Assembly: GCA_030374765.1 (NCBI GenBank)
Contig: JARGXX010000013.1
Span: forward strand, 682,001 to 746,000
Direction: 5' to 3'
Length of the DNA: 64,000 nt
DNA from: Agarophyton chilense
Taxonomy: Eukaryota; Rhodophyta; Florideophyceae; Gracilariales; Gracilariaceae
Made by a program: the position numbers and the translations under genes. This document shows positions 1-64,000 of this stretch, piece by piece; position 1 is the stretch's first letter, and each line of letters opens with the position of its first letter. The notes under the pieces are model-generated. The model did no database searches. It was not told where the DNA came from and was given only the letters and a program-made list of their open reading frames with translations.

Positions 1-1257
1 CCCCAGCTATCCGTGTCGGAGTAAGGTCAGCCAACTTGGTTCTCTTATCGTCAATCAAGTTGCAAATGAAGGACACTGTCGAATGAACCTTGTCGGCGAC
101 ACTCATCTTCAACACATTTGAACTCATTTCATTGAGTACATTACCAAGACCGAGCACTTCGTTCAGCGATAAAGGCTTCCGGTCCTTTCGTCTCCAAAGA
201 ACGACATCAAGAGACCGCACAATTTCCAACCACTTTCTCCCTTCAGAGGGATCATTCTTCAGATCTCGCAGAACCAAGACGCGGTGATGACCGTCAATGA
301 GTATATGACAGGCACCACTACCCTCCCATTGTGAACAATTTCACTGAAATCTAATTCCATGCCCCCGACGATGGCAACAGCAATCGACCCTGCCGACGCA
401 ACCCAGCCAAACGTTTTGCACTTTGCCATCGCCGCCGCCTTGTGTTCCGCATTCAAACTTCTGACAGTCTTCTCGGGGATTTGTATGTCATCTATGTCCA
501 CTATCAAGCGGCACTGGTCATAGTCTGAAACAGAGATCTTCTTTTCCACGAGAGTCCTATCCCCTTCCTGCGAAGGAACGGCATCGCCATCATCGAACAA
601 CTCCAACTCGGGACCGGTGTGCGAATCCCTGCGTACATTCACCGCTGACCCCACCTCCACAACATCTTCATCAGAATCATCCACTATCGTCACCCTCTTT
701 TTCGGCTTGACGGGTTGCTTCATGGCCGGCGGCACTGTTGTTGGCTGTGCCCTCTTCCCCCTCAAAGGCGTAGCAGACTCCTTCGAGGGGGTCGCGCTTT
801 TGGGAGTCTCCGGCCGAGGAGGCCCTGGAGTCAGCACAGAGGAGACGCGTGTCATCATCGAGGTATCCCATGCGTATATACCTGCCGACACCATATCCTT
901 CAGCAACTCCGGCGGCTCCTCTGCTCCCTTGAAGGAGTACGGATACTTGGAGTTGATCCCCTCCTTAATTTCAGTCCTCCAGATGGCCACCGAGTCCTCT
1001 CCCGGCTTCGCAGACTCGCGCAACGAATGGCCATGCATCGCTCTGCAAAGCGCCTTCCCGGCCGCTCCACTGCCCCCAACACCTCTCAACTCCGCAGTGC
1101 CAACCATAGTACCCTTCTTCATCCCTGTCCCATCCGCCAGGAACAACGCCACCCTATCCCCATCAGCCAGATTGTTTCCCGATGTAGCTTTTCGCGGAGT
1201 GGCGCGTGGAGTACCCCGCGGAGTACCCCTCGCTTCCGCTTTGCCTCGAGTCATCAT
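1..1257 (-). CDS. ParB-like (ParBc/DGHHR) protein, 3' end outside window, frame break near 320-345
   Basis: The 5' frame starts with ATG at 1257 and runs 332 codons. The N-terminus is basic and rich in repeated GTPR/ATPR steps; a middle acidic, disordered stretch (DDSDEDVVEV) follows. The last 100 residues resemble a ParBc fold: a strand with VDIDDIQIP, then a helix region. The frame then ends, but another minus frame continues without a stop to base 1 and carries CHILIDGHHRVLVLRDL (DGHHR codons at 281-295), the hallmark ParBc motif, followed by a VRSLDVVLWRRKD strand and helices. A one-base frameshift between about 320 and 345 joins them; a short intron is possible but I see no in-frame acceptor. 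In bacteria ParBc domains bind DNA/CTP or occur in nucleases and beside methyltransferases. It is divergent from the methyltransferase-SET gene at 1925. Function in this eukaryote is inferred only from the fold. Confidence 0.6.
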
Positions 1258-1924
1258 TTGAATCGGATCGTAGTCGGTCGAGGTTGCAAATGGTCGCAGA
1301 GCGCTTTGAGCCTTTTATGGTATACAGACTAAGACGTATTAGATCGAGCTTTTTTGGTGGCGACTATCCGGAACATTCCCGAGAGCAGTTCGTTGCAATC
1401 AGCCTGAATTACGTCCGCTTAGTTTCAACCTGAGCTACGTCCGCATTAGTTTCAAACTCAAGAAACTCCTTGTCTCTTTCCATCACAAACACGCCTATTG
1501 GCTTGGTAGGCGATACAAGAAAATAAAAATAAAAAATTAAAAATATCCTCACGGCCGACAGAGGTGCGCTCCGACTTCATCGGGGGTCCCGATGAAGTCC
1601 CCGCGCACCTCTGTCGGCCGACATAATACATATAATTTTGTAATTTTTGGAACGCTCAGGTGTACACGGTGCACTCTGTCGGCCGACAGAGGAGCGCGGG
1701 GACTTCATCGGGACCCCCGATGAAGTCGGAGCGCACCTCTGACGGCCGACAGAATGCAACCAGGATAGCTGCGAAGTCGTTCCGCAACAACCGTTCTTCC
1801 GTGCGCGCTCCTCAACCGTACTCACAATCTTTCCGTACCCACCCGCACCCACCCGCACCCGCTGCTCTCTTTCACTCAGGCTCTCGTGACGACCGCCCGT
1901 GAGGTTGTTTGAACATGTACATAA
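1258..1924. promoter_or_regulatory. Divergent intergenic region between ParB-like and methyltransferase-SET genes
   Basis: This 667-base gap separates two outward-facing start codons, so both promoters must lie here. It contains an AT-rich stretch (about 1519-1547), the double hairpin at 1552-1748 and a short tandem ACCCGC repeat at about 1840-1860. I see no confident TATA box. The large inverted repeat in the middle is the only strong structural signal. Confidence 0.5.
1552..1748. repeat. Double palindrome: two 69-nt hairpins in inverted orientation
   Basis: Hairpin A (1552-1620) has 33-nt arms starting CGGCCGACAGAGGTGCGC, with a mismatched block TCCG/GGGG and a 3-nt loop. Hairpin B (1680-1748) is the reverse complement of A with two differences in 69. 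Each unit can fold alone, and A can also pair with B across a 59-base spacer, giving a cruciform. It could be a foldback element or MITE with 69-bp terminal repeats, or a protein-binding site. No convincing target duplication is visible next to it. Confidence 0.9.
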
Positions 1925-2509
1925 ATGGCTCCAGAACCCACGAGAACTTCTTCATCGCCTGCGGCAGACACCTTCGAAATGGGTAAACTGTTTGGTACGG
2001 GGGATGACGTTATCAGGGCGTGTCTGGATTTGCGTGATCGTTACGCATTAACGAGGCGGGAGGAAGATGAGCCGCGAAAAGTGGGGCACACTGCATTCAT
2101 CGATTTCACAATTGCCAATCGCCACATCCTACCGGAGACCGCGAAGTTTTTTTATACTCTCCTAGGTCCCAACCACACCAATTACACAGAAGATGAGCTC
2201 CGAGTTGTAGGAATGAGGGGCTCGAACTGTCAGAATTATTTCTCGCCGAGGTTGCTGGATATAAGGGATGGGGACCCAGATAGGCGCGTGAGGGACTTGT
2301 GGAACGCGTACGAGGCGGTGGAGTTCAAGGGCATCCCGAAGAATGTCACTTTGACAGAGTTCTTCAAAAGTCTGGATACAACCCGAAAGAAAGCGAGCAA
2401 AAGCCGGGCTCCATTCGCGACCGACTTCCCGACAATGTTCCAGAGGTTGCTGTTCCTCATTTGTATTCAGTCGGTCGGTCTCTATGGAGAAGAGAAGAGT
2501 CTCCCGTAA
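1925..2509 (+). pseudogene. N-terminal part of the methyltransferase-SET protein (frame 1)
   Basis: The frame opens with ATG at 1925 and runs 194 codons to a TAA at 2507. It shows no domain I can name; it is mixed alpha/beta with a motif-like HTAFIDFTIANRHILPE. The next frame overlaps it from 2484, and coding continues there with a basic patch (KRRVSRKRRKRDRSY). A one-base shift within the GAGAAGAGAAG run at about 2486-2496 would fuse the two. I therefore read this as the amino-terminal end of one protein of about 1,050 codons rather than a separate gene. A short intron is the alternative. No independent function is claimed. Confidence 0.5.
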
Positions 2510-4247
2510 GCGAAGAAAGCGGGACAGATCCTACGATACGCCATTTTCGAAGGTGGCAATTTATGACAAACCAGTAGCTCAGCGTGTGGGCTTTGGTGTG
2601 CAGCTCGTCAATAACGCGTGGGACAGCTTCGCCCAGTATTTGGGATTCCCTGGCGTGGAATTCATGGTTTTGCCCTTTATCAATCTACGATATTCTGATA
2701 TGCAGTTCCAGGCAATCGGAAACAGAAGGGATGGGTTCTCTCACAAGGACATGGCCCAACGACTCCTTCCTGGTAGAAACCGTACTTTATTGGAGGAGGA
2801 TGTCGTCCCATGGGCGTGGAACCTGCCGGAGTACGTTGACACTCCACTTCGTATGTTGGCCAAAGAGTTTCTCGCTTACCTGCACAAAGTGGTGGTGAAT
2901 GAGCAGCTTTACTCTATATCAGCTCCGAAAAGATGGGACGTTCTAAAACCGTTTACATACGCTTTGCCTAGAGTGTTTGCGGAGAGATTCGACTGCTTCT
3001 CGAACTCTCTTATCTCTACCATCTCGGAATACATATCGCCACAAAAGCTGCGAGGGAGTGTGGAGGTGGAAGTGGTGGCTGCGACAAAGTCGGAACCTAC
3101 TATGGTTATGGAAGAAGACGAGATAGAAGTTGTACCCCCTGAGAAAGAATCGGAGGCTCCGGCGGTGGAGGGTGGAGAGGGAGTGGAGGGTGGGACCGGG
3201 AATGAGGAAGAGAACATGGGTGTTGGTCAGCATTCTTCCACAGCTGAACCAAGGTCGGTCGAATCTGAGTCGGTGGATACTCTGCCGCCTCACGACCTTA
3301 CCTCTCTGGATGATATAATGTCTCTCCAAAAGTGCGAGTCGGAGATGGATAAGCACTGTCGAATGTACAATTGTACTTTCGAGAACCTGGTGGAGATTGA
3401 CGAGACACTGCGCAGCAATGGGGTCTCTCCGATAGGGAAAGTGCAGTTGGTTCTCACGGACCCGCCGTATAATATACGTGCGAAGAAGAACAGGAAAAAC
3501 AGCTGGTACGACGTTCTTAACCGGCAAGACATGGTGAAGACGGCGAAGCTCATCTCTATACTTCTGCGTCCGGGAGGGCATTTCGTTATATTCTGCGCGA
3601 TTGAGCAGGTGAACGAATGGAAAGAAGTGTTGGGTCGAATCGGTGCAAAGGATGAGAATGGACAGAAGAGCAGGTCGTTTGTCGTGGACAAGGTCCAGCT
3701 GCACTTCATTCGCTCTCAAGGCAATCCGATGCGTAATCCCGGACGTAGTTCGTGTTCCCTGTTTCCCGGAACAGAGTACGCCATTCATGGAGTTCGCAGC
3801 GGGTTGTCCTACGCCGAACAAAATGGCATGGTGAACTATGAGAACTTCAGCTATGTACCATCGCGATATCCGGGTTACCATAGCGTGATTGACCAAGTGC
3901 CTCCCATGTCGAATGGTGAAACACTTCTATGGAGAAGGAAGAATGCCAAAGGAGCAGTTACGTATCAGAAAGTGCGGGCGGAACAGAAGTCACGCGCTTT
4001 GCTGAAGGAGCTCATCAGCAGGTTTTCTCAGCCGGGAGACATAGTGGTGGACCTCTTCGCCGGAACATTTTCAACGGCCATGGAATGCATGGAACTGGAA
4101 AAGCACCGTCAGTTTCTAGGGTTTGAGCCAGATCCGCAGTGCTTTGCTCATGCGAAGCACGCCGCTACAGTGAAATTTGCGTCATGCATGCGGAACAACG
4201 AGACGGACATTCATATAACGCAAGATGTTCGGAACGCTGTGACTTGA
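2484..4247 (+). CDS. Bacterial-type DNA (N6-adenine/N4-cytosine) methyltransferase domain, beta-class order
   Basis: The domain is predicted to transfer a methyl group from S-adenosylmethionine to an exocyclic amino group of adenine or cytosine in DNA. About 200 residues precede an acidic linker (EEDEIEVVPPEKE...). Then comes catalytic motif IV, LTDPPYNI (Asp at residue 326 of this frame, 3459-3461), followed by a region with LLRPGGHFVIFC. SAM-binding motif I comes last: VVDLFAGTFST (Asp at residue 523, 4050-4052) with FLGFEPDPQC after it. Motif IV before motif I is the beta-class order of CcrM-like bacterial enzymes. DPPY favours adenine over the SPPY seen in many N4-cytosine enzymes. This frame ends in TGA at 4245 and continues, in the same frame, into a SET domain. 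Bacterial origin by transfer is likely but not tested. Confidence 0.8.
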   Translation: MEKRRVSRKRRKRDRSYDTPFSKVAIYDKPVAQRVGFGVQLVNNAWDSFAQYLGFPGVEFMVLPFINLRYSDMQFQAIGNRRDGFSHKDMAQRLLPGRNRTLLEEDVVPWAWNLPEYVDTPLRMLAKEFLAYLHKVVVNEQLYSISAPKRWDVLKPFTYALPRVFAERFDCFSNSLISTISEYISPQKLRGSVEVEVVAATKSEPTMVMEEDEIEVVPPEKESEAPAVEGGEGVEGGTGNEEENMGVGQHSSTAEPRSVESESVDTLPPHDLTSLDDIMSLQKCESEMDKHCRMYNCTFENLVEIDETLRSNGVSPIGKVQLVLTDPPYNIRAKKNRKNSWYDVLNRQDMVKTAKLISILLRPGGHFVIFCAIEQVNEWKEVLGRIGAKDENGQKSRSFVVDKVQLHFIRSQGNPMRNPGRSSCSLFPGTEYAIHGVRSGLSYAEQNGMVNYENFSYVPSRYPGYHSVIDQVPPMSNGETLLWRRKNAKGAVTYQKVRAEQKSRALLKELISRFSQPGDIVVDLFAGTFSTAMECMELEKHRQFLGFEPDPQCFAHAKHAATVKFASCMRNNETDIHITQDVRNAVT

Positions 4248-5060
4248 GTGACATGCTTGTTTCCGAACGTCGTCATAAAGCGTTCGAAGTCCTGGAAAAC
4301 ACCTACCGGATTTCCCGAGCATCAGATGTTTTCACCCCATATCGTGAATTTTCTCTCCTCCATCTGGCAGGATAAGAATATACTGGATATTGGGCGACGG
4401 CAGGCGCTGTATGAGTGGCCAAGAAGTTTTCAAGGAAAGATGTCACTGTTGGATTGGAATGCTATTCTGGCAGTGGAGGCGACAGTATGTGGTTGTCGGA
4501 TTGCAAAGTCGACGATAAGGCACCCGAATGCTGGAGTTGGTGTGTACACAACACGCCGGGTGATACAAGGTGAGACTGTTTGTTACTTTTACGGGACTTT
4601 GGTGTAACATAATCTTTCAAAGCGGAAGGAAGTTCATAAAGCATACGGAGGGGGGCTATTGAAAGCGACTGCTGATCGTTTTTGGCAGTACGCGATGGAG
4701 AAAAGCGTCCGAGGGGAAGTGTTTCACAAGCTACCAAGAAGAATTAGTGGGGTGTCTCTTACTCCGGTGTGGATTGTCCCTGCTTCATTTTGCTTGGGGG
4801 GAACAATTAACGACCCCAAGTATGTGGAAGGGGATAGGGACAGGGATGCGGTTGAAGACGGGTTAATGAGACGCCGAACTGCAAATGTTCGGGTCATCAG
4901 AACTCCCGGGACGGGGCGGACCCCATTTCAGTTGAGAGACTATAGATTGCTTTCTGTGCAAGCAATTCGAGATATAGAAATAGGAGAGGAGCTGTTCGCG
5001 GATTATGGGACAGAGTATATCTGGAGTATGAATAACACGCCAGTCATAGTAATCGATTAA
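4248..5060 (+). pseudogene. SET-domain (protein lysine methyltransferase-like) region in frame with the DNA methyltransferase
   Basis: The region is in the same frame as the methyltransferase and separated from it only by TGA at 4245. It has one more in-frame TAA after GETVCYFYGTLV (about 4605). Early SET motifs are HPNAGVGVYTTRRVIQGE and the FYG strand; the late part has LGGTINDPKY, TANVRV and the C-terminal AIRDIEIGEELFADYG, which match the SET core (GxG, N-rich cofactor loop, GEEL-DYG). The family methylates lysines, usually on histones. Because there is no frameshift over more than 2.5 kb, the simplest reading is one methyltransferase-SET fusion with two nonsense codons. Separate genes or readthrough are possible. 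No ATG lies at the frame start, which also argues against an independent gene. Confidence 0.65.
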
Positions 5061-5384
5061 AAGTGCATCGCTTTTGTTACTTTACTTCATTGTAGTGTAC
5101 CAGATATTGTTGGCTTTTACTATGTTTGTCGCTACATATAACGTCAAAGCGTGACGTAGTACATATGCTAAAGGAAAGTCATGTACACCGAAGGAGAAGA
5201 CTTTCCCAATATCTGTTGCGTTCGAGCGCATATTTAAAATATCTGAAAAGTTTGGGGGTTTTCTGAGAACACGAAAAGGGTGGAGGTATATTTTTGGAAG
5301 CAGAATGTTTCGAAGCTTCTCTCCCATCCATCGCATTGCAACGCGTGGAAGACCATACCACGATCGCTCTCTCTCTCTTCAACC
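5061..5384. other. Intergenic, no gene seen
   Basis: This is AT-rich sequence between the SET stop and the first ATG of the next gene. It must contain the left end of the Plavaka-like transposon, but I could not pair it with a terminal inverted repeat on the right. A CT-rich run (CTCTCTCTC, 5369-5377) precedes the ATG at 5385. Confidence 0.4.
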
Positions 5385-8038
5385 ATGGCTCCGAAGCGCA
5401 AATCGAGAAGCGAGAACACTAGCGGGCGCGGTACAAAATCACGGCGGCATGGAGGGGATGCGGAGGGCGGAAGGGACGAGGGGCGTAGGCTCCAGGGCGC
5501 GAATGGAGAGAAGGGAGGCGTGCGCCTGAGAGGTAGATCAAGGCAAGATGGTGGGGAACGAGAGGCGAGTGGGGGCAAATGAAAGGCTGTTCGCGCAAAG
5601 GAGACGGTGACGGAGGAGAGTGCGGAGCAAATTACGTCGCGTACGGAGCAAATCACGTCGCCTACGGGAGAGATGGTGCGGAGCGGCGATGGAAAACGGG
5701 ATGGCGTGCGAAGCAACCTCACGCGTGTACCTAGAAGTGGATTGCGGGGGAGGGCGAGCAGAGCTCCAGGGAGGACAAGGAGAGGGGATGCATCCGAGCG
5801 GACTCTAAGTGCTGTACTCACGTCTTCAGCTGATGTGGAGCCGGTAAATCCATGCTCTGCACCTAAAGGAGGTGAAGAGATTCCGAATGAGATGACAAAG
5901 GGGCGTAAGGAGGGAGAGAGAATGACGGGAGAACGTGGATCCAGCCTCAGAGGCGTTGAAGAAGCAGGGGCATCGTTTACGGGTATGAGGGAAGAGGACG
6001 GTGATGATGAGATACAGAAAGGGAGAATAGAGAGTAGCCGTGGTGGGGAGGGTAGAATAGGAGGACCCAGTAGTGGTCTAGTCGCGGGCGCAAGAGTCGT
6101 TCGAGAGAGAACAGAAGGAGAGAGTGTTGGAGTTACCGCGGGGGAACAGGCGGAAAGAAGGGAGGGGGCGAACTTGGATTACGTGGAAGAAAGGAGAGAG
6201 CGTGCAAGGGAAAGAATGGGGAGTGTTCGAGTTACAGGAAGAAGAGCGATAGACGAAAGGGAAAGCAGAGAAGTGCATGTGAGTGAGGGGGGAGAAGGGG
6301 GTTTGCTGGAGGGAGAATACGTGGTTCAGGGGAGGAAGGCAATGGAAGAGCAGCAGTTCTTTCTCATCAGGGAGAAGATGTCGAGCGTTTGCCACCGAGA
6401 AGAGGGGTGGGTTTGGGAGTTGAAGGGTTTGAGGTGAACGCAAGGCGAAGGATGCCGGAAGGTATGCGAGTAAGGAGAAACATTGTATTCACAAGGAATA
6501 ATGATAACGGGGAGAATGCGAATTTAAATGTCGTGGAGAACGCCGTCCGTATAGTGGAAGATGAAGCAAAAGATGATGACATAGGTTTGTTGCCGCGGTC
6601 GATGCTAATTGAGAAGATGAATGTGTTGAAGGGACAAATGGGACGTATGAAGGAAGACAGCTACAGTGTGATGGTGAGTTTGAAAATGACCCAAACGGAG
6701 CTGGATCAAGCAAGGGAGGAAATGAAGCAGCAGAATGTGCTGATTGAAAGTTTGAGGGAGGCGTTGAAAAGTAGAATCGCTGGGGAAGGGAGGGGGGAGG
6801 GAGGCGTGACGCGGCGACGAAAGTATGACATTGGAGTGCAGGAATGCTTTTATGGATTTGCACGTCGTGTGTATGATAGGATTCTTCATTGTGCAAAACT
6901 GGAGGCATCGGAACTTTGCTTCGACACCGAGAATGTGGGTCGAAGCTGGAAGATTAGAAGTGAGGCGGTTGGGGAGAGTAGGGAGGAAAGTATGTTTGTG
7001 GTGGGAGAGAAGGAAATGGTTCCGAGATGTCCAATTGAGGTCGCATATGAGATGAGACCGTATACGCCGTCGACAGAGGGCGGGAGCCATTTGTTGTTGA
7101 AGCACGTGGTAGAGACTGAGTTAATGGGAGAGAAATGGGAGTCGATAAGGGAAGCGGGGAGGAGAGAGGAGTGCGTGGAAAATGTAAGTGCGGATAGGTG
7201 CTTGAGACAGAGGATGAAGCAGACATTGAGCGATGTGGTTGGGGTGCGGAAGCGAGCAGCGCGTGATAAGCTGTTTTCCATGCTTGGATATGATTTGATC
7301 GCGAAACGAGCTAAGGTGACTGAAGGGAGGGAGCTTTGGGCGGAGTTGAAGAAGCAGATTGAGGAGGCGCAGGAGAATTTGACGGGGTCGGGGGAGGATG
7401 GGAGAGGTAAGCTGTGTGCGTGGAGAACGAGTGCGATTGAAGATATTACTTATTCTGGATCGAAGGTATCTGAGAACTTGGAGGACTTTGGTGAGGCAGA
7501 TATGTATTTTCGAAATCAGGTGTCGTTGAAAGTGTTGGAGGAGTTTTTGGGCTACGCGGTAGAGAGTCACATAAATGGAGAGAGGCAGTATGTGGATGGG
7601 ACGGTGATGCATCTTGCGCGACTTGATGCATGGATTGGATGTGTGGTGACCACGATGGATAGAGACGTTGGGCAGGAAGGCCAAAGGCAACTTTTGTTCT
7701 CGACGCTGTTTGAGAGGTTTCTGCCACTGGCTGTTGAGGACATATTGAGGGTTGCCTGGAACATGGTGAAGGATGAGTATGCTGAGGAGTTTGAGAATGA
7801 TGGATTCTGTGGAGGGAATCGTAGAGATGTGAGTGGGAATAAGGAGAGAATCGCGACGGTTGGGCTATGGATACCGTCGAGAGAGAAAATCTATCTGGCG
7901 ATAAGGGAGGAGTTTTTCATGGAGAATCTCACGAGAAGACTTGGAGCGGTGTTAGATTGCTATATAGCGTCATGTGGACCAGAAGAACCACGGTTCAAGC
8001 GCTTAGCGTTGGGGAGTAGGCAAGGAGTGGGAGAGTGA
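5385..8038 (+). pseudogene. Accessory protein of the Plavaka-like element (basic N-terminus, coiled coil, unknown C-terminal domain)
   Basis: ATG at 5385 begins MAPKRKSRSENTSGRG, a nuclear-localisation-like basic start. The frame has a TGA at 5580, continues in frame to 6437, and then coding shifts by one base (overlap 6389-6437) into a 549-codon frame ending at 8038. The middle is disordered and Arg/Glu/Gly-rich. Around 6,590-6,770 there is a likely coiled coil (LPRSMLIEKMNVLKGQ and the next 40 residues). The last 350 residues look folded (QECFYGFARRVYDRIL, VLEEFLGYAVESHI) but match no family I recognise. It converges on the transposase, 87 bases away. A DNA-binding partner of the transposase, as TnpA is in En/Spm, is a guess from position. 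Confidence 0.5.
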
Positions 8039-8125
8039 TAAGGTACGGGGGGATAAGGGGGTAAGGAGGTGGAGCAAGATGGGGGTCGGCTATGGAAGAA
8101 AAGCAGCGGTGACTATTTTATTGGA

Positions 8126-11100
8126 TCATTTGCCTTGGGAGGTATTATTATGGGTGCCACCCAGTGGTGGTGTTGTGCCACCAGTGGTGGTGTTGGAGAA
8201 GTAGGGCTTGGCAGTTGGGTCTCGGTAGAATCTGTTGAGGTAAAATCGATGGAAGCGCCAGTGCAATCGAGGGGTGAAAGAGGGTGCGGGGTAGTTTTGG
8301 CGAAGTACATGAACGGGGCCGAGAATGGAAGAGGATGGTACGAGGCCAAACCAGGGGGAGACGTTGTCGGAGTTGGAAGTGTTTGAGATAGGAAGGGGGT
8401 GGGCGGTGTAGTTTTGTTCGCCGTCTGTTGCCCATCGGAGGCAGATGCAATTGAGAGAGACATCGACTTGATCCTGGGGTGGGACGAGTTCGAGGAACTG
8501 AACGAAGGCGAACTCGTTATGAGTGGAAGGGGAAGAAGGGGTGGTGAAGCGAAGAAGAGAGTTGAGCTTGCAGACCCAGGCAGTGGGAGTGGGGTTGGAG
8601 AAGCTGGAACCGGCAACGAGGATGTGGGAGAACTTTGGGGTTTTAGAGGGACCGAAGGAGGGAGCAGCGAAGATACGTTGAATGAGTGGGAGAGGGAGAT
8701 CTTTGACGGCGAGCTCGTTTCGATCGGCGATGTAGTCGTCTAAGGTTGGGGTGAACCCGCCGACGACGTATGCAGAATTGGCGAATGTGAGACGGGTTTG
8801 GCGGAGAGTGGGGGAGTCCTGGTTGAGAGCTAGTGTTTCGAGTGTGAGTGTGACGAAGGAGGGGACTGCGAGGGTTCCAATCTGTGAGATGATGGCGATA
8901 GTGTCTGGGGAGAAGAGGTCCTGAAGGGAAGAGATTGTTGAGTGGGGGTTTGCTCGAAGGAATTTGTGAGCGGTGATGAGATCGGAGAAGGAGGTGTGCT
9001 TGCCATCACGGACGAAACTTGGTTCGCGGGCTTGGAAGGAAGGAGGAGGGGCATGGGAGGATGAGGTGACGGAAGGATCAGCGGAGAGAGAAATCCAATT
9101 GTTGACGGCATCGGAGCGTTCGATGGCACGGATGGTTTCGTTGTGCGCGGTGGGTCTGCGCTTGGAGGTTCGGGAGTAATGTGCTTTGAAGAGGGTATGG
9201 GCTTGTTCGAAGATGCCTGCATCGTTGAAGTGGAGACCCTCAAAGCGTCGAATGTCGTCTACGATGTGATCGAGGAAGTGGAATTTGAGGGTGCCAAGGT
9301 TGGAGGTATGGTATGGACCGAGAACATGGACAGCTCTGTGCTTGAAGGAATGGATTTGGGAGGCGAGTTTGGCAAGACGAGAAGTGGTCCATTCGGGGAC
9401 GGAGTTGTAGCACATGGAGGTGAGGAGGAGGTCTGTGTACTTGGAGAAGACAGTTGTGATGGGAGCGGAATTGGCTTCGTCACAGCAGCGGTCGAAAAAA
9501 GCGCCGATGAAGGGGAAGACCATGTCGAGGGCGCGGTAGTCTTTTGCTTCTAGCATGCCGCGGACGCCGTCAGTTGTGAAGAAGCCGTTGAGGGACTGCC
9601 CGCTTTCGGAAGTAGAGAAGTCGATGTGGAGGCCTGTAGCTGGGGAATGATTTTCGATGGCGGTGAGGATGAAGTTGGAGTGCTTGAGGATGGAGGTGCG
9701 GACGGAGTGGAAGGAACGGCGGGAGTTTGTGGAGCTGATGGTGGTGAAGAGGTGTTCTGATCTGAGACGTTCGATGGCGGCGAGCTTGATGAGTTTGGAA
9801 ACGCCGAGGTGGAAGTTGTGGAGGGGTTCGGAGGGGAAGATGTTCTATGGGTTGAGGAGGGGGATGATGTTGAAAAGGGGGTAAGACTAGAAGGGGGAGG
9901 GGTATTTTGCGAGGGAGAGGGAGTGGAGTGCTGGGAGAGCTTGTTCCTTGAAGTTGCGCGAGAGTCTTGGCTTGCGGGCGAGGAGAGCTGCTTCGGAGTC
10001 CTTAAGGAGGGAGAATTGTTTGTTGCGGTCTGCAAGGGTGAGGGGAAGAGATCGAGGGGGATGGGCGTGAGAGTGTTGGTGGAGTTGTGAGCGAGGGACA
10101 GAGCATCTGTGGCAGAGGTGCTGGGGGCGGGTGCCGTGGGAGATGGCGAGAATATCCTTTGCCTCGGGAATGTCTGCGCAGTTGCTGGCGATGATGGGGT
10201 GGCATTGACGAAGAACGCCGTCTGCGTCGCGGAAGGGGAAACCGGGGAGGGCGGAAGAGAAGAGAGGTTGAAGGAGGGAGGAGATGGTCTGCTGTATGAG
10301 TTCCATTTTTGTTTGGCGGGGGATGGAGGAGAAATGAGTGATGATATCTGCATCTGGAGAAGGAGTGATTGGGGTGAAGGAGGTGGGAAGATAGCCGAGG
10401 AGTGTGAGATTGTCGGAGATGCATTTGCGGCGAAAGGAGTCGGAGAAGTTGAGAAGGGTGATGTGGAGGGGGTAGGAGGGGATGGAAGAAGATTTGAGAG
10501 AGGTAGAGGACTTGTCGGAGTAGATTTGGACGAGGCCGATGAAGGAGTCGATACCGGTGGAGTGAGGGAGATGCCAGACGATGTTATCTTTTGTGGACTG
10601 CATGATGGCGGTCTTGAGTGCGGGGACGACTTTTGAGCCGAGGGTGGCTGCCATGGGATGTGCGAAGGCGGGGGAGCCGGAGGCGGATGTTTGGGAGATG
10701 GGGTGGAAAAGGTGTTCTTGAAGTGTGCGAGGGCGAGCTGTTGTTTGAGGACATGGATTGCGTCTTTCTGGAAGAGGGTTGCGGAGAAGCGTTTGTGGGG
10801 ATCGAAGATGGTGGAGGGGGCGAAACCAATGGACCTGATTCTCTGGTGGAAGAGGTCTGCCTGGAGCTCGAGGCATTTCTTTGCGGAGGAGACTGAGTTC
10901 CGGAATGTTGATTCGGAGAAGTGGGGATCATTAAGGAGAGTGATGAGTTCGTCAGCCTTTCGTTGTCCAAGCTTGGAGGCGATGGAGGAGATGTAGAGGA
11001 CCATTTTCTCCAGGTGGGGGTTGTCGAGGGGGGGAGTGGAAGGAGGGAGGGGGGAAAGAGCGAGAGAGGAGGGGGAACCGAGAGGGGCAGTGGCGACGTG

Positions 11101-11388
11101 GATGGCGTCCTGGGTGTGGAGGGAGAGAGAGAGCTGGTCTTGGAGGTAGGAGTCATGTTGTGCGAGAGGGACGTTGTCGGAAGGGCGATGTGAGGGAGGA
11201 GGATGAGGGGGGAGTTGTGAGGTGGACTTGTGGCGTTTTGTGCGGGGGGGGAAGCTGGGTTCATTTCCGCCAGGGGAGAGGAAGCGCTTGTTGGTGGAGA
11301 GGCGATGAGGGCACGTTCTCTGGTGCCGCTGGAGGGCGGGGATTTCTCGGGCGAAGAAGGAGCAACCGTTGAAGCAGCAGGAAGGCAT
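8126..11388 (-). pseudogene. Plavaka-like DDE transposase (one frameshift, one or more stops)
   Basis: The chosen ATG at 11388 starts MPSCCFNGCSFFARE...LQRHQRTC, a C2H2-like finger typical of the N-terminus of Plavaka transposases. Coding then shifts one frame near 10,705, at a TTTT/CCCC-rich spot. The second frame carries the core: GIDSFIGLVQIYSDKSSTS, YPLHITLLNFSDSFRR, then ADIPEAKDILAISHG and HLCHRCSVP. A TAG interrupts NP-NIFPSEPLHNFHLGVSK near 9,846. The same frame continues to 8126 with KFHFLDHIVDDIRRFEGL and FEQAHTLFKAHYSRTSKR. These blocks and their order match the fungal/algal Plavaka family of cut-and-paste enzymes. The rest of the first frame past 10,700 is open only because of base skew. 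Confidence 0.7.
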
Positions 11389-11499
11389 GGTGGGTGGAGG
11401 AGAGGTGGTGGGAAAGAAGTTGGTAGGGGGCGTGGACGGAGAGAGAGTATGGCGCACACAGGGCACGTGACAGGGGAGGGCGGTGGAGAATAATATAGA

Positions 11500-11900
11500 A
11501 TGCAAGGCACGTGAGGTCTGCCAGGTCAGGCTGCGATTCTATTGCGATTGATATGGATGGTACTAAATGTTCAATTTCTATTTTGAGGTCCATTTTGGGA
11601 CCGGTTGTTTGTACTAATCTGTCACTCTAGAGCGCACAAAGATTGAATCTGCTCCTGCACCACTTCTCTACTTTTACCTTTAAACTGCGGCGACAGAAAG
11701 ATTCACGCTAGTTTTACCTCCATCACAACTAGAAAAACTGTAGATATGTGCTAGTTTTCCTTCCCATACAAACTAGCACTAATGAACGAATGATAATTTT
11801 TTCGGAAATTAACACCTCCAAATTTGGATAAATTCACGGGTTTTTCGGTCATTTCAATTCGTCCTTTTTTTACAACGGAACTAGCATTCCGAGAACACTG
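11500..11900. repeat. Subterminal region with repeated CTAGTTTT / AACTAG motifs
   Basis: The core motif CTAGT or its complement ACTAG occurs about five times between 11,704 and 11,895, in both orientations. Clusters of short motifs near the ends are characteristic of En/Spm-type elements, where the transposase or its partner binds. No gene is seen here. Confidence 0.4.
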
Positions 11901-13211
11901 ACGGGGTCGTCGGCACAGGGGGTAACCTCATCGGTAAAGGGCTGAAGGGACCCACTAATGAGCTCTTCGCCTGTTAATGATCGATTCGCCCCACTGGGGA
12001 TGGCTGGCTTCTCAAAACCCCAAAATCTTCCACCATTGGATATCCTTTCACCGATGCGACAGAGACACCTCCAGGTAAGTCTCCAGCTGCGCAATGGTGT
12101 ATTCCGTACCCAAGAAAATCTCCTCCACACCAGTCTGGTGGATAAGCTCCACTCTAGAGAGAGGAATCCGGAAGATAAGACCAACAGGTGAGAAAGCATA
12201 GTTGGTGATCCGAGGATTGGAGCAACGGCTGTCCCAGGTAATACCGTCGTGGGAGGCTTTAAAAGCGAGAACGGCCACTAGAACGGCCCACTCCGCGAGA
12301 GCCACAGACCAAATGATTTGACAGTAACCCTAGCTTTGGTCTCTATGGTTACCGAAGGGTGCTAGCACGTGAGAAATCAGGACGCACAACCATTGAAGTA
12401 CCTCGTAGCCCTCCCACCAGACGGGACGAGTAACATAACATTTGCGGATATTCTAAGTCCTTTGAGAAAAAATATCCATGCAAAGGAAACTATGAATGGT
12501 ACGCACGACACTACTCCGACAACGGATCCGGGCCTTGGTGGCAGCGTCCTCGCCACGACAGTCACGACCCAACCAGTGAATGGTATCGAAGGGTGTGTTA
12601 AACATCACCACTTACGAGTCAAGCTTCAGCCCCTTCGTGACGGACCGACACGGTGCAACAGTCCTACCAGGTTGCGAAAGTAGAAGAATTCGTCCTTGCA
12701 CCGCAGATACGGTAGGTCGCTCGGGATGGTGTTAGGGGAAAAAACCGAAACGGTGACTGCTGCTGACGCTTCTGAACGCAAGCCTGTCTCCCAGGACGGG
12801 AACAAAACTCCCTGGAACGCATCGGTGGAACTAGTTGCACTAAGCCAAGACGGTGACTGTCTCAACTATTCCATGAGGCATAAACAGGAAGGGTGGGATG
12901 CTTGTACTGCGAACCGAACCCGGTGGTGTCGATCGGGACTGGCCAAGAGGTGGCTTCCAAGTGTATCGCGTTGAGATCCTTCTGCAGCGGACCAAAAGGA
13001 TTAAGGGTTAAAGGCCGTCTGCTGAACGAATACGGATCGTTATACCCGGATCCTGGAGAAAAACCAACTGTCGCACCAGAGATGGGATATGACGACGATT
13101 CCGGAGCGATAACGGACAGGCCACGACCATGACCACGAGAGCGGGAGCGGATCAGAGGCTACGAGATACCGCGGCTGCCGTTTGTAGCGCGGGTACCCTT
13201 ACTAGTCATGG
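11880..13211 (-). pseudogene. Decayed coding remnant, possibly a third copy of the Gypsy antisense ORF
   Basis: An ATG at 13211 starts a Ser/Gly/Arg-rich frame (MTSKGTRATNGSRG) that is open, apart from a TAG, to about 12,860 and includes YNDPYSFSRRPLTLNPFG. Further minus-strand coding-like blocks follow in shifted frames; one at 12,305-12,048 reads EWAVLVAVLAFKASHDGITW and VELIHQTGVEEIFLGTEY. The order (disordered N-terminus, then a hydrophobic W..L....V..LAF block) recalls the antisense ORFs at 38,292-40,127 and 46,015-48,123. Identity is too low to prove by eye. Several frameshifts and stops make it non-functional. Confidence 0.3.
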
Positions 13212-14127
13212 TGGCCAACAGAGATGTAGAGGAAGACCGACGCGGTATTGCCTAGGAGCCAAGGTCTTTGTACCCACTGTCGAGAGGCTCTCACGCCAGG
13301 TGTAAATCGTGACGGTCGTGCAATGTGTCCTCAGAGGTGCTAGAATTCTCCGCGGACTGCTTGGCCGAGATCTGAAGGGGCCCCAACGACACGGAAAGCA
13401 CACCCGTGATCGTGGTCGACACAAGGCGAGAACCATCACCGTGTTCGTTTGACTCTCCGGCAGACATGTGACTTCCACCACGATGTTTCGTGAAGTCCGC
13501 GTCCACCGCGACCAGTTCAATCCACCCGATACGATTCGAGAACGGAAAGAGAGAAAAAAGGGAGGGAAAGAAGACGAATGGAAACAATGACAGCAAAAAA
13601 TTCCGGCGCGAAGAAGGAGAAGAAGCGGAGAAGACACCGACGAGATATGAAGTTCGCGCACCCGGAATACGCAACGGAGAAGGACCTAAAACCGATTGAT
13701 ACACGAACTCCTAACCATGATTGGCAACATTTACGGAATGTTTGGTCGCTAAGCCGTTACGATCTACCACGTGGGATGAACCTCAAGCACTACGGATGTT
13801 GTCGAAACGGTTCGGCTCATCGCACTGTATCACCGAACGGTATGGTGCATCCTGCACTGGCTGTTGCTGCACTGTAGTACACCACACTTGCAAACGCACT
13901 ATGGTACAACCACGGAGCGTGGCTGTCGCTAGGAAGGGGATCTGTAGTATAGGGAGGTACACCAATGAGGTAATTATGCCACGTGGTGGACCTGAATGGC
14001 TGCCTGCATGCGCCGTGTACTACAGTGATTTAGTTAGCAAATAGGTTATATTTTTGTTAAGTTAGTATTAGTTAGATAAGAGTAAGTAGATATATAGGCG
14101 CCCCTCAAGTGCACCTCCCCGTAACTA
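13212..14127. other. No gene supported; repeat-derived sequence
   Basis: Short ORFs on both strands look random. If the remnant to the left is a Gypsy antisense ORF, this should hold that element's LTR, but no second copy exists in the window to test it. Confidence 0.35.
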
Positions 14128-15422
14128 CAGTGCGTTTCAAAAACGTATCCCTTTACAAAAAATGCGCCAAAAAGGCATTTCACATACTGTAGAGCACATT
14201 TCTTAGCAAATAAAAACCACCACGTCAATAACCCTGTTTCCAAAGTATATCCTTTATACAATCATTAGCTCAATTATGGCTCGTGGGCCGCCTCTGACAC
14301 GTTCTGAACAGCTGTAAATCATGGAATTGGTAGGTCAGGGTATGATTTCAGCATATATAGCCCGAAAACGCAAGCGCAGCCCGAAAACAATCAGCATCTT
14401 CAAAAACACCCACTACATATGGCACGAAGCGGTCAACTGGCCGTCTTGCGCCACTAGCTCCAGCCGATAAGCATGGCACTAAGCGAGAACTATGCCGCAA
14501 CACTTCATCTTGCAGAAAATTGTCAAAAATCTAAATTTGCCTCTATCAAGAAGTACTATATGCCGTAAGGTTGATTGTCAAAACTTGTTCAAGTACGCGA
14601 AAATGAGGAAAACGTTTTTCTTAAAAGATAATAACTAGAAGAATCGTGTAGAATGGTGTGCAAAAAAGGCTTATTGGAAAACTGAATGGAATAAGGGTTT
14701 GGTTACCGACGAAAAGAAGTTGACCTTGATGATCCGGATTGTTATAAATTTAATTGGCATGATCTACGAAAAGAAAAAAAAGAATTTGTGACCAGGCGTT
14801 TAGGAGGGACATCAGTAATGGTTCGGGCTGTAATTTCTATAAAAAGAGCAACTGATGTGGCTTTTTTTGAAACTACTATGAAATCTGGGAAGTATGCTGA
14901 GGTTCTAGAAAACTATCTGCTACCTTTTGCAAACTGTATACACGGAGATGAATTCATTTTTGAGCAACACAATGCACCTGTGGATACGTCTAATTCTATG
15001 AAACAGGGGTTCAATAGCCTAAATATGTCGGTTATGGAATGGCCTGCGCGCTCTTCACCTCGAACCTACCGAAAATATTCGGTGAAAGTTGGCTAGAATG
15101 GTTCATGGGCAAGGAAGGCAATTTGATACAATTTTTGATTTGAAAAATTGTATTAAAGATTGTTGGGAAAAGACTGGCAGTAATGCTATCAATCCTTTTA
15201 TAGAATCAATACCGAAGGGTTGTATAAGTGTTATACAGGCTAAAGGAGCAAAAATAAACTACTAGAATCCCGTTAGAGTAAAAAGGATGCAATAAAGGTT
15301 ATGTATTTGAAACAGTATTTTTACTTCAAAATTTTTTTCACACTGATTTGGTTTATTTTACTGTAGCAAAAACGTCGATGTTTGGAAACTTTGCGCGACT
15401 GATAGGATTTTGAAACTGACTT
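14128..15422 (+). mobile_element. Tc1/mariner-like element
   Basis: The ends are imperfect inverted repeats: left CAGTGCGTTTCAAAAACG, and right, read on the opposite strand, AAGTCAGTTTCAAAATCC. TA lies outside both (14,126-14,127 and 15,423-15,424), as expected for this superfamily. Length is 1,295 bp, close to a full Tc1 element, with a single broken transposase inside. Confidence 0.7.
14276..15265 (+). pseudogene. Tc1/mariner transposase, multiply broken
   Basis: ATG at 14276 is followed by a helix-turn-helix start, PPLTRSEQL (then a stop) and IMELVGQGMISAYIARK. The catalytic domain is spread over frames. GLVTDEKKLT with LDDPDCYKFNW after a frame change holds the first catalytic Asp. A clean stretch is TRRLGGTSVMVRAVIS through EFIFEQHNAPVDTS. 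The second Asp, normally in QDNAP, is His here (EQHNAP). WPARSS follows, and the last acidic position is lost to another frameshift. The span of about 330 codons is normal for the family. The copy cannot encode an active enzyme. Confidence 0.75.
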
Positions 15423-15424
15423 TA

Positions 15425-16990
15425 CGTGACGAGGAGTGCCACTGTAGGGCGGGCGGATGGTAAGATATATATCGTCACCAAGCATAGCCTCCCCCGTCAC
15501 TATTGTAAATACGAGCACTTACTAGGCTGCTTATACCCCTTTTGATTTATACAGTCGATTATAAAGCTCGGCCTAGTGTCCTTCCGGTTTTCCGGACCCG
15601 CGTGTGCTGTATATTACCATCCACCAAGCTTGTCTGAGTACGCCCGCCGTTCCCATTGAACCTTTTAGTGCCTGGAGCTGCCACATCTCACAGCTATCTT
15701 CAATATCCGCTTCTTAGGTCGAGCACATCCCGCGCTCTCTAGAACCGACATGTCTTGCAACCTCGCTACCGTTTTAGTTTATACCACAAACGGCACCTCT
15801 TCGTCAACTATGTTCCAACTCTCATAAAGGTTTACCCCTCGCTGAAGCCAACTACCTAAAATCTACACGGTAAACACTATTTGCTTTACCGGTTACTTCG
15901 AGGAGTTTTCATGGTGCCCTAATATCATTAACGTTTTTTACGCTTTCTTTCTACGGTGGCCTCACTAGCGCGCTCCGGAACTGAAGACGACACCAGACTG
16001 TCGAGTTGTTTGTACTAAAGTACAATTTAGAGGAATATTAAAAAAAATAGTTTCAAAATATAGTGCGATTTGTATTGTATCGCGACGATTGTTGTCAAAA
16101 TGCTCGAAGATATATCACGATGGATAAATTTTATTTTTGAAAATGGCATGTTCGCTGCAGCTGACTGTTGGCTTTCTTTCATTTCTGTGAATTGTTTTCA
16201 AAGCTGCAAGTGCCCATAAAACACCCGTCCGCGCTCCACATGAGTTTTTGTGCAGCCATTTGTCGTTGTTTCAATGGGCCCTATTACCATAGTCGACGTG
16301 ATAACACCACAATAAAACAAAACCAGTCCCTCCTCGTTTCATTTACCTTGTGAAATTAAACTTTATTACTTTTATATCTATTACAAACATTAGCGTCCGA
16401 TTTCGCCATACATATATATATATATATATATATCTATATATATATCAATCTTCATCGCACAAACGGCCTAGAAATCGATCGAAAAGACGCGTTTATTACC
16501 CTCACCGAAATTTGCCAAACTTTGCCAACATTTGAATCCTTATACAACTGGTAAAAACGTACTACCCTGTTCTAAAATTCTTTTTGTTTGAGCAGACTCC
16601 TGCAACAGTGACGCAAGTGATCTTTGTAATGATTATTATGATTACGATGAAGAACGGAAACCAGACTGAAGTTGATTCTCACAGCGCTGTCATGAAATGT
16701 GTATGACGTGTAGATATATGTTCATTTATTAGCACCTTACCCCGCTTAGCCGAGACATCGACAGAGTAAGTCCTACAGCGCAATGGGCAGCTATCGGTAT
16801 TACAGTAAACATAAACAACTCCAGCCGAAAACAAGAAAGAACTTACTTAGAGAAGTAGACGTGTGAGTGAAGGTTCTGATAGAAGGCGGTAAGTAGGTGG
16901 GCAGAGAAATAGACACACCCAGCACATGGGGGGAGACAGCTGCACTGCTGTCCCCCCCGATGATCAAGGTGACGCTCGGGTGATCATGAG
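15425..16990. other. No gene seen, AT-rich spacer
   Basis: I find only short random ORFs. The one clear feature is an AT microsatellite (16,409-16,446). Confidence 0.5.
16409..16446. repeat. (TA)n microsatellite
   Basis: An uninterrupted TA run of about 25 bases is followed, after TC, by about ten more TA bases. It is simple sequence with no coding role. Confidence 0.9.
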
Positions 16991-17019
16991 TCGACGTGGC
17001 CACTTGTTATTGTCAGAAG

Positions 17020-17960
17020 AGCTTCACCTGCATACACTAGTGTATACAGACGCGGAGGCAGATAGGGGAAGTTAGCTACCCCTCGGAGACGCCGTTGTGC
17101 GACCAGTCGGTAGCGTTTGCAAGAAAAACAACCTTGACGCGGCGGTGACAGAAATGCTACTGTCGGAGTAGACCTGCCCCATGCCAGATGCTACCAAGTT
17201 CAGCCTTTATACTATCCAGGCATCCGAAAAACCTAGTCCCGGCAACTCATTACCTCCAATGCCAGCACTACGCGACGCGTAAAATCCGTCTGGTGCAGTC
17301 ACGGAGACAAGTGCCAGTGGTTGGTACACTGCATCGCCGAGATTCGTCGAACGTAGAGTCCGCTGTGCTCTTTTGTTCAGAAACCCGCTACTATCCGGTC
17401 AAACGGAATTCTATTTCTGCAGCAGGTCCAGAAGTCCACCCCATAAAGGATTTTGTTGGTATCCAAGGCGTAGTGGACGGCGTCTGGACTTGCCTTTTCG
17501 ATGTGTGAGCATAACAGTCATCTCAGAGTCCATTATGCTCACATCACTTGGTCGAACATGCCCGACTGACACTGCGCGGCATTGAAAAATGAAAGCAAAG
17601 ACCGATGCTGCACATGCTCCGATTTCTGGCATCCTATCAGAAGACACACCCGACAGTGTGACGCGATGCATTATTTAAGCGCTCAGACCAAGGCGTTTCT
17701 GAGTAAGAGGTCGATCCCTGCCCGTGCGATTGATGTAACCGGAAACCATGGCGGAGACAAGAGGGTTACGGGTAGGAGCAGTGAGACCTTGCCTCTCATG
17801 GAAACTGGCAACGACGCTGACATATTATCTGACAGAGTTTGGCCCGATGCGCCCTTAGAGGTAAAGGTACCCCAGGTATTCCAGCACATCTCCTTCAGTA
17901 GCCGGCAGCGGTTGCCGTCTATTCTCATCGCAGAACAGCAGCCACTTCCTATTTGACTGC
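17020..17960 (-). pseudogene. Tyrosine recombinase (DIRS-type integrase), decayed
   Basis: From about 17,947 downward one minus frame reads KWLLFCDENRRQPLPATEGD and DVLEYLGYLYL, a stop, GRIGPNSVR, a stop, then YVSVVASFHERQGLTAPTRN and PLVSAMVSGY. This is the SAM-like N-terminal domain of tyrosine recombinases of YR retroelements. In a shifted frame the catalytic half follows near 17,600-17,420 with FIFQCRAVSVGHVRPSDVSI and LTHRKGKSRRRPLRLGY, matching the first conserved Arg region and the beta-sheet. The HxxR...Y end, expected near 17,100, is too damaged to name. Such enzymes insert circular cDNA without an aspartate-glutamate integrase. Confidence 0.55.
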
Positions 17961-18336
17961 TTCGGTTCTTCCTCTTCTTTGCGGCCCAACCATGATCAAC
18001 TAACAAATCTGCCGCCGCTTTAGCTCCTCCGGTACTCCTCTTCGTCCCGGTTCGTGACATCACCGCGTCCCAAATACCTCTGTTCCACAGTGCAGCTATC
18101 CGACCGTGACCACTGCTACTCCCCATCATGCGTTCAGACGGCATGATATCTGAAGCAATAGCAGGCCGTTCTCCGTTGAGCGAAAGACCTCTGTGTGGAA
18201 TACCAGACCGCGTAAGCGCGCGAACTATGCTTGCGCTGGCTAGTAGGAAGCTAACACCACTCCATGAACTTTCTCTGCCTCGATCTTCCCGACCACTAGA
18301 GGGAGAAATTCGAGCGGGGCGTTCCAGAATTGCGCT

Positions 18337-19331
18337 CTAGCGTCGCCCCAGTTCTCCCCCATCTGTCTGGCAAAGGTACTTCCACCGCGCAACTAACATT
18401 TTCCCTACCGACCAGTCCCGGAACATGATGTGGTCGAGGTGTTTTTTTCGGCGGATGGAGCGCAAGAAGCTGTCCGTGGCTCGTGCGTCGCCCGGGTCCC
18501 ACGTCCGGAACAGTGCGTCAGCGAACCAGTTCACCGCAGACGGGATCCAACGAGCCTCTATGGTTACTCCCAGCGCGTTCATCATGGCTCTCAGACGTCA
18601 AAGCTCCGCCATCATTGGACGCAGGGCTGACACCATGGCGTTCAAAACGTAGACTGCCGCCCGATTGTCCTTGTGAAGGAGCAACCGGCGTACGCTTGGC
18701 TGGGAAACGTAGTCGGCGAAGTGCCGCTGCAAGAGAATCCGTATTGCTTTTCTTTCCCGCAACGTGAAGCTCTGCGCGCGATCCTCTGCCGTCCAGAAAC
18801 CTCGACCTTCCCACAAACCTTGTGATCCTGCTTCCTCGTCGAACCCCACTGTTCCACCGTAGCCCACTCTATCCGCGTCGCTGTGAGAGAGAGTCTGCCA
18901 CTCCGCAAAAGTGCCGCACTTTTTCCAACAACACTCAACGGCGATTGTGTTGAGACAGTAGAAGAAGCTGCCTTGCCAGGCAGAGCATCTTGAGGCGCTT
19001 CGACTCTCTGCGATTTACACCTTCATGCGAGCTGTGTCCAGGTGCACACCGAGGTGGTCCAGCTGCCGTTTTCCGTCCCAACACCCTTTCGAAGGATGTC
19101 AGGTTATGCCCAATCGAATTAAAAGCGCGTCAAATATTCTTCCCGTGCGCCTGCAGTCCTTTCACGTAGAAGCCCGACTTCCCGGTGGGGGTGCAACCAG
19201 GAAGTTCTCGATATACGGCAGCATGCGGTAGCCCACTCGCTCCCTAACGTACTGTACGATAGGGTGGAGCAGCTTGGTACACAAAATCGAACGTCTCCAT
19301 CCAAAAGGGAGCGCGATACACCGGTAGAACC
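18337..19331 (-). pseudogene. DIRS-type reverse transcriptase C-terminus plus RNase H
   Basis: The first minus-strand codons after the LTR read FYRCIALPFGWRRS, then RVGYRMLPYIENFLVAPP. YIEN replaces the catalytic YIDD/YLDD box, so the enzyme is dead. After stops comes LDHLGVHLDT, the RT/RNase H connection. The RNase H part is nearly continuous from about 18,920: RVGYGGTVGF, FTLRERKAIRILLQRHF, LLLHKDNRAAVYVLN and WIPSAVNWFADALFRTWDPGD. This RNase H style, with HKDN and NxxADALSR, is typical of DIRS and related elements, not of Gypsy. At least three stops lie in the frame. Confidence 0.7.
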
Positions 19332-19778
19332 TGTGAAGAAGCGATAATCACGGTTGAGCCCGGTAAGCCGCCGGGCCTTGAAGGATCTTGCAGGTAACAC
19401 GTGTACGGGTCGACCTCAGGTGGACTCATATAGATTATTTATTTAATTTAATTAGTGTAATAGATTAACACTACAGTGCCAGGGAGATCTCCGCTCCTCG
19501 CCAGTACTATTTACTTGGCTCGAGTGACGCTTCTCCCTAAGAGTACGGCTGGCACCATTAGGATACTAAAAAACCCCCTTTGGTATATTAGTTCCACCCT
19601 TTGGTCTTCAAGCCATCGTTTCCGTAGCTCCAACCTGTAGTACTACGCAGTAAACGCCAGCCCATTTCACCAAGTACTCGGGGAGTGCCACCGTCAAGGA
19701 TACGAACCTCAGGACCCGCACTATCACTATATAACCGCTAGAGAACCTTACGCTGACTTAAACCGTCATTGCGTTACA
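19332..19778 (+). repeat. 5' LTR of Gypsy-A
   Basis: It begins TGTGAAGAAGCG and ends CATTGCGTTACA. It shares its length and most of its sequence with 48,508-48,952. The primer site follows three bases after the end. Confidence 0.85.
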
Positions 19779-19781
19779 TTT

Positions 19782-19792
19782 TGGTCTCCCGA
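19782..19792 (+). other. Primer-binding site of Gypsy-A
   Basis: TGGTCTCCCGA sits three bases inside the 5' LTR. Gypsy-B has the same eleven bases at 22,116, so both would prime from the same tRNA. I cannot name that tRNA. Confidence 0.7.
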
Positions 19793-19981
19793 ATTAGAAA
19801 CCTTTTTGAATAATTCAACGTAAGACTTAAACGAAGAATTATCCGGATTTCAATCTTTGGTTTTATTCCCCAATGGACTAGAAGTACAGAAGCAACCGCC
19901 ATTTTGGATGCAGGAGACACACCCAACCGATCCGACCATAGGACTCCTACGGCAGGATGAAGTGCGACTAAAACGCCGGCG

Positions 19982-21447
19982 ATGTCGTCTGACCCTCAGT
20001 TTGATACCGCTAGCGACCGTAGTAGCACGAGGAGCCTGCTGCAAGAAGTACTGACCCCATCGGATAATCCTGAAAGGATTCGCCGAGGACCCACGGTGGG
20101 AGCGCGTTTACGAGAACGTCTCGCCAAGGCCACCTCTGGGCCAGGGACACCTCAAGGAGAAACCACCCAGACCGAAGGAATTTCAGAAAACTTGGCGGCA
20201 GGTCTTGCCGACCTTCTCTGGCCCCGTCTCCGTGAGCTCTGCTCAACCCACGTGGATTCCATTATGGACGTGCGACTCGCTACGGCGATCGCTGACCATA
20301 CGGATTAAATCATCGCGCGAACCGTCCCTAAGGTATTGGAATCTAACTTATTCATAGACTCCCTCCTAAAGGCCGTTCAAGGAGCTGTCACCCGCCAGGC
20401 AGGCAATTCGGTCCCTAGGACCACCTCACCACAAGTTAACCATCCGGTCTCCATATAGCAACCCCCTACCAAGCCCCCAGGAGCGGCGTAATTACCCGCC
20501 CCTCGCCGGGAATACCATCAGGAAACCCCCATGGTGGGCCAATCTAGAAGCAGAAGAGAAGCTCCGCGTCTAGATGAGAGACAGGTTGCCCATCAGGAGA
20601 ATCCAAAGGAGTGACAAGCGAGGAGCAGGAGAGAAGCTCTGCGTCTAGAAGAGAGATAGCTGGCCCCACCCAACGGATTATATGAGGTACAGCGACCTCA
20701 GGTCTCCATCGGATCAGATAGAGAGATCGATTCTTTAGGTCCCTCCCCCTCTGGAAAGAAAAGAAGTATCCGCAGGAGAAAGAAAACAGGAAGAAGCAAG
20801 AGAAGAGACCATTCGGACACGATTGATTCCGAATCGGCCTCAACCGAAACGATGGACTCAAAAGTGGGTGAGGCTGCCGTTCGAGACCTCAGACCACTGA
20901 TAACCACAAACGAACTTTTCCTTAAGGTTCTAGACTACTGGAAATATCGGTTGGCCGACAAGCCCGCGAAATATTCTGGTTCGGTGGCTCCCACAGTCGC
21001 CAAATGGGCCAAACGGATGCAACTAACCATTACGGACAAGGTCTCGGGTTCTGATTCCATTGCTGTCCTTTTGTTTCTCAGTTTGTTCCGTACGGCCTGC
21101 GATCAGAACGGTGTCCACGAGGGCGCCGCTCTGTACCGTTTCCAATTCTTTACAGGAAAGGCGCGTGACCGAGTGGTTTCGAAGATATCTGGCACAACTG
21201 ACCTCGTGGATGCTCAAGACCGTAAGCTCTTCAGGTTATACACTCAGGTTGTTCATTACCTCTTGGAAACTTAGGCCACGGATGACGTTATAATGGACGC
21301 CCAACATGAAGTAATATCATTTAGGCAGAGCTCCAACATGACCGAACTGGCTTTCGCAGACGACCTATGGAAGAGGGCTTACCGATGTATAAAAATGTTC
21401 TCCGAAGGACGGCTTAATCGTCACTTCATCACGGGATTGCTCCCTGC
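19982..21447 (+). pseudogene. Gag of Gypsy-A, 5' part (split by Gypsy-B)
   Basis: One frame starts with MSSDPQFDTASDRSS and, despite stops (first at 20,306, others near 20,460-20,650 and at 21,272), holds coding-like sequence to the insertion point. A basic Ser/Arg-rich segment (KKRSIRRRKKTGRSKRR) precedes the capsid-like part (TTNELFLKVLDYWKYRL through FRLYTQVVHYLLET). The last residues are NRHFITGLLPA. After the 19,375-base insert plus duplication, the same frame resumes at 40,823 with IRTHVRNYHTEIP. All interruptions here are nonsense codons, not frameshifts. Confidence 0.7.
21443..21447. repeat. Left copy of Gypsy-B target-site duplication (CCTGC)
   Basis: The right copy is at 40,818-40,822. 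It is a perfect 5-bp duplication, as expected for Gypsy integrase, and falls inside Gypsy-A gag. Confidence 0.95.
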
Positions 21448-22113
21448 TGTAGAATTCTACTATGTCGGGGAATCCGATGGGTTGGTTTTTCGCGAAGTCG
21501 CGGTTGGAACTCATAAGTGAGTGATGTCATCAAACTTGTGATATGAAACGGCACACGGCGTAGGATGCCAGTAGGCAGGGTACAGTGTTGGGACACGTGG
21601 TATCACGAGTGGAGTGGCTTGCAACGGCGCATGTAGTGGCGATCCACGTGGCTGGTTTTATTACCCTCTGTAGATGTAAGTCCATTAGGGACCGTACCCA
21701 TACAGTGGTTTGGCTAAGTGGCTGACCACTGGGTATTATTTACGTATTATTTGGGCACTCACCCTGGCACACAGTATATAGTGGACCAGAGGTGAGCGCC
21801 GACTCCAAGTAAAGGAGACAACATGGGCATCATGGCTATTCTGTTCCTCGCTTAGGATTCCTTAACCGGAGATCCGGACCAGCTATAATAGATGTTCAGC
21901 CCCCAACCACTTCACGAGCCGTCTCGTACCTACGTCCCATAAACGTTTTACAGTTGCACTGTTCACCCTCGCTGGCGAGTAGTGGCCTTACACCCCACTT
22001 CCAGCTCGCTGGTGTTGTAGCTCTACCACCCCTTTTCCTTCGCCGCAAGCGACCCATTGGCAGTCCGAACGCTGTCGCAGGTGTCTGCTCTCTCCGTTAG
22101 AGCGGATACTACA
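21448..22113 (+). repeat. 5' LTR of Gypsy-B
   Basis: The ends are TGTAGAATTCTACTATG and GAGCGGATACTACA, an inverted TGTAG/CTACA. A TATATA box lies at about 21,773-21,778, a plausible promoter. The same elements occur in the 3' copy. Confidence 0.95.
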
Positions 22114-22115
22114 AG

Positions 22116-22135
22116 TGGTCTCCCGACTTCGAACC
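22116..22135 (+). other. Primer-binding site of Gypsy-B
   Basis: TGGTCTCCCGACTTCGAACC begins two bases after the LTR. Its complement contains a T-loop-like GGTTCGA and ends in CCA, as a tRNA 3' end should. Gypsy-A shares the first eleven bases. Confidence 0.75.
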
Positions 22136-22328
22136 ACTGTGGTCAGCTGCACTGAACAATTCGTTCCTGGAACTTGGAATCGATATCGATACTTGGAAGA
22201 AGTGGAATCACTACAGTTATTGTTTATCAAACCACCTCCGGCAATTGCGGAATTCATCGTGGTTGAACACGTGGTCGAGAAGTCGAAGACACCATTTGGT
22301 TCGCACCTGGACTCAGGTTTGGTCTAGG

Positions 22329-24476
22329 ATGCCGAAGACCCGAAGCCAGTCGAGTACTGGTCGCCCCGGTCCTGCGGGACCACCCCCGAAACCGAGGCTC
22401 GTCTCATCTGTTGAAGCCGGAGAGCGGCTGTATCGTCAAGCGATGTCGCGCTCACGCTCGGTGAATGATGAACGAGATCTCTCGGATGTACCGGCCCCTG
22501 TGGAAGCGGCAGTCACGCCCACCACAGAAGCCGTAGTTGACCCTGAGGTCGTCGGACCTCAAGAAGAGGATGATTTGCGCAGGTAAGTGCGTCGTCTCAA
22601 GTCTGAGTCAAGCGCTTCGCGTGTGCGCATGGTTGCGTTGGAATCGCAGATCACTGCTCTTATCGCTGATGTCGAACAATTACGCAGTGCCCATCAAGCA
22701 CTCGTTCGTCAAGACGATGGGAAGCAGGTCTCTGCATCAGTTAAAACACTACGTGAGGATTTGAACCATCTATTGGAGAGGTACGGGAATACGCCCGATG
22801 CGCTACCCAGCTTAACCATGGATGTAGAGGAAGTTCTCACTCGAGTTAACCCTCGTTTAGAAGGCCTGGAGGCGGCAGATCATGCGCAGACTGCTGCTAA
22901 ACCAGTCGTGCTGGAAGAGGAAGGAGCTCCTTTGGAGGAAGCTCGTTCGAAGAAGTCGAAGTCACGACGTAAGAACCGGAAGTCCGCACGTGATTCGGAA
23001 TCGTCAAGTACGGAGGGTTTCAGTTCCAATACTGATGATTCTGATGATTCAGATACGTCAGATGACGACGACAGTGATGATGGTCATCGAAGGTCCCGAT
23101 CTCGGAAGAAGAACACGTCTTCGTGGTTACTGAGAAAAAAAGGCTCACCTTACAGAGGATTGAAGGTACTCCCGTGCACGAATCCTCTTTATCGGAAGGT
23201 CCTGAATTACAGGTACTATCTTCTGAAGGGGAACAGCAAGAAGCGCTCAGGACGCGAAACCGCGAAGGTGAAGGATCAAATCAAACGATTGAAAATCGGC
23301 CTTAATGATTTAACATTTGATGGGAAAACCCCCATTCTCGTTATCGAGTTTCTTACTCGATTCGTTGCCGAAAGAGACACTTTAGAGATGAGTGAACCAC
23401 AGGCATTTGTGTCTTTACTACACTTCCTGAAGGGTTTTGCTTTAGAGCAATATCGTTCTGTTTGCGGATCATTGACAGCCGATGAAGGCGGCGTTACCTC
23501 ATGGCCAGAGGCGGTGCAGTATTTGCTACGCAGTTACGCGACTTCAAACGCGATACGTCAGGCGATCCTGGACCTAAGGGATGTGACCCAAAAGCCTGAG
23601 GAGGTCGAAGCTGAGTACAGCTCAAGGCTTAGCAAAGCTTCAGTCCGCTGTGGAAACTTCCACTCGACGGAGGACAAGATTACCTTGTACATAGACGGGT
23701 TGGACCCGAGCATCAAGTCGTTGGTAGCTCGATATCGAGAAAAGCATGGAAGAGTCTCCTTTTTGGAGTTAGTTCAGTTTGCGAAAGCTGAAGGAGATGC
23801 AGCCAGAGCGCGTGGTAGCCACCGTCGTTCAGTGGCTTTTGGAACCTCAATGGGTAAGGAGAAGATCTCCGTCAGAGTTAATCAGCGCAGCAAACTGCTA
23901 CATCTGAAAAATCCAGTTGACTCACGAGATTCGTCGTTGTCACCCAAAGGGAGTGACTCGCATGAGAAGGCTGTCCATTTAATGGAATATACGGACTCTT
24001 CTGTACCTACAGTGGATCTCCCACACTCGGAGTCTCAGGACGAAGAAGCCCTAATGGCTATGGACGGCCGTCGCCCTATGTACCGTCCCTACACGGTGCC
24101 ACCACAAGGAGGTTTAAAGAACGGGAAACCCGGATGGGTGGATACTCGCACGGCATACCGTTCACAACCTATGTTGACCAACCATCGTGACGGTTTGATA
24201 TGTTATTCATGTTATGGAAAACACCATTTGAGTGCAGAATGCACGCTTCCTGCAAAGGATCTGAGTCGTATCATGACGAATTATGAAGCACTCTCAGAAG
24301 AGGAAAGGAGCTGCGTACCGGCGGGCATGTATTGGAAAGCCAAAATTTGGTTTTCTCAGACACCAATGCGCCGGACGGACAAGCCGGTTGCTCAGAATGC
24401 TGAAGTGTTACAACCCGGAACTCCAGTAGGAAGAGGCGCCTTTAAGGAGAAGCAACAGGTGCAACCGGAAAACTAA
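22329..24476 (+). pseudogene. Gag of Gypsy-B with CCHC zinc knuckle; one in-frame stop
   Basis: ATG at 22,329 opens a Pro/Ser-rich leader. A TAA at 22,584 interrupts the frame, which then runs 629 codons to 24,476. After the stop come a coiled coil (RMVALESQITALIADVEQLR), an acidic Ser/Asp run, and a capsid-like domain (IEFLTRFVAERDTLEMSEPQ through YIDGLDPSIKSLVARYRE). A perfect CX2CX4HX4C knuckle, CYSCYGKHHLSAEC, lies at about residue 538. The TAA sits in CAG-GTAAGT, an ideal 5' splice site. Whether that is chance, a nonsense mutation or a real intron signal cannot be told here. Gag would form the RNA-packaging particle. Confidence 0.8.
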
Positions 24477-24493
24477 GTGAGGGAGCCCCTAGG

Positions 24494-24525
24494 GGTCAGC
24501 ACTAGGCGATCCCGTAGTGCTGACC
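24494..24525 (+). other. Strong hairpin just after the gag stop of Gypsy-B
   Basis: GGTCAGCACTA (24,494-24,504) and TAGTGCTGACC (24,515-24,525) form a perfect 11-bp stem with a 10-base loop, starting 18 bases after the gag stop. Protease lies in a different frame further down. Such structures promote recoding or reinitiation in retroelements; the role here is inferred. Confidence 0.6.
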
Positions 24526-24699
24526 AGGGAGAGCTCGCCTCCCTGCTCCCGCGCTTGGAAGCCCAAGATTCTCTTGAGGCCTCCCAAATTTCCGCCGTAC
24601 GGAATCAATCCGCCGGACGGAAAGCGAGTACAGTTTGACTGTGAGTTACATCGTCCTTGGAGATGTTATACTTGTCCGTAAAAACGGGAAAGTTACCTC

Positions 24700-25590
24700 A
24701 TGGTAGTGTCTAAAAGAAACTATAAGGTCTATGTCGACATCGCCTCTGACAGGAATCTGTTATCTCGTCGAATGACTATCCTGGACACAGGTGCTGGTCC
24801 GAACTTTATACGGGAATCGGAGCTCGCTTCTGCTGACTTAGAACGTATTCGATACGGTCCTTTACCGGACATCCGGGATGCCAACAAAAATGCTGTGAAG
24901 ACACTGGGAACATTTCGACTCGTGGTGCGTTTGGGACGCTTTGTAGTCCTAGTCGACTTCATCGTGTGTAAGACGTTAGCTGCACCAGTGGTACGGGGAT
25001 GTGATTATTGCGACAAGTTTGTCGAAGCCATTCGCCGGCGAAGAAAATTAGTGGAACTAGATGATGGATCAATGGTACCAATTGTTCGCAAGCCAATGCG
25101 TCGTTGCTCTGAAGCACCTACACTTCCACCATCTATGGAATACGGGAAATCCCGAGGACGTGTCTCGCCGAGGATTCGAGTAGCGAAGAGTGCCATGCTG
25201 AAGGCGCAAACCCAAACTTGGGTTCAAGTAAGAACAGAATGACACGGACTCGTGGTAATTCAACCGAATACTCGGATGTACGAATCCCGTGGATTGCTAG
25301 TCGCTAACGGCATTGTTCAGGCTGATCCTGGTAGCCCCTTTTGGATACTAGTGAGTAACTTCCCCGACAACGATTGTCAGATACCAAAAAATCCGGTTGT
25401 TGCAAAAGCTTTGCCTCATCCCACAGTGGTGGTCCCTACTCATATTTCTTCTGCAGAGGTATTGGGATTAACCCATGTCGGTGACACAGACGAAGAACTG
25501 CAAACTCCGTCTGGAGATCAATTGCAAACGGCGAAGGATCCAGAGAGCCTGGTCGATGAGCTAGACTTAGCACATGTGTCGGAACACTAG
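24700..25590 (+). pseudogene. Aspartic protease region of Gypsy-B
   Basis: ATG at 24,700 leads to the retropepsin site TILDTGAGPNFIRES. The frame continues past a TGA at 25,240 with VIQPNTRMYESRGLLVANG to a TAG at 25,588. The second piece corresponds to the linker before the reverse transcriptase, as in Gypsy-A (HPNRSFLVTISNFRD). The frame differs from gag, so the protein is made through recoding or a separate start. Two nonsense codons make this copy defective. Confidence 0.75.
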
Positions 25591-25786
25591 AGAACGAAGA
25601 TCAGGTCTATGCTGAAGAAGTATACATCCATGTGGAGTGGAAAACTAGGAGAGATCTCCGTTCCGGAACACCACATTGATTTGGTCCCAGGGTCACGACC
25701 CATCTCCCAACCACCCTACGGAGCGGGACCGCAAACTCGCCAAATCGAGGAGGAGAATGTCAACAAAATGCTGGAAGAAGGAGTAA
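25591..25786 (+). pseudogene. Reverse transcriptase N-terminus of Gypsy-B (cut by CACTA insertion)
   Basis: This continues the protease frame: LKKYTSMWSGKLGEISVPEH, IDLVPGSRPISQPPY and NVNKMLEEGV. The frame then enters the CACTA element after TAA at 25,784-25,786. Coding resumes at 34,537 with IEAAQSSWDSPVVLVPKPDG. The rebuilt junction EEGV-IEA is the normal sequence at this spot in Gypsy RTs. Confidence 0.85.
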
Positions 25787-25940
25787 CCCCTGTAGAATAT
25801 TGGGTAGGTCCACACGGGACGTACAGAGTGTATACAACGTGTTGTATGCATCCCGTACGGGCACTCTGTAAACTCCTCATGGTATGGTGCACGCAGTGCA
25901 GAGCGAGTGTGTACATTTCACCTATGTGTACTCCGTGTGA
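25787..25940. repeat. Left subterminal repeats of the CACTA element
   Basis: CAGAGTG (25,824), its complement CACTCTG (25,862) and GTGTACTCCGTGTGA (25,926) recur at the other end. They are candidate transposase-binding sites. Confidence 0.6.
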
Positions 25941-26338
25941 ACTGTGTTCAAACTCAAATGAAACACTCTTTAACAGGCCGTATGAGCGGTCCCCATTGGA
26001 AGAAATGGGGCATGCTAAGAACAAAGAATCTCATGATGCGAGATTCATTGGCCCATGTGGCAACAGCGTAGGCCAACATTGTACGGTGGCAGCAATATTG
26101 GTCACGTCACGGCCAATATTGAAACAGGTGCTTTATTTAAACATTGGGTACGAAATATGGTACCGTGAGATCTATTGCCTTCATTTTCCCTGGATTCACA
26201 TTTGCCATTCCTCCTTGTCAGCTTCTCGACGTTGCGGGGTTGCATATTCGTCGATGACAGAGCTTGAACGTTTTCGACTCGGATTTTCCCATGCTTCTCG
26301 CTTGTAAAAAAACTCCGTCCTGGTAAGAACCGGTGTCA

Positions 26339-28540
26339 TTAACGTTCCGTCTCCCTCCCAGCTACTCCACAAAGTACTCTGTTGATACCATCCCAATAAG
26401 GCGCTCTGGGATTCAAAAGACTGTGCGTGCGGCAGAGGTCGTCTAAAAAGTATGTCCGTCGTCGACCGAGAGCCCTCCTCTCGGTTCCTTCATTTCTCTC
26501 CTGGTTCCACAATCGATGCTCTGCCAGACCAATGAGACGATTTATAATTGAAACATCTTCTAAAGATGCTCTTTTGAAAGCCAGAGTGGAGGCACATTCC
26601 TTGTATACCTGTCCTTGTCGTCCTTGCTTCATGTTTTCACCCCAATCAAACCACCCAACGAAATGTGAACATTGCCAATCTGGTGGTGCAGACACCCCAG
26701 TACTAAGTATCGCGGAGAGGTCAAATTCAATCAAACGCATTAACCTCCCGTAGTACACATCAGCAGAGTTGGCTGTCTTGTCCATTTCAACCGCCACGAA
26801 GCAATTCTCCCTCATGTTTGGTTGACGCTTTTCCCTGCTCCTTATATCCCAATACACACTTGATGTTTGTACAGTATCTCCGCTGACGAACTTTACGCGT
26901 GACCAGAGATGGCACTTCTGTAATCTGGATGCAAGTGTTCTCGAGTCTGCATCTGACATTCCTACGTATTTTCTCACCGAATACTTCTGAATCAGCTGAC
27001 GTAGGCGGAGTCCGTCGGTAAATTGTGCCAGACTCACTTGTGCGCTTGGTCCCAAGCGCTGGAAGCCTCCAGCTTCGATGATTGGTTTCTTCGAATCATC
27101 TTCAGTGACAAAGGGTGTCCTATAAAATAGCTTGTATGCTTCCCCAAAGCAAGCGCTTTTCATCAGTGACTCCGTTGCTCGGTATCGGGAATTGTTGCGG
27201 TCCTGAACCCATCCGATACTACGTTCCAGCCAGTACTGCGATACGGCACCCAGAGGGCCGTATCGTGTCATTCCCTCGGCAAGATGCAAAAGCGCATGAA
27301 ACGTAGATTTGCAGAAGCAAACGCGAGAAGGACTGTACCGAAAGTAACATTCCTCGAAATGTTCAAAGAAACTGATGCAAAGTTGTCCTGTTCGATCTAT
27401 ATCGAAGTTTGTGAGCTTTGTCCTAAAACAAATATCCACAATTTCAGCGAAACTAGATAGACCATCCAAGTACTTTCGCGGAATTACACCATCGAAGAGC
27501 ACAGTGGAGTACATAGATGTGAAACGCTTCAGTTCAGATGCCTTCCAGTTCCTGTACCTGCTGAGTGCTCTCGGTTTTGCTGCAATTTGACCGGATATTG
27601 TTGCCCCCCATCCTACCAAATCTTTATCCAGCACGGCAATGTCGTGAGGGTAGAGAGTAAACTCATCATCCTTTGTCTCAAACATGATTTGAAAGAGATC
27701 GGGTTGAATGTTCATAAAGGTATGCATCACGTCCTGGGGGAACCAAGTATAGTTATTCACGTATGGTAACGAGAACAACAGAGTCCTCCCAGATATCCCT
27801 GATGCCAAACGAACACGATCCCGTGCCGCCTCGGTCGAACAATCTTCAACTCTTTCAATGCTTTCGCTTATAGAAGTGGGAGTTCGAAGATTTAACCTTC
27901 TTGGGTTGAAAAAAATCTTGAATCGCGAACTGCTCTCTGCAATTCTCAGTTTCGAAGGAAAGTACGTGTGTACTTGATGATGCCCAAGTATCTCACACTC
28001 ACGACACGGCATTTTACCGTTTGGTCCGGCAAGGCATGCGACCTTTGAAATGGCCTGTTGATCACCTGAAAAGAAAAGAAGATGAATGCGTACTTTGCGT
28101 TGTACGCCGTCATGAAATAGTAGAATGCCACCCTCAGCTGCTAGAGAGCGATGAATTTCATTCAAAAGCGGGATAAGAAACGACTGCAGGTTCTTGGGCT
28201 GCTTAGGTCCCGGAATGAAAGCCAGTGGCAGCACATTGTGCATTCGATAACGACGGTTGGGAGGGAGGTTTAGGTTTAAGGCTGAGATTATCCAAACATC
28301 GTAGAGTTTGTTTTTAAAGATTTGAAACCCGTCTGTGGACGCTCCGATGAAGAAATCGTACTTCATTCCCTCCTCACCGCCGTATTTCTGCTGAAGGAGA
28401 GCGTACTGACTCCCGTGCATGTAGTCACTGAGGATTCCCTCACAAGAATCACGCGCAGATTCCCAACGATAATGATATAGCTGCTCACACATTTCTGGGT
28501 CAAGCACCATTTTTTCAATTCTTGGCAAGATTTGGTAGAT
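26339..28540 (-). pseudogene. Tnp2-like CACTA transposase, main part
   Basis: The frame holds the Tnp2 signature: LPRIEKMVLDPEMCEQLYHY, DFFIGASTDGFQIFK (Asp about residue 97), LYDVWIISALNLNLPP, FIPGPKQPKNLQSFLIPLL, then the Cys block PNGKMPCRECEILGHHQ. Later blocks are DVMHTFMNIQPD and LVGWGATISGQIAAKPRAL, and FHALLHLAEGMTRYGPLGAV, as in family members. It is a DDE enzyme that cuts and reinserts the element. It joins the upstream frame (28,515-29,750) through a one-base slip near 28,535 (YKYLP then ILPRIEK). That single frameshift is the only defect I see. Confidence 0.8.
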
Positions 28541-29750
28541 ATTTGTACACCTCTTCAGCATCATCAAGCTCTGGCGGGGCTGATTTGCCACATACATCAC
28601 AGTCGCTTGCTTGCGGTACATCTGAACTTAATTCATTTCTTGCCGAGTTCCCCCCAACATCGAGTTCAACGAATGCCCTGTGTCCTGGGCATATAGCGTA
28701 CTTCTCGAGATTACCGGACAGCCCAGTGCTTCTGCAGATGTAGCTGGTAACTGTCTTCCAGCTTTTGCAAGGGGCATCCACGATATTCAAGATATCGTCC
28801 ATAACTGTAAACTCTAAATTATTCTTGTGATAGATGTCAACGACTCTTCTTTGTGCTGTGACCCAGGCACCGAGACCTCTGATTGATGATGATGCATGTT
28901 GGGTTCCGCCGATGTCGTCATTTTCGTATGAGCTACCCTCTCCTGCAACAATTTCAGAATGTTGAGAAGAGTGCAAACCTTCATCATGTGCTAGTCCGTC
29001 ACCCCTTGAGCTTTGAGGTACTACAACTGGTTCCACCATTCCTGTATCACCTACGGCGGAAGTCGTCTCCTTCAAGGAACCACTTTCTTCCATGCCTGGA
29101 ATGGAGTGTAGACCGGGTTGAAATGCTTCACCATAGGAATCATTGGTGTTACAATTCGCGCGAGAGATCCCAATTTCCTGTTCAGATTCATCTCTGACAT
29201 TACTTCCTTCATTTTCACAGTATGTTGACTGAACGTTTCTTCCGGTGGTGCATTGGGTTTCTTGTACCTCATCATTTTTAGAGGATGTATCCCCTCCATT
29301 TCCTTCTAGATTGTCTTCTGATCTATCTTGATTGGCGGACGAACGTCCAAGGGATTGAATCGGTGGTGGTGGAGGGCTATTTTCTCTCCCAAGAGTACAC
29401 TCCTCTTGTGACATAATCAAACCGCTTTTGCTTCCCGGAGACAAGTCTTCACCATGCGAGGAATGGATGGAATCCTGAATATTTCGCACTGCATCTTCTA
29501 TACCAATTTCTTCGTCGGCCGCCACAGGCTCTTCGTCAGTCGGGTGCTCACTCAGGTCATCAAAACATTCGAATTGGTGATACTTCGTTTGCCCCGCCTT
29601 CAGCTTTGGGCCCCAAGTAAACAGTCCACGTCCAACCCGTTTCCGACGCCTGTTGGACTCCCGACGATGGTTCCGCATCGTCGACAGGCTCACTGGCTTT
29701 CCTATTCTACATCGACATTGAAACCACGGAGGACACGCATACCGCTCCAT
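28515..29750 (-). pseudogene. Tnp2-like CACTA transposase, N-terminal part
   Basis: I chose the ATG at 29,750 (MERYACPPWFQCRCRIGKPV), whose Cys cluster and TMRNHRRES resemble the start of Tnp2 proteins. The open frame reaches 29,885, but its first 45 codons look non-coding, and a TTTTCAG acceptor-like site at about 29,828 suggests an intron. A long acidic/Ser-rich region follows, then GLGAWVTAQRRVVDIYHKNN and the zinc-like CDVCGKSAPP just before the frameshift near 28,535. It is the amino-terminal third of the transposase rather than its own gene. Confidence 0.65.
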
Positions 29751-29885
29751 TGTTTGAAAACATTCATTCACGGCAGTCAGTCTTACTTGCCTCACATTGT
29801 CGAGGAGCAAAATGAATTCAATTCCTGAAAAGTGAAGATGAAGACATAGAATAGAATAAACTGAAACTGGGCAGTTAGGTGGCAT

Positions 29886-30132
29886 CGCATCTTCCTTCCA
29901 TTCGAGGCCTGTTCAGAAAATATTATAAACGAACCGAAAATATGGGAGGATATAAGTGCAGCTGCATCTCCATCTTCCTTGCACAGACCAAGCTTAGCCC
30001 CGAGCTCGTACTATACTTCCATACAAATCCAAATTCGTAACTCATTTGGAGATTGCATTTCGTGATGATCTTAATGCACTGAAATCAAAACTGGATCGAG
30101 CCATGCTCAAACTGTAAAAAATAGAAGACGAA
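29886..30132. promoter_or_regulatory. Divergent promoter region inside the CACTA element
   Basis: The transposase (-) and the accessory gene (+) start on either side of this AT-rich gap, so it should carry both promoters. I see no definite TATA box. Confidence 0.35.
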
Positions 30133-30813
30133 ATGCATTACATCAAATGCAGGGTTGATACCATTCATCCCCAGCCCTTCCGACACCCTCTGTACAAACC
30201 AAAACGATTCCAAGTAAGATTTGGTCGAGACCCAAATCTTGCAAAAGCCTTTCGGGAGTTAATAATGGAAACAAATGCGAAACTTCCAGTCGCCGACTCT
30301 CGAAGGCTCATTAACGTACCTGAAGACGTTCCGGATGAGGTTATCAATGCGCATGCTAAGGATTGCGTAGGTAACATATTGGCTTTGATGCTTCCTGGAG
30401 GTTGGGAAGGAAAGAGTTGGTCAGCGATATACAAGGAAAACAAGTCATTGGCGGAGAGAATGTTAGATGCAGCCAGTGCCAAGCCTAGCATGATGGTTTT
30501 TGCGCAGGGTGCATCAAACTGGGGAGTTGAACAGTTCTTCATTCAGAAGTGCAAGTCTTCGAAGCGAGTTCCAGAACCGAACGGCGCCCTTGCTGGCAAC
30601 GGATTAACACAAAGGCGTCGAATAGACCTCATTGGTCCTTCAACATTGCCAGCACTTCAGAATCATCAGAACACAGTTCGCACATCTTCAAATAGCTCTC
30701 GAGGAGCCTTTGGTGCGCACATCTTACCTTCCACGCAGTTGAAACGTACAACTCCTACCCCGGATATGCAGCATTCGCGCGATGGTTGGCGGAGTAGAAA
30801 GACGCCTAAATGA
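30133..30813 (+). CDS. CACTA accessory protein, first frame
   Basis: ATG at 30,133 opens 226 codons. A folded-looking N-terminus (FGRDPNLAKAFRELIMETNA, NILALMLPGGWEGKSW, LAERMLDAASAKP) is followed by a Ser/Thr-rich tail. No family recognised. The next frame begins before this one ends (30,782) and carries on with a similar composition, so the two may form one protein with a one-base break. It is divergent from the transposase. In En/Spm elements the second gene (TnpA) binds subterminal repeats; the same role here is only a guess from position. Confidence 0.5.
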   Translation: MHYIKCRVDTIHPQPFRHPLYKPKRFQVRFGRDPNLAKAFRELIMETNAKLPVADSRRLINVPEDVPDEVINAHAKDCVGNILALMLPGGWEGKSWSAIYKENKSLAERMLDAASAKPSMMVFAQGASNWGVEQFFIQKCKSSKRVPEPNGALAGNGLTQRRRIDLIGPSTLPALQNHQNTVRTSSNSSRGAFGAHILPSTQLKRTTPTPDMQHSRDGWRSRKTPK

Positions 30814-31426
30814 TGCTCGCCAAATATCGAGTCCTTTGGGTATACCGGTTTCTCATGTCATTGGCATGCATTCATTCTCAGACCTCCATTCGTCAGAAGA
30901 AAACGATGCGCTTCACAGTGATTACAACCTATCGAGTCAAGGAAATAGGGCCACAAACCTACCTGGTGCACGAAACTTGGACAACGAAGACCAGGATTCT
31001 GATCCTGGTCCCAACGACGAAGACGTACCCATATCTCAGTTAGAGAAGTCTACTGCCAACCAAAATGAAGATCGAGAAAGTACCGAACCAGCTAACACCA
31101 TCGACGATGGAGCAGATGTTGATGCCGTTGCTGCAGGTTTTGATCGATTGTGTTCATCGCAGTTAGCGTCTCTTATAAGTCCTGCTGTTCTCGAAAGGGT
31201 AATTGCTGCTCACCCTGGCTCGACCCCGTTTTATGCTTCCAGAGCCCGAACCACAGCTCAATCCGGCACTCCTGCATTACGTCCTGCTACAGTGCAATTT
31301 TTGCAAGCCAATAACTCGCATGACTGTGAGAATACTACTGGCAGCAGACAGCCCCGTGTTTCTAGAAATCTAGGAGCCCGACGAACCGTTACACGCTTCC
31401 AACACCGGCACGAAAGCAGGCGTTAG
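30782..31426 (+). CDS. CACTA accessory protein, second frame
   Basis: This overlaps the previous frame by 32 bases. 214 codons, mostly acidic and Asn/Ser-rich (NEDQDSDPGPNDEDVP), then a possible helix block (GFDRLCSSQLASLISPAVLE RVI-like) and a basic Arg end. It is either the C-terminal half of the preceding ORF after a frameshift or intron, or a separate small protein. No known domain. Confidence 0.4.
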   Translation: MVGGVERRLNDARQISSPLGIPVSHVIGMHSFSDLHSSEENDALHSDYNLSSQGNRATNLPGARNLDNEDQDSDPGPNDEDVPISQLEKSTANQNEDRESTEPANTIDDGADVDAVAAGFDRLCSSQLASLISPAVLERVIAAHPGSTPFYASRARTTAQSGTPALRPATVQFLQANNSHDCENTTGSRQPRVSRNLGARRTVTRFQHRHESRR

Positions 31427-31883
31427 TTTCGTATGTGTACCATTTCACCGCAAAAGGTATGACACTTGACGGAAACGCAATATTGAAGCTCAGCAAAAGA
31501 AAGGAGTTAGTTGAAAGTTTTTTCGAATAATGTACTCATCCAATGGATAAATCTATCCTAGCAAGAACATGAATTGTAGTACAACGAACCCGTAAAAGAA
31601 TGCAAACTTATGTATTAAGATAGTAAATACAAAGAAAGAAAAACCAATAAACCCATGAATTAGCTGTAGAAAAGAGTAACTGCGTGTCGCTGAGTATGTA
31701 GAATCTTGAGAACAAACCATGCGGGCGCAACAAAATGACAAGAACAAAAGGAACTACTACCAATCTAGCCATTCTGGGAGCAAGAGAAAAGTAATTAAGT
31801 GTTCTAGCCTGAGCCTCAAAGCAGCTTGAAGAGTCAAAAACCGAGGACACTCGAATACGAACATGCTTACTGAAAAACGAACC
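31427..31883. other. No gene; convergent 3' region in the CACTA element
   Basis: This AT-rich stretch lies between the ends of the accessory gene (+) and the RG-rich gene (-). Only small random ORFs are seen. Confidence 0.5.
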
Positions 31884-33941
31884 TCAGTTTGCGAACACCA
31901 AGAACAGAAAATAGTGCATGCTGCCATCAAGAAGGGCATACTTTGTCCTTGCAGATGCGCCACGGTGGGGAGAGCATTGCATCTCGCGATTGGGGAGGTG
32001 GAGAGCACATTCTCTCGTGAGCGGCGAATTGGTAAGGTCAAAGTCTCGCAAGTGGGAATGGGTGAACGGGCATGCCTCACCATCAGGTCTCATTCCAGCG
32101 GGCAGGAGGCCAATCGACACGGCGTCGCTGACGTCGGACTTCTGACCAATCAGAAAGCTAGGTTCAGATCTCCGTACCTTGCAAATCAGCTCGTTTAGGC
32201 CGATCCGCTCTCCACCTGCAGAAAGACTCTTGGACTCTACAGTAGCAGGGACCTTTTCAGGAGGGGTGGTGGGTGCGAGAACTCTCTGATGTGGAGTAGT
32301 TCTATCGGACTGACGCTGTATTTCGTTGTTCTCTACTTCAGAAGTGCGAGCAGTAGAGCTAGCGGCAGCCGTTCCTGCCCTTGTTGATGACGACTCCATA
32401 ACACGCCAAACAGGGAAACCATCACCCTGACGTGGCTGGGAGGCTTCAAGAGGTTGTGATGTCTGTCGGATGTGGCGACGTTTCAAATCCGGGCGCATTT
32501 TGCTTCCTTGGGAGGATCGAACTGCGCCGTTGAATTGGGCGACTCTTGAGCTGACAGGCTCTGATTTCTGCGTTTTTTGACTCACCAGTGTGGAAGCTTC
32601 TGCGTGCTTCGGTTGCGTCAAAGACGCATTTGGCACTGAGGGTGAGTTTTGCAGCTCTGGGGATCGATAATTTTCAGAAGGTGCATTTGTCACAGTAGCA
32701 TTGGCAATGCCTTGACGAGATGAGCGGAATTTTCGTTGTGTCAAGGATTTTGCGTTGTTGTTGGCATGAGCCAATAAATGAGAGTTGTGGCTTCCAGCAG
32801 ATGCATCATTGGTTTCATTGTTCGCTTTGTCTGGTTTTGATGCAGAAGTGTCGGAGGTGGAGGTGCTCGCGTCAAGGACAGTTGAATCATTTGCAACAAT
32901 GGAAGTGTTGGTGTTCTCATGAGTAAGCTTCTTTTCATCACTCCCTTTGTGGTGCTTCTTCATAGTACTGCTCTTCTTGGTGTCGATGCCATTATCGACA
33001 TCGGCCTCGTCGCCGAACTTCACGTCGTCTGCCTCGGTGGCACGTAGGGTCTTGTGTTTGGAATTGTCTTCTTCCGGGCTGCCGGAGCTGATATTCTTGT
33101 CATCTAGCTTGTTCCCATTGTATTTGTTTTCTAGTGATGTCCCGTCCTTGGGCTTCTTATCGCCTGGCCTCGCTGTTTTATGGTTCATGTTGCCGTTATG
33201 GTTCTCCTCGGGTTTGTTCTTATTTGACATCCTAAGTGGGCCAGTTGGATCGGACTTGATCGAAACAGATTCGCCTATAATAGTAACCCCGTGCTTTGCG
33301 CCAACGGCAGGGCTCGGGGGTGCTTTGTGAGAAGGGTGAGCAGGATCGGTAGCCGAATTGTTCATATCGCGCTGTACTGGCCTTGGTGATGCGAGCGGTT
33401 TGATAGGGTCAACAAGCGTAGCAATATTGCCAGGAATGGACATGGCGGGTGGGACGTGGTCGCTATCGATCGAAACCTGATTAGTTTGGTTGAGAACAAC
33501 GGTCATGTTGCGTGGAGTGGTGCCAGAGCGAATGCTGACAGGACGCTGCTGTTGAGCAGGTGAAGCAATCGGCGATACCTGATCGCCAACAGGAACTTGA
33601 GACAGCGGCGAGGATGCAGGGGCGATGGAATCAGGTTGTGATTGCACGGTGGGGTTCTCCTTAGATGGGGGTGATGTAGCATCAACAAGTGTGATCAAAT
33701 GTAAGGGAAGCTGAGGCGATGCATGGTTGGAACCGTTCAACGGATCTGTACCGGGCACGTGAGCATCAGCTGAAGGCGAAGGCACAGCATGAGAATCGGC
33801 GACGCGACCAGAAACAGACGAACCCCTTCCACGCGCACGTCCCCTACCACGGGCGCGGCCGCGGCCGCGGCCACGCTCGTGCTTGCGTCCACGCGCATGC
33901 GCAAGGGTTCGGGCATCGTGCGAAACAGAAGCAGCATTCAT
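31884..33941 (-). CDS. Third CACTA ORF: 685-residue, RG-rich, disordered protein
   Basis: ATG at 33,941 begins MNAASVSHDARTLAHARGRK, then a run of Arg-Gly repeats (RGRGRARGRG), an RNA/DNA-binding style of sequence. The next 500 residues are low in hydrophobics: Pro/Ser, then Lys/Asp/Asn-rich (KNKPEENHNGN, KKHHKGSDEK), then Ser/Thr. A more ordered segment near the end, GGERIGLNELICKVRRSEPS and FLIGQKSDVSDAVSIGLLP, is encoded by a 129-bp repeat whose second copy lies upstream at 34,097-34,225. The frame is uninterrupted over 2 kb, the longest intact ORF in the element. No family recognised. It could be cargo or a regulatory protein of the transposon. Confidence 0.55.
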   Translation of the reverse strand: MNAASVSHDARTLAHARGRKHERGRGRGRARGRGRARGRGSSVSGRVADSHAVPSPSADAHVPGTDPLNGSNHASPQLPLHLITLVDATSPPSKENPTVQSQPDSIAPASSPLSQVPVGDQVSPIASPAQQQRPVSIRSGTTPRNMTVVLNQTNQVSIDSDHVPPAMSIPGNIATLVDPIKPLASPRPVQRDMNNSATDPAHPSHKAPPSPAVGAKHGVTIIGESVSIKSDPTGPLRMSNKNKPEENHNGNMNHKTARPGDKKPKDGTSLENKYNGNKLDDKNISSGSPEEDNSKHKTLRATEADDVKFGDEADVDNGIDTKKSSTMKKHHKGSDEKKLTHENTNTSIVANDSTVLDASTSTSDTSASKPDKANNETNDASAGSHNSHLLAHANNNAKSLTQRKFRSSRQGIANATVTNAPSENYRSPELQNSPSVPNASLTQPKHAEASTLVSQKTQKSEPVSSRVAQFNGAVRSSQGSKMRPDLKRRHIRQTSQPLEASQPRQGDGFPVWRVMESSSTRAGTAAASSTARTSEVENNEIQRQSDRTTPHQRVLAPTTPPEKVPATVESKSLSAGGERIGLNELICKVRRSEPSFLIGQKSDVSDAVSIGLLPAGMRPDGEACPFTHSHLRDFDLTNSPLTRECALHLPNREMQCSPHRGASARTKYALLDGSMHYFLFLVFAN
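32100..32228 (-). repeat. 129-bp direct repeat, copy 1 (inside the 685-residue ORF)
   Basis: It matches 34,097-34,225 at 127 of 129 bases. It encodes the ordered GGERIGLNEL...SIGLLP segment. Confidence 0.9.
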
Positions 33942-34096
33942 GACTGGAACAAGAAAATGCGGTGTGAAGACAACGTACTTAAGGCGAAGAAGCGCGTCGA
34001 ACGACGAAGCAGACGACGACGATGAGAAGTGACCGAACGAAGAATGTGCGGCGGATGTACCCTTCGCATGTCGCGCCGAAAAGAACGACGCGCTGG

Positions 34097-34225
34097 GGGC
34101 AGGAGGCCAATCGACACGGCGTCGCTGACGTCGGACTTCTGACCAATCAGAAAGCTAGGTTCAGATCTCCGTACCTTGCAAATCAGCTCGTTTAGGCCGA
34201 TCCGCTCTCCACCTATAGAAAGACT
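34097..34225 (-). repeat. 129-bp direct repeat, copy 2 (upstream of the 685-residue ORF)
   Basis: Same orientation as copy 1, 1,997 bases away. It lies in a minus-strand frame of 114 codons (34,282-33,938) that reads through the repeat in the same phase, so an alternative first exon or a tandem exon duplication is possible. Confidence 0.9.
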
Positions 34226-34360
34226 AGTCTCAAACAGGATTCCCATTGACACAGATTCCATGGGCTTGCACACCATTGTCACGCAATGACTAAAACATCA
34301 CTCTTTTTTGTCAAATGAGTTCAGGTTGTTCTCTTGCAGGAAGTGGAGGCAGACTAAGTG

Positions 34361-34536
34361 CACTCTGTTCGCCCTCTATTATTCAATTGTGGCGACACGT
34401 ACTCCGTGTACACTCTGCGAGGAGCACAGTACTCGCTGAGCACTACGCGGTGTACTCCAATGACACTCTGCAAGCACTGCTGTACACGTCCAGTCCTGTA
34501 CCCACCCCGTGGCTGCCACACTACTTTCTTCTAGGG
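34361..34536. repeat. Right subterminal repeats of the CACTA element
   Basis: CACTCTG occurs at 34,362, 34,411 and 34,464, with TACTCCGTGTACAC at about 34,400 and GTACTCC at about 34,452. They mirror the left end. Confidence 0.6.
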
Positions 34537-35669
34537 TAATCGAAGCAGCTCAATCTTCTTGGGACTCACCAGTGGTGCTGGTTCCAAAACCTGATGGTTC
34601 TTTACGATTCTGCATCGATTATCGAAAACTGAACGCGGTTTCAGTTCGAGATACATACCCGTTGCCTCGAATGGACGAATGTATTGACAGCTCAGGAGAA
34701 GCGAACGTGTTCACCACGTTGGACGCCAACTCTGGCTATGGGCAGGTGCCTGTAGCGGAAGAAGACCAAGATAAAACCGCATTTGCGTGTCACGCCGGTC
34801 TCTACGGTTTCAAAAGGATGCCCTTTGGCTTAACAAATGCACCGGCTACTTTCCAGCGTACTATGGACATCTTGCTCTCAAGATATAAGTGGAAGACTTG
34901 TTTAGTCTATTTGGACGATGTGATCATCTTTTCCCAGGATGTGGAAAGCCATTTACGGCATCTCAAAAAGATCCTCAAAGCACTACAGAGCACAGGTATT
35001 ACCTCGAAGTTCAAGAAATGCGAATGGTTCGCTGGCACCGTCCGGTACTTAGGACATGTGATCAAGACGGGACAGCTTGCCATTCAAGAGGCACAAACAG
35101 CGGCTCTCCGCGAAGTACAACCTCCGTCGACACAGAAGCAATTGCGTTCTCTCCCCGGCTTGTGCAACGTCTACCGACGCTTCGTGCCGCAATACTCGCA
35201 CAGAGCGGCACCGCTCAACGCAAAGCTGCGTAAAGGACAACCAGTACAGCTGGAACAATTCAGACAAGCTGAAGCGGAAGCGTTCGACACGCTGAAGACA
35301 AAGATTATTACAGCCTTAGTCTTGGCGCTGCCCATCCCAAACCTGCCATACGCAGTGGATACCGACTCTAGCGAGTACCAAATAGGGTGTGCCCTTTTTC
35401 AAACACACCCTGATGGTGAACGCAAACCCATTGGTTACTGGTCAAGATCGCTGAACGCAGCTGAGAAGAAGTATTCAGTTTCAGAAAAGGAATGCCTTGC
35501 AGACGTTTGGGCTCTAACCACATTGCGACCGTATCTCCAAGGAGAAAGATTTACCGTCAACATGGATCATTCGTCTCTACGATGGTTACTGTCCATAACA
35601 GACCCGTCTGGTCGTCTCACACGATGGCGCTTACGCCCTTCTGAATTCGATTTAGAAGTGAAGTATTAG
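34537..35669 (+). pseudogene. Reverse transcriptase and RNase H of Gypsy-B
   Basis: The RT palm is clear: LRFCIDYRKLNAVSVRDTYP, VFTTLDANSGYGQVPV, MPFGLTNAPATFQRTM and the catalytic CLVYLDDVIIFS. RNase H follows with AVDTDSSEYQIGCALFQ, KPIGYWSRSLNAAEKKYSVS and FTVNMDHSSLRWLL. TAG at 35,667 falls inside EVKY-KGLANVQADALSR, and the frame goes on. The family copies the element RNA into cDNA and degrades the RNA strand. Apart from the stop and the CACTA cut, the active-site residues are kept. Confidence 0.9.
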
Positions 35670-37499
35670 AAGGGATTGGCCAATGTCCAAGCTGACGCGC
35701 TATCGCGACTCAAAACACTGGGCGAAACCCAAGGCGAAATCGATGAAGAGATACCTTGCTTCTACATGGAGACCCATTCCCCATCTTTTGAAGAAGAGGA
35801 ACAAGAGACCCTTGATGATTATTCGGATGCAGACCCGTTCCTTGCATAAGCAGACACTGTCTCTTCAGTTCAACTCGAGCGAATCTCGTGCACTGAGCTC
35901 CTCAATGACCAACACGCCGATACGTTTTGTGCGTCGATACGCTCTCGTCTTAACGGGGGGGAGGAGCTCCCCTTTTCACTCGATTCAAGAGAAATACTGT
36001 TACGACATGTCGAAAAGAATGATCAAATCGTGATTCCACACGTCTTGAAGAGTCGAGTACTCCATCTGGCACACTACAGCAGGCTGTCTGGTCATCCAAG
36101 AGGAACGAAGTTGTTCATGACTCTAAGAAGAGATTTTTACTGGCCTACTTTGGCAATGGACTGCCATGCTACAGTGAGGTTGTGTACAACATGTGCGAAG
36201 AATCGCGTGAAGCTTTACAGGAAGCGGAAACCGATGACGATATTCCAGGCGAAAGCGCCTTTAAATTACGTCAGTATCGACATCCTAGGTGAATTGATTC
36301 GCTCAAGGCGAGGTTATCGCTACCTATTGGTAATCACCGACCGCTTCTCGAAGCTAGTGCGGACTCTGCCGCTGAAGCGGATAACCGCAACCGTAATCGC
36401 ACAGGCGTTTATCAAACATTGGGTATTTATATACGAACCACCAGAAATTCTGTTATCAGATAATGGGAAGCAACTCGTTGCGAAGCTATTTCAGAATGTT
36501 TGCCGCATTATGGGCATTCGAAACGTGTTTACCACGACCTATCATCCGCAATTCAACAATCAGGTGGAGCGTTTCAACCGCACGCTGATAGCAGCATTAC
36601 GACACTACATCGCGGACCACCCGAAAGAATGGGACATGTTTACAGATACTCTGTGCCACGCGTACAATACGCAAGTGCATACCTCTACAAAGACGGCACC
36701 GTTCGACCTCGTGCTCTCACGTAACCCTCCGGCTTTACCGGTGGCGCTCGACGACGAGACAGAATTGGACGCGCCGACCACGGCTAAGTACCATCTGAAA
36801 TGGAGGAATGACCTGAAGGCCAGAGCGGAAGAAGCCGCTAAGGAGTTATCAAATACGCAAGCTCGCTATAAGCGAAACTATGAAGCCAGAAGGCGAAAAG
36901 GAAATCCGGCAATCCGAGTAGGAGGTCACGTCTTCGTGCGAGTCGAAAGACCTGACGAACAGGAAGAATCTCGTCATAAGTTGTTGCTGATAGCGGCTGG
37001 ACCCTTCAAAGTGGTGGACCTTAATGAAGACATAGTGTTCATCAAGACAGGTGAGGACGTTGAACGTGTATCGCGCGATCGCGTTGAAGTCGCGCCTGAC
37101 CCGCAAGTGGAAGTCCAGGTACCTGGTAGAACTAAGAAAGCAAGTGCGACGGAACGTCAAGGCAAAAGCCCAAGTGACTCTGGGGAGGGTGAACCGCCAC
37201 CAATGGCTCGGGCGGAGGAGAAAGCTCCTGATCTCCCATCGTTGGCGGTTTCAAACGCCAATCACGGACAGCTTCCGAAGTATCGGGATATGCCCCGTGG
37301 CACGCCCACATCCGCAAGTACAGAAATGGAACCTGAAAGCAGGAAAGATGTTTTGGACTTTGGCCCCAAGGACTTAGAAACGAGTGCACGCGAAAACGCA
37401 CCGTTGCCACTTCAGGCTGAACCGTCAGGTGAAGCGCCACTCGATGTTCCGCCGATATCGGCTCCCATCCCTCGTGGGCAGGAAGAAGAAGAGGTATAG
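35670..37499 (+). pseudogene. Integrase of Gypsy-B with all DDE residues
   Basis: The Pol frame continues unchanged. After a TAA at 35,847 come the zinc-binding motif (LAHYSRLSGHPRGTKLF...CTTCAKNR) and the core: YVSIDILGEL (Asp), ILLSDNGKQLVAKLF (Asp), NNQVERFNRTL (Glu). It ends in an SH3-like part (AGPFKVVDLNEDIVFI) and a long Pro/Ser/Glu tail to TAG at 37,497. Unlike Gypsy-A, the catalytic triad is intact. The longest clean stretch is the 489 codons from 36,030. Confidence 0.9.
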
Positions 37500-38048
37500 C
37501 CTCCTGTCGTGGTGCAAGCACCATCGTCCCCCGAACAGCGGTCAGAATCGGATAAACCGAAGGAAGTTCATCCACGAATGGAATTGAGAAGTAGCAAGAA
37601 GTACGCTTCTATGGAACCTGGAAAACAGGATAGATCTTAATCTGAGAAAGGTTCTCAAGGAATGAGTACACTGCCCCTGCGGACATAACGGCAGTTAGTC
37701 GACGAGCGAACGCTTAGCGACGCTGAGATTGCTAACACAGAGACGCTTGGGTCAGCCCTAAGGCATTTCAAACCTGTTAACAGGAGTCTCGCGCCAACAG
37801 CGAAAGCATTGGGAAACGCCCAGGAATATGTTATGGATCGCATATGTGAAAAGCGTGAGCATGAAGATACTAGAGAATTACTGTATCGAGTCCGTCGGTA
37901 CGGTTTTCCTCCGGAAGCGGATACTTGGGAACCTATAGCTCATATCTCCCGTTCGCAACTCGTGCGATATCATAGACGCATGCGATTACCACTCCCCAGG
38001 GAGATCAACTCCTCGATAGTCGGGCTCATGGGCACATCCCATTTCTAA
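37500..38048 (+). pseudogene. Chromodomain of Gypsy-B Pol
   Basis: In the Pol frame after further stops at 37,638 and 37,686, the last 79 codons read QEYVMDRICEKREHEDT, LLYRVRRYGFPPEADTWEP and SQLVRYHRRM. This is a good chromodomain with the aromatic WEP turn preserved. It marks the element as a chromovirus, as in Gypsy-A. Confidence 0.8.
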
Positions 38049-38291
38049 GTATGGGCTACAATGGTAGTAAAAACTCGAAAGACGAGAAGAAAACAAGAAG
38101 TCATGTGGAAGAAACGTGAAAACACGCAAGCACAGGACAATTACTGATTATCACCTAGGACAAACTCGAGAAGCGAGAAGAGATGAAGACTAGAAGATAA
38201 GAAGGGAACGTGAAGACACGAAGTCCCCGGAGTTTTATTGGTATAAAGATAACACCGCAAGGGTGTTGACTAGGAGTCTTTTCTAGGATCA

Positions 38292-40127
38292 TCAAAGAGA
38301 CGTGCGAGCACGCAGGTTCGCAAGAAGCTGTGCGCGATCACCCTCATATTGGTCCACCAGAAAGCCCGCATCTAAGAGGAACTGCCTCAGCGAATCCAAG
38401 CCTGGATCTTCGACCGGAACTGCACTCGATTGTTGGGTAAACCCATGACAGTACTCTTGAGCAACTCCCGCCGCTGCGGATTGATCGACGGAAGTCGCTA
38501 CGCCTGCCAGCTCTGGCTCGTCCTCGTAACCGAGTTCAGCCTCAGCTCCCGGCGCTTCCTCATACGGTTCCTCTCCGTTCTCGGATGGAGTAGCATCGTA
38601 CACGTATCCAGTAAGGTGGTTCGGTGGCAGGTCACGCGGGTTCTCCCGAAGAAAGCGAGCCTGCTCGGAGGTGATCAACTGGCGCGTCCAGGGGTCGATC
38701 CAAACGAAATCTCCAGCACTTGCTGTTCGTCCAGGAGAATGGTCGTAGTGTTTTGCACGGGTTTCGCGAGCGGATTGATCAGCTGGCACTCCAGACCAAT
38801 CGACACTGTCGCTCATATCCACAAGATGGAGGAAGTCGGCATGGTTCGCACGGGATCCCAGGACAAGGGAAAGATCGAATTCTCTCGCATACTTTCGCGC
38901 TGTGGGCGACATGTACCAAACCCTAAAGGTATCATAAGCATGCCAAAAGAGGAAGACGGCCATGTTGGCGATAAAATCCGTATAAACCACCGTCCAATAT
39001 GCCGAGAACGGGTCGTTAACCAACGCGGACCCGATGTAGGAGATAGCCGGTGGGAGCTCCACAGGGCAACCACGAGGACTCTCGATCGCCGCCCAATGCT
39101 CCGGAATACCAATGTGGCGCCCAAAGCGCGCGTTCCGCCGCATGCGGTCAATCTCGATCATTTGATACGGCACCAAATAGCCCAAACGTGATAGAGTACG
39201 GCGTTCCCAACGGGGATAATCCCAATAGGGAATGTCACGCTTTCGAAGGAAGCGGAACTCCGCACGGGGAAGAGGTTGCTGAAAGCAGAGAGCTGCATCA
39301 CGCACACCGCACACACCGCGCACACTGCGCCAACCGCTATCATCGACTTCAACCAGTGTCTCGATCTACGAGTAACCTTCACCGTCGGTACGGGCTTTCC
39401 AGATATCTAGTTCCCAGTCCTGCCGGAGGAGAACCGTACTAATAAATCGGTGAAGACGCTGGTAAATCAGCTTGGTGAACCGCGTAAGGGCTTCGGACAA
39501 GGTTTCAGCTGAATATCGCGCAATTGCGTTGTCTGGCAAAGCAATATGGCTCGCCCAGTCGTCGCTATGAATCGCGTGGTCCGGAATACCGGCAGGGAAG
39601 TACCTACAGTGTACATACTGTTGTATCAACGCGTCATCGCGGATAGCAACTGGATCAAACCAGGACGCTTGCGCGAAAAGTTCAACGTTGTAGAGAGGAT
39701 CTCGTCCAAAGAAATCCGCAGGGTGCGGGTAGCTCCGCTGAGCACGACGAGAAGGAGCTCGAATCACACCAGCAGAGGCGACGTAAGCCGCGTTCGGCAT
39801 CGGAGCCACGGTTGGCTGAGGTAACGGTACCGACCGGAATCCGGTGTACGGTGTGGGGATCGAACGGTATGGGCCGAGTTGAGCAGTAGGCTGCGACGCA
39901 TAACCATCAGTGTTGGACGGAGCCCCAGAAGGCACATCCTCAGAGGAGGGCTGAAACGGGTTGGACCCGGCGTTCGTATTTATCGCGAGAGATCGGACTG
40001 AAGAGCGGTGAGAAACAGAATGCTGTTGAGATTTGTAAGAGTTGGTCGGGCGGCGAGGAATTCGTGATGACGATGAGTATCCGGAACACTGGTTCGACTG
40101 CGTATAAACGCTTTTTGCGTCCCCCAT
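38292..40127 (-). pseudogene. Antisense ORF of Gypsy-B, about 610 codons, one in-frame stop
   Basis: ATG at 40,127 lies 25 bases from the 3' LTR and opens a minus-strand frame that runs to 38,292 with a single TAG (39,366-39,368). The N-terminal third is disordered, Ser/Pro-rich (MGDAKSVYTQSNQCSGYSSS). The middle has ADFFGRDPLYNVELFAQ and SEALTRFTKLIYQRLHRFIS. The second half has LVNDPFSAYWTVVYTDFIAN, VDWSGVPADQS and RENPRDLPPNHLTGY, then an acidic tail. Related blocks occur in the antisense ORF of Gypsy-A. Antisense ORFs between pol and the 3' LTR are known from some plant Gypsy elements. I know no named domain here. Confidence 0.7.
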
Positions 40128-40151
40128 GGTTCGCGCTTAACGAGGGGGGTA

Positions 40152-40817
40152 TGTAGTATTCTACTATGTCGGGGAATCCGATGGGTTGGTTTTTCGCGAA
40201 GTCGCGGTTGGAACTCATAAGTGAGTGATGTCATCAAACTTGTGATATGAAACGGCACACCGCGTAGGATGCCAGTAGGCAGGGTACAGTGTTGGGACAA
40301 GTGGTATCACGAGTGAAGTGGCTTGCAACGGCGCATGTAGTGGCGATCCACGTGGCTGGTTTTATTACCCTTTGTAGATGTAAGTCCATTAGGGACCGTA
40401 CCCATACAGTGGTTGGGCTAAGTGGCTGACCACTGGGTATTATTTACGTATTATTTGGGCACTCACCCTGGCACACAGTATATAGTGGCCCAAAGGTGAG
40501 CGCCGACTCCAAGTAAAGGAGACAACATGGGCATCATGGCTATTCTGTTCCTCGCTTAGGATTCCTTAACCGGAGATCCGGACCAGCTATAATAGATAGT
40601 CAGCCCCCAACTACTTCACGAGCCGTCTCGTACCTACGTCCCATCAACGTTTTACAGTTGCACTGTTCACCCTCGCTGGCGAGTAGTGGCCTTACACCCC
40701 ACTTCCAGCTCGCTGGTGTTGTAGCTCTACCACCCCTTTTCCTTCGCCGCAAGCGACCCATTGGAAGTCCGAACGCTGTCGCAGGTGTCTGCTCTCTCCG
40801 TTAGAGCGGATACTACA
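40152..40817 (+). repeat. 3' LTR of Gypsy-B
   Basis: It starts TGTAGTATTCTACTATG and ends GCGGATACTACA, immediately followed by CCTGC. It equals the 5' LTR in length. The tract CGAGGGGGGT at 40,141-40,150, just before it, is the polypurine primer. Confidence 0.95.
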
Positions 40818-40822
40818 CCTGC

Positions 40823-41489
40823 CATTCGGACACATGTGCGCAATTACCACACGGAAATCCCGCAATATTCCTTCCGAAGGCTCGTTACTTACGCCGAGGG
40901 ATATGGCAAAACCTACAGGACCTCCAGTCGCAACGCTGATATAACCAGAAGACACGCAACTTTATTGGGTAAACCCAACCAAGCCCATTTGCTTAGCTCC
41001 CTGGTGTCTAACATGGATGGTTCGCCCCATTACGCCGATTCGGGAGATGTCCTCGCGCTCAATTTCAGTGCTCCTCCGTCCGGGCCCCCATCATACACCT
41101 CCCAGGGAACGACAGCGACGAATGGAACACCCACACCTAAGTATTCTCCCTTTACGCCCCGCAAGGAAGTTTTTCTTCGCTCCCCAAGGGCCTGCTTCCT
41201 CTGCCTGTCACTGACCCAACCTTGTGACTGTACGAGGTATCTGCCTGAGGACGCACGTAAAACCCTCCTAGCCCTAAGGGAAGAGAATTACCGGGTGCGG
41301 AGATCCGAAGGAATGTATAACAGGGCACAGCAACGAACCACAGGGACCCCTGGAAGCTCACGCTGTGCCACGCCTCCGGATAATCCGATCAAAGCTCCAC
41401 AGGTCCACTCCATTGTAGATCCTACAGACGACCCCGTGGAAGAACCCTATCCTCAGGAAGAAACGGAAACCCCATCGGAAAACTCCTAG
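40823..41489 (+). pseudogene. Gag of Gypsy-A, 3' part
   Basis: The frame continues directly from the 5' part (ITGLLPA then IRTHVRNYHTEIPQYSFRRL) and runs about 220 codons to TAG at 41,487. A Cys cluster (RACFLCLSLTQPCDC) stands where a Gag zinc knuckle would be, but it lacks the CCHC spacing. A Pro/Thr-rich tail follows. Gag packages RNA in the cytoplasmic particle. The intact join across the insert confirms the nesting. Confidence 0.7.
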
Positions 41490-41617
41490 AGGGACGACTC
41501 GAGGTAAATCCTCTCTCTTTAAGCCCCTGCCTCAACCAATTGGACGGTCATGAGCCAAAGAGCTCCTCACCTCTCAATACAAACCACCCATAATGGACCA
41601 CCCAGGATGAACTACAA

Positions 41618-42055
41618 TTGGAACACAGTAACGACCCCATCTGTATCCTCAGGAAAGAGAACTATAAAGTTCGGGTAACCGTAGGACTCCGTTCCAGCAA
41701 CTCTCGAGTGACCACAGCTGTATTGGACACAGGCGCTGGTCCCAACTTGGTCCATCCTAAGCTGTTCCCACTGGGTTGGCAAGATTTCGTTCAGACAAGG
41801 AAGACCCCAAGGATTATCGATGCGTCTCGTAGACCAATTGACATTAAAAGGATAGTACCACTTTACCTCCAGGCAGGACAATTCAAAGTCCGCGCGGGGT
41901 TCCTTGTGTGTCCTAACTTGGGCGCTGAGGCAATCCTAGGGACCTCCTTTATCGATCGATACATTAAGGCCATTTTATCCAGTCCTAAGGAAAGTCGCGT
42001 TCTACCGCGCCCCTTCCATCTCCATAATTGGTTCCGCCCCAGGGCCAGAAGCTAA
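41618..42055 (+). pseudogene. Aspartic protease of Gypsy-A
   Basis: A retropepsin domain with the active site VLDTGAGPNLVHP and the C-terminal AILGTSFIDRYIK. The frame lacks a natural start and stops at 42,053; coding moves to another frame by 42,222. The family cuts the Gag-Pol polyprotein. Gypsy-B has a parallel protease (ILDTGAGPNFIRES). Confidence 0.75.
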
Positions 42056-42221
42056 CCGCAAACGGTCGGTTGTCTCCGCAAACACGAAGTCCAAGAAGGT
42101 TCGCCTGTCAAAGGCCTTAACGATACCCCCGATGACCCAAATCGCTGTATCGGTCCATTCCTAGTTCTCAGGTCCCGTAACGATTCAGAACCACCCGAAA
42201 ACGGTTCTGAAGCACCTTATC

Positions 42222-44063
42222 TTGATGGCCAATGGAGTAATGGACATCCACCCCAACAGGTCCTTCTTGGTCACAATCAGCAACTTCCGAGATAAACCCG
42301 TGCGGCTACCGAAAGGTACAGTGATTGGTATCACTCTATCCGTGCCCATTATAGAGCCCCGAATGGATAATCTTGCAACGCCAACTCATGACGAGGACGT
42401 CCAATCTTGGGAGGGGACGGTCGCCATCGGCGAAGAATTCGAATCCTATAGGCCCCACGTACTTGATCTCCTCAGGGAATACCAGGCCATGTGGTCAGGT
42501 AGATTGGGCACAATCAGAGCCACTACACACCGCATTGACCTTCAGGATGATGCTACACCACAGTTCCAGCACCCATACCGTACCGGCCTTAAAGGTAGGG
42601 TAATTGTCGCCGACCAGATGGAAAAAATGCACAAAGCTCAAGTCATAGAGCCGGCGCCTCCAAAGCAATCCGAATGGACAAGTCGCCTTGTCCTTGTGGC
42701 GAAGAAAGATGGCTCCGTCAGGTTCTGTGTCGACTACAGGAAGCTGAACGCAGTAACTAAGAGGGACTCATACCCGATACCCCGCATGGACGACTGTCTG
42801 GACTCCTTAGGCGAAGCTGTCGTATTTACCACACTGGACGCTAACTCGGGATATTGGCAAATCTCTTTGGCCGAAGACGCGAGAGCGCTGACAACCTCTA
42901 CCACCTATGAAAGTCTGTTCAGCTTTACTCGCACGCTTTTTTTTTTGAAGAATGCACCAGCCACGTTCCAACGGATAATGGATATTATACTGTCCAGAGT
43001 CAAATGAAAGCTCGACCTGGGGTTATTTGGATGACGTTAAAATCTTCTCACGGACCGTAAAGGGGCACTTTCGCCACTTGAAAAAGGTGCTATCAATTCT
43101 ACAGGACGCTGGAGTAACTCTGAGGCTCCGCAAATGCGCTTTCTTCCAGGCCTCAGTGGACTATCTCGGTCACGTCGTCCTCCCAGAAAAGCTAAAGGTG
43201 GCCACATGGACATCGAATGCGATTCGCCAGGCTAAGTCTCCTAGGACCCACACGGAACTACGATCCTTCGTGGGCTTGTGCAACGTTTACCGACGGTTCT
43301 TCCAAGGGTTTGTCATGATATTGGCCCCTTTAAACGCGATGCTGAAGAAGGGAACACCTTCGGAGTTCGAAGCCCTTACGGACGACCAGTACGAAGCATT
43401 TCAGACCCTAAGGGACAAATTGCTGAACACACCCATATTAGCCTTACCAAAGCCCAATAGGCCTTTCATCCTGGACACAGATGCCTCTGATGTCCAAGTG
43501 GGTTGTGCACTGCTACAGGAACAGGAGTCACCGAAGGAAAACGACCTATTGGCTACTGGAGCAGAACGCTCACCAGCGCGGAGCGAAACTATAGTACGAC
43601 CGAAGAGGAATGTCTAGCCATCGTATGGTCCGTATTTTCATTCCGTCCGTACCTCGAGGGAACCAGGTTTACCATTAGGACAGACCATGACTCACTCCGC
43701 TGGCTGCTCAATATGACCGATGCATCGAGTCGTCTCGCTAGGTGGCGCCTCAGGCTGTCAGAATATGACTACGAGATAAACTATAGGCCAGGCATCAAGC
43801 ACCAGGCAGCAGATGCCCTGTCATTAATCATCACCGACGGAACTGATGACACCCCATTGGACGACCAAATTCCCACCCCCTTTACAGATGACGGACCTCA
43901 GGACTACACGGAAACAGATGACCTTATGGGTAAGGTGCAATCGGAGGATCCTGAGGTAAAGAAGAACGAATTATACCTATTGGACTGGGAAACAGTACCG
44001 CTCAACTCGTCACCCCCTCAGGTTAACGCGATAGCCCCGGGAGGAAAAAGAACTCCTCCCTAA
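42222..44063 (+). pseudogene. Reverse transcriptase and RNase H of Gypsy-A, in three frames
   Basis: Frame 1 (42,222-43,007) has the RT fingers and palm: LVLVAKKDGSVRFCVDYRKL, RMDDCLDSLGEAVVFTTLDA and NAPATFQRIMDIIL. A stop and a one-base shift break it just before the YLDD box, whose bases (TATTTGGATGAC) lie near 43,023-43,034. Frame 2 (43,027-43,617) has DDVKIFSRTV, VDYLGHV, SFVGLCNVYRRFF and the RNase H start ILDTDASDVQVGCALL. Frame 3 (43,503-44,063) finishes RNase H: KRPIGYWSRTLTSAE, FTIRTDHDSLRWLL and KHQAADALS. The domain order is that of Ty3/Gypsy Pol. Confidence 0.8.
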
Positions 44064-44065
44064 AC

Positions 44066-45312
44066 CTATTGGGGAACTCCTACAGGCGCAGGGCGAAGAC
44101 AAATACTGCAAGAAAACAGCCCAATTGGTAGGAACCCCAGGATGCCTGTTCGACTATGACCGATTTGGACTATTATGTCGCCGCTCACCGCAGGATGGCG
44201 CACTCCAACGGGTAATATCAACTTCGGTAAGGGCACGATTCTTATACCTCGCCCATTTCCCCCGCTTGGCTGGCCATCCTGGAGGCCGACGAATGTACCA
44301 GACCCTAAAGAAGTTCTTATACTGGCCAAAAATGGCGCAGGACCTATAGCAAACCGCACGGAACTGTGCATCGTGCGCACAGATCCGAGGGTCTCGCGCC
44401 AATCATCAGGCCAAATTGAAGCTCTTCCCCGCCGCTGGTCCGATGGAATTTGTCGCAATGGATATGCCTGGGTCTTTGTCTGAGTCGTCCTATGGGAGTC
44501 GGTTTGTTTTGATTATAACCGATAGGTTTACCAAACTTACCAGAGCCCTACCCTTAGGGAAGACAACGGCCACGGATGTTGCCACAGCGATTCTTTCCTA
44601 CTGGGTATATCCCTATGGCATGCGACTCTACCTCCTTACGGATAACGGCAGCCAGTTTGTATCCAAATTCTTCTCGCATGTCTGTGCTACCTTAGGTATC
44701 AAACATGTGACCACCACGGCGTACCACCCGCAAACCAATGGCCAAGCCAAACGCTTCAACCGCACCCTTCTGGACCCATTGCCGCACTACGTTTCGGAGC
44801 ACCAATTGGACTATGACGAATACGTTGAGCCACTGGTTTATGCCTACAAAACGCAGGTGCACGCTTCCACAGGGACAACGCCTTTCGACCTAACGCTAAC
44901 GAGAGCGCCGCCGCCGATAGCTGTTGACCTTCAGGAATCGATCATACCCCAGTACGTAATCGAAGGAATGACTCCGACCCAGGCGAAGCGCTACTCGCGC
45001 CGACGCATTGATCGCATTCTCCAATCAGCCAAAACTGTACTAACCAAAGCCCAACGGCGCTACAAGTTCAATTTCGACAAAGCCGTTTGGAACAAACCGA
45101 CCTTTGGGAAAGGAGAGCTGATTTACCTGGACCGGCCACCGAACGACATTGAGGAACTCGAGGACACTACGCGGAAGCTCTTACCCCGCTCTACGGGACC
45201 ATATAAAGTCCTTAAGGCCAATGAAAACACCATCACTCTACTCATTGAGGGTCTACAGGACACCGTGTCTATTGACCGCGTGACACCAGCTCCCAGTTCC
45301 TCCGGACCATGA
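44066..45312 (+). pseudogene. Integrase of Gypsy-A (catalytic Glu replaced by Lys)
   Basis: The zinc-binding part lies at about 44,120-44,400 in one frame (FLYLAHFPRLAGHPGGRRM...CASCAQ; an HHCC pattern with a TAG inside). The catalytic core runs 44,416-45,312: AMDMPGSL (first Asp), LLTDNGSQFVSKFF (second Asp), and NGQAKRFNRTLLDPL, where family members have NGQVERFNR. The third catalytic residue Glu is therefore Lys. A C-terminal SH3-like GPYKV block ends near 45,290. The enzyme would insert cDNA, but the substitution and the upstream frameshift make it inactive. Confidence 0.8.
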
Positions 45313-45399
45313 ACGTCCCAGCCCCCTGGCCCAAAGGAAGCACCTCGACCTCAGGTCGACACTCAAGTCTCCACACCCCTTAAGGCGGTTCCCGAGGAC

Positions 45400-45843
45400 T
45401 TGACTAGCCCCACGGACACGATGGTCAATGCCAAATACTATGACCCATCACTCCCAACCGACTCCGATGGATTCGCCCCTTTGGAACACACTCTCCTTCC
45501 GGAGGATGAACACCAACCAGAATATGTGATTGAGCGCATCATCTCCGCCGGTATAGAAGAAGATGGAACTATGCGCTATTGCGTCCGTTGGTTCGGCTAC
45601 ACACCTGAGGAAGATACTTTGCAAGAGCCTCAAACTATTCCAGCTAATTTTATCGCCCGCTATTGGCGCAGAATCAGCCACTCGGAGCGCGGCCTTCAGG
45701 AGGGGGCAATCATTGGTCCGAATAATCCAACCATCGGCCCGAATAATCCCGAAACGCCTCCCGACACGACGATTCGCCGGAACACAACGGTTCGTCGTAG
45801 CTCCTGCATCAGGGAACAGAGTCAGTCCTTCGGAGATACCTGA
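45400..45843 (+). pseudogene. Chromodomain of Gypsy-A Pol
   Basis: The frame is the same as the integrase, separated by TGA at 45,310. It contains PEYVIERIISAGIEE, RYCVRWFGYTPEEDT and FIARYWRR, matching a chromodomain; the usual WEP is QEP (EEDTLQEP). In chromoviruses this domain follows the integrase and steers insertion to marked chromatin. A short NNPTIGPNNPE repeat and a Thr/Arg-rich tail close the frame at 45,843. Confidence 0.7.
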
Positions 45844-46014
45844 GGAAGACCCGGGACGCTCCCAAGATGGGACGCCGTCCCAGGGCACGCACATTTGAGA
45901 TACAAGAACGACCTTGGGGAAGCACAAGCATAATTTATTTGACAACTATCAGAGGCCTAACAGCCCTCCGTTTGACCTCAAGGTTCGCGGAAGCGCTTCA
46001 AACACCAAGAGGAA

Positions 46015-48123
46015 TCACTGGGTCGGTGCAGGAGTAACTCCGTCGTTCTCATTGGAACCTGCAGGAGCGAAACCGGGATCAGAGTCACCGAAGGCGCCAA
46101 CTGGACTACCCGAACCGGCCCCAGCGAGCCGAGCACGCTTCTTCGGCGGGGATTCCCCTGAGGAGCTCTTGTAACCATCGTAAACCTTCCGGTCACTCAA
46201 ATTGAAACCATATCCGGAATCCAAGTCGGCAGTAACCCTATGGGACATCGCTTGCTCATTCTGCTGCACAATATTGACCATGGCGGTCTTCAGGTCCTGA
46301 CCCTATTGGACAACCGCGGCGTAGCGAGCCGAGCGACGCGGCCAGGGGCATGCTTCCCTCAGGACTGTCGCAATGTCCATCGAGGCCGTGATATCAACGG
46401 TACCGTAGACATGACGGAGGTCCGCGGCTGCAGCCGTGACCGAAGCAGGAAAGTGGACCAACAGAGAGGACGGAGCGATGTTGCCGCCCCCGGTGGACGT
46501 TTACACAAGTGCCTCGCCTACAGGACTTTCGGTTTGGACAATAACCTCGCCAGGAGGAATAGTCACTTGGGCGACGGGCGGTTCATACGAGAGCTCATCC
46601 TGAAAAGCAGCGCCCGGAGGAGCTGAAGGAGGAGAACCAGACGGCAATACAACGGCGGACTCAACCGGAGGATGAACGCCCTCCACGGGTAAGACGAAGG
46701 GATCTTCACCAAAGGTTTTTCAGTCGGACATACCAGCAGGAACTAACGGCGCGGCTTCCACATCAGGCTCGAAGCAAAGAGGATCGAAACCAATGGCCTT
46801 CGGACAATGGTCGGGCACATGACGCCTCGGAATGTCCGATGGTTGATTCCTCAAGGGCTTGGCGGGATAGGCACGGGCGTCGTCCCGACCCTGCGGATGC
46901 AGCGGAATTGGCGTGGATGAGTTGGTATCCCTGTCACACCAAAGGAACCCGGGAGTCCTGCCCCACTCCACCTGTAGGACATGATCCCAAAGGGCCTCGG
47001 TATCCTCGACGTCGAACTGAGTCCCACGGACGATGTTTTGTATTCCCAGGTTCCTTAGAAAACGGATCATGATGTCCGGGAGCGGGATTAGGCGACCTCG
47101 ATGACCGGGTATATTCTCATCATGTCACACCCTCCAATCTCCCGAACGGACATTACTGCGGATTCCGTGTTTTGCGCTATCCAGAAAGGCCATAAGAGAC
47201 ATCACTCCGAACTCGACGAAGAGCACCTGCCAGGACAGCCAGGACCTTCGGTCATGGTCAGCGCCCATGAGTTGGGACGAGTGATACGCCACCACGGACG
47301 GCGTGGGAACCAGAAGGAGCGGCGAGACACGCCAATACACGGCCCATTGGTTCTCATCCTCGTGGGGTAGGGAAAGGTACAACGGAAGGCGTTTGTTGGC
47401 GCTCATGTCGTGGAACTCTACTTGGTGGCAAGAAAAGGAGAACCCCACGGATTGACGCAGGCGACCATCGGCCTCGTGCATCTCGTTCCAATAGACGCTG
47501 TTGGACATCCAGAATAAGCGGTCGTACGGTGGCGGGAAGCACATAAGTGCCAAGAGGTTGTGACCAGCCGGAGGAAAGTGCACATGAGGTGAGATGAAGT
47601 CTGTGTGTAGGTCCGAAAGGAGTTTGTTCACCCTGAACTGGTAGTCGGCTTCTTACTCGCAGCGGACGTACGGCATGTACGCTTGGACGAGTGTGCGACA
47701 TCGCGTCGCCGAACGCGGATCCACAGGACTATGCAAGCATCCGTTATACCACGAGACACTGCACGCGTTCTTGCTGCCCCTCCGGAAGTCGGGTATCTTG
47801 GCGAACCTTCGGGCGTCGAGATACATGTGGCAAAACCTTTGGTATGCTTCCGCTGAGGACGGAAGAGCGGCATGAGGCACTGCCCGCGGGTTTCTTCCGA
47901 TGGTATGGTCATAGCGGTCCCCCGGACGCTCGTAGGCCACTTGGTATCCCCAGGAGCTCCCCACTGGGTTGTTTGAGATCATGGTACCGCTGGCCCCAGG
48001 GTGGTCCGCCGGGGAATAGATGGGAGACCCGGTGGAGGCGATATAGTCCGAAGGAAGTACGGCGTATCCGGCGGGCTTATAAGGTGATTTCGGCATCGAG
48101 CGCAACCAATAGAACGGCACCAC
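46015..48123 (-). pseudogene. Antisense ORF of Gypsy-A, about 700 codons, five in-frame stops
   Basis: On the strand opposite gag-pol, a single frame holds coding-like sequence for 2.1 kb with stops near 47,653, 47,125, 46,720, 46,501 and 46,300 and no frameshift. Features in order: a Pro/Ser-rich start (YWLRSMPKSPYKPAGY), a folded middle (HDRRSWLSWQVLFVEFG, SLMAFLDSAKHGI), then LRNLGIQNIVRGTQFDVED, LQVEWGRTPG and PLRNQPSDIPRRHV, and a C-terminal basic patch PPKKRARLA that looks like a nuclear signal. Gypsy-B has a counterpart in the same place and orientation with similar blocks (VDWSGVPADQ, FLRENPRDLPPNHL). The start is uncertain; the frame may extend upstream of 48,123. I recognise no family. 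Confidence 0.6.
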
Positions 48124-48493
48124 GAGGGAAAGACGAAGTAACGGAGTTGACCCGAACGAACTGACAGGCGTGAACCATGGTGGACGAAGCGCGGAGGGCC
48201 GCTGAGGGAAGAACGGAGACGAAAGAAGAACCTAATGGACCGTCTCGTCAACGCGACGCGAGGAATACGCCAGCGATGCACCTATGGCCAGCACTCACGG
48301 CGCGTGACAGTTTCAATCCTTAGGCAAATTAATTGCCCTTCTGCGCCAATGGTCAGCTCACGCATCCCCGCATCCCCGCAAGCGGTGACGACGCAACGTA
48401 CCGTCGCACCCAATGGTACCGGGAACAATGAAGTGCACGCGTCCGCTGGAGCAGTTATGAAACAATCTGGACTTCGCCGTGACGGTCGAATCC

Positions 48494-48507
48494 TAAGGAG
48501 GGAGATA
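48494..48507 (+). other. Polypurine tract of Gypsy-A
   Basis: AAGGAGGGAGATA lies directly before the 3' LTR start at 48,508, where plus-strand synthesis begins in LTR elements. Confidence 0.65.
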
Positions 48508-48952
48508 TGTGAAGCTGTGATAACGGTTGAGCCCTGTAAGCCGACGGGCCCTGAAGGATCTTGCCGATGACACGTGGACGGGTCGACCACAGGTGGACTG
48601 ATGTAGATTATTAATTTAATTTAGTTTGTGCAATAGATTAACACTACAGTGCCAGGGAGATCTCCGCGCCTCGCCAGTACTATTCACTTGGCTCGAAGTG
48701 ATGCTTCTCCCTTAGAGTACGGTAGGCACCGTTAAAATACTAAATAACCCGCTTTGGTATATTAGTTTCACCCTTTGGTCTTCAAGCCATCGTTTCCATA
48801 GCTCCAACCTGTAGGACTACGCAGTAAACGCCAGCCCATTGCACAAAGTACTCTGGGAGTGCCGCCGTCAAGGATTCGAACCTTAGGACCCGCTCTAACA
48901 CGCTACCACCGGTCGAGACCCGTACGCTGACTTAACCCGTCATTGCGCTACA
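48508..48952 (+). repeat. 3' LTR of Gypsy-A
   Basis: It begins TGTGAAGCTG and ends CATTGCGCTACA. It aligns with 19,332-19,778 over its whole length, with many substitutions and small indels. Confidence 0.85.
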
Positions 48953-50233
48953 ACTTTAGGCGGTGTGACCCGTGATCTTCCCTAAGCACAATCCTACCAA
49001 GATCGCGCTTGAAATAACTTCCGTGGTGTACCGTGTGTGATTTATCGCTCGGGGGAACGCGAACTCATCTCCAAGATTGGTTTCTGGATCGCACGCTGCG
49101 AGCTTGAGTTGAATCGTCCATCCTAGTGGTGAGGAACTTCACCATGAAGTCGGTTGCGCCTTCAGATTTGGGTAATGGAGACCTTGGCATGCCGTTCATT
49201 CTGTGCAAGTGTTTTTATCCTCCTCAGCAGAGGTGCAGCGTTATATAACTTCTATGCGTTACCGGAGACTTTTCTGTTCCCAAAATATAGAATGGTTCAT
49301 GTTTTGTCAGAGGTTGGAATATCTTGGGTGATACCTAGAGTCCTTGTGCTGAGCTTCATCTTTCTGAAATGGCTGGGCAACAAAAGCTCATCTTCAGCCG
49401 TCTACCTGACTGTCTCCCAATGAATACGGATAGAAGTACAATTCGCTGCAAGCTGAAGGCAACTTGTTCTCTGGAACAGTTGACTCCATGGAAGAACATC
49501 TCGAAATACCCCTTGCTCCTAGTAATACTCCGGAGCTTTAATGAAGCTAGAAGTTGAACCAAGGGGATCATGGAAATCACAACCTTTGAACTCAGCTACA
49601 AGGAAGAAAATTGAGAAGCAACGGCGGTTCCATTGAAGTGTGATCGCTCTCCAAGTGAGGGCTACGTCATTCGCACAATAGATAAAATCTTTGATTAGGT
49701 TTTATCTGATGAAGATGTGGTCTAGTTTCAAATCCCTGGACTGATGAGACGTGATTCGTATAGAGTTGTTATTGGTCACATTTGGGTTAAATAGTGCGAG
49801 ACATTGGTTCCTCTACTGTCCTTCGTAAATTGGTACGTATAACGAAGAGACTTTACTTGATTCTATCATAAACCTTTCAACAATACGTCACCAAGATTGC
49901 AATAACTACAAATTTGATAGTTCTTAGGAGACATGGTTAACAAAAGAGTGCACTTGACACTAATGTATCAACTTCAACGCGCTTGCCACGCAATCAAAGG
50001 AGAAAATGATTTTCCTTCAACATTTGCATGACCCAGCACACGTTGACCGCAAAGATTGTGCATGGGCTTGCAACATACTTTACACATATGGAAAGCTCTA
50101 CTAGGTAAGCTGCAATCCGCGATCGTACACTTGGTTTCATGTATACATCGGAGTTATTTCTTGCTTCAGATAACAGTATGATCATCATTAGATGAAGTCT
50201 GCTGATTAAAACCGACGGCGTATCCATGAAAAC
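48953..50233. other. No gene seen
   Basis: Only short ORFs under 90 codons with no family resemblance. I looked here for the missing half of the DIRS reverse transcriptase and did not find it. Confidence 0.45.
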
Positions 50234-51055
50234 TTAACATAGCTCTTTTCTTCCCTGTGAAAGAAACAGAAGCAATCTCATCTCCGTCGTCTTCCACATT
50301 CCTGCATTTATTACGTTTTCCATTTCGACTCTTCGAAGAAGCGATCGTGGTATCTCTCCACTAACTTTATCATCACGCTCCTCGCTGCTCTCTCTATCGG
50401 ACTCAACACGCACACTGGTCTTCAAAAATTTTGTCTTCAGCCTCAGTGCATGTGGCTGTCTCATCGTCATCCCCATTTCTGAATCTAAGACATGGGGTTG
50501 CGAGTTCAATTTTCGGGGCAGCGGGAGCAACCGAGTCGCCGAAATTTCTCTCTCCGTTTCAATATCGATATTATTGCATCGTTCCTTTAAAGTTCTTGCG
50601 TACTTTTTGAAGCGCTGCGTACAACTTGATGCAGCCATATCTTTGTTCTTTCTAGATCGTATCTTCAATTTGCTTTGCAGCTGCATCGATCGCTGCTGCC
50701 TGCCTGGCACATGAATGTCCTTTTCGACTGCATTTCTGCAAAGAGTCTCTTTCTCCTTGGTACATGGAACCTTTCCGTGCTTTGGAGTGATGATGGTTGA
50801 CGTGTTTGACTTCTTCTTAGCTACAATGCGCGACTTTATTACGTAGCTTTTAAATGATGGACTTAGGCCTTCCAAGTGACCTTCAGTGTAGGACAACAGC
50901 CTATACTGACTGTGGATCTCAACGATATGATGTTACACTGCTTGATTGGATGCTCGCTGCTTCTTGATGTACTCGTCCCGAGTCGCCTTGAAGTTGAGAC
51001 GTCCAACGTGCACCCCGAAAACTTTGCACGACTTCAGTCGAGGACCGACGGTACC
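50234..51055 (-). pseudogene. Hypothetical basic protein, one stop
   Basis: The clean frame is 50,896-50,234 (220 codons, Lys/Arg/Ser-rich: KSRIVAKKKSNTSTIITPKH, KLKIRSRKNKDMAAS). Upstream in the same frame, beyond a TAA, sequence still looks coding (VFGVHVGRLNFKATRDEYIK then HHIVEIHSQYRLLS). I read a gene with one nonsense codon starting somewhere before about 51,055. The charge suggests a nucleic-acid or chromatin protein, but no domain is recognised. Confidence 0.35.
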
Positions 51056-51307
51056 GAGAACCTTGTTGGACTATTCTTTCGGCATTGCGCTGAACTCGAG
51101 GAGGTTTGCAATATCCCTTTCTCCGAGGTTTTCGTTGTGATTCTCTGTGGCGATCCCCATTGCCTTTCCGATACTGAAACTGCTGGAAACGGATCGATTC
51201 GGAAATACAGTTCTCCCATCAATAAAAAACATCTAGTGTCTATACGACCACTGGCCTCATATGAGGCCAAAATTACAACATCGATAATTTTTGTAAACTT
51301 TGTCAAT

Positions 51308-51405
51308 TTTGTTGTGCAAACGGCGATTCGGTGTAAACGGTGTAAAGCGCGGCGGTGCGGCGGAATCGGTGTAAACGGCGTAAACGGCGGCGCGAGAGCA
51401 AGACG
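51308..51405. repeat. Minisatellite-like GTGTAAACGG repeats
   Basis: GGTGTAAACGG or GGCGTAAACGG occurs about four times with GCGGCGG interruptions. Simple degenerate tandem repeat. Confidence 0.6.
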
Positions 51406-51865
51406 ATCGAGGAGGACGTTGATGGTGATGAAGTTGTTGTAGTAGAGGAGGTTGAGGGTTGATAAGTTTAATGATGATGATGTCGGACAAGAGAAGTAGT
51501 TCTCTTGTTCCGAGCTCTTTCATAGTGGCTGGGAGCTTGGCTTGGGTCTCTACCGTGCCAAGTAAGCAGCGTCATTCTAATTCAACGTCTCCTACTAATT
51601 CAAAGTAAAGATTAAATTTCGTGTCTATCTAACTTTCGCTAATTAGAATTATAGTACAACCTACGCAGCTACCTACAATAGATTGCGTGTTGTAATTCTA
51701 TACTACCCTCTCGCGAGACGTCTTCAACAAATTTCCTTACACTTTTGTGCCTAAAAGTTTTCAACACTCTCCTCTTTTCTGGCGTCAACCTCAAAGATCA
51801 CGAATGATCGTCCAGAACCTGTAAATTTCATCATCTTTACTTCATTCTTTCATTATTTATCAAAT

Positions 51866-53338
51866 ATGTCATCATCTATGGATCCCCGTCGTGTAGTGGG
51901 AAACAGAGTAAACACCGGCGCGCGTCTCATCACATCAAAGAGCGACTGTACACGCTTCTTCGGAACGCAATCGAAGACGAAACTGGTCAGCGGAAGTGTT
52001 TCCAAAGTGGACGTTGTTGTCAAAAATAATCGGAGACACACTTTTGTCACTATAAACTTCGAGGCACCTGGGCGCGAGAAAGTATGCACTCTCAAACGTT
52101 GCTATTTGAAATCTGGGGATCATGTCACGGTTCAGGAAACTGCTCAGGAAGCCATCAATTCAAACATGGAGATGAATGGTGCTGCTATTACTAATGAAGT
52201 TTCGAACAATGAAGAGCAGCATACTGTCACGGATGGCGATGAAGGTCACACAATGAATCCGTTGAGCCCTCCTACTGTGAGAAACAGTGACCTGCAAGAC
52301 AGCTTTTTGGAAGTTCATTCGACAAAATGGACACCAGAAAATGTATCCTTGACTCTGAATGGTCAAGTGCAAATGCATCAATGGAAAGTCACGGGACCTG
52401 TTGGAGATTTTATCTCCGCCATTCATGCGCACTCGAGACTCTCTCCATACGATTCTTTTATGTGAATGTTTCCTATAGTTCATTTGGAAAACATAGTTCG
52501 ATCTACCAACTCTCGGCTGGAAGGAAAAGGCTTAAAGCAGACTACAGGAGGTGAAATGTAGAAGTTTTTCGGTTTAATGGTGTTAATGAAACGCTTTGAT
52601 TATTCAAATGGAAGATCAATTTAGTCTTAAGACACGATTTCTAAATATACTGAATCTCCGCAGCTCGGAAACATTATGTCACGCCACTGGTTTGAACTTA
52701 TACGGCCATTTATCGTTTTCAGTGGCTCTGAAAACGATCAAAAATCAGAATAATGCAGGTGGTCATGCGTTTCTGAGTTTTTGAAAGCTGTAAATGACCA
52801 TCAAAAAGGTCTCGAAACTCTGTCACACACTTCGTGCGTGAGCGAAAGTATGTCACGTTGGTATGGACTTGGAGGGGACTAGATTGAACTTGAACTTCCG
52901 CACTACACCGCTCTTGATGGGAAATCTGAAAATAGTTGTGAATTAAAGAGAGTGTGCTGTGGAAGGAGTGGAATTATTCTAAAAATATAAATCACGATGG
53001 GATCTGCGCAACCAGATGTACAGCCTTTTGAATTAGAACATGTGCATGGAAGAACTTTTTTAATGAGACTTGTTGATAATTGGTTCGCAATTGATCAAAT
53101 AAGTTGTGCCGAGTCATATTTTGCATCTGTTGAAACATCTGAAGAACTTTTAAAAAAGAAGAATGAGATTTATTGGGGTTGTAAAACCAGCCACGAGAAG
53201 GTTTTCTATGAAACATTTTTCCAAACTTTCGATGACGGCACGAGGCCAGGACTTGTCCATAACCTCTGCCAAGTCTTAGAGCATGTCTACTACGGTGCCC
53301 CGAGACCAAATCTTTTTGATTGTAAATCCCAAGTGTAA
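51866..53338 (+). pseudogene. piggyBac-like (DDE_Tnp_1_7) transposase
   Basis: ATG at 51,866 gives 199 clean codons. They begin VVGNRVNTGARLITSKSDCT, a chromatin-like N-terminal domain, and end in SAIHAHSRLSPYDSFM. Beyond the TGA at 52,463, coding continues with stops: FPIVHLENIVRSTNSRLEGK, FFGLMVLMKRFDYSNGRSI and FELIRPFIVFSGSENDQKSE. After a frame change come SESMSRWYGLGGD and, from 52,997, RTFLMRLVDNWFAIDQISCA with ESYFASVETSEELLKKKNE. This block order is that of piggyBac transposases. At least four stops and one frameshift make it dead. TTAA ends were not found. The Harbinger element lies just downstream. Confidence 0.7.
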
Positions 53339-53479
53339 ACCTTGGAACTTGGAATCAAAAGATTTTCGGCGCTTATTACATAGGAACCAACCAACCCTTC
53401 GGGTATTACACCAAAACCCCAGTCCATGTCGAAGGGAAGTAGTCCAAAGCATTGACCTCCCCGCGAAACTATCGCCACA

Positions 53480-54851
53480 ATGTTCCGCTTTGCATCTACG
53501 CCCATCCCTCAAATAATCGATTCTCTCTACGAGGATGATGCGGACATCGCACACGCTGTTGCCACAACAACTTCTGCTATTACGACACACACAACCATGA
53601 ATGAAACCACGTTGCGAAATGAATTCACCGGACGCAGCCCTGGTACCAAAAATGTACACCGTGGCCCCTGTTCTTGGTACAACGACTACTTGGCGCCTTC
53701 TCCCGTCTATCCCGCTTCTCACTTCCGAGAGATTTTTCGCATACCGCTCCCTCTCTACCGTGTCCTACACGATGAACTCATCGAAGAAGAGCCGCTTTTA
53801 CAGCAGCGATCCAACGGTATCGGGCATCCAGGACACACTTCACATCAGAAGATATTGAGTGCTCTTCGGCGTCTCGGTACTGGTGTCTCGTTCAAACAGC
53901 TGGACGAGAACACTCGCATGAGAAAGGAGTCGCTTCGTCAGGCTTTTATGTGGACATGTCAGGCTATATGTAAGCGCTTCGGTCCTATCTACTTGAACCG
54001 GAAGCCGACTGAGAGCGAGCTAGCGGACGTAGTGGATGCATACACGAAGAGCGGCTTTCCGGGGTGTATTGGATGCGTCGACTGTATGCATCTACACTGG
54101 AAGAACTGCCCGAAGGTGTTCAAAGGGCAGTACAGAAACCCAAAGGAAGGAAAGCCCGGCCTCTATTAGCTGTGAAGCCCTTGTAGACACGGATCTCTAT
54201 TGTTGGCATTGGTTCGCCGGGCGGTGTGGCACCAATAATGACATAACGGTTGTGGACAACAGTCCACTTTTTCTGGATATTCTCAACGGCAAAAGGCCGA
54301 TGGTACTGAGAAACGGCTATCTCTTCAATGGGGTTCGTCGCGACCGTTTGTTATACATGCTCGCGGACGGAATATACCCCCAGTGGGCTATTTTTGCGAA
54401 GCCGATACACGCACCGATGAACGGGAAAGAACAGAACTATACCAAGCGACAAGAATGGCGTCGGAAAGATGTCGAACGGTTTTTTGGTGTTCTGCAGGGT
54501 CGTTTTCAAATCCTTCGTCAAGAGTTACATGAATGGAGTGACGCACACATCATTTTAATCAGTAATGTGTGCGTCATTCTGCACAACATGGTGGTCGATA
54601 TGGCGAAAAGAGGCGATCTGGAAGGCGAACTGGATGAGGAGGGAAATCCATGTAGTGTAATTGAAGATTTCAACGATCTACCGACGTTAAAACGCGCGCA
54701 AGAATCCTCCGTTGCTGGTATTAATGAAACCGGACTCTCCTTCCTACTTTCAAGGGGTATTTACGTTACTAGTGAGACTTTACATATAGAATTGCGCAGG
54801 GAACTTATCAACCATCTGTGGAATCACAGCAGCGAGACGAATTTTCAGTAA
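53480..54851 (+). pseudogene. PIF/Harbinger (plant-transposon-protein type) DDE transposase, one frameshift
   Basis: ATG at 53,480. The first frame to 54,169 has WYNDYLAPSPVYPASHFREI, a helix-turn-helix-like HQKILSALRRLGTGVSFKQL, and the first catalytic Asp in GCIGCVDCMHLHWKNCP. A one-base slip at about 54,155-54,165 moves coding to the next frame: DLYCWHWFAGRCGTNNDITV (second Asp), then FAKPIHAPMNGKEQNYTKRQ and RKDVERFFGVLQGRFQILRQ (Glu). The order matches the nuclease of the family (Plant_tran/DDE_Tnp_4). It needs the MYB-like partner to enter the nucleus and bind DNA. The catalytic triad is kept; only the frameshift disables it. Confidence 0.85.
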
Positions 54852-54892
54852 AGAACGATTTCCAACGACTGGCAAATAAATCATACCGTTTC

Positions 54893-54925
54893 AGGGGGGC
54901 ACGCCCCCCCACCCCCCCCGGCTTC
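54893..54925. repeat. G/C homopolymer-rich spacer
   Basis: Runs of 6 G and 7 to 8 C, separated by short gaps, lie between the two convergent Harbinger genes. Low complexity. Confidence 0.8.
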
Positions 54926-55020
54926 CCGTTGGGGTCGGAGTCCCCATCCCCTCTCCTCACGCGGTACATCAACGTACGGATAATGTAAGAGCGAGAATTG
55001 AACGGCTGTACTTTATTCCT

Positions 55021-55956
55021 CTAAGAAGTGTCATCACTGGTGGAGGGCCCTTCCATGTCACTAATATTGTTCTGCGTAATGCCGTCGAGGAAAGAGGACG
55101 AGTCCGGTCCCTGACGCGCGGTTGAGGCAACGTCACAGGCAAGTTCGTCAACAGTGACGGACGGTAGTGAAGTTATGCTCGAACTAGGGATCCCTCTTTC
55201 TCCCAAGCCCGCCGCCATTGTGCAGAGATGCTCTAATTTGCTTGCACGTTCCGAGGCAGAGAGAGACATACTATTGATGATTTCAAGTTGTAGGGCAATG
55301 CTCGCTGCTTTACGCTTGTCCGCGGCCGCTTCCTGCAGAACAGTTGCCATTCTATCGACACTGCTGGTAACAATAAATGTTTCTTTCCCAACGCTGCTCT
55401 CATTTTTGATCTTCTTGGCACCAGACGGACGCGCGCTCGACGGGTTGATCATGGAAACGTTGCCGATTTCTTCTCCTTCTTCATCGGCATGCCGCTTTTT
55501 CGGACGGTACCCCGGAGTGGTTGTGCTACTACCGCCGACTGTCATGGAGAACTTCCGGCAACCAGAGAGAAACTTCACAGCATCCATAGACTTGATAGGA
55601 CCAGGCGTGCGGGAAACTCCTCGGTCTTTGTACTTATTCTTCTCCCGGTAGATCGACATTATATTTCGGCGAGTATCTTCCTCCGTCACTGCAGACGGAA
55701 TGCATGAACGGTACTGCTTGTCGGCGGCAAGGAACTTCTGCGTTGTTCTACTCAATGTGCGCCACCTTGTCTCCATACTTGACGAAGTACGATCTCTTTC
55801 TTGCGGTGCTAACGACTTGTACTTGCATAGCACATTGAGCCAAAATGAATCGCTTTTGAGCTCTACTGTAGTCTCAGAAGTAGATACCCACGCTTTAGCA
55901 AGCGCATAGTCTTCTTCAGGGGTAAAATTGGGTCTTTTCGTGGTGCTGGTCGCCAT
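55021..55956 (-). CDS. Harbinger MYB/SANT-like DNA-binding protein
   Basis: I chose ATG at 55,956 (MATSTTKRPNFTPEEDYALA) over the upstream one at 56,097, because the preceding 47 codons look non-coding. The first 110 residues form a trihelix/SANT-like domain: FTPEEDYALAKAWVSTSE, FWLNVLCKYKSLAP and TSSSMETRWRTLSRTTQKFL. Then come VKFLSGCRKFSM and a basic PKKRHADEE. A C-terminal helix (AADKRKAASIALQLEIINSM) is likely a coiled coil. The protein is typical of the second gene of PIF/Harbinger elements, which recruits the transposase to the ends. It is uninterrupted over 312 codons. Confidence 0.75.
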   Translation of the reverse strand: MATSTTKRPNFTPEEDYALAKAWVSTSETTVELKSDSFWLNVLCKYKSLAPQERDRTSSSMETRWRTLSRTTQKFLAADKQYRSCIPSAVTEEDTRRNIMSIYREKNKYKDRGVSRTPGPIKSMDAVKFLSGCRKFSMTVGGSSTTTPGYRPKKRHADEEGEEIGNVSMINPSSARPSGAKKIKNESSVGKETFIVTSSVDRMATVLQEAAADKRKAASIALQLEIINSMSLSASERASKLEHLCTMAAGLGERGIPSSSITSLPSVTVDELACDVASTARQGPDSSSFLDGITQNNISDMEGPSTSDDTS

Positions 55957-56200
55957 GGGGAAGAATGAGACTGCATTGCGGTAGCTGTGTGATGACGGAG
56001 AGACTATCGATCGGGAAGTCGACAACTTTCTGGTTGTTATGTCCAATTCGTTTTGGGGGGAACAATGTGAGACGTAACACACGTGCGGAAATGTCATTGG
56101 TAGAGATGCCTTGGCTCATGATTAAATTCCTGAGTAAATCTTCACCGCGTTGCTCAGATTTTTAGTCTCGAGACCAAATGTGGACTTGGTTTGACCCATA

Positions 56201-57233
56201 GTAGACTTGCCTCTTCAGTTCTATATTCCACATTTAGAATTTTGGTTCCGTAGTAGACATGCTCTTACGTTTCTAATCCGTGTCGGTAGTTGCCAACATT
56301 ACCCATATAAATCCTATGTAAGTGAACCTTTTGCAATATAGCAAGTTCTTATAATCCAATGAAGAAAAATTTGGGCTGTAGTCTGAGCTGCCGAAGCATT
56401 GGAATTTTTCGAAAGAAAAATCTTGGTGGTTAGTCGACAAGAAAAGCATTAGTTTTCAACCCACCTTTGCAAAAAAAAGTTGGTGCACGTGTATACGTGT
56501 TCTTCTCGGCCGTCCTCTCGGCCGAAACTCATGTCTGTGATTCGGTAATTGTATCGGTGGAGGACGAAGTGATTTAGGCAAATTATCAAATCACCAAATT
56601 TGCGGCGGCCACTTATATTATTACAAGTTGGAACAAATTTTGATGATTTGGTGATTTGTGTACTCTGCCGGTGGAGATATTCTAGTTTTGAACTTTTCTG
56701 AGAGGAGAGCGTGCAGCTTTAGAATTCTCTGAAGTTTGAACTCACCTAATCTCGTGCACCTCTGTTGTACTCGGTAGGGAACAAATGGCTGTATGGAACA
56801 GACTACTAGCAATCTAACTCTCTTTCGCTCTCCATCCAAGGGACGACGGCAGTCGGCAATAAATGACGAAAGTCCAGACAGGCAGCTTGGCCCCATTACA
56901 GGACAATCTGCCAGAAGTATCAATTGTCTTCTTGATTCGGTTACCTTTTGACTTTGTCTTCTCCGACAAATATTAAACGAACATTGGTTCCTGTGCTTGA
57001 GTGCTCCTAAAACGAATTTCAGAACGTAAAGTATTTGAGACCAGAAATATGTTATTTATATGTACTTTGCACTCACAACGGAGGGATCTAATCTAACTAT
57101 TCGTATTCTACTGCCAATACCGTACTTTACGTCCCGCAAAGAACAGATGGAAGTGTGTGCACTCTGGAAAGTTAAAATAGATGGGATAGTAGTCATAGTT
57201 GCCTTTTTATAGAACCCACTGTAGTTCACTCCC
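56201..57233. other. No gene seen
   Basis: AT-rich spacer with short ORFs only. A small inverted CTCGGCCG repeat (about 56,505-56,525) is the only structure noted. Confidence 0.45.
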
Positions 57234-57647
57234 CTATATGGAATTTCGCGGGGGCTTCATTATTCCAACAATCTGAAATGTTATCATATCTCCAAAACTG
57301 AGTACCTTGATCGCGTGATAGAGACCTTCAGAAATTTTAGCACTTGGATGGGAAAAGACACGTTTGCATCTAGTTGGGTGGATCCGTTGTTTCAATAACA
57401 GCTTCGTGGGACATCCGCGAGCCTCGATCTCAATTCCGGAAACGCTGGTTAACAATGGAAGGTGTTTGCGTTGAAGATCTTCTAGTGACATCGCAGAGTC
57501 TTGTAAACTTGTGATGCTCCGCATATTGAACATTTCATCAATGACTGGTACCATGGTATTCTTGAAATACCCGAACACTAGTCCGTGGACAGCTAAAAAC
57601 AAAGCGTTTATGATACAAACAGAGAAAACGACTCTGTTCGAAGCCAA
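57234..57647 (-). CDS. Small protein with N-terminal hydrophobic signal
   Basis: 137 codons from ATG at 57,647, only 13 bases after the TENA-like gene's stop. The N-terminus, MASNRVVFSVCIINALFLAV, is a good signal peptide or membrane anchor. The rest has no known domain and contains two Cys. Tight spacing with the upstream gene could mean a shared transcript, an unspliced downstream exon, or chance. Moderate to low confidence. Confidence 0.4.
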   Translation of the reverse strand: MASNRVVFSVCIINALFLAVHGLVFGYFKNTMVPVIDEMFNMRSITSLQDSAMSLEDLQRKHLPLLTSVSGIEIEARGCPTKLLLKQRIHPTRCKRVFSHPSAKISEGLYHAIKVLSFGDMITFQIVGIMKPPRNSI

Positions 57648-57660
57648 AGACTAAGAAACA

Positions 57661-58491
57661 CTAAAAGTGTGACTTAAAAGTACATTGCTCAGGCAAGTGA
57701 CCTTTTCTTCCACATGTACAAACCGGGATATTGCTCGAGTCTGATATAAACATCGTGTGGTCAAGGACACCTCGGGCACGTTTCGCGACTTCTTCGAAAG
57801 TTTTACCGGCTTTCTCAAACTGGTCACTGGAATCGGAAGATTTCAACAATCGTTCCAGAACACGCTCGGTACCGTGAATACATTTGATTGCGGCCTCACG
57901 GGTAATATGCTTGGCGACATTCTCAAACTCTGTAGGAAGGGATTCGACTCGAGCAGCACATAGCTCCCAAGCTTGCCATGACGCTAGCATATACGCCCAA
58001 ACAGCCGTGACAGCCACTGCCGGTGGTGTGTCTGGTGCAGTAGACGCTTCTACTAGTTGGACAAGACTACGGGCTGGTGGAGATAAGCGGAATGCCGAAT
58101 TGATATCTAGCCCAGCAAGGAGAGCCATCTCGGTAAAGTGCTTCGCATCTTGGACAGCAATAGACAGAAGCGAAAACTCGGTACCTGGCAGTGTGTTTCG
58201 CACGATATCGGCAGTTCGCTTCGCACCCTCTACGATAGCCAGCGATATCGAAGCGCGGTCAAGGAGCCAGCGCGCATATTGAGTTGGCGAGAGCATGCTC
58301 GCAGAGAGCTCGTGATAAAAAGGATTGAGAGTTAGCCCAGACCATTCAAAATGATACTTCAAGATCCAATCATCAACCATCCTCGCTTGTCTTTCTGATA
58401 TCACCGGCATCGCAGCTTGCAGTTGGTCTTCTTTCTTTGGTACGGGTGTGGAAGAAGAAGCCATGGAAGAACGCTGACGACGGTTTGTCAT
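57661..58491 (-). CDS. TENA/heme-oxygenase-fold protein with Cys/His tail
   Basis: ATG at 58,491 begins MTNRRQRSSMASSSTPVPK; an internal ATG (MASSSTPVP) would also serve. 276 codons, no breaks. The helical body (ARWLLDRASISLAIVEGAKR, SLLSIAVQDAKHFTEMALLA, AVWAYMLASWQAWELCAARV, EAAIKCIHGTERVLERLL) resembles the TENA/THI-4 all-helical fold, which handles thiamin pyrimidine breakdown products. The C-terminus CTCGRKGHLPEQC looks like a zinc knuckle with one residue missing between the first two Cys, unusual for this fold. Catalytic residues are not evident, so enzyme activity is not claimed. It looks like a host gene. Confidence 0.55.
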   Translation of the reverse strand: MTNRRQRSSMASSSTPVPKKEDQLQAAMPVISERQARMVDDWILKYHFEWSGLTLNPFYHELSASMLSPTQYARWLLDRASISLAIVEGAKRTADIVRNTLPGTEFSLLSIAVQDAKHFTEMALLAGLDINSAFRLSPPARSLVQLVEASTAPDTPPAVAVTAVWAYMLASWQAWELCAARVESLPTEFENVAKHITREAAIKCIHGTERVLERLLKSSDSSDQFEKAGKTFEEVAKRARGVLDHTMFISDSSNIPVCTCGRKGHLPEQCTFKSHF

Positions 58492-59109
58492 GTTGGCTTG
58501 TTGACTTTGAAATGCGGAAGAAAGATGCCGTATGTGAGGTGTCGTATGTGAGGTGTTTGTCGCGCTGAATATCGATTCCTATAGAATTGCGAGTTACGAA
58601 GCGACGTAAAACTGTAGAGCTTCGACGGCTGAGTGATGAAATGTGAAACGTGCGTGTGGGTAGGTGAATTACCTCATGAAGAATGCGAACATCTGTACCT
58701 TGACGGTATCTCTCCAGACAGCCCCACGGAGACCTGCGCGTAAGAGGTGCGCGCAATCGTTTTCCAAAGGGAGGAACGGTTTTGAGGGGGGCTGAGCCAA
58801 GCGCATGCAGTTGCGCCTCGCTAGCTCTCTCTAGAGCACGAAAATGAGAGGCTTTCGAGTTTTGAGAAATAGTGCGACTGTGAGCCGTTTTACGCATGAA
58901 AATGAACTATGGGTGTATTCTATACTTTGTGCTTCCTGCTTACCACGGTCCCGCGTCGAAGAAGACGGAGAGCCTTTCTCTTGGTGATTAGTAATCATTT
59001 TCACCCAATAGGAATAAGATAAGAGGACTGTAGTAGAGTAAAGCGTCACTCTCACAAGACCCTGACAAGACTGTACATGGGGTTGACATTATAAAAGAAG
59101 AGTACATCT
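58492..59109. other. No gene seen
   Basis: Upstream region of the TENA-like gene. An overlapping minus ORF (58,373-58,897) has no coding character. Confidence 0.45.
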
Positions 59110-60039
59110 CTAGAAGACAACCCCCTCCACTGTTGGAAATGGAATTTCATCATCATCCTCAAACAAGGCGGTCTCTCCAGCATCTTGCGCCAAATCTTCG
59201 TGCGTTGCTGGATCGCTGCTGGGAAGCAACGGTTGAGACGTCGATGGACCCGCAGACAAACTATCGGTATCTTGCGAAACGTCCATGGTGAATTCGTTCG
59301 CAAGCTTTGTGTCCTGTCCACCCTGATTGTCAGTTTGTGGACCTCCTGATATACTTTCCACTGCAGGTGTGACAGTTGGTCGTGCTCGACCTTTGAGCAT
59401 ATTCAAATGTGGGCTATTGCGGTGAAAGTTGAACGTCGGCGTTTCTGTGGCCTTCGCCCTCGTCTGTCTTGCTCTTCGAGAGTCTGACTTTACAGTGGGG
59501 CAAGGTTTGCTTCCATCATCGCAACAAGACTCAAGTCCACTGCCTTCAACCCCAGACAAGGCCGCCACCGCCATAGCTGAGAAGATGTTCCTGCAGAACG
59601 TTGGACAGCATTTCGCACGAAAGCTGCGATCGCAGTACGAAACATAAGACCTCTCGCACACCAAACAGACACACCGCGAAGAGCTCCCCAACAATTCGTC
59701 TTGTTCAGTGCCTGAGAACTCCGGCCGAAATTGTCTATCCGTTGATTTCACCTCCTGATACAGTTGACTGGCGAGAGTGCCAAAATGCTCGAAATCAGAA
59801 CTTGAGAAGCAAATGGTCCCGTCTGCATGTCGTTTTCCGTTTTCTTTCAGCGATTCTAATAGTGCCCGCGCCTCCTCCTCGCCCAACCATTGAACTGCAC
59901 TTAATTCTGCACGATGTAACGCTGCTTCCACCTCCGAATCTGGTGCGCAACCGGCTCTTGCAGGTTGTGCTTGGATTTGTACAAGGATCGAGCATGTCAC
60001 GAGAGTGAGACATTTGAAAATGGTCGACAACTGAAACAT
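59110..60039 (-). CDS. Secreted cysteine-rich protein
   Basis: ATG at 60,039. A classic signal peptide (FQLSTIFKCLTLVTCSILVQ...AQPARA) precedes a helical part (EEEARALLESLKENGKRH) and a dense Cys block, CVCLVCERSYVSYCDRSFRA then KCCPTFC. Another Cys pair follows (LESCCDDGSKPCP). The second half is disordered, Ser/Thr/Pro-rich with an acidic end (EDDDEIPFP). 309 codons, no breaks. It should leave through the secretory path to the wall or vacuole. No family recognised; an extracellular or defence role is only a guess. Confidence 0.6.
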   Translation of the reverse strand: MFQLSTIFKCLTLVTCSILVQIQAQPARAGCAPDSEVEAALHRAELSAVQWLGEEEARALLESLKENGKRHADGTICFSSSDFEHFGTLASQLYQEVKSTDRQFRPEFSGTEQDELLGSSSRCVCLVCERSYVSYCDRSFRAKCCPTFCRNIFSAMAVAALSGVEGSGLESCCDDGSKPCPTVKSDSRRARQTRAKATETPTFNFHRNSPHLNMLKGRARPTVTPAVESISGGPQTDNQGGQDTKLANEFTMDVSQDTDSLSAGPSTSQPLLPSSDPATHEDLAQDAGETALFEDDDEIPFPTVEGVVF

Positions 60040-61843
60040 TTTGAATGAGAGGAAACGGCTCGAGTATATGATTCTTTTACGCGTCGAAGCTTATCTCTTT
60101 CAGTTGGTTGTGTACTGCCACCTTGTTCACATTATTTGACTTCAGTCTTTGACGCGCATCAAAGATTGTCGGGAATTCAAATATCTCCCTTGACTGGCAT
60201 CTGACCGTATCAGAGGGCCTATTCCTGTCCTTTAGGTCATTGCACTATCGAACCGAGTTGCGAAGAGATCGTCGTCACGACGGTTGGAAGATTTCTATAT
60301 TCGGCCGCAGTTTTAAATCACTCGGCCCTAAGATTCCTCCCTCACGGGGAGTTCCTGTATGTGTTCTTATATAGCAAACACATGGCAGATTTGGCTTTGA
60401 AGATCTTTAAAATCTCGCCAGTCATGCGTCGATAGTTTTTTTACGTGGAACACCGCCCTTGCTCCATTGCTGGTATGGGCCATATTAACTTGAACCATGG
60501 GGCTGTGGATTTATTTAGGACACCACTGCTGGCCGTCCAACTTTCCTTTTACTGCCTCTACCGAATATACCGCAAGCGCAACAGGCGGTTATGGCTTCGC
60601 GCTTCGCGGTCTCTGGGCCTAATGCCGCTTTTGCATTGGCCAGTATACCAAAACGTTGCAGCAGCTCTGCTAGCGGTACTCAATCATCGCCAGGATGCCG
60701 AAATCTCACACGACGGCCTTTTGTCGCTCCAAGACGCCTCTGAGGTGCAAAAACTACAACGACCAGACCAATTTACCGCACGTTGTTCCTCCGCATCACC
60801 AAATTGTGGTTTCTCGTTTTCCGGTGTTTACAGAAGGCTGTTAAATTTCTTTTATTTTGTTCATTACAGTAACATCATGCCACCAATTTGTCTTCAATGG
60901 TTTTGTATGCTGGAAATCGGTTTAAACAGAAGCCCGCTCTTAAAAAGTAGACAATTGGGGATACGATGATTTTTCAACAGGTTTGAAATGGCGGTGAGTG
61001 TCTCTGTTTCATTTGGCGACACTATTATAACGTCTCTTAGTTTATCAAGTATCCTGACATCGGCGCTTTTAAGACGATTCTAAGCTTAAAGAATACTTCT
61101 GACATTGGCTAGCTTTTTAAAAGCGTCTGGTATGGTCAACTCTGCGCTTCAGACTACTATAGAATTGTAAAACAAAGGGCCATAAGCCATCTCTACCTAA
61201 ACTGCATATGATTGTAAACAAAGTGACAACGCGGTAAGCTGCTACCGCTACTATAATTTTGAAAGATATATATGCATTTAAATACTATCCAATTAGTTAA
61301 AAGACGTCATTGATTTCTTTCGTTTCCGTTTTGAATTGCTCATTGGTCAAAAAATCACATGTTTGTAAGAAATAAGAAGTATTTTCCGGGATTTGCACAA
61401 CTTGACTGTTTTTTTTCATCACATACTTCAAACAAAAGAAGGCTTTTTGTTAATTATGTCAGTTCAGAAGTAAAAGCATAATCTCATTCTGTGGTACGTA
61501 TCTCTTCACCCATATTTTTTAAATGACATATAAATGCAGCCAATGTTCTCTGATTCATACAGCCTTTCTCGGTACATCCAACGACAGTTTCGTTAGGTAT
61601 CCAATCGGCGCTTCTAGGCCATTTAGATTTCTGGGGAAACAATTAGACCGTTTCTCGCTCAATAAGGTTCATCTGTAGTGAAAAAGGTAGAAATACACGG
61701 GTGTTTGCCCGGTAGGGATATATTATGCGCAACACCCAAACACAAATGAATAACCAGACTGCTGTGGTCTCAAAAAGTCACGAGACAGACATCGAGCATC
61801 TGCAAAAGCGCATTCTTTAGAAATTACAAATTATGACCCTGTT
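60040..61843. other. No gene supported
   Basis: A plus ORF of 174 codons (60,445-60,969) has no recognisable domain and unremarkable codon use. The rest is AT-rich. Confidence 0.45.
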
Positions 61844-62287
61844 CTACAACCAGATACGGCTAAAAGAATTGAAATCACTTTTTCCGTACGCTTCGCCATT
61901 AGTAAAGTTGAAGTACTCATTGACTACGACACAGATTATTGAGATCGGGTCTACGGTTATTGTTAACCGATCTTTATGTTGGAGGCATTGAAAATGTTTT
62001 CCAATTTTCTCGCAAAGTTTTTCCCATGAACTGCGCTCAATTGGAAGCTCGTATGCTGCTAGCATAATGGTTCTGTTGTGAATGAATGTAGCCAGAACAT
62101 TTAGATTCCGGTCAAAATCCGAAGAAAATTTGGTTAACAAACCGTGGGCGATACGTGAAGTAAATTGGAAGACCGTAACGATAGATTCAGGGTCGTATTT
62201 GTGACTGACTTTTTGTTTTGTTCAAAAGTCGTAGTCATTGCCTTCTTCACGGAAGTTAGTCACATTATGTCCATTTTGCAGTCATAT

Positions 62288-62770
62288 CTATAGTTCTGCA
62301 ACTTCAACCGAAACAACCTCTACGGGTTTTTTAAACGCGCGTGCTCTTAGGTGCAAGAAGTAAACTTGAACGATCTTCGTACCTCGTAGAACGTTCTGAA
62401 CGTCAGATTTGATCATTTTTTTAATCTCTAACGTACTCAAGAGCAGAGACTGGCTTTGGTTGCCCTCACGGTGACCAAGATCGCTAAAAAGCATTTCCGC
62501 TGGCACTGAAGAAGCTTGGGCAGCAAGTGCAGCTCTAAAAACTGTATTAAATGGTACATTCCTAATCATTCCCCGGGTTTCGTTCGCAGTTTGACAGTAC
62601 TCCAGCGCAGCCTTGGGCTGTTTACGGCTCGAGACAAGTATTTCGTTCTCCATTTCAGAATGAAACATAGCAAATACCAATTCTAATTGTGAGGCCGGAG
62701 TACATAGAGATTCACCAAGCTCTAGTGCTTCCCTTACAATTTTTTTGTAAAGTGCATTACGGTTAGCCAA
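62288..62770 (-). pseudogene. hAT transposase C-terminal remnant
   Basis: 160 codons on the minus strand contain RAALAAQASSVPAEMLFSDL, then SLLLSTLEIKKMIKSDVQ. This resembles the hAT dimerisation domain, in which a SSVPSERLFS-like block is followed by a helix. The N-terminal BED finger and the catalytic core are absent. The ATG is internal to the ancestral frame. Another minus ORF (61,844-62,140) lies downstream without recognisable identity. Confidence 0.5.
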
Positions 62771-62879
62771 CTTTTCTTCGATAGAACATGAAAAGCAACG
62801 TCCTCTAGAGAGGTTTTTGGGGACTTAAGTTTTTTCCGGAGCCTCCGGCGTGCAACCTCGTTATGAGTAGGAGTAATCC

Positions 62880-63100
62880 GTTTTCACGGCGATGGCCGGA
62901 ACGCCGGTGATGCACCGGCGGGACCGGGTGCCATACACGTGGCCCCAGCACCCGCGCGACACGTGGCCGCCAGATTGGCCCCTTTGTTAGACGGACATTT
63001 AGCTATTTAGGATAGACTTTATTTATTCTATTCTACGGTGACTACAGTACTTAGGCCGCCGGCCTCGCGGCCGCCGGTCCAGTAAAGTCTCTCCAACAAG
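62880..63100. repeat. GC-rich hairpins
   Basis: CGCCGGTG and CACCGGCG (62,902-62,920) form an 8-bp stem with a 3-base loop. Near 63,052-63,080 GGCCGCCGG occurs twice around CCTCGC. An AT-rich TATTTAGGATAGACTTTATT stretch lies between. This could be LTR or satellite sequence. Confidence 0.5.
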
Positions 63101-63778
63101 GGTGATCTTGGTCTTCCAGATCTTGGCTCTGGGTCGAACCGCCTGCGCGGATATACAACTCCTTACGGAGGGATTTCCCATGGTGCACGGCTTCCCAACC
63201 CCCTTGGACGTTCAAGCAGCCTTCGTGTGTTGGGTATCTATTCCCACTTTCGTGGTTCCGCCCGTGTATACGGTTTGCTACACCCGGCAGTGCCGGCTAT
63301 TCCCGAGTCCCCTCTTGCGACTCGTGGTCACCCTCGCCCTCTTGCCTCCGTTCCCATTTTCCTTCCATTTTCCTCCCCTTCATTGGGCAATTCCCGCTCT
63401 TGCGGCTCGCACTGACACCTGTCGTGCTCGCCACTCTCGTGGGTTTTGCCTCCTCAGAGGATACGCAAGCACCGCTTCGGCGGATATTCTCGGCTTCTGT
63501 CAGCCTCCTGTAACGCAATGCGCTACTCGGGAGACCAGCCGCGGGCGGCGAGAGCTACGCACAGGCAGAGCCTGGAAAGCCGGGGTCGGCGATCTGGCCC
63601 TAGAGTCCGCAACCACTCAAGAGAGGCGTCGTCTCACAGGCGAGGAGTGTCGACTATACACAGACTCCTATCGTTCCACAGGAGCTCTTGGCGTCCGGAA
63701 GACGTGCTCGGAGTGGTGTCGATCCGACACGAACCGAAGTGATCGGCCTGGATATACGCCGCTTATGACGAGTAGCCG

Positions 63779-64000
63779 GGGCGAGCCCCGGGATTGTAGC
63801 AGAGCCCGGACGAGCGCCACGACCCTAACGTCGGAAACGACGCACCAACCACTTCACCCAACGGGTGGCGATAACAAAGCAGGGCAAGCCCTGAGATTGT
63901 ACCAGCGCTCAGACGAGAGCGTATGCTTGGCTATGCCGACTGGCGCCACAAAGTGGTAATCACTCACACCCAACGGGTGACGATAGCAAAGCAGGGCAAG
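63779..64000. repeat. Start of a tandem repeat (about 103-112 bp period) at the window edge
   Basis: CACCCAACGGGTGGCGATAA at 63,855 recurs at 63,967 with 2 changes in 34 bases. A neighbouring block (GGGATTGTAGCAGAGCCCGG near 63,790, and GAGATTGTACCAGCGCTCAG near 63,893) repeats about 103 bases on. The array runs off the window. Confidence 0.6.

Follow-up and report, generated by a model that had tools for sequence, protein, structure and literature searches.

A DNA methyltransferase–SET domain fusion gene associated with Plavaka-type transposons in the red alga Agarophyton chilense

Marks on DNA bases and marks on histones are generally coupled by writers and readers that are separate proteins. 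In bdelloid rotifers, the methyltransferase N4CMT has been proposed to silence transposons together with SETDB1 (PMC8885841). A giant brown-algal transposon of the Sola1 type encodes a ParB-like/N4-N6 methyltransferase protein and has relatives in green and red algae (PMC12477816), and EnSpm elements of giant size that carry accessory genes have already been published from red algae (Petroll et al. 2025, cited in PMC12477816). In the oomycete genus Phytophthora, HarbingerS and MuDR transposons carry SET genes (PMC12730594). Plavaka elements with TET/JBP genes, SET genes on other transposons and algal ParB-like/N4-N6 methyltransferases are on record in the consulted parts of PMC12730594, PMC12477816, PMC11244446 and PMC12636532.

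Here we describe a gene joining a DNA methyltransferase (MTase) to a SET domain. One copy lies in the window, the whole 64,000-nucleotide stretch of A. chilense DNA that was analysed, together with the following features (coordinates are those of the window).

1..11903, strand not assigned: right two thirds of a dead Plavaka copy (long-block identity to the copy on contig C117; inverted-repeat cores at both ends)
1..1314, minus: 5' part of the divergent gene, with a ParB-like N-terminal domain and a frame change at about 304 (tblastn with P0005, 97% identity)
1552..1758, strand not assigned: inverted-repeat-rich spacer between the divergent genes (repeat analysis)
1925..2482, plus: N-terminal part of the MTase-SET gene, residues 1-186 (tblastn with the intact relative P0003)
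2529..5057, plus: residues 201-1043 of the MTase-SET gene, with stops at 4245 and 4605 (open reading frames; tblastn with P0003)
3441..4154, plus: N6_N4_Mtase domain (PF01555) of the permuted type with a DPPY motif (profile search, genome coordinates)
4533..5009, plus: SET domain (PF00856) with a TAA inside it at 4605 (profile search)
5583..6437, plus: open frame of 284 aa from stop to stop, with no Pfam match at E 0.1
6287..8038, plus: open frame of 583 aa from stop to stop, with a Pfam match only below cut-off
8132..11538, minus: Plavaka transposase remnant, with a frame change at about 10710 and stops at about 9889 and 9847 (tblastn with P0030)
11882..11903, minus: right terminal inverted repeat, core GTGTTCTCGGAATGCTA on the minus strand (copy comparison; core search)

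Four open reading frames (1925-2509, 2484-4247, 4248-4607 and 4659-5060) are fragments of a single MTase-SET gene. The second contains the N6_N4_Mtase domain (PF01555, 4.9e-17), and the last matches part of a SET domain below the Pfam cut-off. The first-pass annotation had described a DPPY methyltransferase and a SET domain in one frame, separated by a TGA at 4245 and a TAA near 4605. The common frame holds for 2484-5057, which contains both domains, but does not extend back to 1925, as a frame change near 2500 places the segments matching residues 1-186 and 201-1043 of P0003 in different frames (tblastn). Both stops exist and are the only ones where 2529-5057 aligns to P0003, but the TAA at 4605 falls inside the SET domain rather than between the domains. 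With these three lesions, the window copy of the gene (1925-5057) is dead. Its neighbours in the same element copy are also broken (tblastn): the dioxygenase gene carries two frame changes, and the transposase one frame change and two stops.

We searched the 79.8 Mb genome (135 contigs) for further copies. A PF00856 profile gave at least 86 matches, 72 of them with a span typical of the MTase-SET class; the other 14, whose spans differ, were excluded from the counts. A PF01555 match lies just upstream on the same strand at 71 of the 72 loci, in the same frame at 69, and at none of the 14 others. Genome-wide, N6_N4_Mtase has 116 matches. Counts for SET and for the Plavaka transposase are lower bounds; further methyltransferase copies exist whose SET domain missed E 0.001, such as C12:665093, which lies in a frame of 1043 aa. 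Separately, several short PF01555 matches on C79, C105, C71, C128, C68 and C95 lie in 165-aa frames with one TAG (for example C79:655360 and C105:1199179); they may represent a different, degraded family of repeats that includes a piece of a methyltransferase.

At 32 of the 72 loci the frame runs for 1030 aa or more without a stop, in 21 cases over 1130-1220 aa and in 11 over 1036-1043 aa; the remaining 40 loci are not intact. Four representatives (P0001, P0002, P0003 and P0004) contain both families above the curated Pfam cut-offs in one frame; two SET scores, 25.9 and 24.8 bits, compare with a PF00856 cut-off of 22.4. The fusion is thus real. Taken alone, the stops and frame change of the window copy could suggest two adjacent genes sharing a frame by chance, or an artefact of assembly or annotation. 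The chance expectation for in-frame pairs is one third, against 69 of 71 here (the copies are related and so not independent events); together with the 32 uninterrupted copies and the homologues, 741-1212 aa long, found in independent sequence sources, these counts already refute that reading, whose residual probability we regard as negligible. The earlier proposal that the two domains had been one protein, or still were by readthrough, survives in its first half. Readthrough of 4245 and 4605 is rejected and unneeded, since intact copies lack stops at those places, and the uninterrupted frames contradict an arrangement of MTase and SET in separate genes among intact relatives.

The fetched copies, the part of the 72 loci whose subfamily was assigned by sequence, form two subfamilies with 35% mutual identity. 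P0001 is 65% identical to the database protein P0010 (residues 570-1135), and P0003 is 48% identical to P0012. Each subfamily is nearer a database protein than it is to the other, and the fusion therefore predates their split. We identified 20 database homologues of 27-65% identity. Both PF01555 and SET were matched in 17 of these at E≤1, and a SET match was absent at that threshold in three (P0024, P0027 and P0029); SET scores in distant members fall under the cut-off, at 18.1 and 19 bits versus 22.4.

Intact copies very probably encode a single protein comprising an N-terminal region, a CcrM-like DNA amino-methyltransferase and a C-terminal SET domain. The methyltransferase belongs to the permuted (beta-class) N6/N4 enzymes, with a PF01555 match, the DPPY motif preceding motifs X and I, and the fold of the class. 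Its DPPY motif and kinship to CcrM suggest that it would methylate DNA, probably at N6-adenine. For the SET domain, PF00856 is matched above cut-off and the core-motif residues N, N, E and Y are conserved: across 16 aligned sequences, the methyltransferase DPP and SET residues N973, N998, E1033 and Y1038 (P0012 numbering) are invariant. A single profile run against the PDB matched bacterial DNA adenine methylases at 3e-14, and lysine methyltransferases at 3.5e-5 and weaker over partial stretches. All matches listed in the fold search with the model of the MTase-SET protein are methyltransferases, and the SET assignment therefore rests on sequence profiles. A prokaryotic origin of the whole fusion was considered and rejected, the prokaryotic and viral contig matches listed covering the methyltransferase part only: the best 80 of 136 prokaryotic loci match within query residues 434-852, and the viral loci (at least 25) within residues 461-780; the SET domain of the query begins near residue 846.

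Canonical histone-lysine SET enzymes of the MLL and SETD8 type have an INHS..PN motif with a histidine. In the alignment of our family the core motif reads IND....ANV, and the canonical histidine motif is not present; what we claim is a predicted SET-domain protein rather than a canonical histone enzyme. The domain might act on the transposase, the partner protein or some other protein, or only bind AdoMet or DNA. The IND motif, the Pfam scores close to the cut-off (24.8 and 25.9 versus 22.4 bits) and the three homologues with no SET match would fit such a role. We nevertheless consider it unlikely, given that the N, N, E and Y columns are invariant in the 16 sequences, that the lysine methyltransferases matched in the PDB act on histones, and that the SET domain of the constrained subfamily has a pN/pS of 0.20.

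Turning to the genomic setting, the whole element copy that reaches into the window spans C13:675770-693903 (window -6230 to 11903, 18.1 kb). Two long blocks, which flank central repeats and end abruptly, are 98.3-98.4% identical between it and the C117 copy; in the C117 copy the spacer between the divergent genes includes 2.6 copies of a 128-bp repeat. An inverted repeat, CGTC[A/T]GTGTTCTCGGAATGCTA, lies at both element ends, and its 17-base core occurs 348 times in the genome with at most one mismatch versus 0 times for the reversed control. A 2-bp target duplication was seen by eye in 10 of 12 copies, one of the ten with a changed end base; by the same inspection, no matching 2-bp duplication was found in the window copy or in L046/L047. 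The transposase P0030 matches the Plavaka family PF18759 at 1.4e-22 (80.8 bits versus a cut-off of 26.3), and the remnant in the window matches it at 10013-10537. The PF18759 transposase, terminal inverted repeats and 2-bp duplication together place the element in the Plavaka group, whose transposase has at least 123 matches in the genome. At 34 of the 72 fusion loci a Plavaka transposase lies 2.9-5.7 kb downstream on the opposite strand. The MTase-SET gene is thus almost certainly an accessory gene carried by a Plavaka-type DNA transposon of 18-19 kb; the window contains a decayed copy of it.

Several further observations concern this element and its surroundings. In the C117 copy (L029+L023+L030) and in window 6000-12000, GC skew lies between about -0.2 and -0.6 along the left arm and between about +0.1 and +0.6 along the right; its sign flips at the central repeats and follows position, not coding strand, even over the opposite-strand transposase. 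The left arm contains a 300-aa frame (L030:1284-2186, minus), open in the window copy too at -5012 to -4113, that weakly resembles ketopantoate reductase (PF08546, E 0.044); it is a possible passenger gene. Elsewhere in the window are a retrotransposon gag match (22587-24476, plus; PF03732, 1.1e-6) and a tnp2-type transposase match (26339-28627, minus; PF02992, 3.4e-7).

The divergent partner gene encodes a ParB-like N-terminal domain followed by a 2OG-Fe(II) dioxygenase domain that lies beyond the window edge (profile tests; fold of the homologue P0031). The dioxygenase assignment follows from a double-stranded beta-helix with HxD...H iron ligands; the fold matches listed are PhyH-type enzymes, and TET/JBP is not among them. 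No Pfam family matched the ParB-like domain in either the partner or the MTase-SET homologues. The likeness to ParB is at profile level only: in hhalign comparisons the partner N-terminus gave 2.6e-3 (probability 12%), the N-termini of four MTase-SET homologues 3.6e-5 (71%) and the joint alignment 9.6e-5 (59%), against 0.24-0.29 for reversed controls. The domain, which here sits on the dioxygenase protein, is joined to MTase-SET in those 4 of 20 homologues, and this exchange suggests a functional link between the two proteins. Among homologues of the partner, P0043 comes from Gracilaria domingensis, and P0040, one of 17 members, contains a Ulp1-type protease domain (PF02902, 9.1e-15).

The gene also occurs in a second context, near contig ends. 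No Plavaka match was found in the expected place at 38 of the 72 loci, including all 21 with intact frames of at least 1130 aa, and no Plavaka transposase lies within 9 kb of the near-end subfamily; the MTase-SET protein is therefore not tied to one transposase. Ten near-end copies, hand-picked from the PF00856 match list (L009-L017 and L019), lie 5-70 kb from the end of contigs of 0.36-3.0 Mb. In seven of these ten the end is no more than 17 kb away, compared with one of ten fetched Plavaka-type copies, two of which are within 70 kb. In blastn, the gene in near-end blocks is preceded upstream by tandem repeats with a unit of about 772 bp. In L010, L013 and L017 these continue as far as the end of the contig, and no telomere repeat was seen at those three ends. 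TRF, with a longest period of 500, reported no array in L014, though blastn shows the repeats. Some blocks contain further genes: a DEAD/Helicase_C helicase frame upstream in L011, an OrsD-type frame downstream in L012, and in L015 an upstream dioxygenase partner 37% identical to P0005, with a similar frame in L009 (by eye).

In a sample of nine near-end copies (five distinct) and seven transposon copies, with L016, L025, L026 and L028 left out, pN/pS was 0.30 for the near-end subfamily (0.20 in SET) and 0.96 for the seven young Plavaka-borne copies, among which there is no sign of selection. These values indicate that the near-end subfamily is under constraint. Possibly, the host has taken over the gene, for instance for a function at chromosome ends, and the transposon copies are by-products. 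The constraint, the 21 intact copies away from Plavaka, the position near contig ends and the upstream repeats extending to the end in three loci would all suit host use. Against this, the near-identical multi-copy blocks look like a subtelomeric mobile block, as do the helicase frames beside two fetched copies and the same type of dioxygenase partner, and a single-copy host gene was not found in the genome. We consider host takeover improbable, somewhat more so than a SET domain with a non-histone role.

The reading we favour, with a probability of roughly 0.6, is that the gene is a Plavaka accessory gene for a two-headed writer acting on its own element. The MTase-SET protein would be recruited to the element, possibly with the help of the ParB-like/dioxygenase protein and of the inverted repeats that separate the two genes; there, the methyltransferase would methylate element DNA, SET would methylate a lysine on a nearby chromatin protein, and the dioxygenase would edit the marks. 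Such a system could counter silencing by the host, by keeping the element expressible or by labelling its copies for the element's own transposase. For self-marking as such, we put the chances a little short of even. The protein could, by analogy, instead repress, marking element copies for silencing so as to limit copy number or exclude rivals. The nearest animal precedent, N4CMT with SETDB1, acts in silencing (PMC8885841, consulted part), and 40 of 72 loci are not intact. A selfish element profits from expression, however, the gene travels with the transposase, and transposon-borne TET/JBP proteins are interpreted as anti-silencing in the consulted part of PMC12730594; repression is accordingly a minority reading in our assessment, about on a par with the non-histone role.

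A broader proposal than the two-headed writer, which we offer tentatively and hold to be doubtful, is that transposons might supply the alga's DNA methylation, one polypeptide writing 6mA (or N4-cytosine) and lysine methyl marks, with a ParB-like guide and a dioxygenase editor. No PF00145 match to a C5-cytosine DNA methyltransferase was found in the genome, in a search whose control matched in 10 of 14 genomes and from which split exons could hide one; for MT-A70 there was likewise no match, but the search control was silent too. If the host indeed has no C5 methyltransferase, as it appears, maps of 6mA/4mC in the alga would be easy to read. The same genome gave nine matches to light-harvesting genes, whose best relatives we take to be Lhcr-type antenna chains, and 13 to phycobilisome linkers. 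With the Gracilaria domingensis homologue of the partner protein, these matches agree with a red-algal host and speak against a fungal one, which the Plavaka transposase had at first suggested. On C39, two sets of three linker matches have identical scores and lie 185.7 kb apart, perhaps a doubled organelle contig.

With respect to known systems, transposon-borne ParB/N6-N4 methyltransferases and SET genes are established separately, and their union in one polypeptide may be unreported: no N6/N4 methyltransferase-SET fusion was found in the titles and abstract openings listed by searches of open-licence literature, nor in the consulted parts of the papers named above, though Iyer 2011 and Petroll 2025 may describe one. 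Both catalytic folds in one protein would form a direct physical link between DNA-base and histone marks, and the transposon location makes it possible to ask whether a selfish element can set up a chromatin state for itself. If the broader proposal is true, this would be a self-contained, mobile two-mark epigenetic writer-editor module in at least two genomic contexts, with homologues fused to a ParB-like domain.

The bacterial adenine methyltransferases CcrM and M1.HpyAVI have the fold, DPPY motif and motif order in common with the methyltransferase described here, but have no SET domain and are not on a eukaryotic transposon. Fungal TET-positive Plavaka elements (PMC12730594) resemble the algal element in transposase, 2-3 bp duplications and a 2OG dioxygenase accessory gene; their PlavakaB termini, CATCA..TGATG, are similar but not identical to CGTC[A/T]..TGACG. 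They belong to another host kingdom, the consulted part of that source does not mention an MTase-SET gene, and the dioxygenase here, unlike the fungal TET, is fused to a ParB-like domain and has PhyH-like enzymes among the fold matches listed. Phytophthora HarbingerS and MuDR elements likewise carry SET on a transposon, but with other transposases, and a DNA methyltransferase fusion goes unmentioned in the same part of PMC12730594. The brown-algal Sola1 element is, as here, a giant DNA transposon with a large accessory protein, an N4/N6 methyltransferase domain, a ParB-like domain (found in part of the MTase-SET family) and a gene strand opposite the transposase. It differs in having a Sola1 rather than a Plavaka transposase, and SET is not mentioned in the consulted part of PMC12477816, a text search of which gave no hit for the term; in A. 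chilense it is the dioxygenase protein that bears the ParB-like domain, and the methyltransferase is joined to SET. The first-pass annotation had named the bdelloid enzyme as closest precedent. No chromodomain was found in P0001, P0003 or the 24-member homologue set (Pfam, E≤1), and the two systems differ accordingly: as far as the consulted part of PMC8885841 describes it, bdelloid N4CMT is a host gene that pairs its methyltransferase with a chromodomain, a reader, and works with a separate SETDB1, whereas the algal gene is carried by a transposon and pairs its methyltransferase with SET, a predicted writer.
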